From: Bacteroidia bacterium | GTDB lineage: Bacteria; Bacteroidota; Bacteroidia; Chitinophagales; JAUHXS01 | Length of the DNA stretch: 64,000 nt | Reading direction: 5' to 3' | Assembly (NCBI GenBank): GCA_030426955.1 | Contig: JAUHXS010000002.1 | Location: 62,001 to 126,000, forward strand | Shown here: positions 1 through 64,000 of the stretch, piece after piece | How the letters are laid out: each line of letters begins with the position of its first letter | Numbering within the stretch: the stretch's first letter is position 1 | Notes under the pieces: generated by a model | What the model saw: only the letters and a program-made list of their open reading frames with translations | Told to the model about the DNA's origin: nothing | Database searches by the model: none | Position numbers and translations under genes: made by a program

Positions 1-965
1 ATCCAAATTAAAGTAAAGAATAAAAAGCCCGTTATTGATGGAGTGATTGAAGTTTTTTGATAAATCTCTTTTATTTTATTGATTTGATTTTGTTGCCAAT
101 GTTTAGCAATTACTGGATAAGAAATGAGATTAATCGCCTTTCTAGGTATTTCTATAACAGTTCCTATATATGCTGCTATTACATAAATTCCAGTTGTCTT
201 CAGCCCCAGTATAGATGATACCATCCAAGTGTCAATTTTAATTATTATAGTACTTGAAATAGCTCCAAGTGCTAGAAATAGAGAAAACTTAATCGATTCT
301 GGTAATAGGGGGTTGTTGTAAATTGAAGAAAATGAAGCAACTAACTTTAGTTCTGTGCTTAAACGATATGTGTATACAATCAAAATTATTAGTGAAGCTA
401 AGTAAATACACAGATAAATAGATATGAATTTATCTAAGCTATATTTCTGCCAAAAATAGGTAGTAATTAGAATAACTATACCTACTCTAATGAATACATC
501 TGATAAGAATTTGGGTATTGTAATCCGAAAATAAGATTTCGAAATGGCAGTAAAAATGTCTTGTAAGATAAATATTAGAATAAATGCATATAAGTAATTT
601 TTATATTCAAATAGAAGACTTGATTTTTCTTTAAATGAGGATAATATTAAATCATTAAACTGGTATAGCAAAAGTGCTGTAATGGAGAAAACCATTAGGC
701 TTGCGTAAATACATAAAGATAAAAATTCAGTTAATCCTTTCTTATCTGATGAAAAATACGAAAAGTATTTTGTAATTGAGCCTGGAATACCTAAAAGAGC
801 AATAGTTGAGATTAAAATAGAGATATCAATTAGTAGCCTAATTAGTCCAATTTCTTCAGGTGCTAGCATTGCAGGATAGACAGCTAAAACATTAACGGCC
901 CCTAAGGCAATTCCCAAATATGAAATTAATGTGGACTTTACTCCTTGTCTTTGTATGACCCCCAA
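1..965 (-). CDS. Polysaccharide flippase (Wzx-like), 3' part cut by window edge
   Basis: This frame stays open from a TTG at 965 down to base 1, so the C-terminal part of the protein lies outside the window. The predicted start reads (M)GVIQRQGVKST followed by a long series of hydrophobic helices, including LISYLGIALGAVNVLAVYPAM and an EEIGLIRLL stretch. This is the usual beginning of Bacteroidota oligosaccharide flippases of the MATE/Wzx superfamily, which move lipid-linked glycans across the inner membrane. I chose TTG because an in-frame TAA lies eight codons upstream and no ATG precedes the conserved start. It begins 22 bases after the PhyH-type gene and is the last visible gene of the minus-strand glycan locus. 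It is a second flippase, distinct from the one at 36005-37420. The family call is fairly secure; the substrate is inferred from context. Confidence 0.8.
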   Translation of the reverse strand, partial: MGVIQRQGVKSTLISYLGIALGAVNVLAVYPAMLAPEEIGLIRLLIDISILISTIALLGIPGSITKYFSYFSSDKKGLTEFLSLCIYASLMVFSITALLLYQFNDLILSSFKEKSSLLFEYKNYLYAFILIFILQDIFTAISKSYFRITIPKFLSDVFIRVGIVILITTYFWQKYSLDKFISIYLCIYLASLIILIVYTYRLSTELKLVASFSSIYNNPLLPESIKFSLFLALGAISSTIIIKIDTWMVSSILGLKTTGIYVIAAYIGTVIEIPRKAINLISYPVIAKHWQQNQINKIKEIYQKTSITPSITGFLFFTLIW

Positions 966-986
966 AATATTAAAAGTATTTGAAGC

Positions 987-1742
987 TTAGTATAGATGAT
1001 TTCGAGAGATCAGTTTTGTAAAGAAGTTATTTATATTCCTAATGTACGAGTGTTGAGTATCATAGATACTTGTATGCGATCTAAATATAAGTCTTTGGGA
1101 TTTGTCATCTTCTAAGTTTCCGCCACAATGAAAAATATCGCTATCAAAAATTACCATGGTTCCTCGTGTTCCTTCTATTGGAATTACATCTTTTTGACCT
1201 ATTGCAAGGTCAGGGTAATCTATTTCTATTCTATTCTTTACAGAAGCATACTTTTTTGTTTTATGCCAAGCCTCTTTTCGCAATTTGTTTCCTAGTGAGT
1301 GAGAGCCAGGGATACAGCTAAAGGCACCATTGTTTTTATATACATCAGTAATGTAAAACATGAACTTAATGGTTCGGTCTCGATCAAAATGTAAATAACC
1401 ATTTCTTTCTGGAGTGTCTGTTTTTTTATATTCATAAGTAATGTAAGCACCATCGACCTTGCTCCTTTGATTATTAGTATATTGGCTAATAATATTATTG
1501 ACCCAGTGGTTATCGAATAAGTTATATAATTCTTTATATGTTTTTAAAAGAGATAACCTGTTTATCTGAACAGCTTCCCCGAATAAATAACTATTTTGCT
1601 TAAAATTTTTTAAAACTTCTCTAGCTTCTTTTTCAATCTTGGATACATTGGTTATGTAGTTGGGTAACACAGCAATTCCCTTCTCTCTTAATAATAAAAG
1701 TATCCCCTCTATATCATTCTTATCTGAAAACAGGTCACTCAT
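987..1742 (-). CDS. PhyH-family Fe(II)/2-oxoglutarate dioxygenase
   Basis: This 251-residue protein looks like a phytanoyl-CoA dioxygenase (PhyH) family enzyme. Such enzymes use Fe(II), 2-oxoglutarate and O2 to hydroxylate small substrates in the cytoplasm. The facial triad is visible: H118 and D120 in YLHFDRD, and H205 in DSDIFHCGG, followed by arginines at 217 and 221 that could hold 2-oxoglutarate. IPGSH near residue 144 is also typical of the family. Its start overlaps the end of the SGNH gene by 8 bases, so the two are probably translationally coupled. In a glycan locus the likely substrate is a sugar, a sugar nucleotide or an acyl decoration, but the sequence does not say which. Family assignment is good; the substrate is unknown. 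Confidence 0.75.
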   Translation of the reverse strand: MSDLFSDKNDIEGILLLLREKGIAVLPNYITNVSKIEKEAREVLKNFKQNSYLFGEAVQINRLSLLKTYKELYNLFDNHWVNNIISQYTNNQRSKVDGAYITYEYKKTDTPERNGYLHFDRDRTIKFMFYITDVYKNNGAFSCIPGSHSLGNKLRKEAWHKTKKYASVKNRIEIDYPDLAIGQKDVIPIEGTRGTMVIFDSDIFHCGGNLEDDKSQRLIFRSHTSIYDTQHSYIRNINNFFTKLISRNHLY

Positions 1743-3078
1743 TTTTAATATTTAATATGGGTCTATGAAAGAAAATTTTTACGATATCTACTTTAAGGAC
1801 TTTAAATAAAGATAAAAATAAAAAGCTTATACCCTTATAAAGAGCCCATCTGATTGAGCTGTTTTTTTTTGATAAGACAAGAGAATGATATTCAATATTA
1901 TCTTCAAAAAAATTACGCATTAATGGCAGTTCTCTTTTTTTATATCCATTTTGTAAAAATAACGAGACTACATCATCCAATATTGTTTTAGAAATAATTG
2001 CAAACACCTCCTTCCTTGTGTTATTCATTAAGTTTGTTATTTCATGGGTACTATTAATAGATTTTATCGTAGTAAATGATACATCAGAAAATTCTCTATT
2101 ACTGCAATATTCGATCTTTCTTTTTCTTAAAAAAAAGTTTAATCTATTACTAGCTTGTATATTGTCTTCATTTTTTTCAATGTTTTTTACATTCGTAATT
2201 GAAAAACCTGCTAATATGTGATTTATGTATCCTTCTCTTGCGTTATCTACTAAGTAGATCATTTTTTTAGAGCTTGCCAGGTAATGCATTCGGAGGTATA
2301 GTAAAAAGTAAAACACATTCCAGTAAACAGCCTTAGATTTATCAAAACGTTTTTTCTTTTCGCCCTTTGCAATTATTAGTTCCCTCGCTGGAATGTCGCC
2401 CCATATGCCAATGGTATTACCGTTGATGGTATATTTATAAAAATAGTTCCAAAAGTATTTTGAATAGTGACTTTCAAATAAGGCGCCTTTAAGTAAAGAT
2501 TTTATTTTAGCTATAACAATTTTGTCTACTTTTTCATTAAGGTGTACGAAGTCTGCTTTGTAATAATTTTTAACAATACCAGATTTTTTATCAATTAAAT
2601 CATCCCAAATATTTATGAAAAAAGTATCCTGTGCTTTTAAGCAATATTGTTCTAAAACATTGTTATAAAGCCTTGCTAGTTTATTGTGGTTGAGCCTTTC
2701 CGTTGGAACAGAATTGTATATAATTAACTTAAAATCAAACTCTGATTTTATTTTTTTTATTACATCAACGTAGTTAAGTGCAGCTTTCTTGATTACCTCC
2801 TCATTTGAGTATGATTTGTATAATTGATGTGTATTAAAACGATTTTCGAGATGATGTCTGATATCAGGTTCTCCCAAAACGAGCATAATGGGTTTTCTTA
2901 AATCCAGTCTCTTAATGCTTTCATATAGTTTTGCATAAGTTTTGTTTTTTTTTTCTTTGGTAAGAAAACATGTATCAATCCCTGCTCCAATGCAGATTGG
3001 AAAGAAAAAAGTATTGTAACAAAAACTTCTAGTATGGCTATCTCCTAATACATTTATATAGTAGTCATTTTGACTCAT
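1735..3078 (-). CDS. SGNH-hydrolase-like domain protein with unknown C-terminal domain
   Basis: The N-terminal half (about residues 1-200) carries SGNH/GDSL landmarks: GDSHT at residues 12-16 with the candidate nucleophile serine, an EPDIRHH segment near residue 70, and DFVHLN near residue 178 that could give the catalytic Asp and His. No signal peptide is visible, so it should act in the cytoplasm. The C-terminal half begins near NGNTIGIWGDIPAREL and looks like an alpha/beta domain that I do not recognise. SGNH enzymes in glycan loci often add or remove acyl groups. The gene sits between a GT-B-like transferase and a PhyH-type oxygenase and overlaps the latter. The SGNH call is moderate and the reaction is not determined. 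Confidence 0.5.
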   Translation of the reverse strand: MSQNDYYINVLGDSHTRSFCYNTFFFPICIGAGIDTCFLTKEKKNKTYAKLYESIKRLDLRKPIMLVLGEPDIRHHLENRFNTHQLYKSYSNEEVIKKAALNYVDVIKKIKSEFDFKLIIYNSVPTERLNHNKLARLYNNVLEQYCLKAQDTFFINIWDDLIDKKSGIVKNYYKADFVHLNEKVDKIVIAKIKSLLKGALFESHYSKYFWNYFYKYTINGNTIGIWGDIPARELIIAKGEKKKRFDKSKAVYWNVFYFLLYLRMHYLASSKKMIYLVDNAREGYINHILAGFSITNVKNIEKNEDNIQASNRLNFFLRKRKIEYCSNREFSDVSFTTIKSINSTHEITNLMNNTRKEVFAIISKTILDDVVSLFLQNGYKKRELPLMRNFFEDNIEYHSLVLSKKNSSIRWALYKGISFLFLSLFKVLKVDIVKIFFHRPILNIKNE

Positions 3079-3100
3079 GGTATAGGTTTAACTTTTATTG

Positions 3101-4948
3101 TCAAGATATGCTCGTAATAAATTCAAGGTATCTATCTGTTGTTTTTCCATCAATTTTAAAACTTCTTCTTCTAACGTACTCTTCAATTTCATAGCTATTT
3201 GTAATGTGGGGTTGGTCGATTAACATTCTTGCATTTGCTAATAAGTCTTTATAATTTGTTACCTTGATCCCAACATTATCTTTTATGTAGCCTTGTCTAT
3301 CCTTATTTTCAGGGTCGTAAACTAGCAATGGTTTCTTAAAGTATATAGCCTCTGTACCGACTGTGCTGTAATAAGTGAGTACTACATCACTTATAGCTAG
3401 TAATCTATATAGCTCCGTAGAAGACAGTATGTAATTACTCGTATCTAATTCTGATGCTATCTGACTTAAATAGCTTAGTTTTTTGTCATTTGGATGAGGC
3501 TTGAGTATGAATTGAACCTCTGGAAGTTCTTTTGATAGTTTTAGAAACAGTCTAGTTAGTAATAAGATATTGTCTTTTTCAGATGTCACTGGGGGCTGTG
3601 CTGCATATAAAATTGTTGGACGTGTGTTATCTAAGGCAGAAATGACATCGCTCTTTTTTAATTTATGTAGCATTGGTATTGAGTCTGTTCGACAGTGTCC
3701 CAGAGCTTTTAACTGGGAGGGTTTGTAAATAGAACAATTAGATAGCATTCTATTCGTATAAGTACCTCTTGTAATAGTATAATCTGGGATAGGGTTAAAT
3801 ACACTATCTCTTTTAGAAAAAATATAGTTGATATTTAGATTATTAATTCCTCCATGTTGAATTCCATAAGTATTAACTCTTAACCTTTTTGCTGCTTCAA
3901 GTATGGGTCTGTTTTTTATAGTATGCTCATCTTCTCCGCCAATTGACTTAAGTTCGTTGAACTGTCTAAGCATTATATGAGCAGCATGCTCGCGTAAGTA
4001 GGCTAGTCTTACTGTGTTGGATGCTTGTTTGGCCAACTGTATTATAAACTTTTGTTCTTTGTTAGAAGTATTCTTTTCTATTTTTTGTAAGGTGCTATGA
4101 AAGGATTTTTTTATTTTCTTTGATCTAGTATTTATATTCCTGAAGTTTAATAATGCCATTAAAACAAATACTTCAAAGTTCATTTTTCTGTTATAAAACC
4201 TAAAATCAAAAATACTTTGTAGCGAGAATTTATTAATAGTTGAACTTGAACCTTTTGGCGGTGGCGATGGCAATTCGCTCAATAAAATAAATTTTTTGTT
4301 TTTTGCAACCTTCTCGAAAAGGTATTCAATCAAGGGATCTCCTTTTTTGATATTCCCCGTTTTAAAGTCAATGACATTTTGTCTATTAAATGGATTGGTA
4401 AACACAATATATTTGGCAGACTGGTTGAGCCTAATTAGTTGAAAGCATCCAAGGCAGGCCCTAAGTATAAAGCTTACCAAATATCGGAACTTAGATAATA
4501 TTTGCCACTGATCTTTAGGTGGGTAAAGGGAACAATTAGAGTGATTTAATAAACTTTTATCAAAAGAAAAAGAACTGTATATGGCGATATGTTTGTATGT
4601 GAGCTTATTGCTGTCAAGTAGGCAGTTTACAAGATTAATCTGTCTTAGGTTTGATGTATAAAGATTGAATAATTTATGGCGAATGTAGTACCACGCATTA
4701 AAAGAATCAAAAGTTAAGTGATCTATTAGCTTTTTTTTGTTAAAGATTGAGTGCCCTAATTCATTGATATATTCTAAAGCATCCTTTTCTATTTTCGTTA
4801 TAAGTTCGGTACGTTGAGAAAAATATCTGAATCTTGGATAGGTTTGAGAATATCTTTGAATAGATGTGAAAATATCCAAATCTTCAGTAGAAAGTAGATT
4901 CTTTAACTCCTTAGTTGATAGTTCTCTTAAAACTATTGCTAAATTCAT
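3101..4948 (-). CDS. GT-B-like surface-glycan transferase
   Basis: This is a soluble 615-residue protein with an extended N-terminal region. Its C-terminal half resembles capsule and teichoic-acid type GT-B enzymes. Landmarks are YGIQHGGINN (about residue 362), FILKPHPND (about 492), VVLTYYSTVGTEA (about 531) and KPLLVYDPENKDRQGY. These correspond to the nucleotide and phosphate binding loops of CDP-glycerol phosphotransferase-like and capsule transferases. Its start codon abuts the stop of the DapA-like gene with no spacer, so it belongs to the same operon as neuA and neuB. The simplest inference is that it transfers the CMP-activated sugar made by its neighbours. A polyol-phosphate transferase is the main alternative. 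Confidence 0.55.
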   Translation of the reverse strand: MNLAIVLRELSTKELKNLLSTEDLDIFTSIQRYSQTYPRFRYFSQRTELITKIEKDALEYINELGHSIFNKKKLIDHLTFDSFNAWYYIRHKLFNLYTSNLRQINLVNCLLDSNKLTYKHIAIYSSFSFDKSLLNHSNCSLYPPKDQWQILSKFRYLVSFILRACLGCFQLIRLNQSAKYIVFTNPFNRQNVIDFKTGNIKKGDPLIEYLFEKVAKNKKFILLSELPSPPPKGSSSTINKFSLQSIFDFRFYNRKMNFEVFVLMALLNFRNINTRSKKIKKSFHSTLQKIEKNTSNKEQKFIIQLAKQASNTVRLAYLREHAAHIMLRQFNELKSIGGEDEHTIKNRPILEAAKRLRVNTYGIQHGGINNLNINYIFSKRDSVFNPIPDYTITRGTYTNRMLSNCSIYKPSQLKALGHCRTDSIPMLHKLKKSDVISALDNTRPTILYAAQPPVTSEKDNILLLTRLFLKLSKELPEVQFILKPHPNDKKLSYLSQIASELDTSNYILSSTELYRLLAISDVVLTYYSTVGTEAIYFKKPLLVYDPENKDRQGYIKDNVGIKVTNYKDLLANARMLIDQPHITNSYEIEEYVRRRSFKIDGKTTDRYLEFITSIS

Positions 4949-5902
4949 TTATTCTAAGACTTGCTCTAAGGGGAGTGCCTTCATAAGAGTTCTAACTTCC
5001 TGTGTATCTTTATCATTTAGTGCCAACATTGGTAACCTTTCATGTCTTGACATTATAGACAAGCTTTCAAGAGCGGCCTTAATGGTTAAGTGCCATCCGA
5101 ATTTTTTAACGCCATGATCGAAAAATGGAACTTCTATTTTATTTATAATATTCATATATTTTTCCTTTTCTCCCACTTGATACCACTCCCAAAATTTTAC
5201 AGCCAACCTAGGATCAAATACGCCAATTCCATTCAGCCAACTTTGACATCCAATATCGGCAAACCGAAGCCATTGTCTCTTGCCTCCTCCAGAGATGATT
5301 ATGGCAGTTCTATCACTTATTTTCTCGATTACTTTCTTTGAAAATTCATCATCCTTCGCATCTTCCTTTACGGCAACTATATTGGGGATATCTGCAAGCC
5401 TATCTAAGAGATCTATATCGTAATTTACAGGAGGACCACCATATCCGCTAAGAAAAGGCATTTCATGAACCAAAATTCCAATTTCTGAATTGGAAGCAAT
5501 ATAATTAAAGTGGTTATATACTTGATCATTAGAATAATACTTCTCTCGGCAAATGATAGATATTATGTCTGCACCACTCTCTTTAGCATGGTTTGCAAAT
5601 TCCGTGGATACTTTAGTTGGGCAATGTAACGGATCTGCCACGATCATTATATTATCCTTATTTAAAGACTTAACTTTTTGAGCTACAAACTTATTTAGTG
5701 CTTTTATCTCGTCCCAAGACAACTCACTAAAGCGACTGTTATATCCCATAACATAGAAATTTCTACCGCCAGAATTATAAATTAACTCTACATAGTTTTC
5801 AAGTGCGTCCCAATTTATGGCGTCGTCCTCGGGCTTAAAAGGAGTAATAATTGAAAAAACAGGACCTTTAATTCTGTCTTTTAGGTTTGAAAAATTGCTC
5901 AT
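4949..5902 (-). CDS. DapA/NanA-family class I aldolase homologue with altered active site
   Basis: Length (317 residues) and layout match the dihydrodipicolinate synthase / N-acetylneuraminate lyase family, a TIM barrel that forms a Schiff base with pyruvate. The lysine is present as K179 in IVAVKEDAKDD. Other hallmarks are changed. The usual G-T-T-G-E loop reads MGYNSRFSE at residues 52-60, with Y54 and N55 where two threonines are expected. The usual Y-N-x-P segment reads LVHEMPF, placing H146 where the catalytic tyrosine normally sits. It lies between the NeuA-type gene and the transferase, so it probably works on the same nonulosonic sugar pathway rather than on lysine synthesis. It may be a diverged aldolase or a non-aldol enzyme on the same scaffold. 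Confidence 0.75.
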   Translation of the reverse strand: MSNFSNLKDRIKGPVFSIITPFKPEDDAINWDALENYVELIYNSGGRNFYVMGYNSRFSELSWDEIKALNKFVAQKVKSLNKDNIMIVADPLHCPTKVSTEFANHAKESGADIISIICREKYYSNDQVYNHFNYIASNSEIGILVHEMPFLSGYGGPPVNYDIDLLDRLADIPNIVAVKEDAKDDEFSKKVIEKISDRTAIIISGGGKRQWLRFADIGCQSWLNGIGVFDPRLAVKFWEWYQVGEKEKYMNIINKIEVPFFDHGVKKFGWHLTIKAALESLSIMSRHERLPMLALNDKDTQEVRTLMKALPLEQVLE

Positions 5903-5909
5903 GAATTAG

Positions 5910-6617
5910 TTATATTTTGATGTGATTATTCTTTAAAAGATATTCTGCTAAAAGAAAATCTTTTTCATTATCAATGTCGACACAGTTATCGGGAGGCATC
6001 TCGTATCCTTTTACAATTCCTTGAAAGAAATTATCTTTAGTTATAAACTTATCTAACCAAGCTATATAAAACCCACCATTAACTCGATAGTATTTGTCGA
6101 AGTCTTGAGACCTAGTATTTCCAGTAATTAGCGGAGAGGGGTTTATTAGTGCATTTGGATTTATAACTTTTTGACCATCTAGTGTTAAAGTAAGTTGGAC
6201 AGGTTCTTGCATCTCGTTTATACTTACTACAGAGAAATCTTCCTTTTGAAGCATAGAAAAACCTTCTTTTATATGCTTAGAAGTCCTAAAGGGACAGGTG
6301 GGTAAAAATAATCCAATGGCATCATACTGTTCGCTATAAGAAGGGCGGTCAGCTATCTGTTTAATCAAATCTATTACCTTAGAAGTATCTGAGGCTAGAG
6401 CAGGTTCTCTTTTTTCAATGGTAATTTCGTCATAATGCGTTCCTACCTCTAGAATCTCATCATCATCAGAAGAAAGAATTATAGTGTCAAATATGTTGCT
6501 TTCAATGACTGCCTCAATGGTATAGCCTATTAAAGGTTTGCCACATAGCTTTTTTATATTTTTTCTCGGAAGCCTTTTCGAACCACCTCTTGCAGGAATT
6601 ATAGCTAAATTCTTCAT
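5910..6617 (-). CDS. neuA: Acylneuraminate (nonulosonate) cytidylyltransferase
   Basis: This 235-residue protein begins MKNLAIIPARGGSKRLPRKN, the diagnostic nucleotide-binding start of CMP-sialic acid synthetases, followed by KPLIGYTIEAV. It also has SSDDDEI near residue 50 and a C-terminal NCVDIDNEKDFLLAE segment, usual for the family. The enzyme couples CTP to a nonulosonic acid (Neu5Ac, KDN, legionaminate or pseudaminate) and releases pyrophosphate. With NeuB (7294-8163) and the HAD phosphatase (8170-8676) it forms a synthesis-activation cassette. The exact sugar cannot be read from the sequence. The gene lies 7 bases before the DapA-like gene in the same operon. Confidence 0.88.
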   Translation of the reverse strand: MKNLAIIPARGGSKRLPRKNIKKLCGKPLIGYTIEAVIESNIFDTIILSSDDDEILEVGTHYDEITIEKREPALASDTSKVIDLIKQIADRPSYSEQYDAIGLFLPTCPFRTSKHIKEGFSMLQKEDFSVVSINEMQEPVQLTLTLDGQKVINPNALINPSPLITGNTRSQDFDKYYRVNGGFYIAWLDKFITKDNFFQGIVKGYEMPPDNCVDIDNEKDFLLAEYLLKNNHIKI

Positions 6618-6625
6618 AACTTGAT

Positions 6626-7288
6626 TTATTCCACAACAGCATAAGTCGGTGTCATGGCAAAAGGAAACTTGTGTAGCGTTATTTTATTATCTTTAAAAAA
6701 TTCATCGACAGCTTTTGTCTCGCCTGGAAAAACACTGTAGTCGTCTAAAATTAAAATCCCTCCCTTTACAATTTTAGGGTATAAATGCTCTAAAATAACT
6801 GTAGCGGGCTCATATACATCAGTATCTAGGTGGAGCATTGCTATCTTGAGCTCTGGATGATCTTTAACATATTTAGGAACGGTTTTTAATATATCACCTT
6901 CAATAAGTTCAATTTTTTGACTCAAAGATTTTTTTGAAAGGATTTCTAAAAGTTGATCTTTACTAATACTGCTGGAACCAGCCTGTTCTATCCACGAAGC
7001 TAATTTGGATTTGTCTTCTTCGTGGTGCGTTTCGGGAAACTTATCAAATATGTCGAATCCGATGATTTGTTTAGTAGATGATCCACCAAACATTTCCCTG
7101 AAATGTGCCCATCTAACTAAAGAACACCCTTTAAATACTCCGCATTCAACAATATGCCCAGGTAATGTTATAATTTTTTTATAAAGTTCATAATGGGCTG
7201 AAAACTTAGCTAGCCTTTGTGTATTACAACTCAGGTAAAAGTTGTTTTCATAATCCCATCTTTTTTTAAAATCAGGTAATTCAATCAT
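6626..7288 (-). CDS. TylF-like SAM-dependent methyltransferase
   Basis: This 220-residue protein matches the TylF/macrocin O-methyltransferase family. The SAM-binding motif is VECGVFKGCS at residues 47-56, followed by FDIFDKFPETHHEED. The acidic metal-site region is HLDTDVYEPA (about residue 153) and ILILDDYSVFPGETKAVDEF follows. Family members usually methylate sugar hydroxyls. It sits between neuB and neuA with gaps of 5 and 8 bases, so it is part of the nonulosonate operon and may O-methylate that sugar or the finished glycan. The substrate is inferred only. Confidence 0.72.
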   Translation of the reverse strand: MIELPDFKKRWDYENNFYLSCNTQRLAKFSAHYELYKKIITLPGHIVECGVFKGCSLVRWAHFREMFGGSSTKQIIGFDIFDKFPETHHEEDKSKLASWIEQAGSSSISKDQLLEILSKKSLSQKIELIEGDILKTVPKYVKDHPELKIAMLHLDTDVYEPATVILEHLYPKIVKGGILILDDYSVFPGETKAVDEFFKDNKITLHKFPFAMTPTYAVVE

Positions 7289-7293
7289 TATAA

Positions 7294-8163
7294 TTAAACT
7301 TTTCTAAGCTTCTCTCTTATCTTAATCTCACTTTCATATACCTTCTTAACCCCATCTCCCAAAGCAAGTTCAATTTCTCGAATATGTTTCATTAATCGAA
7401 TTAGTCCAATTGGCGCTATAGATGCGGCTTGATCTGTCCCCCACATAGCTCGGTCTAATGTGATATGTCTTTCTATTATACACGCACCAAGAGCGACAGC
7501 CGCTACTGTAGTCGGTAGACCTTCTTCGTGTCCTGAATAGCCAATAGGAACATCATATTTTTCCATTAAAGTATTGATCATTTTGAGGTTTAACTCTTCA
7601 CTCGGACAAGGGTATGTACTTGTAGAATGCATTACAATAAGATTATCTAGGCCTATACTAGATATGGTATTGTCAATTTCTTCTGTAGAAGACATACCTG
7701 TTGATAGAATTACTGGAATACCAACATTTTTTTGATATTGAATTAACTCTATATCCGTTAATGATGCAGATGGGATTTTAAAACAAGGGGGAGAGTAGTC
7801 TAAGATGAAATCAACAGATGGTTTATCCCAACATGAAGCGAACCAATCGATTTTTTTCTCCTTACAGTACCTGTCAATTTCGTCGTACTCTTTCTTGCCA
7901 AACTCAATCTTGTGTTTGTAATCTATATAAGAGATATACCCCCATGGTGTTTCTCTCATCTTGCTTTTTTGATGTTCTGGAACACACAGGTCTGGTTCTC
8001 TTTTTTGAAATTTGACTGCATTACAACCTGCCATTACTGCAAGGTCAATCAGTTTTTTTGCCTTATCAATGTCTCCATTATGATTAATACCTATCTCGGC
8101 AATAAAGTATACGGGTTGATTATTGCCTATAGTACTATTGGCTATTTTTACATTCTTTCTCAT
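7294..8163 (-). CDS. neuB: NeuB-type nonulosonic acid synthase lacking the SAF domain
   Basis: The protein has the (beta/alpha)8 barrel of sialic acid synthases, which condense phosphoenolpyruvate with an N-acyl-hexosamine, mannose, or its 6-phosphate. Landmarks are AEIGINHNGD (residues 22-31), AVKFQKR (about 49), STGMSST (about 154), GYSGHE (about 213) and ERHITLDRAMWGTDQAAS (about 232). At 289 residues it stops at the KLRKV linker and has no C-terminal antifreeze-like SAF domain. Classical bacterial NeuB enzymes are near 345 residues and use SAF to cover the active site of the partner subunit. The neighbouring KdsC-like phosphatase suggests a phosphorylated product such as a 9-phosphate. 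Neu5Ac, KDN and other nonulosonates remain possible. Confidence 0.85.
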   Translation of the reverse strand: MRKNVKIANSTIGNNQPVYFIAEIGINHNGDIDKAKKLIDLAVMAGCNAVKFQKREPDLCVPEHQKSKMRETPWGYISYIDYKHKIEFGKKEYDEIDRYCKEKKIDWFASCWDKPSVDFILDYSPPCFKIPSASLTDIELIQYQKNVGIPVILSTGMSSTEEIDNTISSIGLDNLIVMHSTSTYPCPSEELNLKMINTLMEKYDVPIGYSGHEEGLPTTVAAVALGACIIERHITLDRAMWGTDQAASIAPIGLIRLMKHIREIELALGDGVKKVYESEIKIREKLRKV

Positions 8164-8169
8164 AACATC

Positions 8170-8676
8170 TTATTGTTGTGAAGTTATGTTTTTATTATCT
8201 AAAATCATATCACATAACTCCCTAATTGCACCATGTCCACCTTTTTTTCTCAAAACGAGCTTGGCTAATGGAATAACTGAACTGTGGGCATCAGATACTA
8301 CTGTAGGAATACCAACTGCCTTTAGACATTCAGAATCGTTTATATCATTACCAACGTAGCACGTTTCTTGTAAGTTTTGCCCTTTTTTATTGATTATCTT
8401 TTTTAGAAGTTCTATTTTGTTTTCAATAGATTGATAACATTCTATGTTAAGCTTTCTACATCTTGCTGAAACTACAGGATTGGTTTCTTTGGATAAGACC
8501 AATATATCAATATTAGTCTTTTTTCTTAGCAATTCCAGTCCCATTCCATCGCCTCTGTCACACATAACCATTTCTTCACCTTTCTGATTGATGTAAACCT
8601 TATTGTCAGTGAATACACCATCAAAATCAAGAACTAGGGTTTTAATAGATTCTAGTTTGAGTTTAACATCTGTCAT
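8170..8676 (-). CDS. KdsC-like HAD phosphatase, probable nonulosonate-9-phosphate phosphatase
   Basis: This 168-residue capless HAD protein carries LVLDFDGVFTDN with D17 (nucleophile) and D19 (acid/base), a serine in LSKE near residue 62, a lysine in the NKIELLKK segment, and GNDINDSECL with D111 and D114 for Mg2+. The C-terminal KGGHGAIREL tail is typical of KdsC and of the related KDN-9-phosphate phosphatases. It lies 6 bases upstream of neuB. In Bacteroides thetaiotaomicron a phosphatase of this class works with a NeuB-type synthase and a CMP-KDN synthetase. The inference here is dephosphorylation of a nonulosonate 9-phosphate. A KDO-8-phosphate phosphatase is the alternative, but no kdsA is nearby. 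Confidence 0.78.
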   Translation of the reverse strand: MTDVKLKLESIKTLVLDFDGVFTDNKVYINQKGEEMVMCDRGDGMGLELLRKKTNIDILVLSKETNPVVSARCRKLNIECYQSIENKIELLKKIINKKGQNLQETCYVGNDINDSECLKAVGIPTVVSDAHSSVIPLAKLVLRKKGGHGAIRELCDMILDNKNITSQQ

Positions 8677-8716
8677 TTATTGATGTTGATTTTGTTTTGA
8701 TAATTAAAATCTTTGC

Positions 8717-10255
8717 TTACACTCCAAACTCAATCCCCTGAGCCAAAGGTAAGTCTTTTCCCCAGTTAATGGTATTCGTTTGACGTCTCATGTAAGTCTT
8801 CCATGCATCTGATCCTGATTCACGACCACCACCAGTCTCCTTTTCTCCTCCAAAAGCACCACCAATTTCTGCGCCAGAGGTTCCAATGTTTACATTTGCA
8901 ATACCACAGTCAGACCCTTGAGTTGATAGGAATAACTCTGACTCTCTGATGTCTTTTGTCATAATAGCTGAAGATAAACCTTGAGGGACGTTATTCTGAA
9001 TAGCGATAGCTTCATCTAGCGTTTTATATTTCATTATATATAGAATAGGAGCAAACGTTTCGCTGCATACGATCTGGTAATTAGGCTTTACTTCTGCAAT
9101 ACAAGGTTTGACATAACATCCAGATCCGAAGTCTAGTACTGCACCTTCTACGATAAATTTGCCACCTTCGCTTTCTATTGCTTTTAAAGCAGATAAATAG
9201 GTATCAACTGCATCTTTATCTATCAGTGGTCCCATATGATTAGTGGCATCAAGTGGATTGCCAATTTTTATTTGCTGGTAAGCATTTATGAGTCTCGATT
9301 TGACATCATTATAAATTGATTCATGTATAATTACTCTTCTAGTAGAAGTGCATCTTTGTCCCGCTGTCCCAACAGCTCCAAAGACAATACCAGGTATAGC
9401 TAAATTTAAATCCGCATTTTCTGAAATGATCATTGCATTGTTGCCGCCTAGTTCTAGGATTGATTTGCCAAATCTTTCTGCAACAGCCATTCCAACTTTT
9501 TGTCCCATTCGAGTGGATCCAGTTGCTGAAACTAATGGAATTCTTTTGTCATGAGAAATGAGCTCTCCAACTTTATAATCTCCAATAACTAGATTGGATA
9601 ATCCTTCAGGTAAGTTATTCTCTTTAAAGACATCAGCGGCAATTTTTTGACAAGCTATAGCCGTTAAGGGCGTTTTCTCTGAGGGTTTCCAAATGCAAAC
9701 ATTCCCACATACCCATGCAATGGCAGCATTCCAAGCCCAAACAGCAACTGGAAAATTAAAAGCACTTATAATTCCTACGATACCAAGTGGGTGCCACTGC
9801 TCATACATTCTATGATTAGGTCTTTCAGAATGCATGGTCAGTCCATGTAGCTGACGAGATAGACCTACGGCAAAGTCACAAATGTCGATCATTTCTTGAA
9901 CTTCGCCATATCCTTCTTGCAAGCTTTTTCCCATTTCATATGAAACAAGCTGTCCTAAAGGCTCTTTGAATTCTCTTAGTCGATTGCCAAATTGCCTTAC
10001 AATCTCACCACGCTTAGGAGCAGGAAGTAAATGCCATTTTTCAAATGCACTTTGTGCAACATGAATAGTTTTATTATAAAGTTTATCATCGCAAAGTTCA
10101 ACGGATGCAATTTTTTTTCCATCAACAGGAGAGTAAGATGTGACGTTTTCTTTAGAATTATTAGCAAGCCACTCAATTCCGGTAGATGTTCCTTTGTTTT
10201 CTGAAGTTATTCCTAAAGTGGATAGAAGTTCTTCCACGTTAATGACCTGTTGCAT
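8717..10255 (-). CDS. Aldehyde dehydrogenase, ALDH7 (aminoadipate semialdehyde) type
   Basis: This full-length 512-residue NAD(P)-dependent aldehyde dehydrogenase has the catalytic residues N167 (AFNFP), E268 (ILELGGNN) and C302 (GTAGQRCTS). The segments GSTRMGQKVG and GGAFGGEKETGGGRESGSD are characteristic of the ALDH7/antiquitin group, which oxidises alpha-aminoadipate semialdehyde in lysine catabolism. It is 40 bases upstream of the phosphatase gene and 26 bases downstream of a small membrane protein gene. It is probably metabolic and not part of the sugar pathway, though co-transcription is possible. Confidence 0.85.
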   Translation of the reverse strand: MQQVINVEELLSTLGITSENKGTSTGIEWLANNSKENVTSYSPVDGKKIASVELCDDKLYNKTIHVAQSAFEKWHLLPAPKRGEIVRQFGNRLREFKEPLGQLVSYEMGKSLQEGYGEVQEMIDICDFAVGLSRQLHGLTMHSERPNHRMYEQWHPLGIVGIISAFNFPVAVWAWNAAIAWVCGNVCIWKPSEKTPLTAIACQKIAADVFKENNLPEGLSNLVIGDYKVGELISHDKRIPLVSATGSTRMGQKVGMAVAERFGKSILELGGNNAMIISENADLNLAIPGIVFGAVGTAGQRCTSTRRVIIHESIYNDVKSRLINAYQQIKIGNPLDATNHMGPLIDKDAVDTYLSALKAIESEGGKFIVEGAVLDFGSGCYVKPCIAEVKPNYQIVCSETFAPILYIMKYKTLDEAIAIQNNVPQGLSSAIMTKDIRESELFLSTQGSDCGIANVNIGTSGAEIGGAFGGEKETGGGRESGSDAWKTYMRRQTNTINWGKDLPLAQGIEFGV

Positions 10256-10281
10256 GATTAATAAGTTTGTATTAAGGGGGG

Positions 10282-10482
10282 TTAAGACTCAGGTTCTGGA
10301 CTTTTGCAGGCTTCCTCGGGTTTTGCACCGCAGAGGGTACACTCTCCCAATTCATTTTTGAGCATTGGGTTATTAGAAGAGCAAGTTCCCTTAAACTCAC
10401 CACCTTTGACAAGTAATATTCTTGTAGCCAGTAAAGCTATAGCACTGCCCAGAAAAATAATTGTGAATAATATAGTTGTCAT
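10282..10482 (-). CDS. Small Cys-rich membrane protein, NqrM-like layout
   Basis: This 66-residue protein has one N-terminal membrane helix (about residues 4-25) followed by a short soluble tail with four cysteines: C34 in KGTC, C48 and C51 in CTLC, and C59. One helix, then a KG(S/T)C motif, then a cluster of cysteines is the layout of NqrM (DUF539), a maturation factor proposed to deliver iron to the Na+-translocating NADH:quinone reductase. No nqr genes are in the window, so the match rests on layout alone. It is the first gene of the minus-strand run and is divergent from mazG with 76 bases between them. Confidence 0.5.
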   Translation of the reverse strand: MTTILFTIIFLGSAIALLATRILLVKGGEFKGTCSSNNPMLKNELGECTLCGAKPEEACKSPEPES

Positions 10483-10558
10483 CTCTTAAATAGTTAACCT
10501 TAGTTATAGTAAATTAGTTCTAATTTATGCTTTTACTTTAAATTAAACAATCTGGATA

Positions 10559-11332
10559 ATGGGTAAAAAAGGTGAAGCGTTCGAGCGACTGTTAAAAATA
10601 ATGGATGAGTTGAGAGAGAAGTGCCCATGGGATAAGAAGCAAACAATGGATAGTCTGAAAAAACTGACTATTGAGGAGATGTATGAGTTGCTAGATGAAA
10701 TTAATATTGGGAATTTAGAAGGTATCAAAGAAGAACTGGGTGACATACTATTGCATATAGTGTTTTATGCAAGAATTGGAAGTGAAAAGAAAGCTTTTGA
10801 TATTGAAGGTGTTATAGATACAGTATGTGATAAATTAATAGAACGACATCCTCACATTTACGGAGATGTAAGCGTATCTGACGAAAATGAAGTCAAACAA
10901 AATTGGGAGCAAATAAAGCTCAAATCTGGAAAAAAGTCCATTTTAGATGGAGTGCCCAATTCTTTACCAGCCATAATAAAATCGTACAGAATACAAGAGA
11001 AAGTAGCTCAGGTGGGTTTTGATTGGTCAGAAAAAGAGGAAGTTTGGAATAAAGTTGATGAGGAAATAAACGAATTTAAAGAAGCTCAAGCTGAAGAAAG
11101 CCCAGCCGAAATGGAAGAAGAGTTTGGAGACTTACTTTTCTCTTTGGTAAACTATTCACGGTTTTGTGACATAGATCCCGAGGCGGCATTGTCAAAAGCA
11201 AATACAAAGTTTATTAATAGGTTTCAAAAGATGGAAGAGCTTGCAAAAGAGGATAACAACAAGTTAGATAAAATGACATTAACCGAGTTGGATGAGTATT
11301 GGGAAAAAGCAAAGTTAACTCTTGCAAAGTAA
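10559..11332 (+). CDS. mazG: Nucleoside triphosphate pyrophosphohydrolase MazG
   Basis: This 257-residue protein contains two MazG domains. The first has the metal-binding acidic helices LTIEEMYELLDEI (about residues 40-52) and EELGDILLHIVF (about 61-72). The second repeats the pattern with EEINEFKEA and EEEFGDLLFSLVNY. The opening FERLLKIMDELREKCPWDKKQT is the standard family start. It hydrolyses (d)NTPs to monophosphates and pyrophosphate and is linked to nucleotide-pool cleaning. Its TAA shares a base with the ATG of the next gene, so the two are co-transcribed and likely coupled. Confidence 0.93.
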   Translation: MGKKGEAFERLLKIMDELREKCPWDKKQTMDSLKKLTIEEMYELLDEINIGNLEGIKEELGDILLHIVFYARIGSEKKAFDIEGVIDTVCDKLIERHPHIYGDVSVSDENEVKQNWEQIKLKSGKKSILDGVPNSLPAIIKSYRIQEKVAQVGFDWSEKEEVWNKVDEEINEFKEAQAEESPAEMEEEFGDLLFSLVNYSRFCDIDPEAALSKANTKFINRFQKMEELAKEDNNKLDKMTLTELDEYWEKAKLTLAK

Positions 11333-13194
11333 TGAAAAAGCTAATTATCCCATGTTTGGTTTTGATTACTTTGCTAGTTTATTGGCCAAGTTTAAATAAT
11401 GGTTTTACCAATTGGGATGATGTAGATTATGTTGTAGAAAATTCAAATATCAAGAGTTTTTCTTTTGAGAATGTCAAGTTTCAGTTCTCAAACTTTGTGA
11501 TGGGTAATTATCATCCAGTTACCATGATATCTTTTATGCTGGATTATAGAATGTTCAATCTAACCCCTAAAGGATATCATGCTGTAAATCTTTTATGGCA
11601 TGTTTTATCTTCATTGCTTGTGTTCTTCATGATACAAAAATTATTTAAAAGTATTTATATTTCCGTGATCGTTAGTTTGCTTTTTGCCATTCATCCTATT
11701 AATGTGGAGTCCGTTGTATGGATATCCGAAAGAAAGAATGTACTTAGTGTTTTCTTCTTTTTGCTTTCACTCAACTCATATATTGTATATACAGAAAATA
11801 AAACCAAGAGGATTCAACTCATATTCACTTATTGCTTCTTTATATTGTCTGTATTGAGCAAAGCCACCTCAGTAGTATTGCCTTTGGTCTTATTGATAGT
11901 AGATTATTATAAAAATAGAAAAATCAATGTAACGACAGTTATTGAGAAAATTCCCATGTTTTGTATTGCTTTATTGTTTGGTATTGTTGCCATATATGCT
12001 CAAAAATCAGCAGAGGCAATAAGGGAAAGTTATATTATTTCAGGGAATGATTTTTTATTTGTTCCGTCATTCGCAATTTTAAATTATCTATACAATCTAA
12101 TCATTCCAATTAAGTTATCAGCTTTTTATGGGTACTCGCTAGTTAGTGGAGGAGTGGCAAAGGTGTTTTTTTATTTGAGCCCAATCGTAATACTTTTAAT
12201 CGGATGGATATGCTTTAAGTATTTTAGAAATTCTAAGAAAGTGATTTTTGCGGTATCGTTCTTTATATTAAATATCGCGTTATTACTTCAAGTGATACCA
12301 TACGGTAATATTATTATGGCCGATCGTAATGTTTACCTAGCGGGAATAGGAATTTTTATTATTCTTGGAGCATTAGTAGAGCGGTTCTCAAATAGCAAGT
12401 ATTTAGTGCTATTAATATCGGCAATCTACATAATCTTTTTGTGCAACGAAACCAGAGGTCAGATATCCATTTGGAAAGATAGTATTACCCTTTGGACAAG
12501 TGTTATTGAATATGATTCAAAAGTTTTAACATCTTACTTGAATAGGGGAAAAGCCTACGAAGATATTGGCAAAATCAATGAGGCAATTATGGACTGGGAA
12601 AGTGCAGTATCTTTAAATCCAAAATATATAAAAGCACAGTACAATCTTGGTAATGCAAGATTAAAAGCTAAAGATTATAAAGGGGCAATACAGAATTATT
12701 CTGAGGCTATAAAACTAGATCCAGAATTCACAAGTGCATATAATAATAGGTGCAAAGCGTGGTCATTAAGTGGTACCCAAAATAAAGCCATTGACGATTG
12801 TAGCAAGGCTATAATGTTGGATGAAAACTACATCAAGGCTTATTATAACAGGGGTTATGCCTACTACCTAGGGGAGGAATTTGATAAGGCAATACAAGAC
12901 CTTTCGGTCGTGCTTAAACATGAAAATGATAAAGATGCAATATTATTGAGAGGAAACTCCTATTATCTTCTTCAAGACTATAATAACGCTATCAATGATT
13001 ACAAATTGTTAATAAAGGGATATCCAAATTTTGCTAATGCCTACTATAATCTGGGAAATTTATATGCTGATATTGGAAATAACCAATTGGCAATAGATAA
13101 TTTATCTATTGCTAAAGCCTTATATGAAAGACAAGGCAATCAAAAGATATCAATGTCTGTTCAAAAAACAATAGATCAACTTAGTAGGAAATAA
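11332..13194 (+). CDS. GT-C-like membrane protein with C-terminal TPR repeats (TMTC-like)
   Basis: I place the start at the ATG at 11332, which overlaps the mazG stop (TAATG). A longer reading from TTG at 11299 runs inside mazG and adds no conserved residues. The 620-residue protein has a first membrane helix, then GFTNWDDVDYV with D29-D30 in the first outside loop, then YHPVTMISFMLDY and ESVVWISERKNVLS. These are marks of the TMTC/GT-C mannosyltransferase-like group. About ten further helices follow, then about seven TPR units from residue 390 to the end. Such proteins may transfer a sugar from a lipid carrier to a protein outside the membrane, with the TPRs binding partners. The donor and acceptor are unknown. 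Confidence 0.65.
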   Translation: MKKLIIPCLVLITLLVYWPSLNNGFTNWDDVDYVVENSNIKSFSFENVKFQFSNFVMGNYHPVTMISFMLDYRMFNLTPKGYHAVNLLWHVLSSLLVFFMIQKLFKSIYISVIVSLLFAIHPINVESVVWISERKNVLSVFFFLLSLNSYIVYTENKTKRIQLIFTYCFFILSVLSKATSVVLPLVLLIVDYYKNRKINVTTVIEKIPMFCIALLFGIVAIYAQKSAEAIRESYIISGNDFLFVPSFAILNYLYNLIIPIKLSAFYGYSLVSGGVAKVFFYLSPIVILLIGWICFKYFRNSKKVIFAVSFFILNIALLLQVIPYGNIIMADRNVYLAGIGIFIILGALVERFSNSKYLVLLISAIYIIFLCNETRGQISIWKDSITLWTSVIEYDSKVLTSYLNRGKAYEDIGKINEAIMDWESAVSLNPKYIKAQYNLGNARLKAKDYKGAIQNYSEAIKLDPEFTSAYNNRCKAWSLSGTQNKAIDDCSKAIMLDENYIKAYYNRGYAYYLGEEFDKAIQDLSVVLKHENDKDAILLRGNSYYLLQDYNNAINDYKLLIKGYPNFANAYYNLGNLYADIGNNQLAIDNLSIAKALYERQGNQKISMSVQKTIDQLSRK

Positions 13195-13233
13195 GTTATA
13201 TTTATGCCTCTTTGAGTATTGACCTACTTTTAC

Positions 13234-16200
13234 ATGAGAATTAAACTGTTTTTTTTATCTCAATTATATATTCTGGCAATATGTCAGTCTGTTTTTGGTC
13301 AAGGCATTAATTTCAAAAACTTTAGTGTAGAGCAAGGGCTAGCACAATCTTATGTCTTAGATATTAACCAAGACGATGATGGCTATTTGTGGTTCTCTAC
13401 TGCAAGTGGCATTAGTCGCTTTGATGGGATAAACTTCAAACATTATTTCAAGCGAGATGGGTTAGCAGAGAATTATACACTATCAGGAATGATAGATAAT
13501 GAAGGTAAAATTTGGTTTGGACACTCCGCTGGGCATATATCTATTCTAAATAGGGTGTCTGATAGTATTACAATCTTTGAACATAAGGCATTTGATAATA
13601 CTAAGGTCGTTTATAAGATTTACCAAGATAGTGAAGGGGTTATTTGGATTGCTACAATTGGTAATGGTGTTTATAGACTAGAAGGAGACTCTTTAAAAAA
13701 TTTTAAAAATGGTTTCTTCGAAAACCATATGGTTTTTGATATCCAGGAAGATAAAAATGGGCATATCTTATTTGCAACAAATGGCGGAATATCAGCACTG
13801 AGAGAAAAAGAGGCTTACCTTGACAGTACCTCATACTTAACTATTGCTTTTAAAGAGGAGTTTTTAAATAGCAGGATTAGAGTTATATCAACAGATCAAA
13901 ATAATGATTTGTGGATTGGTACGGGTAATAGTGGTTTTCATAAACTGATTTATGATGATATCATAAATATTAATAAAGGGAGATATCAGATTAAAAGTTT
14001 TGGTGAGAAGTTCGAGAAAACTGTCATTAGAGATATCCTTAGCGATAAAAAGGGAAACACTTGGATAACTACTAGCGGTTCGGGAGTAATAAAGTACTAT
14101 AGAGATGAGCAAGAAATTGATCATTTGAGGTCATATATGGTTGAAAATAACTTAAGTAATAATAATGCTTGGAGCCTATTGGAGGATAATGAAGGAAATA
14201 TTTGGATAGGAACCCAAGGAGGAGGAGTTTGTAAATACAGTGGTGAACTTTTTGAAAACTATACCATAGATGATGGTTTAGTCGGTAAAAGTGTTTTTAC
14301 AATATTCGAAGATAGTAAGCAGAATTTTTGGATAGGGACTCAAGGCAAAGGAATTTCAGTATTTAAATACAATGAGATTAATGGACTATTAAGCCACTCT
14401 TTTAACCTTACAATGGAGAATGGGTTGTCGAATAATAGGGTAAGGTCAATTATTGAAGACAATCGAGGGAATATCTGGATCGGTTTATGGGGAACTGGGA
14501 TTGATGTATATAACCCTGTGACAAAAACAATTAAAACATATACACATGAAGATGGCTTAAGTGGTATGCACATAAGTGACATTAAGAAAGATACTAGAGG
14601 AAATATATACGTGGCAAACACAAATAGTCTTGACGTTTTTCAGGCGCGCACTAATAGTTTTACCCCTTTTGAAGTAAACGGAAAAAGTATAAATAAGTTT
14701 GTAAGGAGCATTCTATTCGATAAAGAAAACGTTTGGATTGCAACCAACGGATCAGGACTAATGCGTTATGATGGTCAGAAGCTGATCCAGTATGATAAGG
14801 ATAACAGCATTCTTAGTGGTTCTCAGGCTGTTTACTGTTTGGCTGCAGATGGGCAAGGAGGTATTTGGATTGGGACTGGAGGAGAAGGAGTATATAAATA
14901 TAATGGAGAGGAGTTTGAAAACTATACTACAGAAGATGGTTTAGTAAGCGATGAAGTATACATCATCACGACAGACTTCAATGGTAATATTTGGGTAGGA
15001 ACTGCTGCTGGAATGAACAAGATTGATGCGCAAGGTAATATAGATTTTTATGGAAAAAATGAGGGGTTTGGTGGTATCGAGACAAATGTAAATGCAGTAT
15101 TAAAGGATTCAAATAAAAACATGTGGTTTGGGACAATTAAAGGATTTGCAAAATGTGATGTCCGTTATGACAAAATCAATAAAAATGAGCCAATTCTTAA
15201 TATAAAGTCAGTAGAGGTAAAAGATATTGGTATTGTTGTGCCTACTACCCCTGATATTAACTTCTTTCCATATTATGCAAATGAGATTAAATTTAATTGG
15301 ATGGGCATTAGCCATACTTTTCCTGAGAAAGTGTTGTATCAGTTTATGCTAAAAGGAAAAGATGAGGCTTGGCGTCCTGTATCAGATAAAACGGACTTTA
15401 CTTATACCAATCTTGATCCAGGCAACTATAGTTTTATGATCAAGTCATCAAACAGTGATGGTCTTTGGAATGAAGAACCTTCTGTTTATGATTTTGCGAT
15501 TAAAACACCTTGGTATAAAACAATATTTGCCTACTTGCTTTATGTCATGGTTGCAATGCTCATTATATATACTTTTTTCAAGTATAGAATGATGCAGGTC
15601 GAAAAGGAGAAGAAAATATTAGAGGATAAAGTGACCGAAAGAACTGAGGAGTTGGTAAAAGAAAAGAATAAAGTAGAAGACCAGAAAGCAATTATTGAAC
15701 AAAAGAATCAAGATATAACAGATAGTATTCATTATGCCCAGAGAATACAAAAGGCTATTCTTCCTACCACGTCAATAATACAAAAATCACTCAAGGATAC
15801 CTTTGTATTATTCAGACCTAAAGATATCGTTAGTGGCGACTTTTATTGGTTTAAAGAAATAGAAGATAAGGCAATTATTGCTGCAGTGGATTGCACAGGA
15901 CATGGTGTGCCAGGTGGTTTTATGAGTATGATTGGGAATACTATGTTAAATAAAGTAGTTAATGAGTTGGACTTGCCTAAACCATCTGATATCTTATTTA
16001 ACCTTAGAGATGGTGTGATAAAGTCCTTGAATCAAGGAGGTGAAGAGTCAAAAGATGGGATGGATATGTCTCTTTGTGTGTTTCACAAAGAAAAGTTGAA
16101 AGTAGAATATGCTGGAGCATTTAACTCATTGTATCTAGTCAGAAATGGGGAGTTGATAGAAACAAAAGCAGATAAACAACCAATAGGAACCTATTATAGT

Positions 16201-16461
16201 AAAGATGATAAACCATTTACAAATCATGAGATAGATTTGCAAAAAGGAGATGCCATTTATCTATTTTCAGATGGGTATGCTGATCAGTTTGGAGGACCTT
16301 TGGGTAAGAAGTTTCGGTATAAGCAATTCAGAGAATTATTGGTTGGAATTTCCCATGAGTCACCTGAGAACCAAAAGCAAATCTTAAACCAAACCATAGA
16401 AAAGTGGATGGGGGATAAGAAGCAAGTGGATGATATCTTAGTTATCGGTATTAAGGTTTAA
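13234..16461 (+). CDS. Propeller sensor with SpoIIE/PP2C phosphatase output, paralogue 1 (SiaA-like role)
   Basis: I prefer the ATG at 13234 to the TTG at 13219 because it opens directly into a signal peptide ending in VFGQ. The 1075-residue protein then has repeated two-component-regulator propeller blades (G-x-I-W-I-G-T pattern) to about residue 650, a Y_Y_Y domain (about 680-755), one membrane helix (about 760-785), a coiled coil and a SpoIIE-type PP2C domain from about 830. Phosphatase metal-site motifs are SGDFYWF, DCTGHGVPGG, DGMD, FSDGYADQF and VDDIL. No histidine kinase domain is present. A periplasmic signal should control a cytoplasmic Ser/Thr phosphatase, most likely acting on SiaC (20263-20643). 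Confidence 0.88.
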   Translation: MRIKLFFLSQLYILAICQSVFGQGINFKNFSVEQGLAQSYVLDINQDDDGYLWFSTASGISRFDGINFKHYFKRDGLAENYTLSGMIDNEGKIWFGHSAGHISILNRVSDSITIFEHKAFDNTKVVYKIYQDSEGVIWIATIGNGVYRLEGDSLKNFKNGFFENHMVFDIQEDKNGHILFATNGGISALREKEAYLDSTSYLTIAFKEEFLNSRIRVISTDQNNDLWIGTGNSGFHKLIYDDIININKGRYQIKSFGEKFEKTVIRDILSDKKGNTWITTSGSGVIKYYRDEQEIDHLRSYMVENNLSNNNAWSLLEDNEGNIWIGTQGGGVCKYSGELFENYTIDDGLVGKSVFTIFEDSKQNFWIGTQGKGISVFKYNEINGLLSHSFNLTMENGLSNNRVRSIIEDNRGNIWIGLWGTGIDVYNPVTKTIKTYTHEDGLSGMHISDIKKDTRGNIYVANTNSLDVFQARTNSFTPFEVNGKSINKFVRSILFDKENVWIATNGSGLMRYDGQKLIQYDKDNSILSGSQAVYCLAADGQGGIWIGTGGEGVYKYNGEEFENYTTEDGLVSDEVYIITTDFNGNIWVGTAAGMNKIDAQGNIDFYGKNEGFGGIETNVNAVLKDSNKNMWFGTIKGFAKCDVRYDKINKNEPILNIKSVEVKDIGIVVPTTPDINFFPYYANEIKFNWMGISHTFPEKVLYQFMLKGKDEAWRPVSDKTDFTYTNLDPGNYSFMIKSSNSDGLWNEEPSVYDFAIKTPWYKTIFAYLLYVMVAMLIIYTFFKYRMMQVEKEKKILEDKVTERTEELVKEKNKVEDQKAIIEQKNQDITDSIHYAQRIQKAILPTTSIIQKSLKDTFVLFRPKDIVSGDFYWFKEIEDKAIIAAVDCTGHGVPGGFMSMIGNTMLNKVVNELDLPKPSDILFNLRDGVIKSLNQGGEESKDGMDMSLCVFHKEKLKVEYAGAFNSLYLVRNGELIETKADKQPIGTYYSKDDKPFTNHEIDLQKGDAIYLFSDGYADQFGGPLGKKFRYKQFRELLVGISHESPENQKQILNQTIEKWMGDKKQVDDILVIGIKV

Positions 16462-16523
16462 TGTTATCCAATTTAATCTTTATTAATTAAAACACTATCT
16501 TTAGTCGTCAAATTAAGCTTATA

Positions 16524-19500
16524 ATGACGTTGAGGTTATTAAAGATTATTTTCCTATTCTCTTTGTTTAAATTAGGCTATGGCCAGCAATATTTTTTTAA
16601 AAACATTGCTATAGAAGATGGCTTAGTCCAATCTCAAGTAACTGAAATAATTCAAGATCACAGAGGATATCTTTGGTTTGGCACATATGGGGGGATTACA
16701 AGGTATGATGGCAAATTCTTGAAAAACTATACAATCCATGATGGGCTGAAAGACATCTTTATTCACTCTTTTTTGGAAAGTAGCAAGAAAGATTTTTGGG
16801 TAGGGACAAATAAGGGTATACACCGATATGCTAAAGACAGGTTTAATTACGTAGAAAGTGTAGGTGAGAGAGTTGTCAATGATATTAAAGAAGATGTTGA
16901 GGGTAATATTTGGGTAGGAACACCCAAAGGGTTGTTTGTGCTTAGTAATAAGATGGATTCCTCTTGGGAAATTAGCATTTCTAAAAATATTCAACTTGAT
17001 ATTTATGCTCTTGAATTTGTAAGTAAGAACGAATTACTGATAGGCACTAAAAAAAGAGGATTATGGAAACACGATATTAAAAGTGGATCGACAGACAGTT
17101 TCTTATCAATTAAGCCTAATATGACTATTCATGATTTACATAAACTAGATGCTAATAATTTATATGTTGCAACATCCTCAGGGATGTACGTTGTTGGGAA
17201 TGATGGCGAAATAATAGATTCATTTTATCAAAACGTTCAAGTGATTCATATGGAATTTGATGCTGACGCCATTTGTTGGTTGGCAACTAAGGGTAAGGGG
17301 GCAGTGCAGCTAAATTTGAAAAATGGAAATACAATTGAGTTTAATAGAGAAAGTGGATTGGGGAGCGACGAGGTATATAGCATATATCAGGATAGGGAAA
17401 AAAACACATGGATAGGCACGTACGGAGATGGAGTAAGTGTCTTTAATGGATTTAAATTCATAACCTATACTAAGCTTGATGGTTTAAAAAGTGATGGAAT
17501 AGCCTCTATTATAGAGCTGGATCAAAATAATATCATACTAGGAACTACTGAGGCAGGCTTGCAATATTTAAAAAAAGAAGATCAATACGTAGTCTCTGAA
17601 AATCCTTTAATTAAGGCTATAGTGGGCAAAAAGATATGGAGTTCCTTTAAAGATAGTAAAGGGAATTTTTGGTTTGGAACGACAGATGGGGTGTATATAT
17701 ATGATGGTAAGCGAACAGAAAACTATGGTGTAGATAATGGATTTTATAATGATGTTATATATACAATTGAAGAAGATTCAAAGAGAAATATTTGGCTAGG
17801 AACCCAAGTGGGTGCTGTTAGGTATTCTAATGGTAGTTTTGATACATACTTAAAAGAAGATGGATTGCCCGATAATTGGATTTGGGATATATATAATGAT
17901 GACAGTGGTTATGTTTGGTTTAGCACGGGACAAGGTGTTTCTAGATATGACGGAAAATCCTTTAAAACGTTTAGTTCTCCGCAAATAAGCTCTTTGAAAA
18001 GTGATATACTGGCGACAATTCAAGATCGTTGGGGGAATATGTGGTTTGCAAGTTACGGAGGAGGGTTGATTAACTATAATTCTCAGGATAGCACATATAA
18101 GGTTTTTAATACTGCAGATGGATTAAAAGATGCTTCCTTATTGTTAATGACCATTGATAATAATAATAATTTATGGGTAGGACATAGTAAAGGGCTTGAC
18201 AGGTTAGACTTGAAAAGATATTATAATGAAAAGAAACCGACCTTCAATCATTATGGTAAAAATCAAGGATTTGTTGGCATTGAAAGTATCCAAAATGCAG
18301 TATATAAAGATAGGAAAGGTAAGTTGTGGTTTGGGACAATAAAGGGAGTTACTAAGTATGATCCCGATTATGATAGTTATAATCCAATTCCCCCGCAAAC
18401 ATTTATAAAAAATATTACCGTAAATAAGGCAAGCATTGATATAGATTCTAGTGTCCATTTCGAATACAATCAAAACCGATTTACTTTTGAATGGATAGGT
18501 ATTAGCTTAACGGCACCTGAAAAAGTTAAATATCAATTCAAGCTAGAAGGACTAGAAGATGAGTGGAGCCCCATCACTGAAAAAACAGACTTTACCTATT
18601 CAAACCTACCTCATGGTAATTATGTCTTTAAAGTAAAGGCCAGAAATGGTAATGATGTTTGGAATGAACACCCAAGTGTGTATGCATTTACTATAAGGAC
18701 GCCATTCTATCTTGCTTTATGGTTTTGGTTATTATGCTTATTGTCCCTATTTGCAATAATATATGCTTATGTTAAGTATAGAACGATTCAAATAGAGAAA
18801 GAAAAGAAGATTCTTGAAGCAAAAGTTGAAGAGAGAACACAAGAGTTGGTAAAAGAGAAGGAAAAAGTTGAACTAATCAATAAGGAGGTATTGGAGCAAA
18901 AAGAAATTATTGAAGAAAAGAATAAAGATATTACCGATAGCATCAATTATGCAAAGCAAATACAAGATGCAATTCTTCCTGTACAAGAGGTTATTTATAA
19001 GTCTTTTAAAGATGCAGCAATCCTCTTTTTGCCCAAAGATATCGTAAGTGGTGATTTTTATTGGTTTGCAAGGAAAGATGACAAAGCTATTATCGCAGCG
19101 GTAGATTGTACTGGACATGGTGTCCCAGGGGCCTTTATGTCCATGATAGGCAACGACTCCTTAAACCATATAGTAAATCATAATGATATCACTCAACCAG
19201 CTGAGATATTGCATCATTTGCACTTAGCAATTCAAAGAGCCTTGAAGCAAAACAAAGAAGACTCAAGCTCAAGAGATGGTATGGATATAGCATTATGTGC
19301 CTTTGATATTAAGACAAACGTACTTGAGTATGCAGGAGCTTTTCGCCCTCTTTATTTACTAAAAAAGGATACTAAAGAGCTAGAAGAGGTTAAGGGAGAT
19401 AGATGCTCCATCGGTGGATTTCAGGTGGAGGAAGGGGATAGGACTTTTGAAAATCATCGAATAGAACTACAAAAGGGAGATTCTTTTTATATTTTCTCTG

Positions 19501-19694
19501 ATGGCTATGCAGATCAGTTTGGAGGAGAGAGAGGTAAAAAGTTTTTAGCCAAGAGATTTAAAGAGTTAATTATCAATAATTCTGCCAAAAAAATGGAAGA
19601 GCAAGTAGAAATATTTAAAAATAATTTCATAACTTGGCGTGCAAATTATGAGCAGATCGATGACGTTCTGATCATAGGTGTTAAAGTCAGCTAA
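16524..19694 (+). CDS. Propeller sensor with SpoIIE/PP2C phosphatase output, paralogue 2 (SiaA-like role)
   Basis: This 1056-residue paralogue of the preceding gene has the same order: signal peptide ending in GYGQ, propeller repeats to about residue 620, Y_Y_Y domain, membrane helix (about 729-752), coiled coil rich in Lys and Glu, and a SpoIIE phosphatase from about 805. Motifs SGDFYWF, DCTGHGVPGAFMSMIGND, RDGMD and FSDGYADQFGG are intact, so both copies should be active. The phosphatase domains are much more alike than the propellers, which suggests different signals and a shared target. A TATCTTTA element near 16494 resembles a weak Bacteroidota -7 box and could give separate expression. 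siaB follows after 9 bases. Confidence 0.88.
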   Translation: MTLRLLKIIFLFSLFKLGYGQQYFFKNIAIEDGLVQSQVTEIIQDHRGYLWFGTYGGITRYDGKFLKNYTIHDGLKDIFIHSFLESSKKDFWVGTNKGIHRYAKDRFNYVESVGERVVNDIKEDVEGNIWVGTPKGLFVLSNKMDSSWEISISKNIQLDIYALEFVSKNELLIGTKKRGLWKHDIKSGSTDSFLSIKPNMTIHDLHKLDANNLYVATSSGMYVVGNDGEIIDSFYQNVQVIHMEFDADAICWLATKGKGAVQLNLKNGNTIEFNRESGLGSDEVYSIYQDREKNTWIGTYGDGVSVFNGFKFITYTKLDGLKSDGIASIIELDQNNIILGTTEAGLQYLKKEDQYVVSENPLIKAIVGKKIWSSFKDSKGNFWFGTTDGVYIYDGKRTENYGVDNGFYNDVIYTIEEDSKRNIWLGTQVGAVRYSNGSFDTYLKEDGLPDNWIWDIYNDDSGYVWFSTGQGVSRYDGKSFKTFSSPQISSLKSDILATIQDRWGNMWFASYGGGLINYNSQDSTYKVFNTADGLKDASLLLMTIDNNNNLWVGHSKGLDRLDLKRYYNEKKPTFNHYGKNQGFVGIESIQNAVYKDRKGKLWFGTIKGVTKYDPDYDSYNPIPPQTFIKNITVNKASIDIDSSVHFEYNQNRFTFEWIGISLTAPEKVKYQFKLEGLEDEWSPITEKTDFTYSNLPHGNYVFKVKARNGNDVWNEHPSVYAFTIRTPFYLALWFWLLCLLSLFAIIYAYVKYRTIQIEKEKKILEAKVEERTQELVKEKEKVELINKEVLEQKEIIEEKNKDITDSINYAKQIQDAILPVQEVIYKSFKDAAILFLPKDIVSGDFYWFARKDDKAIIAAVDCTGHGVPGAFMSMIGNDSLNHIVNHNDITQPAEILHHLHLAIQRALKQNKEDSSSRDGMDIALCAFDIKTNVLEYAGAFRPLYLLKKDTKELEEVKGDRCSIGGFQVEEGDRTFENHRIELQKGDSFYIFSDGYADQFGGERGKKFLAKRFKELIINNSAKKMEEQVEIFKNNFITWRANYEQIDDVLIIGVKVS

Positions 19695-19703
19695 TCTTTG
19701 TAG

Positions 19704-20255
19704 ATGTTCGATACTTATCACTTTTACGAAACCATGGAGCAGAACGATATTCTGCTTTTGTATAAGGGAAATATTACATCTGATCTAGTCAGTTCATTGC
19801 TTCACATGACAGAAGCTAGGCTAGAAAATATGGATGAAGCACCTAAGATTAAAAGAAAAGTATTTAACGTTTTAGTTGAATGCTTGCAAAACGTTTATCA
19901 TCATAGAGATCAAGGGGAAAGTTTTGAGGGAGGAAATTCTGCAATTCTGATGCTTGGTAAAAAAGATGATGATTATTTTATCGTTACTGGTAACATGATT
20001 TTTGCAAAAAATGTAGAAGGTTTAAATGATAGGTTAGACAGACTTAATAAACTTTCGAAAGAAGAATTAAAGCTAGCATATCAAGATGTACTAGCAAACA
20101 AAGGATTTTCAGAAAAAGGAGGGGCTGGCTTAGGCTTTATTGATATTTTGAGGAAATCTGGACAAAGATTAGATTATAGATTTCAGAAGATAAACGATGA
20201 ATTTTCGTTTTTTAGTTTGAAAGTTAAAATCTCGCAAACCGCACAAATTAAATAG
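19704..20255 (+). CDS. siaB: SiaB-family protein kinase (GHKL fold)
   Basis: This 183-residue protein matches the SiaB/DUF6272 family. It has a degenerate histidine-kinase-like ATPase fold with an N-box (LVECLQNVYHHRD, E59 and N63) and a G-box (GGAGLGF, residues 139-145). In Pseudomonas aeruginosa SiaB phosphorylates SiaC on a threonine while the SiaA PP2C phosphatase removes the phosphate. The same three parts occur here side by side: two phosphatases upstream and SiaC 7 bases downstream. It is cytoplasmic. The family call is good; partner identity is inferred from synteny. Confidence 0.82.
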   Translation: MFDTYHFYETMEQNDILLLYKGNITSDLVSSLLHMTEARLENMDEAPKIKRKVFNVLVECLQNVYHHRDQGESFEGGNSAILMLGKKDDDYFIVTGNMIFAKNVEGLNDRLDRLNKLSKEELKLAYQDVLANKGFSEKGGAGLGFIDILRKSGQRLDYRFQKINDEFSFFSLKVKISQTAQIK

Positions 20256-20262
20256 GAAAAAT

Positions 20263-20643
20263 ATGGACGCTGTAAATATAGAACCGAGTAGTAAAACACC
20301 TAAAGTATGTTTAGATTCTTCACAAGGTGTTTTTGAGATAGAAGGACGATCTATTCCTGAAAATTCAACTGAGTTTTACAAGCCAGTTTTTGATTGGTTA
20401 GATGCATATATTGGAAGTTCTAATAGTGAAACTGAGTTTAACTTTAAGTTGGAGTATTTTAATACAAGCTCATCAAAATGTATTTTAGATATATTTAGAA
20501 AATTAGAAAAGCTTCATGAAAGTGGTAGCAATGTTACTATCAAATGGCATTATGAAGAAGATGATGAGGATATGCAAGAAGCAGGTGAAGATTACCAAAG
20601 TATTGTAAAAGTTCCAGTGGAGCTTGTTATGATGGAAGAGTAA
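20263..20643 (+). CDS. siaC: SiaC-family regulatory phosphoprotein (DUF1987)
   Basis: This 126-residue acidic protein matches the SiaC/DUF1987 family. The segment EYFNTSSSK places a threonine at residue 68, the number reported for the phosphorylated threonine of P. aeruginosa SiaC, inside the same N-T-S-S context. In Pseudomonas unphosphorylated SiaC activates the diguanylate cyclase SiaD. No GGDEF protein is in this window, so the output partner is unknown. It is the last gene before a strong terminator, which closes the sensor-phosphatase-kinase unit. Confidence 0.83.
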   Translation: MDAVNIEPSSKTPKVCLDSSQGVFEIEGRSIPENSTEFYKPVFDWLDAYIGSSNSETEFNFKLEYFNTSSSKCILDIFRKLEKLHESGSNVTIKWHYEEDDEDMQEAGEDYQSIVKVPVELVMMEE

Positions 20644-20660
20644 AACGTGAAAGTATTATA

Positions 20661-20698
20661 AAAAGAGGGTTGCTAGTTTTCTAGCAACCCTCTTTTTA
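20661..20698 (+). terminator. Intrinsic terminator after siaC
   Basis: A perfect 16-pair stem (arms 20661-20676 and 20681-20696) with a TTTT loop contains a GC-rich core (GAGGGTTGCTAG) and ends in a T-run. It begins 18 bases after the siaC stop and is oriented to end the mazG-to-siaC transcript. Confidence 0.95.
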
Positions 20699-20714
20699 TT
20701 TGTGAGAATACTTA

Positions 20715-20744
20715 TTTGGTTATTAACTCAATTGATTAGATTTG
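20715..20744 (+). promoter_or_regulatory. Bacteroidota-type promoter for the rfb operon
   Basis: TTTG at 20715-20718 and TAGATTTG at 20737-20744 are separated by 18 bases. This matches the TTTG / TAnnTTTG consensus of the Bacteroidota primary sigma factor. It lies between the siaC terminator and rfbB, so transcription should start near 20751. Confidence 0.75.
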
Positions 20745-20769
20745 TAATGAAAGTCTTAATGGGATAAAT

Positions 20770-21831
20770 ATGAGGGATAAAAAAATATTGATTACTGGCG
20801 GAGCTGGCTTTATTGGCTCACATGTTGTTCGTCTTTTTTGCAATAAATACGATCAGTATAAGATTTTCAATTTAGACAAGTTGACTTATGCTGGGAATTT
20901 AGAAAATTTGGAAGATATTGAAAGTTTCCCAAACTATAAGTTTATTAAAGGAGATGTAGTAGATCATGACTTTATAAATGACCTATTTGATAAAGAGCAA
21001 TTTGATAGTGTGATCCACCTAGCCGCTGAATCACACGTTGATCGATCAATAGAAGATCCGATGGCATTTATTAACACTAACGTTTTCGGAACGGTAAACT
21101 TATTAAATGCCGCAAAAACAATATGGAATAAAGATGGTAAATATGCCGAACAGCATCTATTTTATCATGTTTCAACAGATGAAGTTTATGGTTCATTAGG
21201 AGCAGAAGGGCTATTTACAGAAGATACATCATATGACCCTAAATCACCATATTCTGCATCAAAAGCTAGTTCCGATCATTTTGTAAGAGCTTATGCAAAT
21301 ACCTATAGAATGCCAATTGTAATAACGAATTGCTCTAACAATTACGGTGCAAATCAATTTCCAGAAAAGCTTTTGCCCTTATTTATAAATAATATTAAAG
21401 AAAGTAAACCATTGCCTGTCTATGGTGATGGAAAGTACACGCGTGATTGGCTTTGGGTTAATGACCATGCAACGGCAATAGATACGGTTTTTCACAAAGG
21501 GGAAAAGGGTGAGACATATAATATTGGTGGATTTAATGAGTGGATGAACATAGACCTAATCAAATTGCTATGTAAAATCATGGATCATAAGCTAAGCCGT
21601 TCTAAAGGAACATCAGAGCAACTTATTACTTATGTAAAAGACCGTCCTGGACATGACAAGCGTTATGCAATCGATGCTAATAAGATAAAGAATAAATTAG
21701 GTTGGGAACCGTCTGTTACATTTGAGGAAGGACTAGAAAAAACAGTTGATTGGTATCTCGAAAATGAAAAGTGGTTGAACAATGTTACCTCAGGTGCCTA
21801 TAAGGAATATTATAAGAAGCAATACGGTTAA
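20770..21831 (+). CDS. rfbB: dTDP-glucose 4,6-dehydratase
   Basis: This 353-residue short-chain dehydrogenase-like enzyme has the NAD-binding GGAGFIGSH motif at residues 10-18, STDEVYGS, and the catalytic YSASK (Y-x3-K). The segments LDKLTYAGN and HLAAESHVDRSI are diagnostic of RmlB. It converts dTDP-glucose to dTDP-4-keto-6-deoxyglucose, the second step of dTDP-rhamnose synthesis. rfbC and rfbD follow in the same operon, but rfbA is not in the window. It is the first gene after the promoter. Confidence 0.95.
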   Translation: MRDKKILITGGAGFIGSHVVRLFCNKYDQYKIFNLDKLTYAGNLENLEDIESFPNYKFIKGDVVDHDFINDLFDKEQFDSVIHLAAESHVDRSIEDPMAFINTNVFGTVNLLNAAKTIWNKDGKYAEQHLFYHVSTDEVYGSLGAEGLFTEDTSYDPKSPYSASKASSDHFVRAYANTYRMPIVITNCSNNYGANQFPEKLLPLFINNIKESKPLPVYGDGKYTRDWLWVNDHATAIDTVFHKGEKGETYNIGGFNEWMNIDLIKLLCKIMDHKLSRSKGTSEQLITYVKDRPGHDKRYAIDANKIKNKLGWEPSVTFEEGLEKTVDWYLENEKWLNNVTSGAYKEYYKKQYG

Positions 21832-21833
21832 AT

Positions 21834-22583
21834 ATGCTATTTAGTTGGATAGCAAGTCTTTTTAAAAAAAATATACCTGTAGACTTAGGTGAGTTGAAAG
21901 TAGACTGCCATTCACATCTTATTCCAGGTATAGATGATGGGGCAAAAGATATTTCTGATTCATTGAACCTTATCAAGTCTTTGAAAGAATTAGGATATCA
22001 GAAAATAATAACGACGCCACACATCATGAGTGATATGTATCGTAATGATAAGGATACAATAATTAATGGCCTTGATGATGTCAAGAAGGCATTGGATAAA
22101 GAAGGGATTGATATTGAGTTTGAAGCCGCAGCTGAATACTACTTGGACGAAGTTTTTGAAAAAAAAATAGAATCAGAACCTTTATTAACCTTTGGAAATA
22201 AGTTTGTATTATTTGAGTTATCATATTTGAATAAGCCAGTAAACTTGGAACAAGCCATATTTGCTCTCGTATCTAATGGTTATCAACCTGTTTTAGCACA
22301 TCCTGAGCGGTATCCTTATCTATTTGATGATGCATTAACTCAGTATCAAAAGATAAGAGACATGGGGGTTAAATATCAGGTTAATATTTTGTCTATACTA
22401 GGCAAATATGGTCCGCAAGCATTACGAGCAGCGAGAAAGTTGATAGATAATGATATGGTCGATCTTTTAGGTTCAGATTTACATAATATGGGGCAAGTAG
22501 AATTTATGAGGACAAATCTGAATGACAAATATTTAAATAAGTTATTAGAAAAGCAAATACTACAGAATCAAACGCTCTTATAA
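21834..22583 (+). CDS. PHP-type tyrosine-protein phosphatase (CpsB/YwqE family)
   Basis: This 249-residue protein carries the metal-binding PHP motifs DCHSHLIPGIDDG (about residue 24), TTPHIMSDMY, AAAEYYLDE, LAHPERYPYL and LLGSDLHNM. Members of this family remove phosphate from tyrosine kinases that control capsule or exopolysaccharide chain length. The matching substrate is probably the Wzc-like kinase encoded at 44274-46637, about 22 kb away. It lies 2 bases after rfbB and 2 bases before rfbC, an unusual position inside a rhamnose operon. Confidence 0.85.
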   Translation: MLFSWIASLFKKNIPVDLGELKVDCHSHLIPGIDDGAKDISDSLNLIKSLKELGYQKIITTPHIMSDMYRNDKDTIINGLDDVKKALDKEGIDIEFEAAAEYYLDEVFEKKIESEPLLTFGNKFVLFELSYLNKPVNLEQAIFALVSNGYQPVLAHPERYPYLFDDALTQYQKIRDMGVKYQVNILSILGKYGPQALRAARKLIDNDMVDLLGSDLHNMGQVEFMRTNLNDKYLNKLLEKQILQNQTLL

Positions 22584-22585
22584 GT

Positions 22586-23134
22586 ATGAAGATAACAACT
22601 ACTCCGATTAAAGATTTGCTTATTATTGAGCCGACAGTTTTTGAAGATAGTAGGGGCTACTTTTACGAAAGCTATAGTCAAAAGCGTTTTAAGGAACAAG
22701 GTCTAGATTACGATTTTGTACAAGATAATCGTTCTAAATCGTGCTATGGGACGCTTAGAGGCTTGCATTATCAGGTCAATCCCAATGCACAAACAAAGCT
22801 AGTAGGAGCGATTTCTGGAAAAATATTAGATGTTGCAGTTGATCTACGAAAACAATCAACAACATATGGTCAACACTTTAGTATTTTATTGACTGCAAAT
22901 AATAAAAAACAATTGCTTGTTCCTAGAGGATTTGCGCATGGGTTTGCCGTTCTAAGTGATGAGGCAGAGTTTTTCTATAAATGTGATAACTTTTATGATA
23001 AAGATTCAGAAGGCGGTATAGCCTTTGATGATCCAACTTTGGATATTGACTGGCAAATTGATAAAAGCAAAATGATCTTATCTGAAAAAGATTTAAATCA
23101 ACCTTTTATACAGGATGCAATAAATAATTTTTAG
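22586..23134 (+). CDS. rfbC: dTDP-4-dehydrorhamnose 3,5-epimerase
   Basis: This 182-residue cupin has the RmlC signatures DSRGYFYESYS, QDNRSKS, GTLRGLHYQ (the catalytic base histidine) and VPRGFAHGFAVL. It catalyses the double epimerisation of dTDP-4-keto-6-deoxyglucose. Length is normal for the family. It sits tightly between the PHP phosphatase and rfbD genes. Confidence 0.95.
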   Translation: MKITTTPIKDLLIIEPTVFEDSRGYFYESYSQKRFKEQGLDYDFVQDNRSKSCYGTLRGLHYQVNPNAQTKLVGAISGKILDVAVDLRKQSTTYGQHFSILLTANNKKQLLVPRGFAHGFAVLSDEAEFFYKCDNFYDKDSEGGIAFDDPTLDIDWQIDKSKMILSEKDLNQPFIQDAINNF

Positions 23135-23142
23135 TCAATAAG

Positions 23143-24006
23143 TTGAAAAAAATAGTAGTTACTGGTTCAGATGGTCAATTGGGAAGTGAACTTAAATATT
23201 TAAGTGCCACCTCTCATGATGAATTCTTTTTTGAAAATAGAACCTCTCTAGATATTACAGATTCCTCTGCTGTTGAACATTATTTTTCTAAACAAGAATA
23301 TGACATCTGTATAAATGCTGCTGCATACACTGCAGTTGATAAGGCAGAGGACGAGGTAATGTTAGCAAAGAGCATTAATGTCATAGGTGTAGCTAATTTG
23401 GCAAAAGCATGTAATGATAATAATGTTGTCTTGATACATCTTTCCACTGATTTCGTTTTCGATGGAGAAGCTAAAGAACCATATGATGAGTTCTCTAAAA
23501 CGAATCCATTAAGTGTCTATGGTAAAACCAAATTGCAAGGAGAAAAAATTGCAATGGATATAAATCCAGACACGTTTGTTATTCGTACTTCATGGGTATA
23601 CTCCTCATTCGGCAAAAACTTTGTAAAGACTATGCTTAAATTGGGTAGTGAAAGAAGCGAATTAAATGTTGTTAATGACCAATTTGGTAGCCCAACCTAT
23701 GCTAGGGATTTGGCAGGAATAGTTTTAAAACTAATTGATGATCAAATTTCTGCTGATTTTGGTATTTATAATTATTCCAATGATGGTATTGCTAGTTGGT
23801 ATGACTTTGCGAGTGAAATTATGAAGCAAGCCAATATAAATTGCAAAGTGAATCCAATACCTACGTCACAATTTCCTACTTCCGCTACAAGACCGAGTTA
23901 TAGTGTGCTGGATAAAACAAAAGTCAAGAACGCATTAAATGTTAGAATACCAGACTGGCAAGATAGCTTGAGAGAATGCTTAAGGCATCTAAAAGAAATA
24001 AGTTAA
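23143..24006 (+). CDS. rfbD: dTDP-4-dehydrorhamnose reductase
   Basis: This 287-residue reductase has VTGSDGQLGSEL at the NAD(P)-binding start, INAAAYTAVDKAE, STDFVFDG and the catalytic YGKTK (Y-x3-K). It makes dTDP-L-rhamnose from the RmlC product. The start is a TTG at 23143: the conserved Rossmann start MKKIVVTG begins exactly there and no in-frame ATG precedes it. It ends 11 bases before cysQ. Confidence 0.93.
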   Translation: MKKIVVTGSDGQLGSELKYLSATSHDEFFFENRTSLDITDSSAVEHYFSKQEYDICINAAAYTAVDKAEDEVMLAKSINVIGVANLAKACNDNNVVLIHLSTDFVFDGEAKEPYDEFSKTNPLSVYGKTKLQGEKIAMDINPDTFVIRTSWVYSSFGKNFVKTMLKLGSERSELNVVNDQFGSPTYARDLAGIVLKLIDDQISADFGIYNYSNDGIASWYDFASEIMKQANINCKVNPIPTSQFPTSATRPSYSVLDKTKVKNALNVRIPDWQDSLRECLRHLKEIS

Positions 24007-24017
24007 TAATTTGATAA

Positions 24018-24797
24018 ATGTTAGATAAAATTGATATTAATGTGATAATAAAAGTTGCATATGATGCTGGTAATGCCATATTAGATATATACGAGCAAGA
24101 CTTTGATGTAGTAGAAAAAGAAGATAATTCTCCCTTGACCTTAGCCGACAAGGCTTCAAATAATGTTATTATCTCAGCTTTGAAAAGACTTTATCCAAAT
24201 ATTCCTTTTATATCAGAAGAGGAAAAAGCCACAGCTTATGACGAAAGAAAGTCCTGGGAATATTTTTGGTTAATTGATCCGTTAGATGGAACTAAGGAAT
24301 TTATTAAGAAAAATGGTGAGTTTACAGTTAATATAGCTTTAGTTAGAAATAAGGTTTCGGTATTAGGAGTAATATATGTTCCAGTAACTGACGAAATTTA
24401 CTTTGCTATAGAGGGACAAGGTGCTTTTAAGGTAGATAGTGGTGGGGGTAAAAGTAAGCTTCAGGTTAAAGGTCATTCAAAGGAGTCTTTAAAAATAGTT
24501 GCCAGTAGATCACATCTATCTAAAGAGGTAGAAGAGTATATCGAAGAAAAGCGTAATCATTATGATAAAGTTGATTGTGTTTCAGCAGGGAGTTCTTTAA
24601 AGTTCTGTCTAGTTGCAGAAGGAATAGCAGATGTTTACCCAAGGCTAGGACCAACGATGGAGTGGGACACTGCAGCTGGACAAATTATCGTTGAAGAGGC
24701 TGGAGGGATGGTGCTTGACAATGGAGAAAAACTTCAGTATAATAAAGAAGTATTGAGGAACCCATTTTTTATCGTAAAAAGCTTTGAAGCGATATAG
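24018..24797 (+). CDS. cysQ: 3'(2'),5'-bisphosphate nucleotidase CysQ
   Basis: This 259-residue member of the inositol-monophosphatase-like, Li+-sensitive family has metal-site motifs SEEE (about residue 68), DPLDGTKEF (about 90) and WDTAAGQIIVEEAGG near the C-terminus. CysQ hydrolyses 3'-phosphoadenosine 5'-phosphate, the by-product of sulfate transfer. Its place in a polysaccharide operon could reflect sulfated glycan synthesis, but no sulfotransferase is visible in the window. Confidence 0.9.
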   Translation: MLDKIDINVIIKVAYDAGNAILDIYEQDFDVVEKEDNSPLTLADKASNNVIISALKRLYPNIPFISEEEKATAYDERKSWEYFWLIDPLDGTKEFIKKNGEFTVNIALVRNKVSVLGVIYVPVTDEIYFAIEGQGAFKVDSGGGKSKLQVKGHSKESLKIVASRSHLSKEVEEYIEEKRNHYDKVDCVSAGSSLKFCLVAEGIADVYPRLGPTMEWDTAAGQIIVEEAGGMVLDNGEKLQYNKEVLRNPFFIVKSFEAI

Positions 24798-24832
24798 TTT
24801 TGTATCTTTATAACTTCCTATTGCAGTAAACC

Positions 24833-26020
24833 ATGGACTATAATAAAGTTTCTAATGATGACATTGATATTAGAAGAATCATTATTATTATTAGAAAACA
24901 AAAAAAGACTATTTTTTTTAGCTTTGTAGCTTTCTTTATATTTTCATTAGGAGTATTATGTTATCTATTCCCTCCAAGTTATGAAGCTAAAGCTACATTG
25001 TTATTGAATAGAGAGCTTGATAATAATATGATTCAAGAAAGATTATTTAGTCCAATGAGTCAAGACTATTTCAATGATAAGACTACTGAAAATATGTTTG
25101 GAATATCTTATGCCAAATATAAAATATATGTCAGTTCTTTTGAGGACATAAATAACCTAACTGCTTTCATCAGGAGTAGGAATTACAATTGGAGTGTTTC
25201 TAATCAGGTTTTCAAGGAGAATATAAAACCTATTTTTGGATACAATGATAACCCTAATTTGCCAGGAGTTGAAAATAGAGTTGTTGGAATACAGTTAGTG
25301 TTTTCCGATTTGAATTCATCCCTAGCTGAGGAAAAAGTTTTGGCTGTAGGTGAATATATAAAAACAAGTGTCATTAATGCAACACTTAACAGTTTGCTTA
25401 GACAATTGAAAGGTGAATTAGTCCGAATAAATGCAGCACTTTTGAAGGACATAAGGATATATGACAATGATAATGCTAAAATAGCCGAACGGTTAGTACT
25501 GTTAAATAGTATTCAGTCTGAAGAAAAAAGTATAGGTGCAAATGAAAACCTGATGATTGAGATTAATAAATATTCGGAAAAGTATCTCTCTCCCCAAAGC
25601 CAGTTGACCTATAATAAATTAAAGTTGTTTGAAAATAATGTTTTAATAAATGAATTTAGGCATAGGGTTCTTATAGGCGAGAATGTATTAAAATTCATTG
25701 AGAAAGTTTTTTCAAATGGTTTGTTCTTAAAAAATGAATCATTTGATAACTATCTTGAAGCTGTAGATAGTGAGAAAAAGATCTTTCTCGATGAACTAGA
25801 AAATGCAGAAATAAAAGATGGAGTAAGCAGCTTGCTGAACAATGAATTGTCTAAAGTAAAGAGTCTAAAAGAGGCACAACTATATTTTGCATCTGCTCCA
25901 ATGTTACCTACCATAGCAGAGTCATTAAATAAATTCATTGCTATGCTCATAGCAACGATATTATCTGGAATATTTTCTATAACTTTTGCTTTTATTGCGA
26001 ATGTGATATATGATCGATAA
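24833..26020 (+). CDS. Wzz-like chain-length regulator without kinase domain
   Basis: The 395-residue protein has a short cytoplasmic N-terminus (DDIDIRRIIIIIRKQKKT), a first membrane helix (about residues 27-46) followed by FPPSYEAKATLLL, a long soluble region with coiled-coil character, and a second helix (about 368-391). This is the polysaccharide co-polymerase (Wzz) layout. It lacks the P-loop kinase present in the separate Wzc-like protein at 44274-46637. It overlaps the next gene by 11 bases. The periplasmic part is diverged, so the call rests on topology and position. Confidence 0.65.
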   Translation: MDYNKVSNDDIDIRRIIIIIRKQKKTIFFSFVAFFIFSLGVLCYLFPPSYEAKATLLLNRELDNNMIQERLFSPMSQDYFNDKTTENMFGISYAKYKIYVSSFEDINNLTAFIRSRNYNWSVSNQVFKENIKPIFGYNDNPNLPGVENRVVGIQLVFSDLNSSLAEEKVLAVGEYIKTSVINATLNSLLRQLKGELVRINAALLKDIRIYDNDNAKIAERLVLLNSIQSEEKSIGANENLMIEINKYSEKYLSPQSQLTYNKLKLFENNVLINEFRHRVLIGENVLKFIEKVFSNGLFLKNESFDNYLEAVDSEKKIFLDELENAEIKDGVSSLLNNELSKVKSLKEAQLYFASAPMLPTIAESLNKFIAMLIATILSGIFSITFAFIANVIYDR

Positions 26021-27068
26021 TAATATATTATATATTCTAGGGTCTTTAATTGTAGCTTTTTTAATAACAATTATATCGATACCCTCTATCATAAAAATTG
26101 CAGATTTGAAGCATCTTTATGATGAGCCTGGAGCAAGAAAATCACATAATTCTGCTGTTCCTACTTTGGGAGGATTGGCAATATTTGCTGGGTTTATTTT
26201 TTCAGCCACTTTTTGGGTGGATATTCATGAGCTTATCAGCTTGCAATATATAATAGCCGCTACACTAATTATGTTTTTTATAGGATTAAAGGACGATATA
26301 ATTGCCATAGATCCTTATAAGAAATTTATAATTCAAATTGTCGCAGCCGTAATATTAGTTCATTGGGGAAATATAAAATTAACAAGTTTATATGGAATCT
26401 TAGGAGTAAATGATATCCCTATTATAGTAAGTTATCCATTATCTATATTTACAATTTTAGTTATCACTAACTCATTTAATCTTATTGATGGAATAAATGG
26501 ACTTTCTGGAGGAATAGGAGTGACAATTGCTACTACATTTGGAATATTTTTTTATAAAATGGGAAGCTATAATATGGCAATCATAGCATTTGCACTTGTG
26601 GGTTCATTAATTGGTTTTCTTAGGTATAATCTAATAAATGCTAAGATTTTTATGGGAGATACAGGTTCTTTACTTATAGGTATAATATCTTCCGTTTTGG
26701 CTATCGAATTTATAGAGGCGAATAAAATGGTTGATGGTACTCTTTTACCAGCAATTATTTCTGCTCCAGCAATTGCCTTTGGCATATTAATAGTACCGTT
26801 GTTTGATTTACTAAAGGTTTTTGTTAACAGGGTCATGAGAGGGAAGTCTCCATTTAATCCAGACAAAGGACATATTCATCATATACTACTTAGAAAAGGG
26901 ATGACTCATATTCAAGCAACGCTGTTTTTAGTCTTGGTCAATATTTTTTTTATACTGATGGTTTTTACTTTTAAAAATCTTGGGTCATTTAATCTTTTAT
27001 TAATTATTTTAGGGATAGCTATACTGTTGTCAAGTATTTTAGTCTTTATAAGATTGAGAAAGGAGTAA
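26010..27068 (+). CDS. WecA/TagO-like undecaprenyl-phosphate sugar-1-phosphate transferase
   Basis: This 352-residue polytopic protein of the MraY/WecA family has DEPGARKSHNSAVPTLGG at the start, a DDIIAID Mg2+ motif, NLIDGINGLSGG, NAKIFMGDTGSLLIG and the C-terminal HIHHILLRKG. It should start glycan assembly by moving a HexNAc-1-phosphate from UDP onto undecaprenyl phosphate at the inner membrane. It is the last plus-strand gene of this operon and converges on the acyltransferase gene. The sugar is inferred from family knowledge. Confidence 0.88.
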   Translation: MIDNNILYILGSLIVAFLITIISIPSIIKIADLKHLYDEPGARKSHNSAVPTLGGLAIFAGFIFSATFWVDIHELISLQYIIAATLIMFFIGLKDDIIAIDPYKKFIIQIVAAVILVHWGNIKLTSLYGILGVNDIPIIVSYPLSIFTILVITNSFNLIDGINGLSGGIGVTIATTFGIFFYKMGSYNMAIIAFALVGSLIGFLRYNLINAKIFMGDTGSLLIGIISSVLAIEFIEANKMVDGTLLPAIISAPAIAFGILIVPLFDLLKVFVNRVMRGKSPFNPDKGHIHHILLRKGMTHIQATLFLVLVNIFFILMVFTFKNLGSFNLLLIILGIAILLSSILVFIRLRKE

Positions 27069-27105
27069 ATAATAAGTTCTTACCTCCCAAGCCTTTAAAA
27101 AAGTT

Positions 27106-27621
27106 TTAGTCAATATTTTTCCCCCCAATTAAAATGGCGGGGTTTCCTGCAAGCTTTGAATTTGAGGGGAATGACCTATTAACAAAGCTATTAGCTCCAA
27201 TAACACAACTATTGCCTAATATAATACCCTTTGAAATTATAGTATTAGGACCAATATAACATCCATCTCCGATTTTGGTTTTTTCGTAAGAATAGCTTTC
27301 TTTACCCATGCTAGTTGCCCAATCTACAGAATCGTGAGAATATATTTGGACTCCTGCAGAGATTGAACAATTATTTCCTATTTCTAATGTTCCAGATCCA
27401 TCTAATACAACAAAAGGTCCAATCCAAGTATCTTCACCAACCTTTACATCTCCATAAATACAACAAGAGTCATAAACACTAGTGCCTTTCCCAAATCCAT
27501 TAAATTTTGCCTTTTCCCAACGATCCCATAGTAACTCATTGGTTGGCAATGATCTGTTGAACTTTTTTTTTGATTTAATTCGTTTTAATTGTAGAAGTCT
27601 ACTTAGTAGCCTTTCGAACAT
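27106..27621 (-). CDS. Left-handed beta-helix (hexapeptide) acyltransferase
   Basis: This 171-residue protein has hexapeptide repeats from about residue 50: IYGDVKVGEDTWIGPFVVLD, LEIGNNCSISAGVQIYSHD, KIGDGCYIGPNTIISKG and NSCVIGANSFV. This is the trimeric LbH acyltransferase fold, with the catalytic His probably in the YSHD segment. It resembles acetyltransferases acting on sugars or aminosugars. It follows AsnB after 2 bases and ends the minus-strand operon that starts at the 32636 promoter. Confidence 0.8.
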   Translation of the reverse strand: MFERLLSRLLQLKRIKSKKKFNRSLPTNELLWDRWEKAKFNGFGKGTSVYDSCCIYGDVKVGEDTWIGPFVVLDGSGTLEIGNNCSISAGVQIYSHDSVDWATSMGKESYSYEKTKIGDGCYIGPNTIISKGIILGNSCVIGANSFVNRSFPSNSKLAGNPAILIGGKNID

Positions 27622-27623
27622 TA

Positions 27624-29513
27624 TTATATTTTTTGATTATCTAAAAATATTCTACACCACCACTCAAAGTTCATAAATGACCAAATGAGAAGCCTATTGT
27701 TTACCTTTTGGTTAAGATGTTCATTAACAACATTATTGATATACTTTCGATCTATGAACTCGGAAGAAATAGTTTGTTTGTCTAATAGCAGCTCTTTTAT
27801 GTAAGTAGCATTTGCGCCTCTGTACCAGCTTTCATCTGGTGCTGAAAAACCTTGTTTCTTTCGGTTGATTATTTTATCTGGTATTAAATCCTTCATAGCT
27901 TTTCTTAAAACATTCTTGCCATCATCAAACTCCTGATATGCCTTTTTTTTCTTCATATAAGTGTTTTCATCAAGGCGTTTCATGCTTTCTAAGTTACCTA
28001 GCTTATATCTAACTGGAATTTTTTGAGCAAAGTCAACTAAATCGTTGTCTAAAAAAGGAAATCTTTCTTCTAATCCATTTGCCATAGACAGTTTATCTCC
28101 AACTAATAGCAACCCAGGTAAAAATGTTTTCACCTCAAAATAGAGACTATTTTGAATATGTTGTTCAGGAGTGTCATATTTTAATCGATCATTAAATGTG
28201 AAAACGTGCTCAAAATCTTTTCTAGGTTGATTAATATCAATCTTGGATTGTATATCTGAAGTAAATAATAGAGACTTACTTTCATCAGGTACTAGTCTTT
28301 TCCAAAATTCATAATAACTATCAAAGAACTCTTGCTGATTTAAAGACTTAAAAACTCTATAATATCTCCAAGGATATCCACCAAATAACTCGTCACCACC
28401 AGTTCCTTGTAAGCATACTTTAACAAACTTAGAGGCAAGTCTACTAATATAATAATTTGGATAGCTCATACCGACACGCAAGTCTTCAAGATGCCATACA
28501 ACCTTGGGTAAAGACCAGCTAAGATCACCTGCGTTCATTATTTGTTCATAATGTTCAGTTTTAAAATGATTGGCCATTAACTCTGCATCTCTGCGTTCAT
28601 CATAATTAGCCTCAATACCAGTAACTTCGGACATATCAAATCCACAAGTAAATGTGGCTAATCTTTCCACTTGGCTGGATGCAATAGCCGTAATAGATCC
28701 TGAGTCCATTCCTCCCGATAAGTAAGACCCAACAGGAACATCTGCAACCATTTGTTTTGAAACAGCATTTTTAAATAACCTTGTTAATTCTCTCTGTGCA
28801 TCGTTAAATTTTATACTTTCATCTGGTTGGGTAAAGTCATAATCCCACCAAGAATGATGTCTTAGATATGAATCTTGAGATATTTTGACCGTATTTGCTG
28901 GAGGTAACATTGTAATATCTTTAAAAAGAGTATGATATCTAAATACGTTTTGAAATGTAAAATATTCATTAAGTGCGGCAGGATTAAGATCTATTTTATA
29001 TTCAGGATGTTCAATAATAGCCTTTATCTCTGATGCAAAAACGACTGATTTTCCATCTCTATTCCAGTAATATAAGGGTTTTACGCCGTAGCGATCTCTG
29101 CTTAAAAACAGTTCGCGTTTTTCCCTATTCCATGCTGCAATCGCAAACATGCCATTCAACTTTTTTATAAAGTCAATCCCAAACTTCGCAATACCCTCAA
29201 CTAGCACTTCCGTATCTGAAGATGTTTGGAAAGAGATACCTGAAGCCTTTAACTGTATTTTTAATTCTCTATAATTATAAATACAACCATTAAAAACAAC
29301 AATCCAATTATTGTCATAAGATGTCATTGGTTGAGCAGACCTGTTAGACGGATCTATAATAGCTAGCCTATGATGTGCTAATCCTATATTTTGATCTATA
29401 TAAGAATCCCTACCATCAGGTCCTCGATGTGCTAATTTTGAAAGAATCCTATCTAATACAGAATTAGAGACAGGCTCTTGATTAATATTAAATATGCCTG
29501 CAATTCCACACAC
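27624..29513 (-). CDS. asnB: Asparagine synthase (glutamine-hydrolysing) family amidotransferase
   Basis: The 629-residue protein starts MCGIAGIFN, with Cys2 as glutaminase nucleophile. It has GHRGPDG-type (AHRGPDGRD) and HHRLAIID motifs, and the synthetase PP-loop SGGMDSGS near residue 265. It should transfer glutamine nitrogen to a carboxylate activated as an acyl-AMP. AsnB-like proteins in O-antigen loci are thought to amidate uronic acids. Neighbouring methyltransferase, DegT aminotransferase and acyltransferase genes favour that role over plain asparagine synthesis, though the sequence does not decide it. Confidence 0.88.
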   Translation of the reverse strand: MCGIAGIFNINQEPVSNSVLDRILSKLAHRGPDGRDSYIDQNIGLAHHRLAIIDPSNRSAQPMTSYDNNWIVVFNGCIYNYRELKIQLKASGISFQTSSDTEVLVEGIAKFGIDFIKKLNGMFAIAAWNREKRELFLSRDRYGVKPLYYWNRDGKSVVFASEIKAIIEHPEYKIDLNPAALNEYFTFQNVFRYHTLFKDITMLPPANTVKISQDSYLRHHSWWDYDFTQPDESIKFNDAQRELTRLFKNAVSKQMVADVPVGSYLSGGMDSGSITAIASSQVERLATFTCGFDMSEVTGIEANYDERRDAELMANHFKTEHYEQIMNAGDLSWSLPKVVWHLEDLRVGMSYPNYYISRLASKFVKVCLQGTGGDELFGGYPWRYYRVFKSLNQQEFFDSYYEFWKRLVPDESKSLLFTSDIQSKIDINQPRKDFEHVFTFNDRLKYDTPEQHIQNSLYFEVKTFLPGLLLVGDKLSMANGLEERFPFLDNDLVDFAQKIPVRYKLGNLESMKRLDENTYMKKKKAYQEFDDGKNVLRKAMKDLIPDKIINRKKQGFSAPDESWYRGANATYIKELLLDKQTISSEFIDRKYINNVVNEHLNQKVNNRLLIWSFMNFEWWCRIFLDNQKI

Positions 29514-29517
29514 TAAG

Positions 29518-30471
29518 TTAAGATCTTTTAATAAAACGTCCTGAGTAGCAAGCCTCCTCTTGATGGAAATAAATTATGTCTAGGTTGTTATCTGAAATCA
29601 TTTTTCTGAATTCTTTTTCAGAATAACGAAAGGCATTTGAGGGGGCGTACCAGTCAAAGTTAATGCATAATGAATCTCCATATTCAAGGTCAGGATTGTA
29701 GAAACATTTTAAGAAATTCCAATAAATAAATCTTTGAATATCATATTCTCCGCCCTTTATTCCTAAAATAGGAATATCAGGTGCTACAAACTTTGTATTA
29801 AGTTCTGTCAATGCTTTTCCCAGTTTAGTTAATCCATCAGACATTTCCCAAAGTTCATCTTTAGTAAGTTTTTTTGAATATTCTCTAAAATATTCATCTA
29901 CTAGCTCTCTTGGTAATGCTTTTTTTGCATATACATAACAAGAAAATTCTGATTTAGATATGTTGCTTAAATGTTCAAATGTTTTGATAGGATCGTCTGT
30001 GTGGTGAATTACTTGGTCACAACTTATATAATCAATAGAGTTATTCTTTAATTCTGTTTGGGAAATATCTCCTTTGATAAAAAATAGGTTTGGAATGTTT
30101 TTAAACCTATTTGCAGCTCTAAATGCGGCTTCTGAGAAGTCCATACCTATGACAATAGAATTGGGTGCCATTTTGGCAAACCAAGCAGTTTTATGACCGA
30201 GTCCACATCCTGCATCTAATATTACTTTTTTTGTTTGAAGAAAGCTTGCTAGATGTTCTTTTGTATCAAACCCATATAATTTTAGATACCAGTCCTCCTG
30301 AAATTTATGATATTGGGGATTGTCAACCTCATCATCATATTTAAGCCACTTTTCTGAGAAAATACCATTAGTTTGAGTCTGATTGACAGAGCTGCCAGAT
30401 TCTTTTACAATCAAAAAATTTGATTCTATATGAACTTCGTTTTCAAATAAATCTTCTATCAAATCTTTCAT
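29518..30471 (-). CDS. Class I SAM-dependent methyltransferase
   Basis: This 317-residue protein has motif I as VILDAGCGLGHKTAWFAK (about residue 85), an acidic post-I motif GMDFSEAAF, and ISCDQVIHHTDDP as motif IV. The fold is a Rossmann-like methyltransferase of the Methyltransf_11 type, with an N-terminal extension mentioning FSEKWLKYDDEV, often seen in glycan-locus methyltransferases. Its ATG overlaps the DegT stop by 4 bases. The target is unknown; context suggests a sugar or sugar-lipid intermediate. Confidence 0.75.
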   Translation of the reverse strand: MKDLIEDLFENEVHIESNFLIVKESGSSVNQTQTNGIFSEKWLKYDDEVDNPQYHKFQEDWYLKLYGFDTKEHLASFLQTKKVILDAGCGLGHKTAWFAKMAPNSIVIGMDFSEAAFRAANRFKNIPNLFFIKGDISQTELKNNSIDYISCDQVIHHTDDPIKTFEHLSNISKSEFSCYVYAKKALPRELVDEYFREYSKKLTKDELWEMSDGLTKLGKALTELNTKFVAPDIPILGIKGGEYDIQRFIYWNFLKCFYNPDLEYGDSLCINFDWYAPSNAFRYSEKEFRKMISDNNLDIIYFHQEEACYSGRFIKRS

Positions 30472-31613
30472 AGATTCTTTATTGCATTAATTACATATTC
30501 AAAATCCTCTTTTCCCATCCTATTGTGTAAGGGAATTGCCATGGAATAGTCATTAGCTTGTCTGGCTACTTCAAAGTCGTTATCTTTTAAGTTGTACTTA
30601 TCTTTGTAGTAATTTAACATGTGAACGGCGTGAGTTCCAGGTCTGGTAGATATACCTTTAGCTTGTAAATTTTCCATAATAACATTCCTGCTACCAGGAG
30701 ACTTTTTTTCATCAATAAGTGTTACAAATGATTGCCAACCATGACCATAATCATTTGTTATATGAGGTGTTTCAATCCAATCAATATTCGATAAACAATT
30801 AATATAATAATCGGCCCATCTTTTTCTCTCCGCTATGAATTTTTTCAGTTTTTTAATTTGCACTAAACCTACCGCACCTTGCAAATCTGTCATGCGGTAA
30901 TTAAAACCAAGTATATTGAAATCTGGTAATATAAATGGTTTGGGACCATGGTGTCTTTGCTCTTCAGATATTGAGGCTCCATGATTTCGTAACATAGATA
31001 TACGTTCTGCTATATTAGCATCATTAGTCGTAATCATTCCACCTTCACCAGTTGTTATAGATTTTCTAGGGTGAAAAGAAAAACATCCTAAATTTCCTAA
31101 ACTACCAGCATACCTATCTTTGTATGTTGCTCCTGCTGCACAGGCTGCATCTTCAATTATTGGGATCGTAGGAGCTATGTTTTTTATAGCATCAATGTCA
31201 GCACAAAGACCAAACAAGTGGACAGCTATGATTGCTTTTGTATTTGGATTAATTAAGCTTGCTAGTTTATCTATATCAATATTAAAGGTATTAATATCAA
31301 TATCACAGAAGATAACTTTTGCTCCACAATACTCTACAACATTAGCTGTTGAAATCCATGTGAATGCAGGAACAATTACTTCATCTCCAGGCTTTATATT
31401 AAGTGCGATTAATGATAAGTGTAATGCCGTAGTAGCACTTGTTACAGCAATAGCATGGCTTACGCCATGTATCTGTGCAAATTCTTTTTCAAATGCATTC
31501 ACCATCGGACCAGATGTGAGCCAGCCATTAAATAAAGGTTCCTTTACTGCTTGCCACTCTTCTTCTCCCGTTACAGGCAGAGAAATGGGTATATTTTTAG
31601 TTTTTATTGACAT
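30468..31613 (-). CDS. DegT/DnrJ/EryC1-family PLP sugar aminotransferase
   Basis: This 381-residue protein has the PLP lysine K184 in FSFHPRKSITTGEGGM and the cofactor aspartate D155 in IIEDAACAAG. PAFTWISTANVVEYCGAKV is a typical family segment. These enzymes aminate keto-sugars bound to nucleotides. The epimerase upstream overlaps it by one base (TAATG), and a methyltransferase and AsnB follow. The operon therefore appears to make a modified aminosugar. The position aminated cannot be told. Confidence 0.88.
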   Translation of the reverse strand: MSIKTKNIPISLPVTGEEEWQAVKEPLFNGWLTSGPMVNAFEKEFAQIHGVSHAIAVTSATTALHLSLIALNIKPGDEVIVPAFTWISTANVVEYCGAKVIFCDIDINTFNIDIDKLASLINPNTKAIIAVHLFGLCADIDAIKNIAPTIPIIEDAACAAGATYKDRYAGSLGNLGCFSFHPRKSITTGEGGMITTNDANIAERISMLRNHGASISEEQRHHGPKPFILPDFNILGFNYRMTDLQGAVGLVQIKKLKKFIAERKRWADYYINCLSNIDWIETPHITNDYGHGWQSFVTLIDEKKSPGSRNVIMENLQAKGISTRPGTHAVHMLNYYKDKYNLKDNDFEVARQANDYSMAIPLHNRMGKEDFEYVINAIKNL

Positions 31614-32605
31614 TATACTAATGTAGGTGTCTTGTCTATTCCTTGGTTGATTCTCCAGTCAATTAATGTCTGGAGCCCCTGTGTTAATGAATACTTATAC
31701 TCAAAGTTAATCTCTTCTCTAGCTTTTTTTGCAGAACCTATTCGATTTTGAACAAATTGTCTTGCATCCTCTTCATCATAAGGGACATATTTTACATTTA
31801 AATTGGATTTTTTTAACTCTAAAATACAATCGCACAATTGCTTAATTGAAGTTTGGACCTCGGTACCAACATTATAAAAGCCAAATTTTATATCAGATTC
31901 TAAGGCATTTATATTTGCCCTAGCTATATCCTCTACATAAATAAAGTCATAAGCTTGACTTCCATCACCATTAATAACTGGTTGTTCATTAGCTTCTATT
32001 TTATTAAGCATAATTGGTACAACTCCACTATAAACAGCATGTTGATCTTGCCCAGGACCATAGGCATTCATATATCGTAGTCCAATTATTTCTAGGCCAT
32101 ATCTATCGTTAAATGCAGTACACATTGTTTCTCCTGCGATCTTTGTAGATCCATAGAAATTAGTATTGTTAAATGGGTGACTCTCTGTCATAGGAACTTC
32201 TATAGCATCTCCATAGACAGATGCTGATGAAGAGTAGATTAACTTCTTTACTTTATGTTTTACACAAGCTTCTAATACATTAAAGGTTCCCGAAATATTA
32301 ACATCAAAGGCTGTTCTTGGAAAATCTTTGCAATGAAGCAACCACATGGCAGCTAAATGAAATACATAATCTGCGTCAGCTATAGCTTTGTCCAAAATAT
32401 CTATTTCTCTTACATCTCCCCCATAAGGGTAAATTGAACATCGGCTATCTTTTAAGCTGGTTTCAATATTTTCTGTTTTTCCTCTTGCAAAATTATCATA
32501 TATTACGACTTGCTTAACAGGGTGTTTTAAAAGCTCAGACACTACAAATCCACCTATAAAACCAGCACCTCCAATTACAAGGACTTTAGAATCCTTTAGT
32601 TTCAT
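31613..32605 (-). CDS. NAD-dependent sugar-nucleotide epimerase/dehydratase
   Basis: This 330-residue extended short-chain dehydrogenase has GGAGFIGG near the N-terminus, HLAAMWLLHC, SSSASVYGD and the catalytic YGSTK (Y-x3-K). The family includes UDP-glucose 4-epimerases and 4,6-dehydratases, and the sequence alone does not separate them. It is the first gene of the DegT-AsnB operon, with a -7 promoter box 31 bases upstream of its start codon. Confidence 0.82.
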   Translation of the reverse strand: MKLKDSKVLVIGGAGFIGGFVVSELLKHPVKQVVIYDNFARGKTENIETSLKDSRCSIYPYGGDVREIDILDKAIADADYVFHLAAMWLLHCKDFPRTAFDVNISGTFNVLEACVKHKVKKLIYSSSASVYGDAIEVPMTESHPFNNTNFYGSTKIAGETMCTAFNDRYGLEIIGLRYMNAYGPGQDQHAVYSGVVPIMLNKIEANEQPVINGDGSQAYDFIYVEDIARANINALESDIKFGFYNVGTEVQTSIKQLCDCILELKKSNLNVKYVPYDEEDARQFVQNRIGSAKKAREEINFEYKYSLTQGLQTLIDWRINQGIDKTPTLV

Positions 32606-32635
32606 GTATCTTTTTTATTGTTCTGTCCAAAAATA

Positions 32636-32643
32636 CAAAAGTA
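32636..32643 (-). promoter_or_regulatory. Bacteroidota -7 box for the epimerase-DegT-AsnB operon
   Basis: Read on the minus strand, TACTTTTG fits TAnnTTTG exactly and lies 30 bases before the epimerase ATG. A TTTG lies 14 bases further upstream, shorter than the usual spacing, so the -33 element is uncertain. The rest of the 158-base gap (32606-32763) is AT-rich and shows nothing else I can name. Confidence 0.5.
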
Positions 32644-32763
32644 AAACCACTATTGAACAAACTGGATAAAATAAAACTTGATATAGAACTTAAATAAAGC
32701 ATCCGAACAAAATAAATGTTTATAAATGTTTACAAGGGTAATATAAATTTATAATATACTTAA

Positions 32764-33516
32764 CTATAACATTATCCTGTGTCGAATAATTTCAGGAATA
32801 GCTTTGTACAAAAAGTAAGTATTTGTATATAAATATCTTTTCCATAATCTTTTGGGTTCTTGAAAAAGCCGATATGTCCACTCTAAACCCATTTTTTGTA
32901 AAAATTGGGGAGCTCTTCTTTGAGCTCCTGCATATACGTCAACAGCACCTCCTAATCCAAGTAGAAGTGCATTTATATTTTTATAATTTCTAGCCATCCA
33001 CTTTTCTTGTTTGGGACATCCAAGTGCTACTACTACAATGTGTGGCTTTGAATCATTAATTATTTTTAGATGCTCATCAATCTCTTCCTGAGGCATATCC
33101 TCTGTTACCATTGGCGAAAAGGTGCCAGCAACTTTTATATTTTTAAATTGGTGTTTGATTTTCTTTTTAACAGCTTCTAAATTTTTATTGCTAGAACCCA
33201 ATATGAATATAGATAGCTTATTCTGGTCAGCAAGTTTTATGATTTCTGGTAGAATATCCATTCCTGGTATTCTTGCTTGCTTTTGTTTATATTTTATTTG
33301 TATTCCTTTAGCGATAGGCATACCGTCTGGTACAGCCATGGTCGCCTCATTAACAATATTTCTGAAAGATTTGTCATTAAGAGTCTCTATGGTCATATGC
33401 ACATTAGTAAAACATATATAACCTTTGGTTCTTTTTTTAGTTAGATCAATAATTTGAGTGAGGATACTTTGATAGGTACCTGTTGTAATTGAAATTCCTA
33501 GTAATTCCTTATTCAT
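32764..33516 (-). CDS. WecG/TagA/CpsF-family glycosyltransferase (GT26)
   Basis: This 250-residue protein has FTNVHMTIETLND, VPDGMPIAKGIQ (the catalytic Asp region near residue 74), RIPGMDILPEII, FILGSSN and the strongly conserved VALGCPKQEKWMARN. GT26 enzymes add the second sugar, typically a ManNAc or ManNAcA, to the undecaprenyl-linked HexNAc made by a WecA/TagO-type enzyme. Such an enzyme is encoded at 26010-27068. It ends the upstream part of the minus-strand block. Confidence 0.9.
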   Translation of the reverse strand: MNKELLGISITTGTYQSILTQIIDLTKKRTKGYICFTNVHMTIETLNDKSFRNIVNEATMAVPDGMPIAKGIQIKYKQKQARIPGMDILPEIIKLADQNKLSIFILGSSNKNLEAVKKKIKHQFKNIKVAGTFSPMVTEDMPQEEIDEHLKIINDSKPHIVVVALGCPKQEKWMARNYKNINALLLGLGGAVDVYAGAQRRAPQFLQKMGLEWTYRLFQEPKRLWKRYLYTNTYFLYKAIPEIIRHRIML

Positions 33517-33529
33517 TAAGCTTCGTTCA

Positions 33530-34636
33530 TTACGTGAGTATTCTGTTAAATAATGTACACATGTTTTCTTCGAACTTAGAGGAAGTATAATTATTTAAAA
33601 ACTTAACTCTTCCTGCCTGTCCCATTTTTTTCCTAAGATTTTTATTGTCGATTAATAAAGATAAGGCCTCGGTAAGGTGCTCAATATTTCTTTTTTCGAT
33701 AATTAGTCCTGTTTCCCTATCTTCTACAATTTCAGGGATGGCTCCCTCATTTGTGCTAACCACAGGTAATTGAAATTGCATAGCTTCTAATACTACACCA
33801 GGAAACGCCTCATCATAGGTAGGTAGTACAAATATATCCGCATTTAAAAATGCTTCATGTTTATCATTGTTATAAAGGGGGCCAAGAATACTAACATATT
33901 CTTTGAGATCAAATTCCTCTATTTTATTTTTGATCTCTTCCTCTTTGATATCATATTCTTTGCCAACAATTTGAATGTTAAATTCTTTATTGTTAAACCT
34001 CAGGTTCTTTGCAGCTTCTAGTAGATCAAATATTCCTTTTGTTCTCATTAGGTTGGATAGAAATAGAATTTTTATAGTGTTATTGGAGATTTCGATTTTA
34101 GTTTTTAAATACGACTCTGCTAAATCTTTAATTCCATTATTCATAATATGGATGCTTGAGTTACAAACATTTTTGATGTCATTAGATAGGGCTTCAGACA
34201 GGCAAATAGTTTCACTTTTTTTGAAGCAATATTTATATAATAATCTTTTAAGCTTATTATTACTTGATGCTACTGAGACCCCTTGGGTTCTTATATGTAG
34301 AGCATGTTTTACCTTAAATAACCTGATAATAAGAAGTAACAATGCATCTCTATAAAAAGCTGGTTCTTTTACAGCAAAGTTGAAGTATACTAAATCGGGA
34401 TTCTTGAGTAACTGCTGCAATAATCGGATTGCTAAATAAATGGTTTTAATTATTTTTTTGAATGATAATTTACCTATATCATGGACATCATTTGCAAATT
34501 TTATCTCTAGAAGACTTATATTGAAATTAAGGTTTAGCAACCTGCTCTCTAATAAAAACTTATTTCGTAAGGAAGCACCATGGACTGGAGGTGGAAGTTG
34601 AATTAAGAAGAGAATTTTTTTCTTTTTACTCAACAC
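33530..34636 (-). CDS. GT4-family glycosyltransferase
   Basis: This 368-residue GT-B retaining enzyme has LPPPVHGASLRN near the N-terminus, the donor-binding segment SNLMRTKGIFDLLEAA, and PTYDEAFPGVVLEAMQFQLPV with the E-x7-E motif. It should add one sugar to the lipid-linked repeat unit on the cytoplasmic side. Its start overlaps the polymerase gene by 7 bases, which supports one operon. Donor and linkage are unknown. Confidence 0.87.
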   Translation of the reverse strand: MLSKKKKILFLIQLPPPVHGASLRNKFLLESRLLNLNFNISLLEIKFANDVHDIGKLSFKKIIKTIYLAIRLLQQLLKNPDLVYFNFAVKEPAFYRDALLLLIIRLFKVKHALHIRTQGVSVASSNNKLKRLLYKYCFKKSETICLSEALSNDIKNVCNSSIHIMNNGIKDLAESYLKTKIEISNNTIKILFLSNLMRTKGIFDLLEAAKNLRFNNKEFNIQIVGKEYDIKEEEIKNKIEEFDLKEYVSILGPLYNNDKHEAFLNADIFVLPTYDEAFPGVVLEAMQFQLPVVSTNEGAIPEIVEDRETGLIIEKRNIEHLTEALSLLIDNKNLRKKMGQAGRVKFLNNYTSSKFEENMCTLFNRILT

Positions 34637-36066
34637 TTACCTGTCTGTTTCGTGAAAATATTAAAACCCCCAAAGGAGTAAGAATCTATTAACTTAAATA
34701 TCATCAAAAAAACAAAAAATTCAGAATGTTCAAATAGATTTTCTCCAAAACATAAAAAGAAGGTGTACAAAGAAGATATGGTTAAAAATGAATAATAGCT
34801 AGAGTCATCTGGGCTTATTTGTAATCTCTTTGTTACTTTTCTGATCTTTGAGAAGATTAAAATAAAAAAAATCAAGAAAGAAATGAGCCCATATTCAGAT
34901 AGTAGTGCAAGCCAGGAGGAGAAAGGCTGATTTCTTGTTCCATCCATGTAAAGAGTGGAGTTTAAAATAGTATTATTCCAAAGAGGGTATATGTATTCTT
35001 CGGCATAGGAAGAACGTGTGTTGCCTGCGAATTTGGCCGTAAAATGATCACTTGTATACTCGCCATTCAATAAAAAGGAAACTCTGCTATTAAAGGTACC
35101 TGGTGATGTCCCCCAGAATAAAACTTGCTTGTTTTTTTTAACTAACTCATAATAATTTTTAAAAGCAGCTAGTTTTCTAGGGATATTTGCTTCGTATGTT
35201 TTATCTGAATTATTTAGGTATCCATAGGCTAACTTGACATTATTTATATAATATTCAAATGTTTTTGGAGAGGCAAAGAATAGCAGGAGTGAAATTCCGC
35301 AAAATATGATTACTGTTCTTAGGAGACGGATGATCTTGAAATCTACGAAAAGATAATAAAAGGCTATCGCAGCAAGTAAGGAAATAAAACCAAAACCAAA
35401 AAAAGTAAGAATAAAAGAAATAGAAAAGAAAGCAAGTAATATGATGTTTAATATTTTTTTTTGCTTTATATATCTTCCCAAGAAAAATATTAGCAAATAG
35501 CCATTCAAAATTGATAAACCGTGAACACCAATTCCATGCCTTCCATAAATGCCAATAAAAGCATCATCGCTTTGATAGTCTGATAATTGTACTAAGTATT
35601 GAGCAAAGCCAATTAAATTGTTGATCCCTATCATTATTATCAGATAGAGTAAAAATTTCTTTATATGAGTTTGGGAATAAAGTTTTGTAGAATTTTTCGG
35701 ATTAGATAAAAAAAATAGCGAGCATGGCAGAATTATGTAGATTGAAATTATATTATTTATAGGATAGAATTCATTACTGTAGTAAATAGCTAATATTGTG
35801 GCTGTCATAATACAAAGAACAATAATTAACGATTTGACTGATATTCTTAAGTTAAATATTATCATGAAAAAAGGAATAATTAGCATATTCCCAAACGGAA
35901 TAACTTTTCTGAATGAGGTGGTAAGAAAAATTGCTAATGCTAAAAGTAATAAGTTGGAAATATTGATATTAAGCAACTTGTTAAAAAAATGACTTATAAT
36001 TTTACTAGTTACTACTAATCTGGTACTCATCCTTTTTATATTGGAAGAAAAGAAAGGTGAAAACAA
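34630..36066 (-). CDS. O-antigen polymerase/ligase-like membrane protein (Wzy type)
   Basis: This 478-residue protein has about twelve membrane helices, a large outside loop between roughly residues 290 and 385, and a C-terminal group of helices around SLYTFFLCFGENLFEHSEFF. The topology fits Wzy polymerases, which join repeat units in the periplasm. The first ATG (36066) overlaps the flippase gene by 62 bases. A second ATG at 36030 would cut the overlap to 26 bases and may be the true start. Sequence conservation in this family is low, so topology and position carry the call. Confidence 0.7.
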   Translation of the reverse strand: MFSPFFSSNIKRMSTRLVVTSKIISHFFNKLLNINISNLLLLALAIFLTTSFRKVIPFGNMLIIPFFMIIFNLRISVKSLIIVLCIMTATILAIYYSNEFYPINNIISIYIILPCSLFFLSNPKNSTKLYSQTHIKKFLLYLIIMIGINNLIGFAQYLVQLSDYQSDDAFIGIYGRHGIGVHGLSILNGYLLIFFLGRYIKQKKILNIILLAFFSISFILTFFGFGFISLLAAIAFYYLFVDFKIIRLLRTVIIFCGISLLLFFASPKTFEYYINNVKLAYGYLNNSDKTYEANIPRKLAAFKNYYELVKKNKQVLFWGTSPGTFNSRVSFLLNGEYTSDHFTAKFAGNTRSSYAEEYIYPLWNNTILNSTLYMDGTRNQPFSSWLALLSEYGLISFLIFFILIFSKIRKVTKRLQISPDDSSYYSFLTISSLYTFFLCFGENLFEHSEFFVFLMIFKLIDSYSFGGFNIFTKQTGKC

Positions 36067-37420
36067 TTAATACAATAATCCCCAAAAATATTCTCATTAT
36101 GAATAATGGATCATAAAAAAGTATTAACCCAACAATTAAAGCGCAAAAGAAAAAAGGTATTAATATCTTACTAGGCTGAAAGCCTACTAGATATAGTCTT
36201 TCTGATACTATCCACGAGCAAACAAAATATATGATTATTGAACCTAGTAAACTTAGGCTAACTCCTAATATTCCCCAATATGGTACTAGTAATAGAAACA
36301 GAATGATATTGCTTCCAAATGCTACAATACTTAAGATTGAATTATAAAAAGTTTTTTTTGTAATGGCAGGACCAATTAATACAATCTGAACTAGTATGTT
36401 AATGCCCATTGCCATTAAAAGCAATATTGTTATATTTTGAGCTTCAAGATACTTTTTGTCAATAAACAATAAGTATATCTCTTTAGTGAAAAGTGATAAT
36501 AGGCAAACTAATAAAAATGCTAGTAGTATAGCATTATTGAGCGCTGATCTAAATATTAACTTATGATTACTTTTACTTAAGTTTTCAAATAGGAATGGTC
36601 CCCAAGTCATTCTTATTGCGTCTTCAACTAACTTAAGCATGGAGGCGATTTTTAATGCGATAGCATATAGACCGATGTCACTCAATGATATATATCCTAG
36701 CATTAAAAATCTATTTATGTGATTTACGCCCCAACCGATTAATACAGCTGGGAGTAGTGGGATGCTAAAACTTAAATATTTTTTAATAGTTTCAACTTTA
36801 AATACAAATGCGAGAATTCTGTAATGAAATAAATAAGCTAATATTAAACAAGATGATATAAAAAAACCACATAGTTGACCATAGAAAACCCCAATAATAC
36901 CTAGCTCCATTTTTAAGACAAATAATATTGATGAGGATAGAGTTAGGGTAATTTGGGTAAGGCTAAAAAAGCCAAAGAGAAACGGTTTTTTCATGTATCT
37001 CATCAGGGTTATTAGTAGTGCATATATATTGGCAAAAGGGATGATATACCCAATTGTCTTGATTACTTTTGAATACTCGGGTGTTTCAAAAAGTAATATC
37101 GAAATAGCAGAGGAGGAACTATACAATAATAAAATCAATGGTAACGAGACAATAATTATACTCCAAAAAACTGTGGAGGTATTATTGCAAGTTTCCTGTT
37201 GGGATTTTGCCTCGTAGTAAAATCTTCCGATAGACGATTCAAGTTGCAACATTCCTAAAATGGTAAAAAATATTGTTGTAGAGTTTATTATATCTATTAT
37301 GCCATAAGCATCTGGAGAAAAAACGGTTGTATATATAGGAACAAGAAATAGCATTAATGATTTGCTTAAGCCATTTGCGACACCATAAATTATGGTATCT
37401 TTTAATAGACTCTTTAGCAT
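36005..37420 (-). CDS. Polysaccharide flippase (Wzx/MATE superfamily)
   Basis: This 471-residue protein begins MLKSLLKDTIIYGVANGLSK followed by LVPIYTTVFSPDAYGIID, the usual beginning of Wzx exporters, and continues with about fourteen helices. It moves the lipid-linked repeat unit to the periplasmic face. It overlaps the polymerase gene at its 3' end and the GT-C-like gene at its 5' end (7 bases). The flippase at the left window edge (1-965) is a separate gene for another glycan. Confidence 0.88.
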   Translation of the reverse strand: MLKSLLKDTIIYGVANGLSKSLMLFLVPIYTTVFSPDAYGIIDIINSTTIFFTILGMLQLESSIGRFYYEAKSQQETCNNTSTVFWSIIIVSLPLILLLYSSSSAISILLFETPEYSKVIKTIGYIIPFANIYALLITLMRYMKKPFLFGFFSLTQITLTLSSSILFVLKMELGIIGVFYGQLCGFFISSCLILAYLFHYRILAFVFKVETIKKYLSFSIPLLPAVLIGWGVNHINRFLMLGYISLSDIGLYAIALKIASMLKLVEDAIRMTWGPFLFENLSKSNHKLIFRSALNNAILLAFLLVCLLSLFTKEIYLLFIDKKYLEAQNITILLLMAMGINILVQIVLIGPAITKKTFYNSILSIVAFGSNIILFLLLVPYWGILGVSLSLLGSIIIYFVCSWIVSERLYLVGFQPSKILIPFFFCALIVGLILFYDPLFIMRIFLGIIVLIVFTFLFFQYKKDEYQISSN

Positions 37421-38994
37421 ATCTTAAAAAGCTTAAAGTTGTCAATCTCTTCTACAATGTCAAACCTGTACTCATTAGTTGTAATATATTTAATATAGTC
37501 AGGTAGTAGGTTGGTGTCAATTAATAGATAATTATACTTAAACTCTTTTATCAAGGGTAAAATAAGCTTAGGGTTAATAAAGTGGTAGCTTTCGTTAAAA
37601 AGTTCGTTAAAATGAAATGGTCCAGTGTAAAGATTGTTTAGAGTTACCCAAAACTGCTTGATTTTTGGATGGAAAAAAATCTTAGAAACTTGGGTTCCGT
37701 TGCATAGTAACCTTATATCCTCTCCTTTTTCAATATTTGATAAAAGTTTATTTTTTAAAATCTCTATCTTACCATTTAGCTTATTACTTCTTTTTTTAAG
37801 AATCGTCTTTATATATATATAATAGCGAATAATTATCAATGTAAATGAATAGATAAGGATAATCTTAAGCCAAGGGCTTTCATGTAATAGAATGATTGTT
37901 ATTATTGATAAAATACCAATAGAGAATTCTATGTATCTTTCAGGTTCACCTAAAAATCTGAGTTTTCGGAAACAAAAGATTAAGAAAAGACCAAATGATA
38001 TAATTATGGGACCCAATAATATATATATATCGAAAGAGATTTTTTTCCCCAATGTTACTTGAATAAGTATTAAGGCTAGTATAAAAAGAAAAAATGGTAT
38101 TGAAGAAATTAACACTACTACTGGATTCGTGATAATGTAACCTAATTTTTGAGGGATACTTTTGTTTTTTTCTCTAAGTGTTTTCCAAAAGTCATAGACA
38201 AAGTCTCTCCATACGCTTGGTCTATCTTTTAGAATAAATCTATTTGCTAAATACTTGAAATAAATTTTTTTATGATTTAATTGGCCTTTAAAAGAAAGCC
38301 CTATTATGTTGGGCATGAAAATCTTTAAAAAAATGAGGGCTAATATAAATGGGAGAAGAATAAAAATGTTTTGATAATAAATTGCCAATAAGGGTAACGA
38401 AAATAGGATATATTGGATAGCAAATTGACTAGACAACATAATTAGGCTAAGAAGAACTGTTGATAATCCTAAATATAAATATATACCAGTATCATTAAGC
38501 ATAAATAATAAGAGTATATATAGGTTAAGCTGTCCTAAGAAAAGTCCAAGCCCCCTTGCACTAACACTTAAATTCTTAGCATTTTCAAGATCATAATTAT
38601 ATGGTGTTAGTGCATAGATCACTCCAGTAAGTAATAAAAATTCTTTTTGTGATAACTCAATATTTAGATAATCAAATAAAATAGTGGAAAAGAAAAATAG
38701 AGCTAAAGATGATGATAGGTTAAAGAGGATAATAGAATATTTTCCTAGTTTAATTGATTTATCTTGTGGAAAAAAAGATAATATCCAATGTAGTAATTGA
38801 GGATAATAAACGTATGTATTTACAATGAAATTGTCTAAATCTTTTACAAACCTATGATTATTATTCCTAATGCTATCGATAAGCAGTTGATGGTAGTAAT
38901 GATCAGTTCCTGTAGGTTTTGCGCTAACGATTACATATAGAGGTATTAATGCGGGAATAAGATAAATAAAAACGATTAATAACGTTTCAATCAT
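37414..38994 (-). CDS. Polytopic membrane protein, possible GT-C glycosyltransferase
   Basis: This 526-residue protein has a first helix followed by SAKPTGTDHYYHQLLID, then about ten more helices and a soluble C-terminal domain from about residue 400 ending EIDNFKLFKIC. An Asp (D31) in the first outside loop and a soluble C-terminal domain fit the GT-C architecture of lipid-carrier-dependent sugar transferases. I do not recognise a specific family. Its position between epimerase and flippase genes supports a role in this glycan. Confidence 0.5.
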   Translation of the reverse strand: MIETLLIVFIYLIPALIPLYVIVSAKPTGTDHYYHQLLIDSIRNNNHRFVKDLDNFIVNTYVYYPQLLHWILSFFPQDKSIKLGKYSIILFNLSSSLALFFFSTILFDYLNIELSQKEFLLLTGVIYALTPYNYDLENAKNLSVSARGLGLFLGQLNLYILLLFMLNDTGIYLYLGLSTVLLSLIMLSSQFAIQYILFSLPLLAIYYQNIFILLPFILALIFLKIFMPNIIGLSFKGQLNHKKIYFKYLANRFILKDRPSVWRDFVYDFWKTLREKNKSIPQKLGYIITNPVVVLISSIPFFLFILALILIQVTLGKKISFDIYILLGPIIISFGLFLIFCFRKLRFLGEPERYIEFSIGILSIITIILLHESPWLKIILIYSFTLIIIRYYIYIKTILKKRSNKLNGKIEILKNKLLSNIEKGEDIRLLCNGTQVSKIFFHPKIKQFWVTLNNLYTGPFHFNELFNESYHFINPKLILPLIKEFKYNYLLIDTNLLPDYIKYITTNEYRFDIVEEIDNFKLFKIC

Positions 38995-39036
38995 AAACTT
39001 AAAGACTACACTTAATTAGTATGTTTAAATCCCTTG

Positions 39037-40038
39037 CTATGCGGTTACGTTACTAAGCTCTTGCCAATACCACTCTATGGATTTTTCTAGACCAATTCTT
39101 ATATCATATTTAGGTACGTACCCTAATATTGTTTTTGCCTTATCTATTGAAGCAAGCGAATGTTTTACATCGCCTTGTCTAGTTGGACCATAAGTAGGCT
39201 GTATATTAAGGATGGAATTATCATATTTCCCTAAAAGCTCTCTAAGTATGTTAAATAGTTCATTTACACTAGTCGAGTTGCCGTAGGCCACATTAAATAT
39301 TTGTCCTAAAGCTTCCTTTTGTTTTGAGAGAACAGCAATTTGATTCATTTGAATCACATTTTCTATGAATGTGAAATCTCTTGACTGGAGACCGTCTCCA
39401 TGTATGTTGGGAGAGGAGTGGTTTATTAATGCATTTGCAAATTTAGGAATAGCTGCGGCATACTGTCCATCAGGAGATTGCCTGGGACCAAAAACATTAA
39501 AATATCTTAATCCAATAGTTTCTATCCCATATAAATCTGAAAAAACTTTTGCGTAAAGCTCGTTAACATATTTTGTTACGGCATATGGAGATAAGGGGTT
39601 GCCAATGTTTTCTTCAATCTTTGGCAATGATTTATGGTCTCCATATGTAGAAGAGCTACATGCATAAACAAATCGTTTGATGCCAGAATCTTTAACGGCA
39701 ACTAGCATATTAAGAAACCCCGAAATATTAACCTCGTTTGTAGTGATGGGGTCATCAATCGATCTTGGCACAGATCCTAATGCTGCTTGATGCAATACAT
39801 AATCTATATTTAGAGTTGCTCTTTTACAGACTTCAATATCCCTAATATCTCCTTCAATCAGATTGAAATTTCCATTAGATAGAAGTTTTGATATGTTTTC
39901 TTTTTTACCAGTTGAAAAGTTGTCTAAGCAAACTACTTTGTTATCTTGTTCAATAAGCCTTTCGCAAAGATTGGAACCAATGAACCCAGCTCCTCCTGTA
40001 ACCAAAACTGATGAATTTTCTATGATCTTATTTGACAA
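39037..40038 (-). CDS. UDP-N-acetylhexosamine 4-epimerase-like enzyme (WbpP/TviC type)
   Basis: This 333-residue extended SDR has VLVTGGAGFIGSNLCE, LDNFSTGKKENI, QAALGSVPRSIDDP and catalytic YAVTK (Y-x3-K) after SSSTYGD. The SVPRSI and FNVFGPRQSPDGQYAA segments are typical of WbpP-like 4-epimerases that prefer N-acetylated UDP-sugars. It would supply UDP-GalNAc or the matching uronate for the repeat unit. It is separated from tilS by 37 bases. Confidence 0.85.
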   Translation of the reverse strand: MSNKIIENSSVLVTGGAGFIGSNLCERLIEQDNKVVCLDNFSTGKKENISKLLSNGNFNLIEGDIRDIEVCKRATLNIDYVLHQAALGSVPRSIDDPITTNEVNISGFLNMLVAVKDSGIKRFVYACSSSTYGDHKSLPKIEENIGNPLSPYAVTKYVNELYAKVFSDLYGIETIGLRYFNVFGPRQSPDGQYAAAIPKFANALINHSSPNIHGDGLQSRDFTFIENVIQMNQIAVLSKQKEALGQIFNVAYGNSTSVNELFNILRELLGKYDNSILNIQPTYGPTRQGDVKHSLASIDKAKTILGYVPKYDIRIGLEKSIEWYWQELSNVTA

Positions 40039-40075
40039 AATGAGGCTATTTTGAGGCTAAGTTAAAACTTGTGTG

Positions 40076-41419
40076 TTATAAATTGCTGGATTTTAAAGAC
40101 ATTTTATAAACAGTCTTTGTTGAAGTGGTTATTTTAAATCGGTTATCAATCTTATACCCAACCACCCAAACAACCTTTTCTCCTGATAATAATACCATGG
40201 TTTTTTCTTTTTCGAAAAGAGAAAGTTTTAAATCTGTTAGGAAACGCTTTATCTTTTTCTTCTTTGTAGTGCCTAATGGGTAAACATAATCACCTGGTTT
40301 CCAATATCGCAATGTTAAGGGAAAGACTAGTTTGTCCATATCTAAAAATGCAATGTTAGGTTTGGAAGAAACCTTCACTCTGTTGGCACTTTTTATAACT
40401 TGTATGGATAATTGAAAATCACCTGTGTTAACTTTTTTTCTCAGTTCCTCAACTAGAAAAGTTGAAATATTTATTGCTTCCCTTTTTGCTATGATTAAAT
40501 GATTTCGATCTTTTAAAAGTTGATGCGTTGAACTGAAAAATACCTTGCCTGGTTGACTATCGAGGCACTCCCATATTTGTGGTACTTGTTCTTGATTAAA
40601 CTCAAAATCAAGCAGAATCTCATATAGTATTTGCTTTGGAGATATTGTGCTCAATAATTTTCTGATAGAAATCTGTATTTCTCCACCATTTTGAATCAAT
40701 AACTTCTTTTTGTACTGTTCTATAGCATCAAAGTATATCTTTTCAGTATCTAATAATTTGTGAGAAGTCTTCCAATAAGTCCTTTCAATACTAGGATTGA
40801 TTTCCTTTAAAATTGGAATAACCTGATGTCTTATTTTATTCCTCAAATACTTTATCTCTTTATTTGACTCATCAACTCGATATGCAACTTTATTTCTTTT
40901 AGCATATGATTCAATTTCAGATCGACTTGCAAATAATAGAGGTCTGATTACTTTGCCTTTCTTGGTGAGAATGCCTCTTAGACCCGCTATTCCAGTGCCT
41001 TTGGTTATGTTAAGTAAAGCTGTTTCTAATGAGTCATTTAAATGGTGAGCTGTCGCAATGAATTGGTAGTTGTTTTCTTTTCTGATTTTTTCTAACCAAT
41101 TATATCTTAATTCTCTTGCTGCCATTTGAATGGAGATTTGTTTTTCTGTAGAAAAACTATCCGTATCAAAATTTTTTGTGAAGAAGCCGACTTCATAAGT
41201 TGTGCTAAGCTCTTTTACAAAATGTTGATCTTCCTTTGAATCTTTACCTCTTAATTGAAAATTACAATGAGCAATTCCAAATTTATAACCTGACTGACTG
41301 AAGAGGTGGCAGAGTATACTTGAATCAACTCCACCACTCGTAGCTAAAAGTATCTTATCTCCTGTATTAAAAAGTTTTTGTTCAGATATGAAATTTTGAA
41401 AATCTTCTGTAAAACTCAT
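40076..41419 (-). CDS. tilS: tRNA(Ile)-lysidine synthetase
   Basis: This 447-residue enzyme has the N-type PP-loop SGGVDSS (residues 28-34), AHCNFQLRG, TAHHLNDSLET, and a C-terminal TilS domain including YWKPGDYVYPLG. It modifies the wobble cytidine of the AUA-reading tRNA-Ile with lysine, using ATP. Its start directly follows the stop of a small TPR gene with no spacer. It is a housekeeping gene placed beside the glycan block. Confidence 0.93.
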   Translation of the reverse strand: MSFTEDFQNFISEQKLFNTGDKILLATSGGVDSSILCHLFSQSGYKFGIAHCNFQLRGKDSKEDQHFVKELSTTYEVGFFTKNFDTDSFSTEKQISIQMAARELRYNWLEKIRKENNYQFIATAHHLNDSLETALLNITKGTGIAGLRGILTKKGKVIRPLLFASRSEIESYAKRNKVAYRVDESNKEIKYLRNKIRHQVIPILKEINPSIERTYWKTSHKLLDTEKIYFDAIEQYKKKLLIQNGGEIQISIRKLLSTISPKQILYEILLDFEFNQEQVPQIWECLDSQPGKVFFSSTHQLLKDRNHLIIAKREAINISTFLVEELRKKVNTGDFQLSIQVIKSANRVKVSSKPNIAFLDMDKLVFPLTLRYWKPGDYVYPLGTTKKKKIKRFLTDLKLSLFEKEKTMVLLSGEKVVWVVGYKIDNRFKITTSTKTVYKMSLKSSNL

Positions 41420-41731
41420 TTATAATGCTTCTAGAGCCTCATTAAGCTCGTTTTTTGTTTTGGTATCAGATGCTTTGTCTGCTATCTCTATGCCCTTCAA
41501 GTAAAAAGTTTTTGCAGCATCAACTTTTTGAAGGTTTTCGCAAGTCTTTCCAATCTGATAATAAGCAGGTAGATAGTCTGGATGGTTTTTTATTGCCTTT
41601 TCGAAATACGAATATGCTGCTTCAGGTTTGCCAATATTTAAATATTCAAGACCGATTGCATAAGGCACAAAGGGATCTTGCGAACTTTCTTTTTCTATTT
41701 GAAACAATTGCGTCAATCTATCCGTAGGCAT
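41420..41731 (-). CDS. Small TPR protein
   Basis: This 103-residue helical protein contains about two and a half tetratricopeptide repeats (FVPYAIGLEYLNIGKPEAAYSYFEKAIKNHP shows the pattern in separate 8-residue pieces, followed by PAYYQIGKTCENL). It has no signal peptide. It is co-transcribed with tilS and divergent from etfB. TPRs mediate protein contacts; the partner is unknown. Confidence 0.75.
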   Translation of the reverse strand: MPTDRLTQLFQIEKESSQDPFVPYAIGLEYLNIGKPEAAYSYFEKAIKNHPDYLPAYYQIGKTCENLQKVDAAKTFYLKGIEIADKASDTKTKNELNEALEAL

Positions 41732-41795
41732 ACTTAAGATTTGTCAGAAATTTATCTAAATTTACAAGGCTTTTAACGAATAAAATAATAATGGA

Positions 41796-42536
41796 ATGAA
41801 GATTTTAGTGTGCATAAGCCAAGTGCCTGATACAACTACAAAGATTGCTTTTACCGACAACAATACAAAGTTTGAAACCAATGGAGTACAATTTATAGTT
41901 AATCCGTATGACGAATGGTACGCATTGGTTAGGGCTTTAGAAATCAAGGAAGCTCAAGGTGGAACGGTTACAGTTATTAACGTAGGGCCAGCAAGCTATG
42001 AACAGACAATAAGAAAAGCATTAGCGATAGGGGCAGACGAAGCAGTAAGAATAGATGCTGAACCATCCGATGCATATTATGTGGCAAAGCAAATTGCTAA
42101 TTATGCAGAAAAGGAAACCTTTGATATTATTCTAACTGGTAAAGAAACCATCGATTATAATGGCTCTGTAATTGGAGGAATGATTGCCGAATTATTAAAT
42201 ATGTCTTATGTATCTATGGCTAGTAAATTAGACATGAATGGTGAAGTAGCCACTTTTGAAAGAGAAATAGAAGGTGGTAAAGAGATAGTAGAAACTAAAG
42301 TTCCGTTTGTTGCTAGTGCTCAAAAAGGTATGGCAGAACAAAGAATTCCGAATATGCGAGGAATTATGCAGGCAAGAACAAAACCGTTAAAAGTAGAGGC
42401 TCCAATAGATGTGTCACTACATACTGCTGTAGTGTCCTATGAATTACCAGCACCAAAAGGAGATGTCAAGTTAGTTGATGCGGATAATGTTAAAGAGTTG
42501 GTCGATTTGCTTCACAATGAGGCTAAAGTGATATAA
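41796..42536 (+). CDS. etfB: Electron transfer flavoprotein beta subunit
   Basis: This 246-residue protein begins MKILVCISQVPDTTTKI and has the family segments NPYDEWYALVRALE, LAIGADEAVRID, LTGKETIDYNGSVIGGMIAE and VPFVASAQKGMAEQRIPNMRGIMQA. With EtfA it carries electrons from acyl-CoA and other dehydrogenases to the quinone pool through ETF:quinone oxidoreductase. etfA follows after 19 bases. Confidence 0.94.
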   Translation: MKILVCISQVPDTTTKIAFTDNNTKFETNGVQFIVNPYDEWYALVRALEIKEAQGGTVTVINVGPASYEQTIRKALAIGADEAVRIDAEPSDAYYVAKQIANYAEKETFDIILTGKETIDYNGSVIGGMIAELLNMSYVSMASKLDMNGEVATFEREIEGGKEIVETKVPFVASAQKGMAEQRIPNMRGIMQARTKPLKVEAPIDVSLHTAVVSYELPAPKGDVKLVDADNVKELVDLLHNEAKVI

Positions 42537-42555
42537 ACTTAAAATAAAAGATATA

Positions 42556-43527
42556 ATGAAGGTATTAGTTTACGCGGAAAGTACAGAAGGAAAGTTTAAA
42601 AAGTCAAGTTACGAGACAATATTGTACGCTTCAAAATTGGCAAAGAAAGTTTCAGGAGAAACTATTGCGGTTTCTATTGGTAATGTCAGTGACGAGCAAC
42701 TAAATACGTTAGGCAAGTACGGTGCGAATAAAGTCTTAAAAGTAAGTGAGGATAGGTTAAACAGCTTTGATTCTAAAGCTTACAGTAAAGTAATTGCAGA
42801 ACTAGCCAAGAGTGAAGGGGCTAATATTATTGTGCTTTCTCACAATTATAATGGAAAGGCAATTGCACCTAGGCTATCCGTAAAGCTAGATGCGGGTCTG
42901 GTTTCTGGAGCGGTAGAGCTGCCGAATACAGATGGTAGTTTTAAAGTGAAGAAAGGTGTCTTTTCTGGAAAAGCATTTGCCCATTATGAAATTAAGAGCG
43001 AGAATAAAATAATTTCATTAATGCCCAACTCTATTGCATTAGAGGAAAATAACGTAACTGCTGAAATTGTGCAAAGTAATATCGATTTAAGCGATCAAGA
43101 TTTTGGAGTTCAAGTAAAAGAGGTAAAAAAATCTTCTGGAAAAATTCCATTAACAGAAGCGGAGCTAGTTGTTTCAGGAGGACGGGGACTTAAAGGGCCT
43201 GAAAATTGGGGTATGGTTGAAGAATTAGCAGAAGTTTTAGGAGCTGGGACAGCAAGCTCAAGACCAGTAGCAGATATGGGATGGCGTCCACATGAGGAAC
43301 ATGTTGGGCAAACAGGTACTGCGATTCGACCTAATTTGTATATAGCTATTGGTATTTCTGGAGCAATTCAACACCTTGCTGGTGTAAATGGAAGCAAGAC
43401 AATCGTTGTTATAAACAAAGATCCAGAAGCACCTTTCTTTAAAGCGGCTGATTATGGAATTGTAGGTGATGCTTTCGAGGTAGTGCCTAAATTGACAGAA
43501 GCTATAAAAGAGCTAAAAGCTTCATAA
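42556..43527 (+). CDS. etfA: Electron transfer flavoprotein alpha subunit
   Basis: This 323-residue protein has the FAD-binding C-terminal domain VVSGGRGLKGPENW (about residue 206), SSRPVADMGWRPHEEHVGQTG, YIAIGISGAIQHLAG and NKDPEAPFFKAADYGIVGD. It pairs with the EtfB protein encoded just upstream to form the soluble heterodimer. Confidence 0.95.
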   Translation: MKVLVYAESTEGKFKKSSYETILYASKLAKKVSGETIAVSIGNVSDEQLNTLGKYGANKVLKVSEDRLNSFDSKAYSKVIAELAKSEGANIIVLSHNYNGKAIAPRLSVKLDAGLVSGAVELPNTDGSFKVKKGVFSGKAFAHYEIKSENKIISLMPNSIALEENNVTAEIVQSNIDLSDQDFGVQVKEVKKSSGKIPLTEAELVVSGGRGLKGPENWGMVEELAEVLGAGTASSRPVADMGWRPHEEHVGQTGTAIRPNLYIAIGISGAIQHLAGVNGSKTIVVINKDPEAPFFKAADYGIVGDAFEVVPKLTEAIKELKAS

Positions 43528-43543
43528 ACAAAGTAGGCTTTAG

Positions 43544-44173
43544 ATGAACAAGATTGAGCTGGAAATTATTGCGCTTTCACATAGTATAACGCAATCTCAC
43601 TCTTATGCTATTGTTTTAGGTGAAAAAAATGCCAATAGACGATTACCAATTGTCATTGGGGGATTCGAAGCACAAGCAATTGCTGTTGCAATTGAAAAAA
43701 TGATGCCGAGTAGACCCCTTACACATGACCTGATGAAGCATGTTTTTGATACATTTGCTGTTTCTGTTAAGGAGGTAATAATAGATAACTTGGTAGATGG
43801 GGTCTTTTATGCTAAGTTAATTTGCGTTGGGAAAGAAGGTAAAGAAGTAGAAATAGATTCAAGAACATCTGATGCTTTGGCTCTGGCGGTTAGGTATAAT
43901 TGTCCAATTTATACTTATGAATTTATAATGGATACGGCGGGGATAATCTTAGAAGACACTGATGCTGAACCCCCAGTAAATATATCCAAAGAAAACCTCA
44001 ATGAATCTGATGAAACTCTGAGTAAAGAGGTAAAGCAAGAAAAATCTGAAGATATATCAAAATTAAGCTTAAAAGATTTGTCAAAAAAAATGAAAGATTT
44101 TTTAGACAAAGAAAGGTATGAAGAGGCCATCAAGTACCGAGATGAAATAAATAGAAGAAAGAAAAATAGTTAA
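43544..44173 (+). CDS. Bifunctional nuclease (BFN/DUF151) domain with UVR motif
   Basis: The N-terminal 135 residues form a BFN/DUF151 domain (LPIVIGGFEAQAIAVAIE, RPLTHDLM, EIDSRTSDALALAVRYNCPIY). After an acidic linker, a UvrB/UvrC-type motif (KKMKDFLDKERYEEAIKYRD) ends the protein at residue 209. BFN proteins are small DNases/RNases. The fusion with a UVR motif is common in Bacteroidota and suggests a DNA-repair or stress link. It follows etfA by 16 bases and may be co-transcribed. Confidence 0.85.
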   Translation: MNKIELEIIALSHSITQSHSYAIVLGEKNANRRLPIVIGGFEAQAIAVAIEKMMPSRPLTHDLMKHVFDTFAVSVKEVIIDNLVDGVFYAKLICVGKEGKEVEIDSRTSDALALAVRYNCPIYTYEFIMDTAGIILEDTDAEPPVNISKENLNESDETLSKEVKQEKSEDISKLSLKDLSKKMKDFLDKERYEEAIKYRDEINRRKKNS

Positions 44174-44228
44174 GACCTTTCTAGCTTAACTTTCTTTTGT
44201 AGATATCTCAATGCTAAGCCAAATTTTT

Positions 44229-44236
44229 TATCTTTG
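44229..44236 (+). promoter_or_regulatory. Bacteroidota -7 box upstream of the tyrosine kinase gene
   Basis: TATCTTTG fits TAnnTTTG exactly and lies 37 bases before the kinase ATG. The nearest upstream TTTG (44196-44199) is 29 bases away, longer than usual, so the -33 element is not clear. Confidence 0.5.
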
Positions 44237-44273
44237 GAGATTCTAATAATCCTGTTTTTAGGAATCTGGAATC

Positions 44274-46637
44274 ATGAAACCTACACCGGTAGCCAGTAAT
44301 TCAATTATAGACGAAAAAGATATCAGAAGCTTATGGAAGCTTTTTAGAAGAAACTGGTATCTTTTTGTTGTTTTTTCTGTTGTAGGCGCAATTAGTGCAA
44401 ATATTGTTATTCATAGATCAACGACAATTTATGCTTCAAAAATCAGGATGCTCTTCAATGCAAATCAAAACGAAGATTTGCAAAATGCAATTCTGTCAGG
44501 ATTAGGGGTTCGCCCTAGAAACGAAGATATCGCAAATGAGATGTACGTATTGGGTTCATTATCACTAATAGAAAAGGTCATTAATCGTCTTGATTTTGAA
44601 ATTTCATACTTTGTAGTTGGCAGAATAAAAACAACTGAAAAATATCAAGATGTTCCCTTTCGTGTCAATATTAGTATTAAGAATCCAAGGTTTTATAACT
44701 TCCCACTGAATGTAAATATCATTAACGAGCAAGAGTTCTTGTTAAAATACGATCTTGATGGAGAAGGCAATGTGTTTGAAAGCACATATCGCTTTGGAGA
44801 ATTAATATCTACAAATGACTTTGACCTTAAAATAGATTTTAAAAAAGAGTCCTATTATCAAAACATCAATAATATTGATTATATGTTTACCGTACATACT
44901 AAGTCCCAACTGGTGGCTAAGTATAAAGGTGCTATGTCTTTTGACAATTATGACTGGACAAGCCTTGTGCAAATAAGTGTTAACGATGTTATTCAAGCTA
45001 GAGGAAGGGATTTTTTAGACACCTTAGCAAAGGTTTATATAGAGAGTTCGGTAGAAACAAAGAAACTGATTAATGAGAATACATTAAAATTTATAGACGA
45101 GCAACTTAGTGGTGTCGTGAATGAATTAAATAGTATAGAGGTTGGACTTGAAAATTATAAAAAGAACAACTTGACATTTGACATTAATAGTGAAAGAGGT
45201 ACATATATTGGAGAGTTAGTAGGCTATGAGTATAGCAAGACACAATTAAAGCTTCAGGCCAAATCGCTAACTAATTTAGAAAACTATATTAATAAGAACC
45301 TAGATACAGCAGTTTTAACACCACCTATTTCAGATGAAAAATATGATGGTTATTTAGTTGCGTTACTCGAAAATCTATACGATTTACAAAAGAAAAGAAA
45401 TGAGATGTATTTAACCAATACCCCTAAAACGATATTTTTCGAATCATTAGAAGAAGAGATGGCAAGGTTAAAAGTACGTACACTTGACTATATTAAAAGC
45501 TTGCAAGAGAATATTGATAAAGAGATTATTATCCTTGATGACCAAATAGCAAATCAGAATGAAACTTTAAAAAAAGTACCTAGAGTAGAGAGGGAACTTC
45601 TTAATATTGAGAGAAAGCTGAAAGTTAATGAGCAAATTTATTTATATCTTTTAGAAAAGAAAAACGAGGCAATTATCGCAAAGGCTAGTATTGTACCAGA
45701 TAAGAAAATCTTAGAGCCTGCAATTGCTTTGGGTATAATTAGTCCTAATAAAGATAAAATACTATATACTCACATTGGGATTGGTTTAATAATAGCACTT
45801 GTAATAGTTCTAATTAGAAAAATATTTTTTAGCACTATAGAGAACCGAGAAGACCTTGAGAGCATAACGAGTATGCCTATTATCGGGGTTGTTCCCAAGA
45901 GTAAAAGTGCAGATAGCCACTATATGGTTGTTGACGAAAAGCCTAAGTCTATTATCACGGAGGCTTTTAGGACTATTAGGGCAAATTTTGAATATCTAGC
46001 CCCCGAAATAAAAAATAAAATCATACTAGTTACCTCGTGCATGGCTAAGGAAGGAAAGACCTTTACAGCAGTAAATACGGCTACAATTTTAGCAAAGACA
46101 GGTAAGAAAGTCTTGATTTTAGAACTAGATTTACATCAGCCTAAAGTACCGTTAGCATTGAAGATGAATAATGACTATGGCGTAAGTTCTATTTTAATTG
46201 ATAAAATATCTGTAGATGAGGCTATAAAAGATTCTGGGATAGAAAACTTAGATGTAATTCTTGCTGGACCAGTTCCACCCAATCCCTCAGAGCTTTTGAT
46301 CTCAGATAAGTTTAAAAACCTTTTAGAGATATTGAACAAGAGATATGACTATGTTGTTATGGACTCTCCACCTGTAGGGCTCATAACCGATGCCCTTACT
46401 TTGATGAAATATTCCCATATTAATTTATTTATTTTACGTGCTTCATATGCAAAAAAGGAATTTGTAAGAATAGCAAATGATATAAAGGAAAATAACGATC
46501 CTAAAAACTTTGGCTTTGTGTTAAATGGTGTAAGAAATGCTTCGCTTAGATATGGTTACGGATATGGCTACGGATATGGATATGGATATGGCTACGGATA
46601 TGGATATAGCAATAACGGTTATGGCTACTATGATTAA
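44274..46637 (+). CDS. Wzc-like bacterial tyrosine kinase and polysaccharide co-polymerase
   Basis: This 787-residue protein has an N-terminal Wzz domain (membrane helix about residues 31-50), a long coiled-coil periplasmic region, a second helix (about 497-518, just after ISPNK) and a C-terminal BY-kinase. The kinase has Walker A (MAKEGKT, about 590), Walker A' (VLILELDLHQPK, about 613) and Walker B (YVVMDSPPVG, about 694). The last 28 residues hold 13 tyrosines, ten of them in an unbroken Gly-Tyr alternation; this is the presumed autophosphorylation cluster. It would control export and chain length together with the PHP phosphatase encoded at 21834-22583. Confidence 0.92.
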   Translation: MKPTPVASNSIIDEKDIRSLWKLFRRNWYLFVVFSVVGAISANIVIHRSTTIYASKIRMLFNANQNEDLQNAILSGLGVRPRNEDIANEMYVLGSLSLIEKVINRLDFEISYFVVGRIKTTEKYQDVPFRVNISIKNPRFYNFPLNVNIINEQEFLLKYDLDGEGNVFESTYRFGELISTNDFDLKIDFKKESYYQNINNIDYMFTVHTKSQLVAKYKGAMSFDNYDWTSLVQISVNDVIQARGRDFLDTLAKVYIESSVETKKLINENTLKFIDEQLSGVVNELNSIEVGLENYKKNNLTFDINSERGTYIGELVGYEYSKTQLKLQAKSLTNLENYINKNLDTAVLTPPISDEKYDGYLVALLENLYDLQKKRNEMYLTNTPKTIFFESLEEEMARLKVRTLDYIKSLQENIDKEIIILDDQIANQNETLKKVPRVERELLNIERKLKVNEQIYLYLLEKKNEAIIAKASIVPDKKILEPAIALGIISPNKDKILYTHIGIGLIIALVIVLIRKIFFSTIENREDLESITSMPIIGVVPKSKSADSHYMVVDEKPKSIITEAFRTIRANFEYLAPEIKNKIILVTSCMAKEGKTFTAVNTATILAKTGKKVLILELDLHQPKVPLALKMNNDYGVSSILIDKISVDEAIKDSGIENLDVILAGPVPPNPSELLISDKFKNLLEILNKRYDYVVMDSPPVGLITDALTLMKYSHINLFILRASYAKKEFVRIANDIKENNDPKNFGFVLNGVRNASLRYGYGYGYGYGYGYGYGYGYSNNGYGYYD
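46551..46607 (+). repeat. Short tandem repeat encoding the Gly-Tyr tail
   Basis: Nineteen codons alternate Tyr (TAT/TAC) and Gly (mostly GGA/GGC), giving a 6-base repeat of the GGATAT/GGCTAC type. It lies inside the kinase gene 27 bases before its stop codon. Such an in-frame repeat can lose or gain units without a frameshift. Confidence 0.9.
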
Positions 46638-46655
46638 GATATAAATCGAAAATTT

Positions 46656-47654
46656 ATGGATATAAGGAATAATTGGTCAAAAAAAGAGATTTTAGGTGTT
46701 TATAATAAGCCTCTACTTGAGTTAATCTTTCAAGCTGCAGAAGTACATAGAAGGTATAATGACTCTTCTGAAGTACAGGTGAGTTCGCTTTTGTCAATAA
46801 AAACAGGAGGCTGTCCTGAAGATTGTTCCTATTGCCCACAAGCAGCTAGATATCATACAGATGTCAAAGTGCATAGGTTAATGGAAGTAGATGAGGTATT
46901 AGAAAAAGCAAATAATGCCAAAGCAAATGGTGCATCAAGAATGTGCTTAGGAGCTGCATGGAGAGAAGTGCGTAACAATAGAGATTTTGACAAAGTGTTA
47001 GAGATGGTTAAGGGCATTAATGCAAAAGGTATGGAAGTATGTTGCACTTTGGGTATGTTGACAGATGAGCAAGCTAAAAAGCTAGAAGAGGCTGGACTTT
47101 ATGCATATAATCATAATTTAGATACTTCAGAAGAACATTATGACGAGATTATTGGAACAAGAACTTATGAGGATAGACTTAATACCATAAAAAGCGTCCG
47201 TAAAACTAATATAACTGTTTGTTCAGGTGGAATTATTGGAATGGGCGAAAGTACAGAAGATCGAATTGGCATGCTTTTAACCCTCGCTAACATGGATAAG
47301 CATCCTGAATCTGTTCCGATTAATGCATTGGTTGCTGTTGAGGGAACTCCCTTGGAAGAACAGCCAGAAGTCCCTATATGGGATATGGTGAGAATGATTG
47401 CAGCAACACGAATTGTAATGCCCAAAACGGTTGTTAGGCTCTCTGCAGGAAGGACCCAGATGACCAAAGAGGGACAAGCGCTTTGCTTTATGGCAGGGGC
47501 AAATTCAATATTTGCGGGAGAAAAATTGCTTACAACACCAAATCCTGATTTTGATGAAGATATGAATCTTTTTAATACCTTAGGACTTAAAGCAAGAGAG
47601 CCTTTTAAAGACAAAAAAGCAAAAGTCGAAAAGAAAGAAAAGGCAGAAGCATAG
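46656..47654 (+). CDS. bioB: Biotin synthase
   Basis: This 332-residue radical SAM enzyme has the cluster-binding C53, C57 and C60 in [12 protein letters not shown], followed by [21 protein letters not shown] and the second-cluster region RLSAGR. It inserts sulfur into dethiobiotin. The last 18 residues are a Lys/Glu-rich tail ([16 protein letters not shown]) beyond the usual core. bioF and bioD follow directly. Confidence 0.96.
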
Positions 47655-47658
47655 ATGC

Positions 47659-48798
47659 ATGGTCTCCATAAATTTATTTTTGCAAAATAGCCTTGCAAAA
47701 AGAGCGGAGAGTAACTCCTTAAGAGAGCTCTCGTATAATACTAAACTCGTAGATTTCTCTTCTAATGATTATCTTGGAATTAGCCAGTTAAAGGAATACA
47801 AGAAGTCATATTTAAAAAAGGTAAATAGTTACCTAGAAAATGATAAACATCGTTTAGGGGCAACTGGTTCGAGACTACTAACTGGCAATACAGATTTTGC
47901 AGAAAGTTTAGAAGTCAAAATTGCCCAATTCCATAATGCAGAGTCGGGCTTGATATATGGCTCTGGGTATACAGCTAACATGGGGCTATTATCTTCTGTG
48001 CCTCAAAAAGGAGATGTTATTTTTTATGATGAAGAGTCACATGCTTCTATTAAGGATGGTATACGCTTAAGCTTTGCCGATAAATATGCTTTTAAACATA
48101 ACAATATTGAGGATCTAAAGTCTAAGCTACAGAAGCACTCAAGAGAAAACAATTTTGTTGTAGTAGAGTCGATATATTCAATGAGCGGTAGTATTGCTCC
48201 CTTTGAGAAAATAATGGAGCTTAAAGATAAGATTGATTTTAATCTAATTGTTGATGAAGCACATTCGACTGGTGTTATAGGGAAGAGTGGAACAGGACTG
48301 GTGAGCTCTATAGGGCTAGAAAAAGATTGTTTTGCTAGAATCATAACATTTGGAAAGGCATTAGGTGTTCATGGGGCAATCATACTTGGCTCAGATTTAT
48401 TAAGAAAATACTTGATAAACTTTAGTCGTCAATTTATTTATACGACTGCTTTATCTGTAGATGGCTTATTAGCTATAGAAAGTGCATATGAAGTTTTGCC
48501 AAGCTTAAATGATCAACGAGAACAGCTTCAAAGCATAAGCAAATATTGTAACGAAAAGATGCTTGAGTTAGGGCTAGGAAATTATTCTGAATTTGGACCA
48601 ATAAAATTCATTGAGGTAGGTGATGTGAAAACAGTAAAAGAGGTTTCAACTCATTTAAAAGAGAATGGGTTTAACGTTTTGCCTATCTTGTCTCCCACAG
48701 TTAAATTAGGAAAAGAAGGATTAAGATTATCTCTCCATGCCTTTAATACCAAAGAACAAATGGATAGTATATTCCAAATAATCAAAACATCAATATGA
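47659..48798 (+). CDS. bioF: 8-amino-7-oxononanoate synthase
   Basis: This 379-residue alpha-oxoamine synthase has the PLP lysine K233 in ITFGKALGVHG, VDEAHSTGVIG (D199), H128 in DEESHASIKDG and the family start FSSNDYLGIS. It condenses pimeloyl thioester with alanine. I chose the ATG at 47659; the ATG four bases earlier is in another frame. Its end overlaps bioD by 4 bases. Confidence 0.92.
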   Translation: MVSINLFLQNSLAKRAESNSLRELSYNTKLVDFSSNDYLGISQLKEYKKSYLKKVNSYLENDKHRLGATGSRLLTGNTDFAESLEVKIAQFHNAESGLIYGSGYTANMGLLSSVPQKGDVIFYDEESHASIKDGIRLSFADKYAFKHNNIEDLKSKLQKHSRENNFVVVESIYSMSGSIAPFEKIMELKDKIDFNLIVDEAHSTGVIGKSGTGLVSSIGLEKDCFARIITFGKALGVHGAIILGSDLLRKYLINFSRQFIYTTALSVDGLLAIESAYEVLPSLNDQREQLQSISKYCNEKMLELGLGNYSEFGPIKFIEVGDVKTVKEVSTHLKENGFNVLPILSPTVKLGKEGLRLSLHAFNTKEQMDSIFQIIKTSI

Positions 48799-49403
48799 GA
48801 AGGATTTTTGTGACTGGCATTGGAACAGAAATCGGTAAAACTTTGATTTCATCTATATTGGTTGAAAAACTTGAAGCAGATTATTGGAAACCTCTTCAAG
48901 CAGGAGGTTTAGAAGAAACAGACACCCATATAGTACGAAGTCTAATATCTAACAATAAAACCGTCTTCCATAGAGAACAATTTCGCTTGAAAGTACCAGC
49001 TTCTCCACACCATGCGGCAGGTTTAGAAGGTATAGAAGTTAAATTGTCTGATGTGAAAGTACCTCAAACATCTAACCATCTTGTAATTGAAGGAGCGGGT
49101 GGTATAATGGTCCCCCTCAACACCAAAGAGTTATTTTTAGATTTAATAAAAAGTTTAGATGTAGAAGTCGTTATAGTCTCAAAGAACTATCTGGGTAGTA
49201 TTAATCATACATTAATGTCCGTTGAAATTTTAAGGCAAAGAGGAATTAACATATTAGGAATTATTTTTAATCACGCTGGTGAGGCTTCATCAGAGGATTT
49301 TATACTAAATCATACAGGTCTTAAATGTCTTGGAAAAGTTGAAAAAGAAAAAAGTATAAATGCTTCAATAGTTGAAAAATATACCAATAAGATAAAAATA
49401 TAA
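48795..49403 (+). CDS. bioD: Dethiobiotin synthetase
   Basis: This 202-residue protein starts MRRIFVTGIGTEIGKT, with the P-loop at residues 8-16. It also has YWKPLQAGG, ASPHHAAGLEG and VIEGAGGIMVPL, all standard for BioD. It closes the ureido ring of dethiobiotin using ATP and CO2. The overlap with bioF suggests coupled translation. bioA, which would supply its substrate, is not in the window. Confidence 0.93.
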   Translation: MRRIFVTGIGTEIGKTLISSILVEKLEADYWKPLQAGGLEETDTHIVRSLISNNKTVFHREQFRLKVPASPHHAAGLEGIEVKLSDVKVPQTSNHLVIEGAGGIMVPLNTKELFLDLIKSLDVEVVIVSKNYLGSINHTLMSVEILRQRGINILGIIFNHAGEASSEDFILNHTGLKCLGKVEKEKSINASIVEKYTNKIKI

Positions 49404-49428
49404 AGGAACTTATGAAGTAGTTAACACT

Positions 49429-49454
49429 AAAAAAGCTCCATCAATGTGGAGCTT
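49429..49454 (-). terminator. Intrinsic terminator of the tRNA-Glu transcript
   Basis: An 8-pair stem (arms 49433-49440 and 49447-49454, AAGCTCCA/TGGAGCTT) is followed on the minus strand by a run of six T (49434-49429). It lies 35 bases past the tRNA end. The T-run side shows it serves the minus-strand tRNA transcript; it may also slow bioD transcripts from the other side. Confidence 0.85.
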
Positions 49455-49489
49455 CCCTAGATTATGATACTACTTTCAAAGTATCTGTG

Positions 49490-49561
49490 CAGCCCGTAGG
49501 GGAATCGAACCCCTGTTACCAGGATGAAAACCTGGCGTCCTAACCCCTAGACGAACGGGCC
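49490..49561 (-). tRNA. tRNA-Glu (anticodon TTC)
   Basis: Read on the minus strand, the 72 bases fold into a complete cloverleaf. The acceptor stem is GGCCCGT/ACGGGCT with one G-T pair, the anticodon stem is CCAGG/CCTGG with loop TTTTCAT, and the T-arm loop has TTCGATT. The anticodon at the centre of the loop is TTC, which reads glutamate codons. The CCA end is not encoded. The discriminator base is G. Confidence 0.95.
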
Positions 49562-49569
49562 AAACTTTG

Positions 49570-49678
49570 CTAAAGCTACGTTTGGCAAACGCCATTATGG
49601 CTTTAGATTTTGGTTTCTAACCTTAGACGCTTGTCCGACGAAATCACTAATAAGCGATGGAGGCGGAAACGCCTCCAT
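49570..49678 (-). other. Structured leader upstream of tRNA-Glu
   Basis: This part of the 404-base protein-free gap (49404-49807) shows three inverted repeats. A 9-pair stem lies at 49657-49665/49670-49678 with a GAAA loop on the plus strand. A CTAAAGC/GCTTTAG pair lies at 49570-49576/49600-49606. A CGTTT/AAACG hairpin lies inside the latter. On the minus strand it would form the 5' leader of the tRNA transcript. A D-arm-like stretch near 49612-49630 resembles the tRNA-Glu D-arm. No protein gene is seen here. Confidence 0.4.
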
Positions 49679-49691
49679 AAAAGTTAGAGTG

Positions 49692-49724
49692 CAAAAGTAA
49701 AATATTTTTATGGGTAAATACAAG
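49692..49724 (-). promoter_or_regulatory. Promoter for the tRNA-Glu transcript
   Basis: On the minus strand, CTTG (49724-49721) and TACTTTTG (49699-49692) are 21 bases apart. The -7 box is a perfect TAnnTTTG match; the -33 differs from TTTG by one base. Transcription would run through the structured leader into the tRNA. Confidence 0.6.
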
Positions 49725-49754
49725 AAAAATGAAAAAATATTTACCAAAATAATC

Positions 49755-49785
49755 TCTGTTTATAGGGTTTAATCAGCTAAATTTG
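49755..49785 (+). promoter_or_regulatory. Promoter for gap-pgk
   Basis: TCTG (49755-49758) and TAAATTTG (49778-49785) are 19 bases apart. The -7 box matches TAnnTTTG and the -33 box differs by one base. It leaves a short leader of about 15 bases before the gap ATG at 49808. Confidence 0.55.
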
Positions 49786-49807
49786 TTTGATCTTATTATT
49801 ATAAAAT

Positions 49808-50818
49808 ATGAAAACTCGCATTGCAATAAATGGTTTTGGAAGGATCGGCCGAATAACGCTCAGGAACCTAATGCAACAACAAGGTATTGATGTTGTAGCG
49901 ATAAATGACTTAGCAGATACAAATACCTTAGCACATTTATTTAAGTATGATTCGGTACACGGCATATACAATAAAGATGTTAAGGCAGGGCAAAGTTCGA
50001 TTATAATAGATACTTCGGAAATAAGCATCTTTTCTGAAAAAGATCCGACGCAATTACCTTGGAGTAAATTAGATGTAGATATTGTATTGGAATGCACTGG
50101 GCTCTTTAGAAGAGAGGAAGATGCGGAAAAACATATCGATGCAGGTGCAAAAAAAGTAATTATATCAGCGCCATCAAAAGGAAAGAAACCAGTAAAAACA
50201 ATTGTTTTAGGTGTGAATGAGAATGAGCTATCGAATAATGATAAAATTATTTCAAACGCTTCTTGTACAACAAATTGTTTGGCACCAATAGTAAAAATAT
50301 TAGATGAAACTTGGGGGTTTGAAAAAGGATTCATGACAACCGTACATGCTTATACCTCAGACCAATCACTTCATGATCGATCACATAGTGATCTAAGAAG
50401 AGCTAGGGCTGCAACGCAAAATATTGTACCGACAACTACTGGCGCTGGAAAAGCGGTAAGCCTTGTCTTACCCCAAATTAAGGATAAGATTAAAGCTTCT
50501 GCTGTTCGAGTGCCCGTCATAGATGGGTCTACAATTGAGTTAAATTGTCAACTTTCCCAATCAGTAAGTAAAGAAGAGCTTAATAAAACTTTTCAAGAGT
50601 ATGCGAGCTCTTCTATGAAAGGTATATTAGAATATAGTGAGGCTCCTTTGGTGTCTTCTGATATTATAGGAAATCCTCATTCTTCCATTTTTGATGCACA
50701 GCTCACCGATACAATGGGTGACTTTGTCAAAATAACTGCATGGTATGATAATGAGATGGGGTATTCATCAAGATTAGTAGATTTAGTGAAAAGAATTTCG
50801 ACATTAGACAATGAGTAA
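49808..50818 (+). CDS. gap: Glyceraldehyde-3-phosphate dehydrogenase, type I
   Basis: This 336-residue enzyme has INGFGRIGR at the NAD site, D34 in INDLAD (favouring NAD over NADP), the catalytic C153 in [33 protein letters not shown] and WYDNEMGYS. It oxidises glyceraldehyde 3-phosphate in glycolysis. Its 3' end overlaps pgk by 8 bases, so the two enzymes of consecutive steps are co-transcribed. Confidence 0.96.
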
Positions 50819-52004
50819 GATAGATTCTGTAGATTTTAAGAATAAACATGTAATTGTTAGAGTAGATTTTAATGTTCCGTTAAACGAAAAATTCGAGGTA
50901 ACAGATGATACTAGAATAAAAGCGGCATTACCCACCATCAAAAAAATATTGCACGATAGAGGTAAGGTAATCTTAATGTCTCACTTAGGGAGGCCTAAAA
51001 ATGGACCTGAAGAGAAATTTTCCTTAAAACATCTTGTCCCAAATCTATCTAGGTATCTCAATCGAGATATAAAATTTTCAAATGATTGCATTGGTCAAGA
51101 CGCTTTAAAAGTGAGTCAACAGTTGCAGCCCGAAGAAGTTCTTTTGTTAGAAAATCTAAGATTTTACTCAGAGGAGACAAAGGGTGATACTACTTTTGCT
51201 GAGAAACTTTCACAACATGCAGATGTTTATATAAATGATGCTTTTGGAACGGCCCATAGAGCACATGCCTCTACCGCTATTATTGCTGATTTTTTTGATG
51301 CGAAAAACAAAATGTTTGGGTTTTTAATGGAAAAAGAGATTGAAAATGCTAATAAAGTTTTGAAAGAGTCTCAAAAGCCTTTTACAGCAATAATGGGTGG
51401 AGCGAAGATTTCTGATAAGATTTTGATCATTGAAAAGTTATTAGACATAGCGGATAATATTATTATCGGTGGTGGTATGAGTTATACATTCTTTAAAGCG
51501 CAAGGGGGTAAAGTTGGAAATTCTCTTGTTGAAGAAGATAAATTAGATTTGGTCTTATCACTATTAGACAAAGCCAAGCAAAAAGGAGTTAAAATACTAT
51601 TGCCAGAAGACTCAGTGATTGCTGATAGCTTTTCAAATGAGGCGAATACAGATGCTGCAACTAATAATAATATCCCTGACGGTTGGATGGGATTAGATAT
51701 AGGACCTAAAGCGATAGAAAGTTATAAAGAGACTATTAGAACTTCTCAAACTATTTTATGGAATGGACCAATGGGTGTATTTGAAATGGAAAAATTTAGT
51801 AAGGGGACAGAAACTATTGCAAAAACGGTAGCAGAAGCAACAAGAAACGGTGCTTTTTCATTGGTAGGAGGAGGAGATTCTGTAGCTGCTATAAATAAGT
51901 TTAGCCTAACTAATGAAGTTAGTTATGTTTCGACTGGGGGAGGTGCGATGCTAGAATATTTTGAGGGAAAGCAATTGCCAGGAATAGCAGCTATAATTCA
52001 TTAG
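50811..52004 (+). CDS. pgk: Phosphoglycerate kinase
   Basis: This 397-residue two-domain kinase has [29 protein letters not shown], the GGAKISDKI hinge region, [13 protein letters not shown] and the ATP-site GGGDSVAA near the C-terminus. It transfers phosphate from 1,3-bisphosphoglycerate to ADP. The start overlaps the gap gene by 8 bases. Confidence 0.97.
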
Positions 52005-52095
52005 TTTTATATTTTATTGATTAGCTTTTAGGTCATAGAAATTTACATTGTAGACTTTTGCCACTTTATTTTAAGAGATTTACTATGAAATAGAT

Positions 52096-52103
52096 TACTT
52101 TTG
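52096..52103 (+). promoter_or_regulatory. Bacteroidota -7 box upstream of the T9SS repeat protein
   Basis: TACTTTTG matches TAnnTTTG and lies 28 bases before the ATG at 52132. No TTTG is found at the usual distance upstream. The 127-base gap after pgk is otherwise AT-rich with no clear terminator. Confidence 0.5.
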
Positions 52104-52131
52104 TGTGTAGCTAAATTTAAATCACACCCTT

Positions 52132-54420
52132 ATGAGAAAGATATTTACAACATTTGCTTTAATAATTGCCACGGTTGCTTTGTTTGCGCAAGGTATTCCA
52201 AATGCTTCTTTTGAAAATTGGAGTACGTACTCACTAGGCTTTTATCCTAATATTTACGATTTCAACTCGCTTCAAGAGCAAGGAGATTCTTTAACAATTT
52301 TGAGATCAGAAGATGCTTTTTCAGGAGATTATGCACTGCACCTTAGAACGATTTTGTCAAATGATGGAGAGGATACCATGGCGGGATATGCTGTTGCTGG
52401 GAGAGCAGGCGAAATGGGGCCTGGTGGCCCAGGGTTTGCTATATCCGAAAAGCCTGACTCCTTAATATTGTATGCAAAATATGATATTCAACCTGGCGAC
52501 TCAGCGTTTATCTTAGTAGTTGCTTATAATAATAGCACTCCTGTAACACAAGACTTCTTTTTTTTAGAAGGCACACAAGCAACATATGAGAGAGTTGCTT
52601 TTGCTCTAGATACTTCAGGAGTTCGAGATTCAATGTTTGTCGGTTTCACTTCCAGTGCTATCTTAAGTGACGGAGATGGAATTCCAGGAAGTGAAATTTG
52701 GATTGATAGTCTAGAGTTTACTGGATCTACTACCCAAGTTCCCAATGCAGGTTTTGAAGAATGGACAGAAATTACTTATACCGATCCAGATAATTGGGAG
52801 AGTTTCAATCGCTTTACTGTAGCACATGGTGGCATTCAATTAATAAATATGGTATCAGGTGCCAATGCATATGATGGTAATTTTGCTGTAAAGTGTGAAG
52901 TGGTCACTTCTCCAAGTGGAGATGGGGGGATAGACACAACTCGTGGCTTTTTGATTTGTCAAGAATTTTCAGATGAATTTGGAGCACCAGAAGATAATAT
53001 TGGCTATGCTTTTGATTTACAACCAGAGGAATTTCATTTTTTCTATAAATATTCACCAGTAGGAGCTGATACTGCCTACGTTGATGTTCAATTTATGAGT
53101 AATGGAGTATCTGTTGGCAGAACAACTTCTGTCCTTTTTAATGCACAGGCTTCCTTTACAGAAGTGTCTGTGTTAAACTTAAGTGCTCAAACCGAAAATG
53201 GACATGACTCTGTCATCATCTTTATTTACCCAGGTAAAAACCCTGGAACAGAATTGGTATTAGATGCATTAGAGTTTGTTTTGCCTGGTTGTTCAGGAGA
53301 TGATACGAGCGTTTTTGCTTATGATGATACTATTGCCTGTGATGAATTTACGATTGATGCTAACGTTGGTGATTTTGATGCATGGCGTTGGAATGATCTA
53401 TCAGTAGAATCTACGCTGACGGTTGATACTTCTGGAATGTATATTGTAGAAGCAACAATCATAGATAGTAACTGTACCGTGATAGACACAGTTGTTGTAA
53501 TGATTAATGAAAGTACAACTTCCATGGTAACAGAAACAGCTTGCGATAGCTTTGTGGCACCGAGTGGAAAAGTGCTTACAACAACAAATCTACACTTAGA
53601 TACTATTCCAAATAGTGTTATGTGTGATTCAGTAATCACTATTAATTTGACTATTAATGAAAGTTCAATATCAATGTTGACAGAGATGGTATGTGATAGC
53701 TTTGTATCACCGAGTGGCAAAGTTTATACAAGTACAAATCTATATGTAGATACAATACCGAATAGTGTTATGTGTGACTCTATAATTACCATTGACTTGA
53801 TGGTAAATGGTGGTGGCTCTTCTTCTATAACTGTGAGCTCTTGTGAAAGCTATACATCGCCTAGTGGAAAAGTATATACAATGAGTGGTAAGTATAGTGA
53901 TACGGTGGAGACTGATCCAGGATGTGACTCCATTATTACCATTAACTTGACGATTAATACTGCAATGAAGCCAACTATTACTCAAAGCGGTAATACTTTG
54001 ACCTCTAGTTCAGCATCTAGTTATCAATGGTATAGAAATGGTTCTGTTATTTCTGGTGCAACAAACCAGTCATATGAAGCAACTCAAAATGGCGCATATC
54101 AAGTTGAAATTGAAGATGCCAATACTTGTATTGCTATTTCAGACTCAATAGATGTTACCATTACTGGTTTAAATATTGTGAATAAAGAAAACTTCACTAT
54201 AGTCCCTAATCCTAATAATGGTAAGTTTAGTGTAAATATGAGTTCAGGTTTGATCGGCGCTAAAATTATAATTTATAATATTATTGGCGAGCAAGTATTT
54301 ACTGCAGCGTATGTGAAAACAAATCAAGTAATTAGCTTGCCTGAAATAAACCAAGGGATTTACTTTATTACAATTGAGAAAAATGAGCTTTCTATAACTA
54401 GAAAGTTGACAATAAACTAA
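52132..54420 (+). CDS. T9SS-exported protein with Cys-containing tandem repeats
   Basis: The 762-residue protein has a signal peptide (MRKIFTTFALIIATVALFAQ), two similar beta-rich N-terminal domains (NASFENWSTYS and NAGFEEWTEIT mark their starts), and a DTSG-type segment. Three tandem repeats of about 49 residues follow (about 466-612; C-D-S-F-V-x-P-S-G-K near each start). Then come an Ig-like unit (YQWYRNGSVISGATNQ) and a C-terminal sorting domain (IVPNPNNGKFSV to the end). The sorting domain sends it through T9SS to the surface or medium. The role is probably adhesion or carbohydrate binding; no catalytic motif is seen. Confidence 0.85.
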   Translation: MRKIFTTFALIIATVALFAQGIPNASFENWSTYSLGFYPNIYDFNSLQEQGDSLTILRSEDAFSGDYALHLRTILSNDGEDTMAGYAVAGRAGEMGPGGPGFAISEKPDSLILYAKYDIQPGDSAFILVVAYNNSTPVTQDFFFLEGTQATYERVAFALDTSGVRDSMFVGFTSSAILSDGDGIPGSEIWIDSLEFTGSTTQVPNAGFEEWTEITYTDPDNWESFNRFTVAHGGIQLINMVSGANAYDGNFAVKCEVVTSPSGDGGIDTTRGFLICQEFSDEFGAPEDNIGYAFDLQPEEFHFFYKYSPVGADTAYVDVQFMSNGVSVGRTTSVLFNAQASFTEVSVLNLSAQTENGHDSVIIFIYPGKNPGTELVLDALEFVLPGCSGDDTSVFAYDDTIACDEFTIDANVGDFDAWRWNDLSVESTLTVDTSGMYIVEATIIDSNCTVIDTVVVMINESTTSMVTETACDSFVAPSGKVLTTTNLHLDTIPNSVMCDSVITINLTINESSISMLTEMVCDSFVSPSGKVYTSTNLYVDTIPNSVMCDSIITIDLMVNGGGSSSITVSSCESYTSPSGKVYTMSGKYSDTVETDPGCDSIITINLTINTAMKPTITQSGNTLTSSSASSYQWYRNGSVISGATNQSYEATQNGAYQVEIEDANTCIAISDSIDVTITGLNIVNKENFTIVPNPNNGKFSVNMSSGLIGAKIIIYNIIGEQVFTAAYVKTNQVISLPEINQGIYFITIEKNELSITRKLTIN
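53522..53966 (+). repeat. Three tandem coding repeats of about 150 bases
   Basis: The repeats lie inside the T9SS protein gene. Copies 1 and 2 share long near-identical stretches at DNA level, for example CCGAGTGG(A/C)AAAGT and AATAGTGTTATGTGTGA. The third copy is more diverged. The near-identity suggests recent duplication or gene conversion. Confidence 0.8.
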
Positions 54421-54422
54421 GC

Positions 54423-55280
54423 TTGAATAAAGGTATTAAGCTAATAGAATGTCCTAGGGATGCCATGCAAGGCATCCCTTTTTTTATCGAGACCGAACAG
54501 AAGGTCAAGTATATCAACAAGCTCCTTCAAGTTGGCTTTGATACCATTGACTTTGGAAGCTTTGTTTCTCCTAAGGCAATACCCCAAATGAAGGATACCG
54601 CAGAAGTATTAGGGCAATTGGAGTTGGATAAAACAAGGTCAAAACTTCTTGCCATTATTGGCAATGTAAGAGGGGCTAATGACGCAAGCCAATTCAAGGC
54701 TATCAGCTATCTTGGCTTTCCCTTTTCCATTTCAGAGACCTTTCAAAAGCGTAACCTTAATTCTACAATAAACAATTCATATGATGAGCTTAAGGCTATA
54801 CAAGAGATCTGTTTGAAACACAACAAAGAGTTGGTTACATACCTATCGATGGGCTTTGGAAATCCTTATGGAGATGCATGGAATCTGGAAATAGTGGAAG
54901 AATGGGTTGAGAAAATAGCTAAATTAAATATTAAAATTATCTCTCTTTCTGATACAGTGGGTACTGCAAAACCCCAGGATATTGCTACAATTTTTAACAA
55001 TGTAACTGCTAAATTTCAATCTATAGAATTTGGTGCACACTTACATGCTCGTCCTGATAACTGGTTGGTCAATTTAGAAGCAGCATATAAAAATGGATGT
55101 AGAAGGTTTGATGGAGCCATTAAGGGATATGGAGGATGTCCTATGGCAAAAGATGAACTGGTAGGAAATATGCCTACTGAAAATATGGTTCAATACTTTC
55201 AAAACCAAAAAGAAACGACAAATATAAATAATAACGTTTTTACGGATGCACTACGACTTGCAGTAGACACACTTGCCTAA
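54423..55280 (+). CDS. Hydroxymethylglutaryl-CoA lyase
   Basis: This 285-residue TIM-barrel enzyme of the HMGL-like family has IECPRDAMQG (R12 and D13, matching the catalytic R41-D42 of the human enzyme), DFGSFVSPKAIPQM, SDTVGTAKP, GAHLHARP (metal His pair) and GAIKGYGGCPMA with the catalytic Cys loop. It splits HMG-CoA to acetoacetate and acetyl-CoA. The start is a TTG only 3 bases after the previous stop. The next Met (M15) would remove R12-D13, so TTG is preferred. An intrinsic-terminator hairpin lies in codons 12-22. Acetoacetate can be used by the CoA-transferase encoded at 56378-57737. Confidence 0.9.
   Translation: MNKGIKLIECPRDAMQGIPFFIETEQKVKYINKLLQVGFDTIDFGSFVSPKAIPQMKDTAEVLGQLELDKTRSKLLAIIGNVRGANDASQFKAISYLGFPFSISETFQKRNLNSTINNSYDELKAIQEICLKHNKELVTYLSMGFGNPYGDAWNLEIVEEWVEKIAKLNIKIISLSDTVGTAKPQDIATIFNNVTAKFQSIEFGAHLHARPDNWLVNLEAAYKNGCRRFDGAIKGYGGCPMAKDELVGNMPTENMVQYFQNQKETTNINNNVFTDALRLAVDTLA
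54456..54485 (+). terminator. Intrinsic-terminator hairpin inside the HMG-CoA lyase coding region
   Basis: A perfect 9-pair stem (AGGGATGCC at 54456-54464, GGCATCCCT at 54471-54479) with a 6-base loop is followed at once by a T-run to 54485. It begins 36 bases after the stop of the T9SS gene, where its terminator is expected. The arms encode R-D-A and G-I-P, and the T-run encodes Phe-Phe, of the lyase. Confidence 0.75.
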
Positions 55281-55942
55281 CGATTTCCAAAAATTGTACT
55301 TCCAATTCTGACCATAGTACTTCCTTCTTCAATTGCTATCTTGTAATCTCCCGACATTCCCATTGATAGCTCCTTAAAATTCTTTTGAGATGAGAAGTAT
55401 TGTTGCTTTAACTGGTCAAATAAGATTTTCAAACCCTTAAATTCGGCTCTGATTTGTTTCTCGTTATCTGTATTTGTAGCCATACCCATTAGACCAGAAA
55501 TATGAATATTCCTTAGCTCTTGAAAAGAATCCGAGTAGAGCATTTCGTTAATCTCTTCATTATAAAAGCCAAATTTTGTGTTTTCCTTTGCAATATGAAC
55601 TTGGAGAAGACAATTAATAATACGGTTGTTCTTTATTGCCTGTTTATTAATCTCTTTTAATAAACGAAAGGAGTCTACACCATGTATTAGATCAACAAAT
55701 GGGGCGATATACTTAACTTTGTTGCGTTGTAAATGACCAATCATGTGCCACATAATATCCTTGGGCAAATCCTCATACTTAGTTGTAAGTTCTTGGACTT
55801 TGTTTTCTCCGAAAACACGTTGCCCTAAATTGTAAATCTTTAAAATATCTTTATTGGGCTTTGTTTTAGATACTGTAATAAGTGATACTTGTTGGCTATA
55901 AAGTTCCTTTGAAAGCTCTTGATAAACTTTTGTATTGGGCAT
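55277..55942 (-). CDS. YggS/PROSC-family PLP-binding protein
   Basis: This 221-residue alanine-racemase-like barrel has the PLP lysine K26 in LITVSKTKPN, FGENKVQEL, WHMIGHLQRNKVKYI, and the C-terminal LSMGMSGDYKIAIEEGS and MVRIGSTIFGNR. The family is involved in pyridoxal phosphate homeostasis. Its 3' end overlaps the HMG-CoA lyase gene by 4 bases on the opposite strand, leaving no room for a terminator between them. Confidence 0.92.
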   Translation of the reverse strand: MPNTKVYQELSKELYSQQVSLITVSKTKPNKDILKIYNLGQRVFGENKVQELTTKYEDLPKDIMWHMIGHLQRNKVKYIAPFVDLIHGVDSFRLLKEINKQAIKNNRIINCLLQVHIAKENTKFGFYNEEINEMLYSDSFQELRNIHISGLMGMATNTDNEKQIRAEFKGLKILFDQLKQQYFSSQKNFKELSMGMSGDYKIAIEEGSTMVRIGSTIFGNR

Positions 55943-55985
55943 ATGAATTGTTTAGCTATCTTTATTGAGGCTAAGTTCATAAAAA

Positions 55986-56333
55986 ATGGACAAATTACTT
56001 ATATCAATCTTTATGTTTCTGCTGTTTTCTGGTTGTGCAGAAATGAAACCAGAATCCGTGCCTAAAAATATTCTTAGTCAAGATAGTATGGCACTTGTTC
56101 TTGCAGATGTATTGATCTTAGATGAAGGTGTTATAAAAAGGAAGCTAACAGACTCATTAAGAAATTTATTGAATCAAAAATATCTAAGGGTTTTCGAAAT
56201 TCATGGAATTACTAAAGAGCAGTTCTTAATCAGTCATGAATATTATGTAACCCGACCAGATCAGATGGAGTTAATTTATCAAGAAGTCATTGATGAGCTG
56301 AGTAGGAAAGAGGGAGTGCTAAAATCAAAATAG
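55986..56333 (+). CDS. DUF4296-type lipoprotein
   Basis: This 115-residue protein has a lipoprotein signal (FLLFSGC, lipidated C17). It is followed by a helical domain with [16 protein letters not shown] and [27 protein letters not shown], the pattern of the DUF4296 family found in Bacteroidota. Function is unknown. It is divergent from the YggS gene and lies 44 bases before the CoA-transferase A gene. Confidence 0.75.
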
Positions 56334-56377
56334 CTCATAAATTTGTACTTTTATTACTTATAAATCGTTATAAATAT

Positions 56378-57079
56378 ATGAACAAAGTAGTGGGAAATGC
56401 CAAGGAGGCAATACATGATATAACGGATAATGCAACCATCATGTTTGGTGGTTTTGGGCTTTGTGGAATACCAGAAAACTGTATTGCTGCATTAGTAGAT
56501 AAAGGTATAAAAGACATTACAGCCATTTCCAACAATTGTGGTGTTGACGATTTTGGATTGGGACTTTTACTCAATACTCGGCAAATTAAGAAGATGGTAT
56601 CTTCATATGTTGGTGAGAATGCTGAGTTTGAAAGGCAATTGCTTGCTGGTGAATTAGAAGTAGAGCTAAATCCACAGGGAACTCTAGCAGAACGTATTCG
56701 AGCTGCTGGAGCAGGTGTCCCTGCATTTTATACATTGACAGGTGCTGGAACAGAGGTTGCAGAGGGTAAAGAAAAAAAATCATTTGATGGGAAAGAGTAT
56801 ATAATGGAGAAAGCTCTACATGCAGATTATGCAATTGTAAAAGCATGGAAGGGAGATGAAAGTGGGAATTTGATATTTAAAGATGCTGCAAGAAATTTCA
56901 ACCCTATTATGGCAACTGCTGGTAAAGTTACTATTGCGGAGGTGGAAGAGTTGGTACCAATAGGTCAGCTTGATCCTAATCAGGTACACATATCTGGAGT
57001 ATTTGTACAAAAAATATTCAAAGGGACAAATTATGAGAAAAGGATAGAACAACGAACAGTAATTCCAAAAGCACAATAA
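56378..57079 (+). CDS. scoA: 3-oxoacid CoA-transferase subunit A
   Basis: This 233-residue protein has [14 protein letters not shown] near the start, [48 protein letters not shown] and [15 protein letters not shown], all standard for the alpha subunit. With subunit B it moves CoA from succinyl-CoA to acetoacetate (or the reverse). The HMG-CoA lyase nearby would provide acetoacetate. The B gene follows after 1 base. Confidence 0.95.
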
Positions 57080-57080
57080 A

Positions 57081-57737
57081 ATGGCACTAGATAAGCATGG
57101 AATAGCAAAGAGGATTGCACAAGAACTACAAGATGGCTATTATGTTAATCTTGGGATTGGAATTCCAACGTTAGTATCCAACTATATTCCTGAGGGAATG
57201 GATATAACGTTACAGTCTGAAAATGGTTTGTTAGGTATGGGACCTTTCCCATTTGAAGGGGAGGAAGATGCAGATCTGATCAATGCTGGAAAGCAAACGG
57301 TAACAATCTTACCAGGAGGGAGTTTTTTTGATTCTTCCACGAGTTTTGCAATGGTAAGAGGAGGGCATATTGATTTAACCATTTTGGGGGCAATGGAAGT
57401 TTCAGAAAGTGGAGATATTGCCAATTGGAAAATCCCTGGAAAAATGGTTAAAGGTATGGGGGGAGCAATGGATCTTGTTGCAGGAGCAAAGAGGATAATT
57501 GTAGCGATGACTCATGCCAATAAAGCAAGAGAATCAAAGCTATTGAATGAATGCACTCTACCTTTGACTGGATTAAAATGTGTAGATCGAATTGTTACTG
57601 ACTTAGCAGTGGTGGATATTACAAATAGTGGCTTTAAGCTAATTGAACGTGCACCTGGAGTGAGTGTTGATGAGATAAAGGAAAAGACCAAGGGAAAACT
57701 AGTCATTGAAGGAGACGTTCCAGAAATGAATATATAA
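57081..57737 (+). CDS. scoB: 3-oxoacid CoA-transferase subunit B
   Basis: This 218-residue protein has [14 protein letters not shown] and the catalytic glutamate in [12 protein letters not shown], which forms the CoA thioester. It continues with [23 protein letters not shown] and VAMTHANK. It is the partner of the subunit encoded just upstream. The next gene starts 2 bases after its stop. Confidence 0.95.
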
Positions 57738-57739
57738 GT

Positions 57740-58588
57740 ATGACCGAGTATATAAACTATAACGGTAGTTTTCATGAAGCAAGCGAGCCAATATTAAAGG
57801 CTAGCAATCGAGCTTTTAGATATGGAGATGGCTTGTTTGAGTCCATTCGAATGAGTCATGGTAAGTTACCATTCTTAAAAGATCATATTGTTCGTTTACA
57901 AAGTGGAATGCATCTTTTAAAGATGAATATTCCTACGACATACTCTACTAATTACTTTTATGATATCATCATGGAGTTAGCGGAGAAGAATGGGGTGGAA
58001 GAGCATGGAAGAGTGCGCTTAAGTGTTTTTAGAAAAGAAGGAGGATTATATAGCCCTGCCAACAACGATGTTGAGTTTTTGTTAGAGATCAACCCACTCG
58101 GATCGGGAGATTTTATTTTAAACGAAAAAGGTTTAAATATTGATGTCTTTTATGATGTTACAAAAAATGTTGACAAAACTGCTATTTTAAAAACATGTAA
58201 TAGTTTGCCGTATATTCTTGCTGCATTATATAAACAAGAAAAGGGATTAGACGATTGTGTTTTATTAAATACAAACGGCAGAGTGGCGGATACAATTTCC
58301 TCAAATATTTTTATTGTTCATAACAATCGAATTATTACCCCTCCCTTATCAGAAAGCTGTGTAAGGGGGATTATGAGAAATCACATCTTGAAATTTGTAA
58401 AAAGTTTAGGAGTATTAGTTGAAGAAGCAAAACTTAGCCCTGACGACTTGACTCATGCTGACGAGGTTTTCTTAACCAATGCAATTAGAGGGATTCTTTG
58501 GGTTGGAAAATTTAGAGAGAAAAGCTATAGCAATGCCATCTCTAGTATGTTACTTGAGAAAACGAACGAGTATATTCGGCAACTTTAG
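57740..58588 (+). CDS. Class IV aminotransferase (BCAT / aminodeoxychorismate lyase group)
   Basis: This 282-residue PLP enzyme of fold type IV has FRYGDGLFESIRM (about residue 26), LKTCNSLPYILAAL with the likely PLP lysine (about 147), SSNIFIVHNN and EVFLTNAIRGILWV. The class includes branched-chain and D-amino acid aminotransferases and aminodeoxychorismate lyase (PabC); the sequence resembles the PabC-like group in length. It converges on the adhesin gene with only 6 bases between stops. Confidence 0.82.
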   Translation: MTEYINYNGSFHEASEPILKASNRAFRYGDGLFESIRMSHGKLPFLKDHIVRLQSGMHLLKMNIPTTYSTNYFYDIIMELAEKNGVEEHGRVRLSVFRKEGGLYSPANNDVEFLLEINPLGSGDFILNEKGLNIDVFYDVTKNVDKTAILKTCNSLPYILAALYKQEKGLDDCVLLNTNGRVADTISSNIFIVHNNRIITPPLSESCVRGIMRNHILKFVKSLGVLVEEAKLSPDDLTHADEVFLTNAIRGILWVGKFREKSYSNAISSMLLEKTNEYIRQL

Positions 58589-58594
58589 TTCAGC

Positions 58595-61500
58595 TTAATC
58601 CACCTTTACAAAAAGTTGTTTGTTTCCTATAAGAGCCTTTGACTTGTTATCTTCAACAGCCAATACATATGTTCCTACAGAAAGAGCTTCGGTGTTTATT
58701 GATATGTAGTCTGTTCCTATAGGAATCACTTTTCTTAAGACCTCTTTACCTAATCTGTCATAAACTTTTATACTATAATTATTTTTATAAGTCACCTTGT
58801 TTAAGGTAATGTTTAGCAAGTCAGTAGTCGGATTCGGAAATAGTTTTAAGTCAATACTATTACTTAAGCTATATTGATCTTTAATACCAATTACAATAGG
58901 CTCAGGGTTTCCGTACCCCGCTTGGAAGACTTCTTTCGTATTATTATCCTGTATGAAGGCGACAATATCCAATTGAGATTTATTGTAAACATTGGCAATA
59001 GACCAAGATTGGTTTACTGTATATATTTCTCCTTGTGTCCAAGAACGAACTATATTCGTTCCTGCAGCATCGGGGAGCATTTTCTTAAGTACATTTACAA
59101 AGGTTGTTTGACCATTTGTTCCCACGACACTTCCATCCGTTATTTTTCGCTCAATTACTGCTAGGTGAATGGTGTACTCTGTATTGGTGGTAATATTATC
59201 CAAAGCTTCTACGACTACACTAGCATCAATTACAGAAGAATCTCCACTAAACTCGAAGTTTATATCTAGACTAAACTTTGCAGGGTCAAGTGTCCTGAAG
59301 TTGATGGTACCTTCATCAACTCCTGAAGGGTCTCCAGCGTAATAGTTGCCATCTAGAAAAGAGCGAGGAACTTTAGAGACCCCATTGAAAAATACTCTTG
59401 CTCCTGGGTCATTGCGATTATCTAAATTCATCTGATCGGTACCAGCCAAACTTACATGATAATATATAGAAGCCATATCGTTATTAAAAGTCTCTACTAA
59501 ATCATTTAAAGGCGTTTTGGTTGTAATTGACTCCTCTTGTATCGCACAATCGCCATCTGCAGAACTAGTAAAATGTTCTAGCAATACAACTTTATTTCTT
59601 TCTCCAATATAGATGTTATCAAACCCAAAACCTTCACTGCTGCTATCAGCAAGCCCTCCTGACCCTAAGGATGCAAATGCTATTCTAAAACGGGTTGCAT
59701 AAGCATCTGGATCACCTTCTAGTGCCTGCTTTACTTCATCCAAAACGTGTTTTGCTGTATACCATTCCCCTGCATTACCTAAGGTATCAGACCAACCAAC
59801 TTGTTTTTGTGATTGATTTCCTGGGTTGCTCAGAATATCTCTTTTATTAAACCAATTAAGTCCTCCAGATAAGCCATTATTATCTCCAAGGCTAACCCAT
59901 GAATCGGAGTGCTTGGACCTATACTGCAGTGTTGCCCCATCAGCTAAAGTAGTTTTACTGATCACATCCATTGTTATAACTGGTCGGTTCACTGAATCAA
60001 ATCTAAAACAAGGACTGTATACCCAAGATTGCTCATTAGTATTATATGGTCCAGATAAATTTGTAACCCAAGCATCCCCATCATGCTCTGATATGAAGCT
60101 TCCTGAAGGAGTGCCAAATTCCCAGCTATTATTTGTTACCTCTGTGTTGTCTATAAACCAACCGCCTTGACCAGAGTTAAAGTCCTCATCATACGGATTA
60201 CTCTCAATAATATTTATAAGTGGTAATATGCTTAACGCTGTGCTGTCTATATTGAAACATCCTGATGCTTCAACTTTTAGAGAAACGTTGCGCTCTCCTA
60301 GAGTATCATAGCTATGTTTGGGTTGAATAAGATAGGCTTGAGCTCCTGAAAAGGTATCAATCTGCCCATCCCCATAATTCCATATGTAATCGTCTCCTAA
60401 GACACTGGGATTTCCTTCCCATTTAAAAACCACACTATCTCCGAAGCAAGTATTTTGCCAACTGAAAGCAGCTTGTGGAGGTTGGTCAACATTTTCTGGC
60501 TTGCTAAAGAAAGCTTGACAGCCGTAAATAGTTGTTACACTTAACCCAATGATAAATGTTCCATCACTAGAAAAGCTGTGTTTAGGATCTTTTAAAGTAG
60601 AAGTATTTCCTGTACCCGACGCTAAATCTCCAAAATTCCATAAGTAAGATGTTATGGAGTCCATTGGGTCTAATGAAATAACATAAGACGAGTCAAGGAA
60701 ACTTACAGAATCATCTGCACAATTGTTACCGATATTAAAGTTAGAAATTGGTAATGGGTTTACACGTATAGGGTGAGTAGTTGTATTAACACAGCCATAA
60801 GGATCGGTGTATGTATAAGTGATAAAAGTATCTTTACCATATGCCTCCTGAGGAAATGCGGTCGGGCTAAAATTTGTACCTACAACGCCAGGTCCCGAAA
60901 ATAGTTGATTACTAGCAGGTGCCGGGTTGCCAAACCCATTAAGTGGTCTATTGGAAGCATTAGCGCAATAAGACGAGTCAAAAGGTACTATTTGAGGATC
61001 AGGAAGTCCTTGTACCAATAAATTCTTAAATGAGGTATCTGTACAAGCTGTGGAGGGGTCTGTATAAATATAGTAAATTCTATGTGTGCTATCGTTTGCT
61101 AAGGCTGCTCCTGCTACTGAAGGGGAAAATACACCATTTACGATGTCTACTATACCAGATCCTCCAAAAGTTCCTCCAGAAGGCGATCCCGTAAGAGAGT
61201 CTGGGGACGCATCAATACAGTATCGTGGACTGAAGTTGAAAATGTTAGGTGTGGGTAATGCATTTACTGTAATAGATGAATCGATGGAATTTTTACATCC
61301 ATTCATATCAGTATACTCGTATGAAATAGCGTGAGGTACTCCTGTTGTAACACTTGCAGGATCAAAGTTTCCAATAGTATCTGTGATAATTCCGTTTCCA
61401 GAAAATATCCCTCCATTATCTGACACTTCAATGGTATCTATCTCTTCGTCAGCACAGTACTCATCAGTGAAATTCATAAAGGCAATCGTAGGTAGTGCAT

Positions 61501-64000
61501 AGATATCTACCAGTCTATTAAAAGAATTGGCACACGTATTAGCATCTACTCTAGAATAAAGGATGTTTTTAGAAGTGCCGATTCCAGCCAAAGTAGGTAC
61601 AAACTGAGCAGTTCCCAAAGTTGAGTTTACATTAATTATACCAGGACCAGAAAATGTACCAGTACCACCATTATCTAGTCCTCCAGATAGAGCTAACGTA
61701 TCATCATCAACACAATACCCAGGAGCTAGTACTTGAAATGAATCTACTGGTAAGCTATGAACAACAATAATATCTACTGCGGTATCAGGAAAGCCCCCTC
61801 CATCAGTAAAGGCATATTTGATTTCAATTGGTACATCCACAGGTGCAAGTGATGGATCAAATTTTCCTGTCGTGATGCTGTCATTTGTTAAGCCTGCGGT
61901 CGGAATAAAGTGTCCTGAATCGGGTACTCCTACAAGGTTGGCAATGCCATCTGTTATACAATAGTCTGAACTAAGCCCAGCGATTTGGCCGCTCGTAGTA
62001 TCTGTGATAGTTACAAACTGGGTAGCTTTAGATGTGCAAGAGTTGCCATCAGTATAAGTATACGTTACCTTAATTTGAGGAGGTGATGGTGAGAATAATC
62101 CAGGATCAAAAATACTGTCAAAAATAATGTTAGACGAAAAGTCTCCTCCTGAAGGGATACCATGAATGGTATCAGGTGCATTATCCACTCTATAAACAGT
62201 ATTTAGTCCAATAATATTTACCGCACTAGAATCATATACAATGACTTCAGCAGAGTCTTTTACAATACATCCTGAAAGATCTGTGTAAGTGTATCTTATA
62301 ATATTGCTTGATCCTCCTATACTACTATTTGCATTGCTAGGAATAAAGGTACCATTGATATTGTTTCCTGTATTCGTAACAGCCGACACAGGGTTTCCTG
62401 AAAAAATTGCTGTTCCTCCAGCAGGAGAAAAGGAGCCTGTCAAGGCAATGTTATTGCCATTAATACAAGCTTGTGTTGGAGAACTCGTGATAGATGCTGT
62501 TGAGTTTGATATTTCTATCCGAATTGGATCTGTATATTGAGTTTGTCCTGCACTTTGAACTCTTCTTCTATACCACCTATCTGCAGTTAATGTTGCTGAG
62601 GATGTATAGGTAGGGTCGTCACCAGATCCTCCTGAAATGTTGCTCCAGTTTAGTCCATTATTGTCAGAGTATTGCCATCTATAATTATACGAGCCGTTAC
62701 CCCCTGTAGGTGAAATTAGTTCTAAGAAGGGGTCTGGAGTCTCTCCACTACAAATTGTATCACTATATCCTACACTTCCTGGATCTAAACAGTTCCCATC
62801 ATCGATATTGACTGAGGCACTATCGATACAGCCATTATTATCTGTGATATAAGCAGTGTAATCACCAGCATACAGATTTGTAGCTACAGAATCATTCAGC
62901 CCACCATCATGACTCCATGAGTAAGTATATGGTAATGTTCCTCCTGTACCATCTACCTCAGCACCACCTTCATCGGCGTTACAAGTAGAGACATCTGTGC
63001 TGTCAATCATTGTTGCCACTAACTGTGTTGGTTGGGTAATTAGGAAGGCTACTGTATCTCGGCATCCATTTCCATCTAATATATAGGCCTCATATGAAGC
63101 AGGGATCAAATTCTTTGCCGTATCGTTATTGAGCCCACCATTGTGACTCCATGAGTAGGTATATGGTCCATCTCCACCTGAAACACCCGTGATGGCTTGT
63201 CCATCTCCAACTCCAAAGCAAGAAACATCAATAGTGTCTATTGGTAAAAAAACTAAATTAGTTGAGGGCTCATTTATTGTAACAGAAGCACTATCAATAC
63301 AGCCATTATTATCAGTTACGTATGCTGTATAATTTCCTGCTGCTAGATTACTCGCTACAGTGTTATTTAAACCTCCGTTGTGACTCCACGAATAGGTATA
63401 TGGATTGGTGCCTCCTGTAGCACTTGAAATTTCAGCTGCTCCTGTATTATCATCCTTACAGGCAATATCTGTACTATCCAACATACTGATATTTAAAACA
63501 GCTATTGGTTGGGAAATATTTACCATTATACTGGTATCCTTACATCCGCTATTATCAGTTACGTAAACCTCGTAGTTTCCTGTGGTTAAATTTTTAGCCG
63601 TATCGCTATTGAGTCCTCCGTTATGACTCCATGAATAGGTATATGGTGCGTCTCCTCCTGTTGGAGTGGCTACAATTTGACCATCACTTCCATTAAAACA
63701 AGACACATCTATACTATCAGATATCGTTGCAACAGGATCAAATGAGGACAATGCTCCATGGCTCACCATATCTACAGGCCAATCTCCAATGATAAAATTT
63801 CCTGATGTTAGTAATATATTTCCTGTTGCAGGTCCTGAGATAGCTTTTATTTGAAGACCACTAATCGTAATAGAATCAAACTGTGAATTCGTATTTTCGA
63901 TTCTGTACCTTAATACAATAGAGTCTTGATACACATATACATAAGATGAATCTGCTTGGGTGTCAAAATTACCATTTAATAAAAGACCAATGCTTCCTAA
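58595..64000 (-). CDS. Giant T9SS-exported adhesin with SprB repeats and PKD domains, 5' end cut by window edge
   Basis: The frame is open to base 64000; a GTG at 63934 is internal, and residues here are counted from it. In order the visible 1800 residues hold four SprB-type repeats (about 74-377), an Ig-like unit, and a run of beta-sandwich modules with a Y-C-x-D pattern and G-x-F-S-G-x-G-I loops. Two PKD domains follow (about 1065 and 1151; WNFGD and WNYGDG), then a jelly-roll module after about 1245, an Omp28-like region (VVLLEHFTSSADG onward, about 1448-1680) and a T9SS sorting domain (LFPNPTTDLLNI to the end). It is probably a cell-surface adhesin or gliding-related filament. Confidence 0.88.
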   Translation of the reverse strand, partial: LGSIGLLLNGNFDTQADSSYVYVYQDSIVLRYRIENTNSQFDSITISGLQIKAISGPATGNILLTSGNFIIGDWPVDMVSHGALSSFDPVATISDSIDVSCFNGSDGQIVATPTGGDAPYTYSWSHNGGLNSDTAKNLTTGNYEVYVTDNSGCKDTSIMVNISQPIAVLNISMLDSTDIACKDDNTGAAEISSATGGTNPYTYSWSHNGGLNNTVASNLAAGNYTAYVTDNNGCIDSASVTINEPSTNLVFLPIDTIDVSCFGVGDGQAITGVSGGDGPYTYSWSHNGGLNNDTAKNLIPASYEAYILDGNGCRDTVAFLITQPTQLVATMIDSTDVSTCNADEGGAEVDGTGGTLPYTYSWSHDGGLNDSVATNLYAGDYTAYITDNNGCIDSASVNIDDGNCLDPGSVGYSDTICSGETPDPFLELISPTGGNGSYNYRWQYSDNNGLNWSNISGGSGDDPTYTSSATLTADRWYRRRVQSAGQTQYTDPIRIEISNSTASITSSPTQACINGNNIALTGSFSPAGGTAIFSGNPVSAVTNTGNNINGTFIPSNANSSIGGSSNIIRYTYTDLSGCIVKDSAEVIVYDSSAVNIIGLNTVYRVDNAPDTIHGIPSGGDFSSNIIFDSIFDPGLFSPSPPQIKVTYTYTDGNSCTSKATQFVTITDTTSGQIAGLSSDYCITDGIANLVGVPDSGHFIPTAGLTNDSITTGKFDPSLAPVDVPIEIKYAFTDGGGFPDTAVDIIVVHSLPVDSFQVLAPGYCVDDDTLALSGGLDNGGTGTFSGPGIINVNSTLGTAQFVPTLAGIGTSKNILYSRVDANTCANSFNRLVDIYALPTIAFMNFTDEYCADEEIDTIEVSDNGGIFSGNGIITDTIGNFDPASVTTGVPHAISYEYTDMNGCKNSIDSSITVNALPTPNIFNFSPRYCIDASPDSLTGSPSGGTFGGSGIVDIVNGVFSPSVAGAALANDSTHRIYYIYTDPSTACTDTSFKNLLVQGLPDPQIVPFDSSYCANASNRPLNGFGNPAPASNQLFSGPGVVGTNFSPTAFPQEAYGKDTFITYTYTDPYGCVNTTTHPIRVNPLPISNFNIGNNCADDSVSFLDSSYVISLDPMDSITSYLWNFGDLASGTGNTSTLKDPKHSFSSDGTFIIGLSVTTIYGCQAFFSKPENVDQPPQAAFSWQNTCFGDSVVFKWEGNPSVLGDDYIWNYGDGQIDTFSGAQAYLIQPKHSYDTLGERNVSLKVEASGCFNIDSTALSILPLINIIESNPYDEDFNSGQGGWFIDNTEVTNNSWEFGTPSGSFISEHDGDAWVTNLSGPYNTNEQSWVYSPCFRFDSVNRPVITMDVISKTTLADGATLQYRSKHSDSWVSLGDNNGLSGGLNWFNKRDILSNPGNQSQKQVGWSDTLGNAGEWYTAKHVLDEVKQALEGDPDAYATRFRIAFASLGSGGLADSSSEGFGFDNIYIGERNKVVLLEHFTSSADGDCAIQEESITTKTPLNDLVETFNNDMASIYYHVSLAGTDQMNLDNRNDPGARVFFNGVSKVPRSFLDGNYYAGDPSGVDEGTINFRTLDPAKFSLDINFEFSGDSSVIDASVVVEALDNITTNTEYTIHLAVIERKITDGSVVGTNGQTTFVNVLKKMLPDAAGTNIVRSWTQGEIYTVNQSWSIANVYNKSQLDIVAFIQDNNTKEVFQAGYGNPEPIVIGIKDQYSLSNSIDLKLFPNPTTDLLNITLNKVTYKNNYSIKVYDRLGKEVLRKVIPIGTDYISINTEALSVGTYVLAVEDNKSKALIGNKQLFVKVD
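62800..63715 (-). repeat. Four tandem SprB-type coding repeats of about 238 bases
   Basis: A shared core (plus-strand GACTCCATGA followed by GTATATGG) occurs at 62911, 63144, 63382 and 63624, giving spacings of 233, 238 and 242 bases. Each unit encodes the Y-T-Y-S-W-S-H-(N/D)-G-G-L core of the SprB family. DNA identity between copies is high. Confidence 0.85.

Follow-up and report, generated by a model that had tools for sequence, protein, structure and literature searches.

DHDPSx, a rare DHDPS/NAL-superfamily protein bound to nonulosonate genes, as a tentative candidate for a C4 dehydratase

The window, which is the whole 64,000-nucleotide stretch of Bacteroidia DNA analyzed here, carries an operon in which a DHDPS/NAL-superfamily protein stands right behind a NeuA-like gene. 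To our knowledge, the known nonulosonic acid pathways lead from the synthase straight to the CMP-transferase, apart from a phosphatase. What does a protein of this superfamily do among such genes, with an active site that keeps the lysine and has lost the catalytic tyrosine?

The gene occupies 4949..5902 on the minus strand, starts with ATG and encodes 317 aa, and the opposite, plus-strand frame over the same positions is full of stops. A preliminary description had drawn a gene here; it is a real ORF, to which the present analysis adds the strand. Its start lies 7 nt past the end of the NeuA-like gene (5910-6617) and its stop at 4949 abuts the following ATG at 4948, so the protein, called DHDPSx here, is encoded within a tight operon. 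A lone mutant, pseudogene or frameshift is rejected because the frame is intact and the same residues recur in 12 relatives.

All on the minus strand, the operon begins with a KdsC-type phosphatase (8170..8676; TIGR01670, 117.5 against a cut-off of 106.95), a 289-aa NeuB-family synthase without SAF domain (7294..8163; PF03102, 251.1 bits, no SAF match), a TylF-type O-methyltransferase (6626..7288; PF05711, 74.6 bits), a NeuA/PseF-like CMP-sugar cytidylyltransferase (5910..6617; PF02348, with TIGR03584 PseF at 157.8 bits, below its cut-off of 205.7) and DHDPSx. It continues with a glycosyltransferase-like protein with a BFO_1060-type C-terminal part (3101..4948; NF046086, 53.6 bits, below the cut-off of 200), a protein with no family match that is similar to SGNH-like proteins of other loci (1735..3078; BLAST matches in loci L039, L044 and L047), a PhyH-type Fe/2-oxoglutarate dioxygenase-like protein (987..1742; PF05721, 53.8 bits) and a flippase-like membrane protein, an ORF at the window edge (3..965). 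The SGNH-like and flippase-like labels are readings of the sequence. Relatives of the TylF-type gene occur in 4 and those of the PhyH-type gene in 5 of the 12 other DHDPSx loci found below.

Left of the window (L105, 13957-16482), the operon ends with an N-acetyl-sugar amidotransferase, HisF2/AglZ and HisH by NCBIfam matches, as for acetamidino sugars. None of these three was found in the other 12 loci as sampled. Directly upstream of the operon, at 8717-10255 on the minus strand, lies a piperidine-6-carboxylate dehydrogenase (NF050084, 824.5 bits, over the cut-off), which is probably unrelated housekeeping. At 13219-19694 on the plus strand, two large proteins (1080 and 1056 aa) are encoded next to each other; their translations look alike and have repeat-rich N-terminal halves.

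DHDPSx is a TIM barrel of the DHDPS/NAL superfamily. PF00701 matches it with 81.2 bits against a cut-off of 22.1 and covers residues 15-309, nearly the whole length. The AlphaFold2 model (pLDDT 89.2, pTM 0.89) shows the barrel with C-terminal helices, and its confidence is low precisely at residues 55-58 and 151-156. The fold search with this model gives TIM-barrel matches with TM of about 0.8; 3d0c aligns by VIA-align over 293 residues with Z 32.0 and rmsd 2.5, and the Z scores are 30.8 for NanA (8u8w) and 30.7 for KdgD (4ur7). Since DapA, KdgD and NanA all fall within Z 30-32, the fold does not choose among them.

The equivalog models do not assign DHDPSx either, as none in NCBIfam scores over its cut-off. 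The scores are 58.7 bits against 206.15 for dapA, 44.0 against 382 and 48.8 against 281 for two NanA models, and 60.6 against 278 and 51.2 against 373.95 for the KdgD models, the 60.6 bits of NF002958 (KdgD) being the top sub-threshold score. DapA shares the fold and the lysine and gives the best sequence and structure matches, but DHDPSx has lost its relay. With the dapA cut-off missed and a separate, stronger PF00701 protein (280.7 bits) elsewhere in the genome, the lysine-pathway DapA is rejected. A second PF00701 protein of at least 266 bits is present in 9 of the 11 host genomes searched, so lysine synthesis is provided for elsewhere.

Relatives of DHDPSx are few. Of 395 genomes of the phylum, only the window's own matched at E ≤ 1e-20, and an order search of 396 genomes at E ≤ 1e-15 returned two, of which one is the window's own and the other a weak match with 27% identity. 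A genome-contig scan, guided by an alignment with random decoy rows, found 10 loci with proteins of 40-61% identity. Their hosts are Cycloclasticus, Verrucomicrobia (4), Prochlorococcus (2), Bdellovibrionales, Methylophaga and Methylococcaceae. Two further contigs, L052 (48% identity) and L053 (44%), came from a viral scan. The hosts represent about five phyla, four from the ten loci and the window's Bacteroidota.

A motif-independent profile built from 11 members finds one copy per host genome in 10 of 10, each with an E value of at most 1e-150, and no further match better than E 5e-24. Among the 251 genomes of a Prochlorococcus family the same profile matches one, and among the 239 of a Verrucomicrobiales order two, all already known. 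In a tree with 15 other DHDPS proteins, which have long branches among them, the 13 members form one clade with a support of 100/100 and a very long stem, of 3.12 changes per column. Searches of plasmids and phages by tblastn yield nothing beyond relatives of about 25% identity or less, and a plasmid search with the L047 member yields none. Four further viral scans contain no relative (34 stretches of one scan checked), and a viral scan for AIKEDAK returned at least 120 stretches, among which those listed include one with a relative, the already known L052.

Thus, the DHDPSx group is sharply bounded, rare and scattered, and its scattered distribution suggests horizontal transfer. In the open-access literature searched, outside which most subscription journals lie, we found no paper that joins DHDPS-family enzymes with nonulosonic acid synthesis. 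The searches of that literature gave no description of this rare and conserved subfamily, bound to nonulosonate genes.

We compared the active-site residues of the 13 members with those of 15 other DHDPS-family proteins, of which the same host genomes supplied 14 and a Rhizobium plasmid one. Lys179 (5366..5368), the presumed Schiff-base lysine, aligns with the family lysine and is K in all 13 and all 15. The catalytic Tyr and the loop Glu, both present in all 15 others, are gone from the members. His146-Glu147 (5462..5467) replaces the Tyr and its neighbor in 13/13, while the others have Tyr in 15/15 and an acid at 147 in 0/15. Asp181 (5360..5362), the acid at Lys+2 and the proposed relocated base, is D in 13/13 and A, S or I in every one of the others. 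Gly269-Trp270-His271 (5090..5098) replaces the usual Asn-Pro in 13/13, with Trp in none of the 15.

The family's GTTGE loop reads G53-Y54-N55-S56-R57 in the window protein and [GA]YNSR in the subfamily. Y54-N55-S56-R57 (5732..5743) replaces T-T-G-E, with Y54 in the place of the first loop Thr and S56 in that of the loop Gly. Each of the four residues is found in 13/13 members and 0/15 others, although 10 of the 13 are the genome loci found by the patterns YVM[GA]YNSR and DPLHCPTK, where YNSR is invariant by selection. The search pattern for L052 and L053 held only part of YNSR, and His146, Glu147, Asp181 and GWH are outside the selecting patterns. The 13 members also agree throughout in Asp90, His93-Cys94 and Glu120, and at position 119, 12 have R and one has K. 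Insertions of two and about five residues are located near the pocket. These insertions, the acid at Lys+2 and the Tyr and Ser now standing in the loop go beyond the preliminary description.

The two features of the superfamily aldolases (DapA, NanA, KdgA), a Tyr above the lysine and a GXXGE loop, are therefore absent in 13/13. The preliminary description had read the window protein alike, with K179 kept, the GTTGE loop rebuilt, His146 at the catalytic Tyr position and the Tyr/Thr relay lost, and the 12 relatives bear it out on all these points. It had named Tyr and Thr at shifted positions as an objection to this reading. That is half true, as the loop now contains both a Tyr (Y54) and a Ser (S56).

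DHDPSx belongs with the nonulosonate genes, as the same description held, since a NeuA-like gene adjoins it in 13/13 loci. NeuA-like comes before DHDPSx in seven (window, L039, L040, L041, L042, L044 and L053) and after it in five (L045, L046, L047, L048 and L052), and the two are convergent in L043. A NeuB gene lies near DHDPSx in 12/13, with only a fragment of the fused form in L042, and is of two kinds, either short without SAF or fused to AP_endonuc_2. The occurrence of both gene orders and two NeuB kinds indicates a repeated functional linkage. A GMD-like gene stands directly beside NeuB in L040, L044, L047 and L048.

Nine NeuB proteins are fused, and the five scanned contain NeuB and AP_endonuc_2 in 5/5, SAF in 4/5 and CBS in 3/5. 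Those of L039 (6328-8586), L045 (1172-3424) and L046 (7700-10000) have an N-terminal CBS, a SAF and a C-terminal xylose-isomerase-like AP_endonuc_2 domain with conserved H/D/E. This domain was dropped as a substrate clue because its model has a pLDDT of 74 and its Foldseek matches are a mixture of MbnB, sugar 3-epimerases and endonuclease IV. In one Verrucomicrobiales order, the fusion occurs in 2 of 189 genomes, both with DHDPSx, which are too few to weigh.

Mirror-tree correlations of DHDPSx with NeuA and NeuB are 0.52 and 0.66 for 12 loci, 0.64 and 0.72 for 11, and 0.73 and 0.88 for 8, in a set that left out L042, which has no whole NeuB. Both correlations beat permutation. They do not decide whether NeuA or NeuB is the travelling partner, and the trend runs against the expected closer NeuA.

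Both viral contigs carry genes for a GT29 sialyltransferase-family protein, a SAF-less NeuB, a cupin, a small HAD-like protein, a NeuA-like protein and DHDPSx. The small protein matches phrog_1238 and its HAD label is a sequence reading. Over 4343-9643 of L052 and 5443-9342 of L053, both marine phage contigs, the gene set looks like that of a phage which synthesizes a nonulosonic acid of its own and transfers it. The L053 copy was counted for a functional role of DHDPSx since phages seldom keep idle genes.

The contigs would be T4-like, judging from a few genes: a baseplate wedge match on L052 (phrog_219, 2e-20), a weak late sigma factor match on the same contig (phrog_234, 2e-5) and a PhoH-like match on L053. 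PF07068 has no match in the two viral records, where the controls are silent too.

As to the substrate, NeuB of the window type is common in the phylum, with a match at E ≤ 1e-65 in 123 of 345 genomes including its own. Out of the 122 other genomes matched, 19 loci were examined and a KdsC-type gene lies beside NeuB in 15 of them. NeuB with a KdsC-type neighbor agrees with the way synthase and phosphatase are paired in the KDN pathway. In Bacteroides thetaiotaomicron, this pathway consists of the KDN-9-P synthase BT1714, a phosphatase and a CMP-KDN synthetase according to the portions of PMC6200933 compared, and the window, likened by gene types, also has a synthase, a KdsC-type phosphatase and a CMP-transferase. 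Unlike the window operon, the pathway as told in those portions includes no DHDPS-family step.

The KDN-9-P phosphatase model (NF058599), with its cut-off of 180, scores 105.7 on the window protein and 159.9 and 142.9 on two from related loci, all below. The amidotransferase, HisF2/AglZ and HisH genes suggest that the glycan includes an N-acetylated sugar at some point, which speaks against KDN alone. With these genes in the operon and the phosphatase model below its cut-off, we do not claim KDN as the certain substrate.

A superfamily member with comparable changes is L-2-keto-3-deoxyarabonate dehydratase (KdaD or LPDHT; PDB 7C0C-7C0E), in which the Tyr is lost and the GXXG motif replaced. 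The parts of PMC9795676 and PMC13398020 that concern it list the residues A51-N52-F53-S54-E55, Q144-D145, K172-I173-E174 and G259-W260, and describe that the Glu at Lys+2 deprotonates C3 while the carboxylate is bound by Q144 and the backbone of the loop. The DHDPSx counterparts are [GA]-Y-N-S-R, H146-E147, K179-E180-D181 and G269-W270, a likeness read from the published residue lists and not from an alignment. Both are DHDPS/NAL-family proteins with the Schiff-base Lys and a lost Tyr, and in both the GXXGE loop is replaced and has Ser where the second Gly would be. They share also an acid after the lost Tyr, an acid at Lys+2 and Gly-Trp in the pocket. The loop Ser, the two acids and Trp270 are found in 13/13 DHDPSx and 0/15 others.

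The differences are His for Gln, Asp for Glu and Arg57 for Glu55. Moreover, KdaD has a second base at E200/E201, of which E201 takes the C5 proton in the same accounts, whereas DHDPSx has GGGK or variants with no conserved acid, so the later proton steps would differ. KdaD serves pentose catabolism, whereas DHDPSx is in a nonulosonate operon. Neither the 60 best sequence matches nor the 50 fold rows listed include an entry recognized as KdaD, although KdgD 4ur7 is among the latter, and an absence from the VIA-align rows listed is not evidence of a different fold. Among all loci sampled, no KdaD-like loop was found.

KdgD (5-keto-4-deoxyglucarate dehydratase, 4UR7) is a C4 dehydratase of the same superfamily, but unlike DHDPSx it keeps Tyr141 and GGTGE, as given in the relevant part of PMC13398020. 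A further divergent DHDPS-family protein, of 308 aa in frame 1 of L078 (Verrucomicrobiales), matches PF00701 with 33.3 bits and has the loop GGNANFYH and K-Y-A at the lysine.

Our preferred reading, a tentative one, is that DHDPSx performs a committed step on a nonulosonic-acid-type substrate between NeuB with the phosphatase and the NeuA-like enzyme, namely C4 dehydration via a relocated base. As its changes parallel those of KdaD, deprotonation at C3 of a Schiff base with loss of the C4 hydroxyl is favored over aldol cleavage. With KdaD-like changes at the same places, Asp181 is read as the base, and His146 and the loop as carboxylate holders. The preliminary description had suggested a different reaction on the nonulosonate, by chain extension, dehydration or decarboxylation. 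Dehydration is the best supported of the three by the KdaD-like changes, and nothing points to the other two.

In the proposed mechanism, the C1 carboxylate would be held by the rebuilt loop (the Y54/N55 backbone and perhaps Arg57) and by His146. Asp181 would take the C3 proton in the lost tyrosine's stead, and the C4 hydroxyl would leave as in KdaD, instead of cleavage of the C3-C4 bond. This would yield a ulosonic acid deoxygenated at C4 (3,4-dideoxy, possibly 5-keto), which the NeuA-like enzyme would activate with CMP. No reductase family match of Pfam or NCBIfam was seen among the window operon genes, so a 5-keto product would need a reductase from elsewhere. Points that speak against a KdaD-like mechanism are the lack of a second base, the loop Arg and the origin of the likeness in residue lists. 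Directly observed are the fold, the retained lysine, the invariant replacements, the clade and the gene linkage, whereas the Schiff base, the order of steps and the reaction itself are inferred.

Alternatively, DHDPSx could be a biosynthetic aldolase with changed partners. It would couple a sugar aldehyde with pyruvate or a different 2-oxo acid, or replace the pyruvate unit by another, to yield a different chain or a branched ulosonic acid. The superfamily fold and the Schiff-base lysine are kept, the superfamily consists mostly of aldolases in the portions of PMC13398020 compared, and the rebuilt carboxylate loop could suit another 2-oxo acid. However, the Tyr/Thr relay of aldolases is lost in 13/13, and the C-C bond is already made by NeuB, which is present in all loci (in one as a fragment). 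We regard an aldolase as unlikely.

A C4 epimerase would act via retro-aldol/aldol or dehydration/rehydration on the Schiff base to give a 4-epi nonulosonic acid. It would need no redox partner, and 2-keto-3-deoxygluconate aldolases of the superfamily accept both C4 epimers, as reported in the part of PMC9795676 compared. Yet no sequence feature points specifically to epimerization and none of the superfamily accounts, in the portions compared, describes such an epimerase, which we take to be quite unlikely.

It is improbable that DHDPSx is a nonulosonate lyase whose residues have changed and which serves in quality control or salvage. NanA has the superfamily, the fold, the lysine and the sugar-acid context in common with DHDPSx, and P-F-L-S-G after His146 resembles the P-A-L-S-G motif of the NanA loop. 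On the other hand, DHDPSx scores far below both NCBIfam NanA cut-offs, the Tyr is absent in 13/13, and a lyase placed between NeuB and NeuA would undo NeuB's work. The NanA Tyr137 and the Ser47/Thr48 carboxylate site, as given in the part of PMC3014015 compared, are replaced in DHDPSx.

We infer the substrate of DHDPSx, and the PhyH-type and TylF-type genes in some of its loci show other modifications there, but a role outside ulosonates, making a glycan precursor or substituent from another small metabolite, is very doubtful in view of the lysine kept in 13/13 and the closer tie to NeuA (13/13) than to the PhyH-type and TylF-type genes.

In summary, the probable role of DHDPSx is an undescribed step in the synthesis of an unusual acidic sugar of the cell surface. 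It is possible, if somewhat doubtful, that it represents a third core enzyme of nonulosonic acid synthesis, a Schiff-base DHDPS/NAL dehydratase that would remove the C4 hydroxyl of the NeuB product before CMP activation and so provide an undescribed class of 4-deoxy (3,4-dideoxy) ulosonic acids in scattered bacteria of about five phyla and in marine phages that appear T4-like. The pathway genes together with a sialyltransferase-family gene on the phage contigs suggest that phages bring the pathway along. If the extra enzyme is true, there would be acidic surface sugars that are missed by structure prediction from gene content. The superfamily would also have a second, perhaps independent, case of the Tyr loss and the Lys+2 acid gain with a shift from aldol chemistry.

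Follow-up and report, generated by a model that had tools for sequence, protein, structure and literature searches.

A putative SiaABC-type partner switch with two propeller-sensing phosphatases in a Bacteroidia bacterium that encodes no detectable GGDEF protein

We analyzed a stretch of 64,000 nucleotides from a Bacteroidia bacterium (the window) and found a four-gene unit, closed by a strong terminator, that consists of two genes for propeller-sensing PP2C phosphatases (P1 and P2), a SiaB-family kinase gene, and a SiaC-family phosphoprotein gene. With a probability of roughly 0.7, this unit encodes a SiaABC-type partner switch in which more than one phosphatase provides input and the output is independent of c-di-GMP. 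An initial annotation of the same DNA had described two periplasmic signals competing over one phosphoprotein; its observation was confirmed, whereas its interpretation as a whole was only partly supported.

Results

All four genes lie on the + strand with intact reading frames. P1 (13234..16461; ATG at 13234 is the more likely start, with TTG at 13219 as an alternative) and P2 (16524..19694) share one layout, namely a signal peptide, a Reg_prop propeller, a Y_Y_Y domain, one transmembrane helix, a coil, and a SpoIIE domain. The SiaB-family kinase (DUF6272; 19704..20255) and the SiaC-family phosphoprotein (20263..20643) follow directly, and the gaps are 62 nt (P1–P2), 9 nt (P2–SiaB), and 7 nt (SiaB–SiaC). 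An intrinsic terminator lies directly 3' of SiaC (20658..20699, + strand; 19-bp stem, 4-nt loop, −29.3 kcal/mol, z = −9.25), and a search between P1 and P2 found none.

Domain searches of P1 and P2 returned only Reg_prop (1.3e-55 and 1.4e-40, respectively), Y_Y_Y (1.3e-14 and 1.3e-15), and SpoIIE (2.3e-19 and 3.7e-19), with no histidine kinase or receiver domain. In P1, the Y_Y_Y domain occupies 15316..15501 (residues 700–761, numbering from 13219) and the SpoIIE/PP2C domain 15868..16455; in P2, they occupy 18513..18695 and 19077..19688. The metal-site motifs SGDF, DCTGHGVPG, and SDGYADQ are intact in both proteins, and thus the description of both as ending in intact PP2C domains was correct. 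The best PDB match of the P2 domain was SiaA (6k4e; E = 3.9e-41), and the second-best reached only about 1e-4. P1 carries the linker motif ITDSIHYAQRIQKAILP (15715..15765), common to Pseudomonas aeruginosa SiaA (KKIGDSLDYASLIQRAILP), and P2 carries ITDSINYAKQIQDAILP (18930..18980). Linker-bearing proteins lacking PP2C were considered as SiaC partners and rejected, as the full ITDSINYA motif occurs in the source genome only in SpoIIE phosphatases. The NCBIfam SiaA model scored 203 and 212 bits for the two phosphatases, over the C-terminal part only and below the equivalog cut-off of 700.

As initially annotated, the PP2C halves of P1 and P2 are more alike (54–55% identity) than their sensors (32–33%). 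This likeness had been read as a sign of a shared substrate, a reading that was not supported: the source genome encodes 16 SpoIIE proteins, 14 of them SiaA-type, and the P1/P2 pair ranks 8 among the 91 pairs of these in PP2C similarity, so that the likeness is generic to the 14 SiaA-type phosphatases. A third propeller-PP2C, on another contig, is 53–55% identical to P1 and P2. Recent duplication was ruled out, because each of P1 and P2 is as similar to this third paralogue as to its neighbor, and their sensors have diverged. In a phylogenetic tree, all three fell on long branches outside the clade of the canonical Bacteroidia propeller-PP2C; their placement is unsure, and orthology of P1 or P2 with the canonical protein received no support.

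SiaB matched PF19788 (5.6e-42) and the NCBIfam SiaB_fam_kinase model (168.4 bits; cut-off, 85), and its Glu59 (19878–19880), which aligns with the catalytic Glu of P. aeruginosa SiaB, was invariant in 122 sequences. SiaC matched PF09345 (7.5e-47, 158 bits). Its presumed phosphorylation site, T68 (20464..20466, + strand; context YFNTSSSK), corresponds in the alignment to the T68 that is phosphorylated in P. aeruginosa SiaC; this position was Thr in 126 of 129 aligned SiaC sequences and Ser in three. Coordinates, family matches, and alignment thus agree with the initial placement of both phosphatases directly before a SiaB and a SiaC with T68 in an NTSS context. The P. aeruginosa equivalog models scored below their cut-offs for SiaB (86.6 vs 225) and SiaC (101.6 vs 150); judged by these scores, SiaA, SiaB, and SiaC here belong to the families of the P. 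aeruginosa proteins but to a different equivalog. SiaC positions that contact SiaD also differ in Bacteroidia (I71S, D79K/R, R103D, and D114I).

We surveyed related loci in Bacteroidia. Among the 63 loci with enough upstream sequence, 37 had a phosphatase upstream of SiaB–SiaC, and a sensor-phosphatase with SiaB–SiaC is a common layout in the class. PP2C in place of a histidine kinase had been presented as an oddity, but propeller-PP2C proteins beside SiaB–SiaC are widespread. The usual locus has a single propeller-PP2C, and in its canonical form (e.g., L054) the order is propeller-PP2C, a lipoprotein of about 290 aa, SiaB, and SiaC. This lipoprotein, which has a predicted fold (pLDDT 83) without a confident PDB match and no Pfam family, was absent from the loci of the source organism and of its relatives in a search of those loci. 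The tandem pair recurs in another family (L142, genome G085), where two propeller-PP2C genes are followed by a PAS-PP2C, two SiaB, and one SiaC gene. Several phosphatases per SiaC were found there and at four other loci (L143, L064, L076, and L161). Elsewhere, the usual downstream genes encode fructose-bisphosphate aldolase and accD. A TerB-ABC transporter lies beside SiaC in many loci; we rejected it as the output since its orientation is mostly convergent, indicating synteny and not an operon. A limited literature search on Bacteroidota for DUF6272, DUF1987, SpoIIE partner switches, and propeller plus SpoIIE retrieved nothing.

The absence of SiaD, first noted for the window, holds for the whole assembly (97.4% complete), and no GGDEF domain was found in the source genome at E ≤ 0.001. 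SiaC occurred in 213 of 395 genomes of the class, whereas GGDEF over the cut-off occurred in six, of which only four were SiaC-positive. With no detectable GGDEF in the source genome or in 209 of the 213 SiaC-positive genomes, the switch appears to act without c-di-GMP. The missing part of the assembly might still encode a GGDEF protein, but this is less likely because GGDEF is absent class-wide.

In other families, the survey pointed to a candidate SiaC partner: a coiled-coil protein that is anchored in the membrane, carries a docking motif resembling that of the SiaD stalk, and has no cyclase. The SiaD docking motifs in structure 7e6g are VRLERIARISDGFQSMAREQ and RRLEKVARISDRYQQMMRDL; the coil proteins carry LTRIADRNQ, LTSVSDRLQ, or LTKISDKLE, plus a C-terminal transmembrane helix. 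Strong matches occurred in 24 genomes of 10 families, all SiaC-positive (hypergeometric P = 2e-7 ignoring relatedness, about 0.002 by families), and the coil gene directly followed siaC in 21 of the 24, often with a 4-nt overlap. Against PDB, the coil profile ranked SiaD 22nd with a non-significant E of 8.6, a short motif-only profile had no match, and a single coil protein matched unrelated coiled coils. Three DNA pattern matches to the stalk-like motif in the source genome were discarded, as none lay in an ORF of 50 aa or more, and pattern counts were no higher than in the reversed control (4 forward, 1 reverse).

Discussion

Gene order, domains, catalytic and phospho-acceptor residues, the SiaA-type linker, the terminator, and the lack of GGDEF can be read from the sequence itself. 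From homology with P. aeruginosa, where the system has been tested (PMC7647112, PMC8457831), we infer the phosphorylation cycle, the direction in which it runs, and the binding of a partner by unphosphorylated SiaC; that both phosphatases act on this SiaC is suggested by gene adjacency. By default, SiaB would phosphorylate SiaC on T68. P1 and P2 would act as receptors in the membrane: their periplasmic propellers would sense an external signal, which Y_Y_Y, the transmembrane helix, and the coil with its ITDSINYAxxIQxAILP linker would pass on to the cytoplasmic PP2C, and the PP2C thus activated would dephosphorylate SiaC. Unphosphorylated SiaC would then bind a partner that is presumably not a diguanylate cyclase, given that the genome encodes no detectable GGDEF domain. 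The proposed competition between two signals found no support. Both phosphatases would strip SiaC of the same phosphate, so that they would push the same way and both oppose SiaB, and nothing suggests antagonism. Since either signal would be enough, the pair would rather work as an OR gate against SiaB.

SiaABCD of P. aeruginosa shares with this unit the SiaA-type PP2C with a DSxxYAxxIQxAILP linker, the SiaB kinase with its catalytic Glu, T68 of SiaC in NTSS, and the gene order A-B-C. However, SiaA has a HAMP-containing N-terminus where P1 and P2 have propeller/Y_Y_Y sensors, and the unit differs further in its two phosphatases, in the lack of SiaD and GGDEF, and in the SiaD-contacting surface of SiaC. 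The canonical Bacteroidia locus likewise has propeller-PP2C, SiaB, and SiaC in one row, in a class whose genomes mostly lack GGDEF, but has the lipoprotein where the window has a second propeller-PP2C. L142 shares the tandem and differs in its PAS-PP2C, its second SiaB, and a same-strand ABC transporter gene that lies downstream; its propeller pair is also closer (47% sensor and 60% PP2C identity) than P1 and P2. Hybrid two-component propeller sensors of Bacteroidota combine Reg_prop/Y_Y_Y with a histidine kinase; P1 and P2 have the same periplasmic layout, but with PP2C as output.

As ancient paralogues, P1 and P2 could bind different substrates, and either could serve another SiaC, because the genome has 14 SiaA-type phosphatases and at least four SiaC and five SiaB. 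It is conceivable, though unlikely, that a single phosphatase serves this SiaC, probably P2, which lies 9 nt before siaB, and that local gene shuffling placed here a P1 that acts on another SiaC or another STAS-like protein. The single propeller-PP2C of the usual locus and the sharing of 4–5 SiaC among 14 phosphatases agree with this, as does the PP2C of P1, which is closer to those of L022 (contig C5; 56.4%) and L021 (55.4%) than to that of P2 (54.6%). Conversely, the short same-strand gap without a detected terminator between P1 and P2 and the independent tandem in L142 favor two inputs to one SiaC.

As for the output, the unit is surrounded by polysaccharide genes, with nonulosonate genes to its left and rmlBCD, CpsB, and others to its right, and a glycosyltransferase and/or asparagine-synthase gene lay near the unit in 28 of 81 surveyed loci, 27 of them propeller-PP2C loci. 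We take this as only a hint: control of the surrounding surface-polysaccharide genes or enzymes by SiaC seems improbable, given the terminator between siaC and rmlB, the commoner downstream genes elsewhere, and the lack of a binding motif in these polysaccharide proteins, and the association may be one inherited synteny block. The coil protein, whose motifs resemble those of the SiaD stalk and whose gene so regularly follows siaC, would be the output here if the copy in the source genome were too diverged or in the missing part of the assembly; this is quite unlikely, as two profile searches of the genome found none, similarity to SiaD was not significant, and the SiaD-contacting SiaC positions differ. 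Least of all do we expect SiaC to regulate a sigma-type or anti-sigma protein in the manner of RsbV/SpoIIAA systems. The structure of SiaC does resemble that of anti-sigma factor antagonists (PMC7647112), but no sigma or anti-sigma gene lay beside the SiaC loci examined, and where a target of SiaC has been tested, it is the stalk of an enzyme (PMC8457831).

Our preferred reading is still a partner switch that takes input from more than one phosphatase and acts independently of c-di-GMP. For Bacteroidia in general, we tentatively suggest, at slightly less than even odds, that SiaABC has been uncoupled from c-di-GMP, with unphosphorylated SiaC docking on cyclase-free, membrane-anchored coil proteins through the SiaD-like motif in about ten families and on other partners elsewhere, including the source organism, where many sensor-phosphatases would feed few SiaC. 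About half of the sampled genomes of the class encode SiaC, yet nearly all of them lack a diguanylate cyclase, its sole tested output. A widespread switch would therefore have some other output there, and for several families the coil protein is a concrete candidate that can be tested. The 14 SiaA-type phosphatases against 4–5 SiaC make a case for studying how many inputs may converge on few phosphoproteins.

The genes of two propeller-sensing PP2C phosphatases, P1 (13234-16461) and P2 (16524-19694), directly precede those of the kinase SiaB (19704-20255) and the phosphoprotein SiaC (20263-20643), all on the forward strand with spacings of 62, 9, and 7 nt; coordinates and domains thus confirm the four-gene unit described in the initial annotation. 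P1 and P2 share a layout of signal peptide, Reg_prop propeller repeats, Y_Y_Y, one transmembrane helix, a coil, and SpoIIE/PP2C (signal peptide and helix read from the sequence; domains from a domain search). A terminator at 20658-20699 (19-bp stem; −29.3 kcal/mol, z −9.25), recognized by eye and folding and not called by the automated scan, follows SiaC, and no partner gene was found 3' of SiaC within the unit.

The phosphatase half of P2 matched Pseudomonas aeruginosa SiaA (6k4e) at 3.9e-41, with the next PDB matches at ~1e-4. The NCBIfam SiaA model scored 203 and 212 bits on the C-terminal parts of P1 and P2; the differing sensor part keeps these scores far short of the equivalog cut-off of 700. 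Both carry the SiaA linker DSxxYAxxIQxAILP and intact PP2C metal-site motifs; judged by sequence, they are SiaA-type, beyond merely PP2C. SiaB and SiaC of the window fall within their families, yet under the Pseudomonas equivalog cut-offs of NCBIfam. T68 of SiaC aligns with the site at which phosphorylation was demonstrated in P. aeruginosa (PMC7647112), in agreement with the phospho-acceptor context proposed earlier.

The survey covered 80 loci with SiaC orthologues, all in named Bacteroidota genomes, and 63 of these had 4.5 kb upstream; the set, which was not sampled at random, consists of the 80 best SiaC matches together with 40 selected loci. A co-directional PP2C gene lay upstream of SiaC in 37 of the 63, and the commonest order was propeller-PP2C, a lipoprotein of ~290 aa, SiaB, and SiaC. 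In the window the lipoprotein is missing and a second sensor is present. Another family (L142) likewise has two propeller genes in tandem ahead of SiaB and SiaC, together with a third, PAS-type phosphatase; in L143, L064, L076, and L161, a propeller phosphatase is accompanied by a single other phosphatase. The window thus shows an arrangement that recurs and is not unique. The lipoprotein family (~270-310 aa; L054:8536-9411, L051:8540-9409, L028:8483-9406, and 44 more loci), encoded between the propeller phosphatase and siaB, had no Pfam match. Its predicted fold, all-beta with an N-terminal helix, had no confident PDB match; the lipoprotein might bind the propeller as a ligand or regulate it. 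In many loci siaC adjoins the gene of a large ABC transporter that bears a TerB-like domain at its N terminus (L142:1163-4288, L047:10439-13501, and others), usually convergent with siaC but on the same strand in L142. Three tandem SiaC genes occur at L116:4284-5675, in a genome (G010) with 14 SiaC matches.

The genome harboring the window (3.41 Mb, 97.4% complete, Bacteroidota judging from the closest matches; the window being 62001-126000 of contig C11) encodes 16 SpoIIE proteins, 14 of them SiaA-type by score and linker, against four SiaC matches and five genes with SiaB domains; contig C9 ends in a SiaB gene (L015:8914-9510), past which a fifth SiaC may lie. Fan-in from many phosphatases to few SiaC is therefore a trait of the whole genome. 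The earlier interpretation stood in part: the phosphatases are SiaA-type by sequence, T68 is in context, and SiaD is absent. The PP2C domains are indeed more alike (54.6% identity) than the sensors (32-33%, equal to the identity with the C6 paralogue), but this says nothing about sharing, as the pair ranks 8th of 91 own-genome SiaA-type pairs and each member has a closer relative elsewhere. Nor is competition between two signals supported: two phosphatases acting on one phosphoprotein would push in the same direction, and the claim should read that either suffices. Elsewhere in this genome, a SiaC paralogue with Ser in place of T68 (NSASS) begins 12 nt past ftsZ in an ftsA-ftsZ row (L011:7915-8316, contig C19), near an opposite-strand gene for a 349-aa protein with two tandem SiaB domains (L011:10146-11195); ftsZ was absent from every other fetched locus. 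On C18, histidine kinase and response regulator genes come after SiaB-SiaC on the same strand (L012:14327-17733) and may link that copy to an output.

Surface-polysaccharide genes flank the unit: to its left lie those for NeuB and a cytidylyltransferase, and to its right those for an RmlB-type NAD-dependent dehydratase, CpsB/CapC, RmlC, and RmlD, the right-hand group being cut off from siaC by the terminator. These neighbors are a local hint as to output. A glycosyltransferase or asparagine-synthase gene of a shared cluster occurred in 28/81 surveyed loci (27 with propeller-PP2C), an association that may be inherited synteny.

The P. aeruginosa diguanylate cyclase SiaD has two stalk motifs to which SiaC binds when unphosphorylated, activating c-di-GMP synthesis (PMC8457831). 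We searched all ORFs of the fetched loci for a motif derived from the published SiaD contacts. It matched three proteins, each encoded one or two genes past siaC, of 155-194 aa with a coiled coil and a C-terminal transmembrane helix. The pattern common to them and the two SiaD motifs is hydrophobic-x-[RKS]-[IV]-[SA]-D-[RK]-x-[QE] (the first SiaD motif has G, not R/K). Since the motif was defined after one coil protein had been inspected, these three matches cannot serve as an independent test, whereas the later class-wide co-occurrence and adjacency can: strong profile matches came from 24 genomes in 10 families, all 24 SiaC-positive, and by coordinates the coil gene lay immediately 3' of siaC in 21/24, frequently with a 4-nt overlap over the siaC stop (coil proteins after siaC: L160:10741-11325; L169:10032-10995; L185-L198, L200, L203, L207-L209). 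Genomes of family f64 carry two coil genes in a row after siaC. Similarity to SiaD was not statistically significant in profile comparisons, and coiled coils match by composition; we infer that SiaC may bind the coil proteins. Profile searches found no family member in the genome harboring the window, and the coil therefore does not name the output there.

The absence of SiaD extended to the whole genome, in which no GGDEF domain was found at E ≤ 0.001 (8/14 control genomes were positive). Among 395 genomes of the class, 213 had SiaC and six had GGDEF over the cut-off, four of these SiaC-positive; 209 of the 213 thus had none above that threshold. This near-absence supports a c-di-GMP-independent SiaC output that would reach far beyond the window. 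In alignment, Bacteroidia SiaC keeps Y65, N67, T68, and S69, and the positions that touch SiaD in the crystal structure differ consistently (I71S, D79K/R, R103D, D114I). As a partner switch of the SiaABC type, the unit in the window would form a new variant in which propellers supply the inputs and the output does not involve c-di-GMP.
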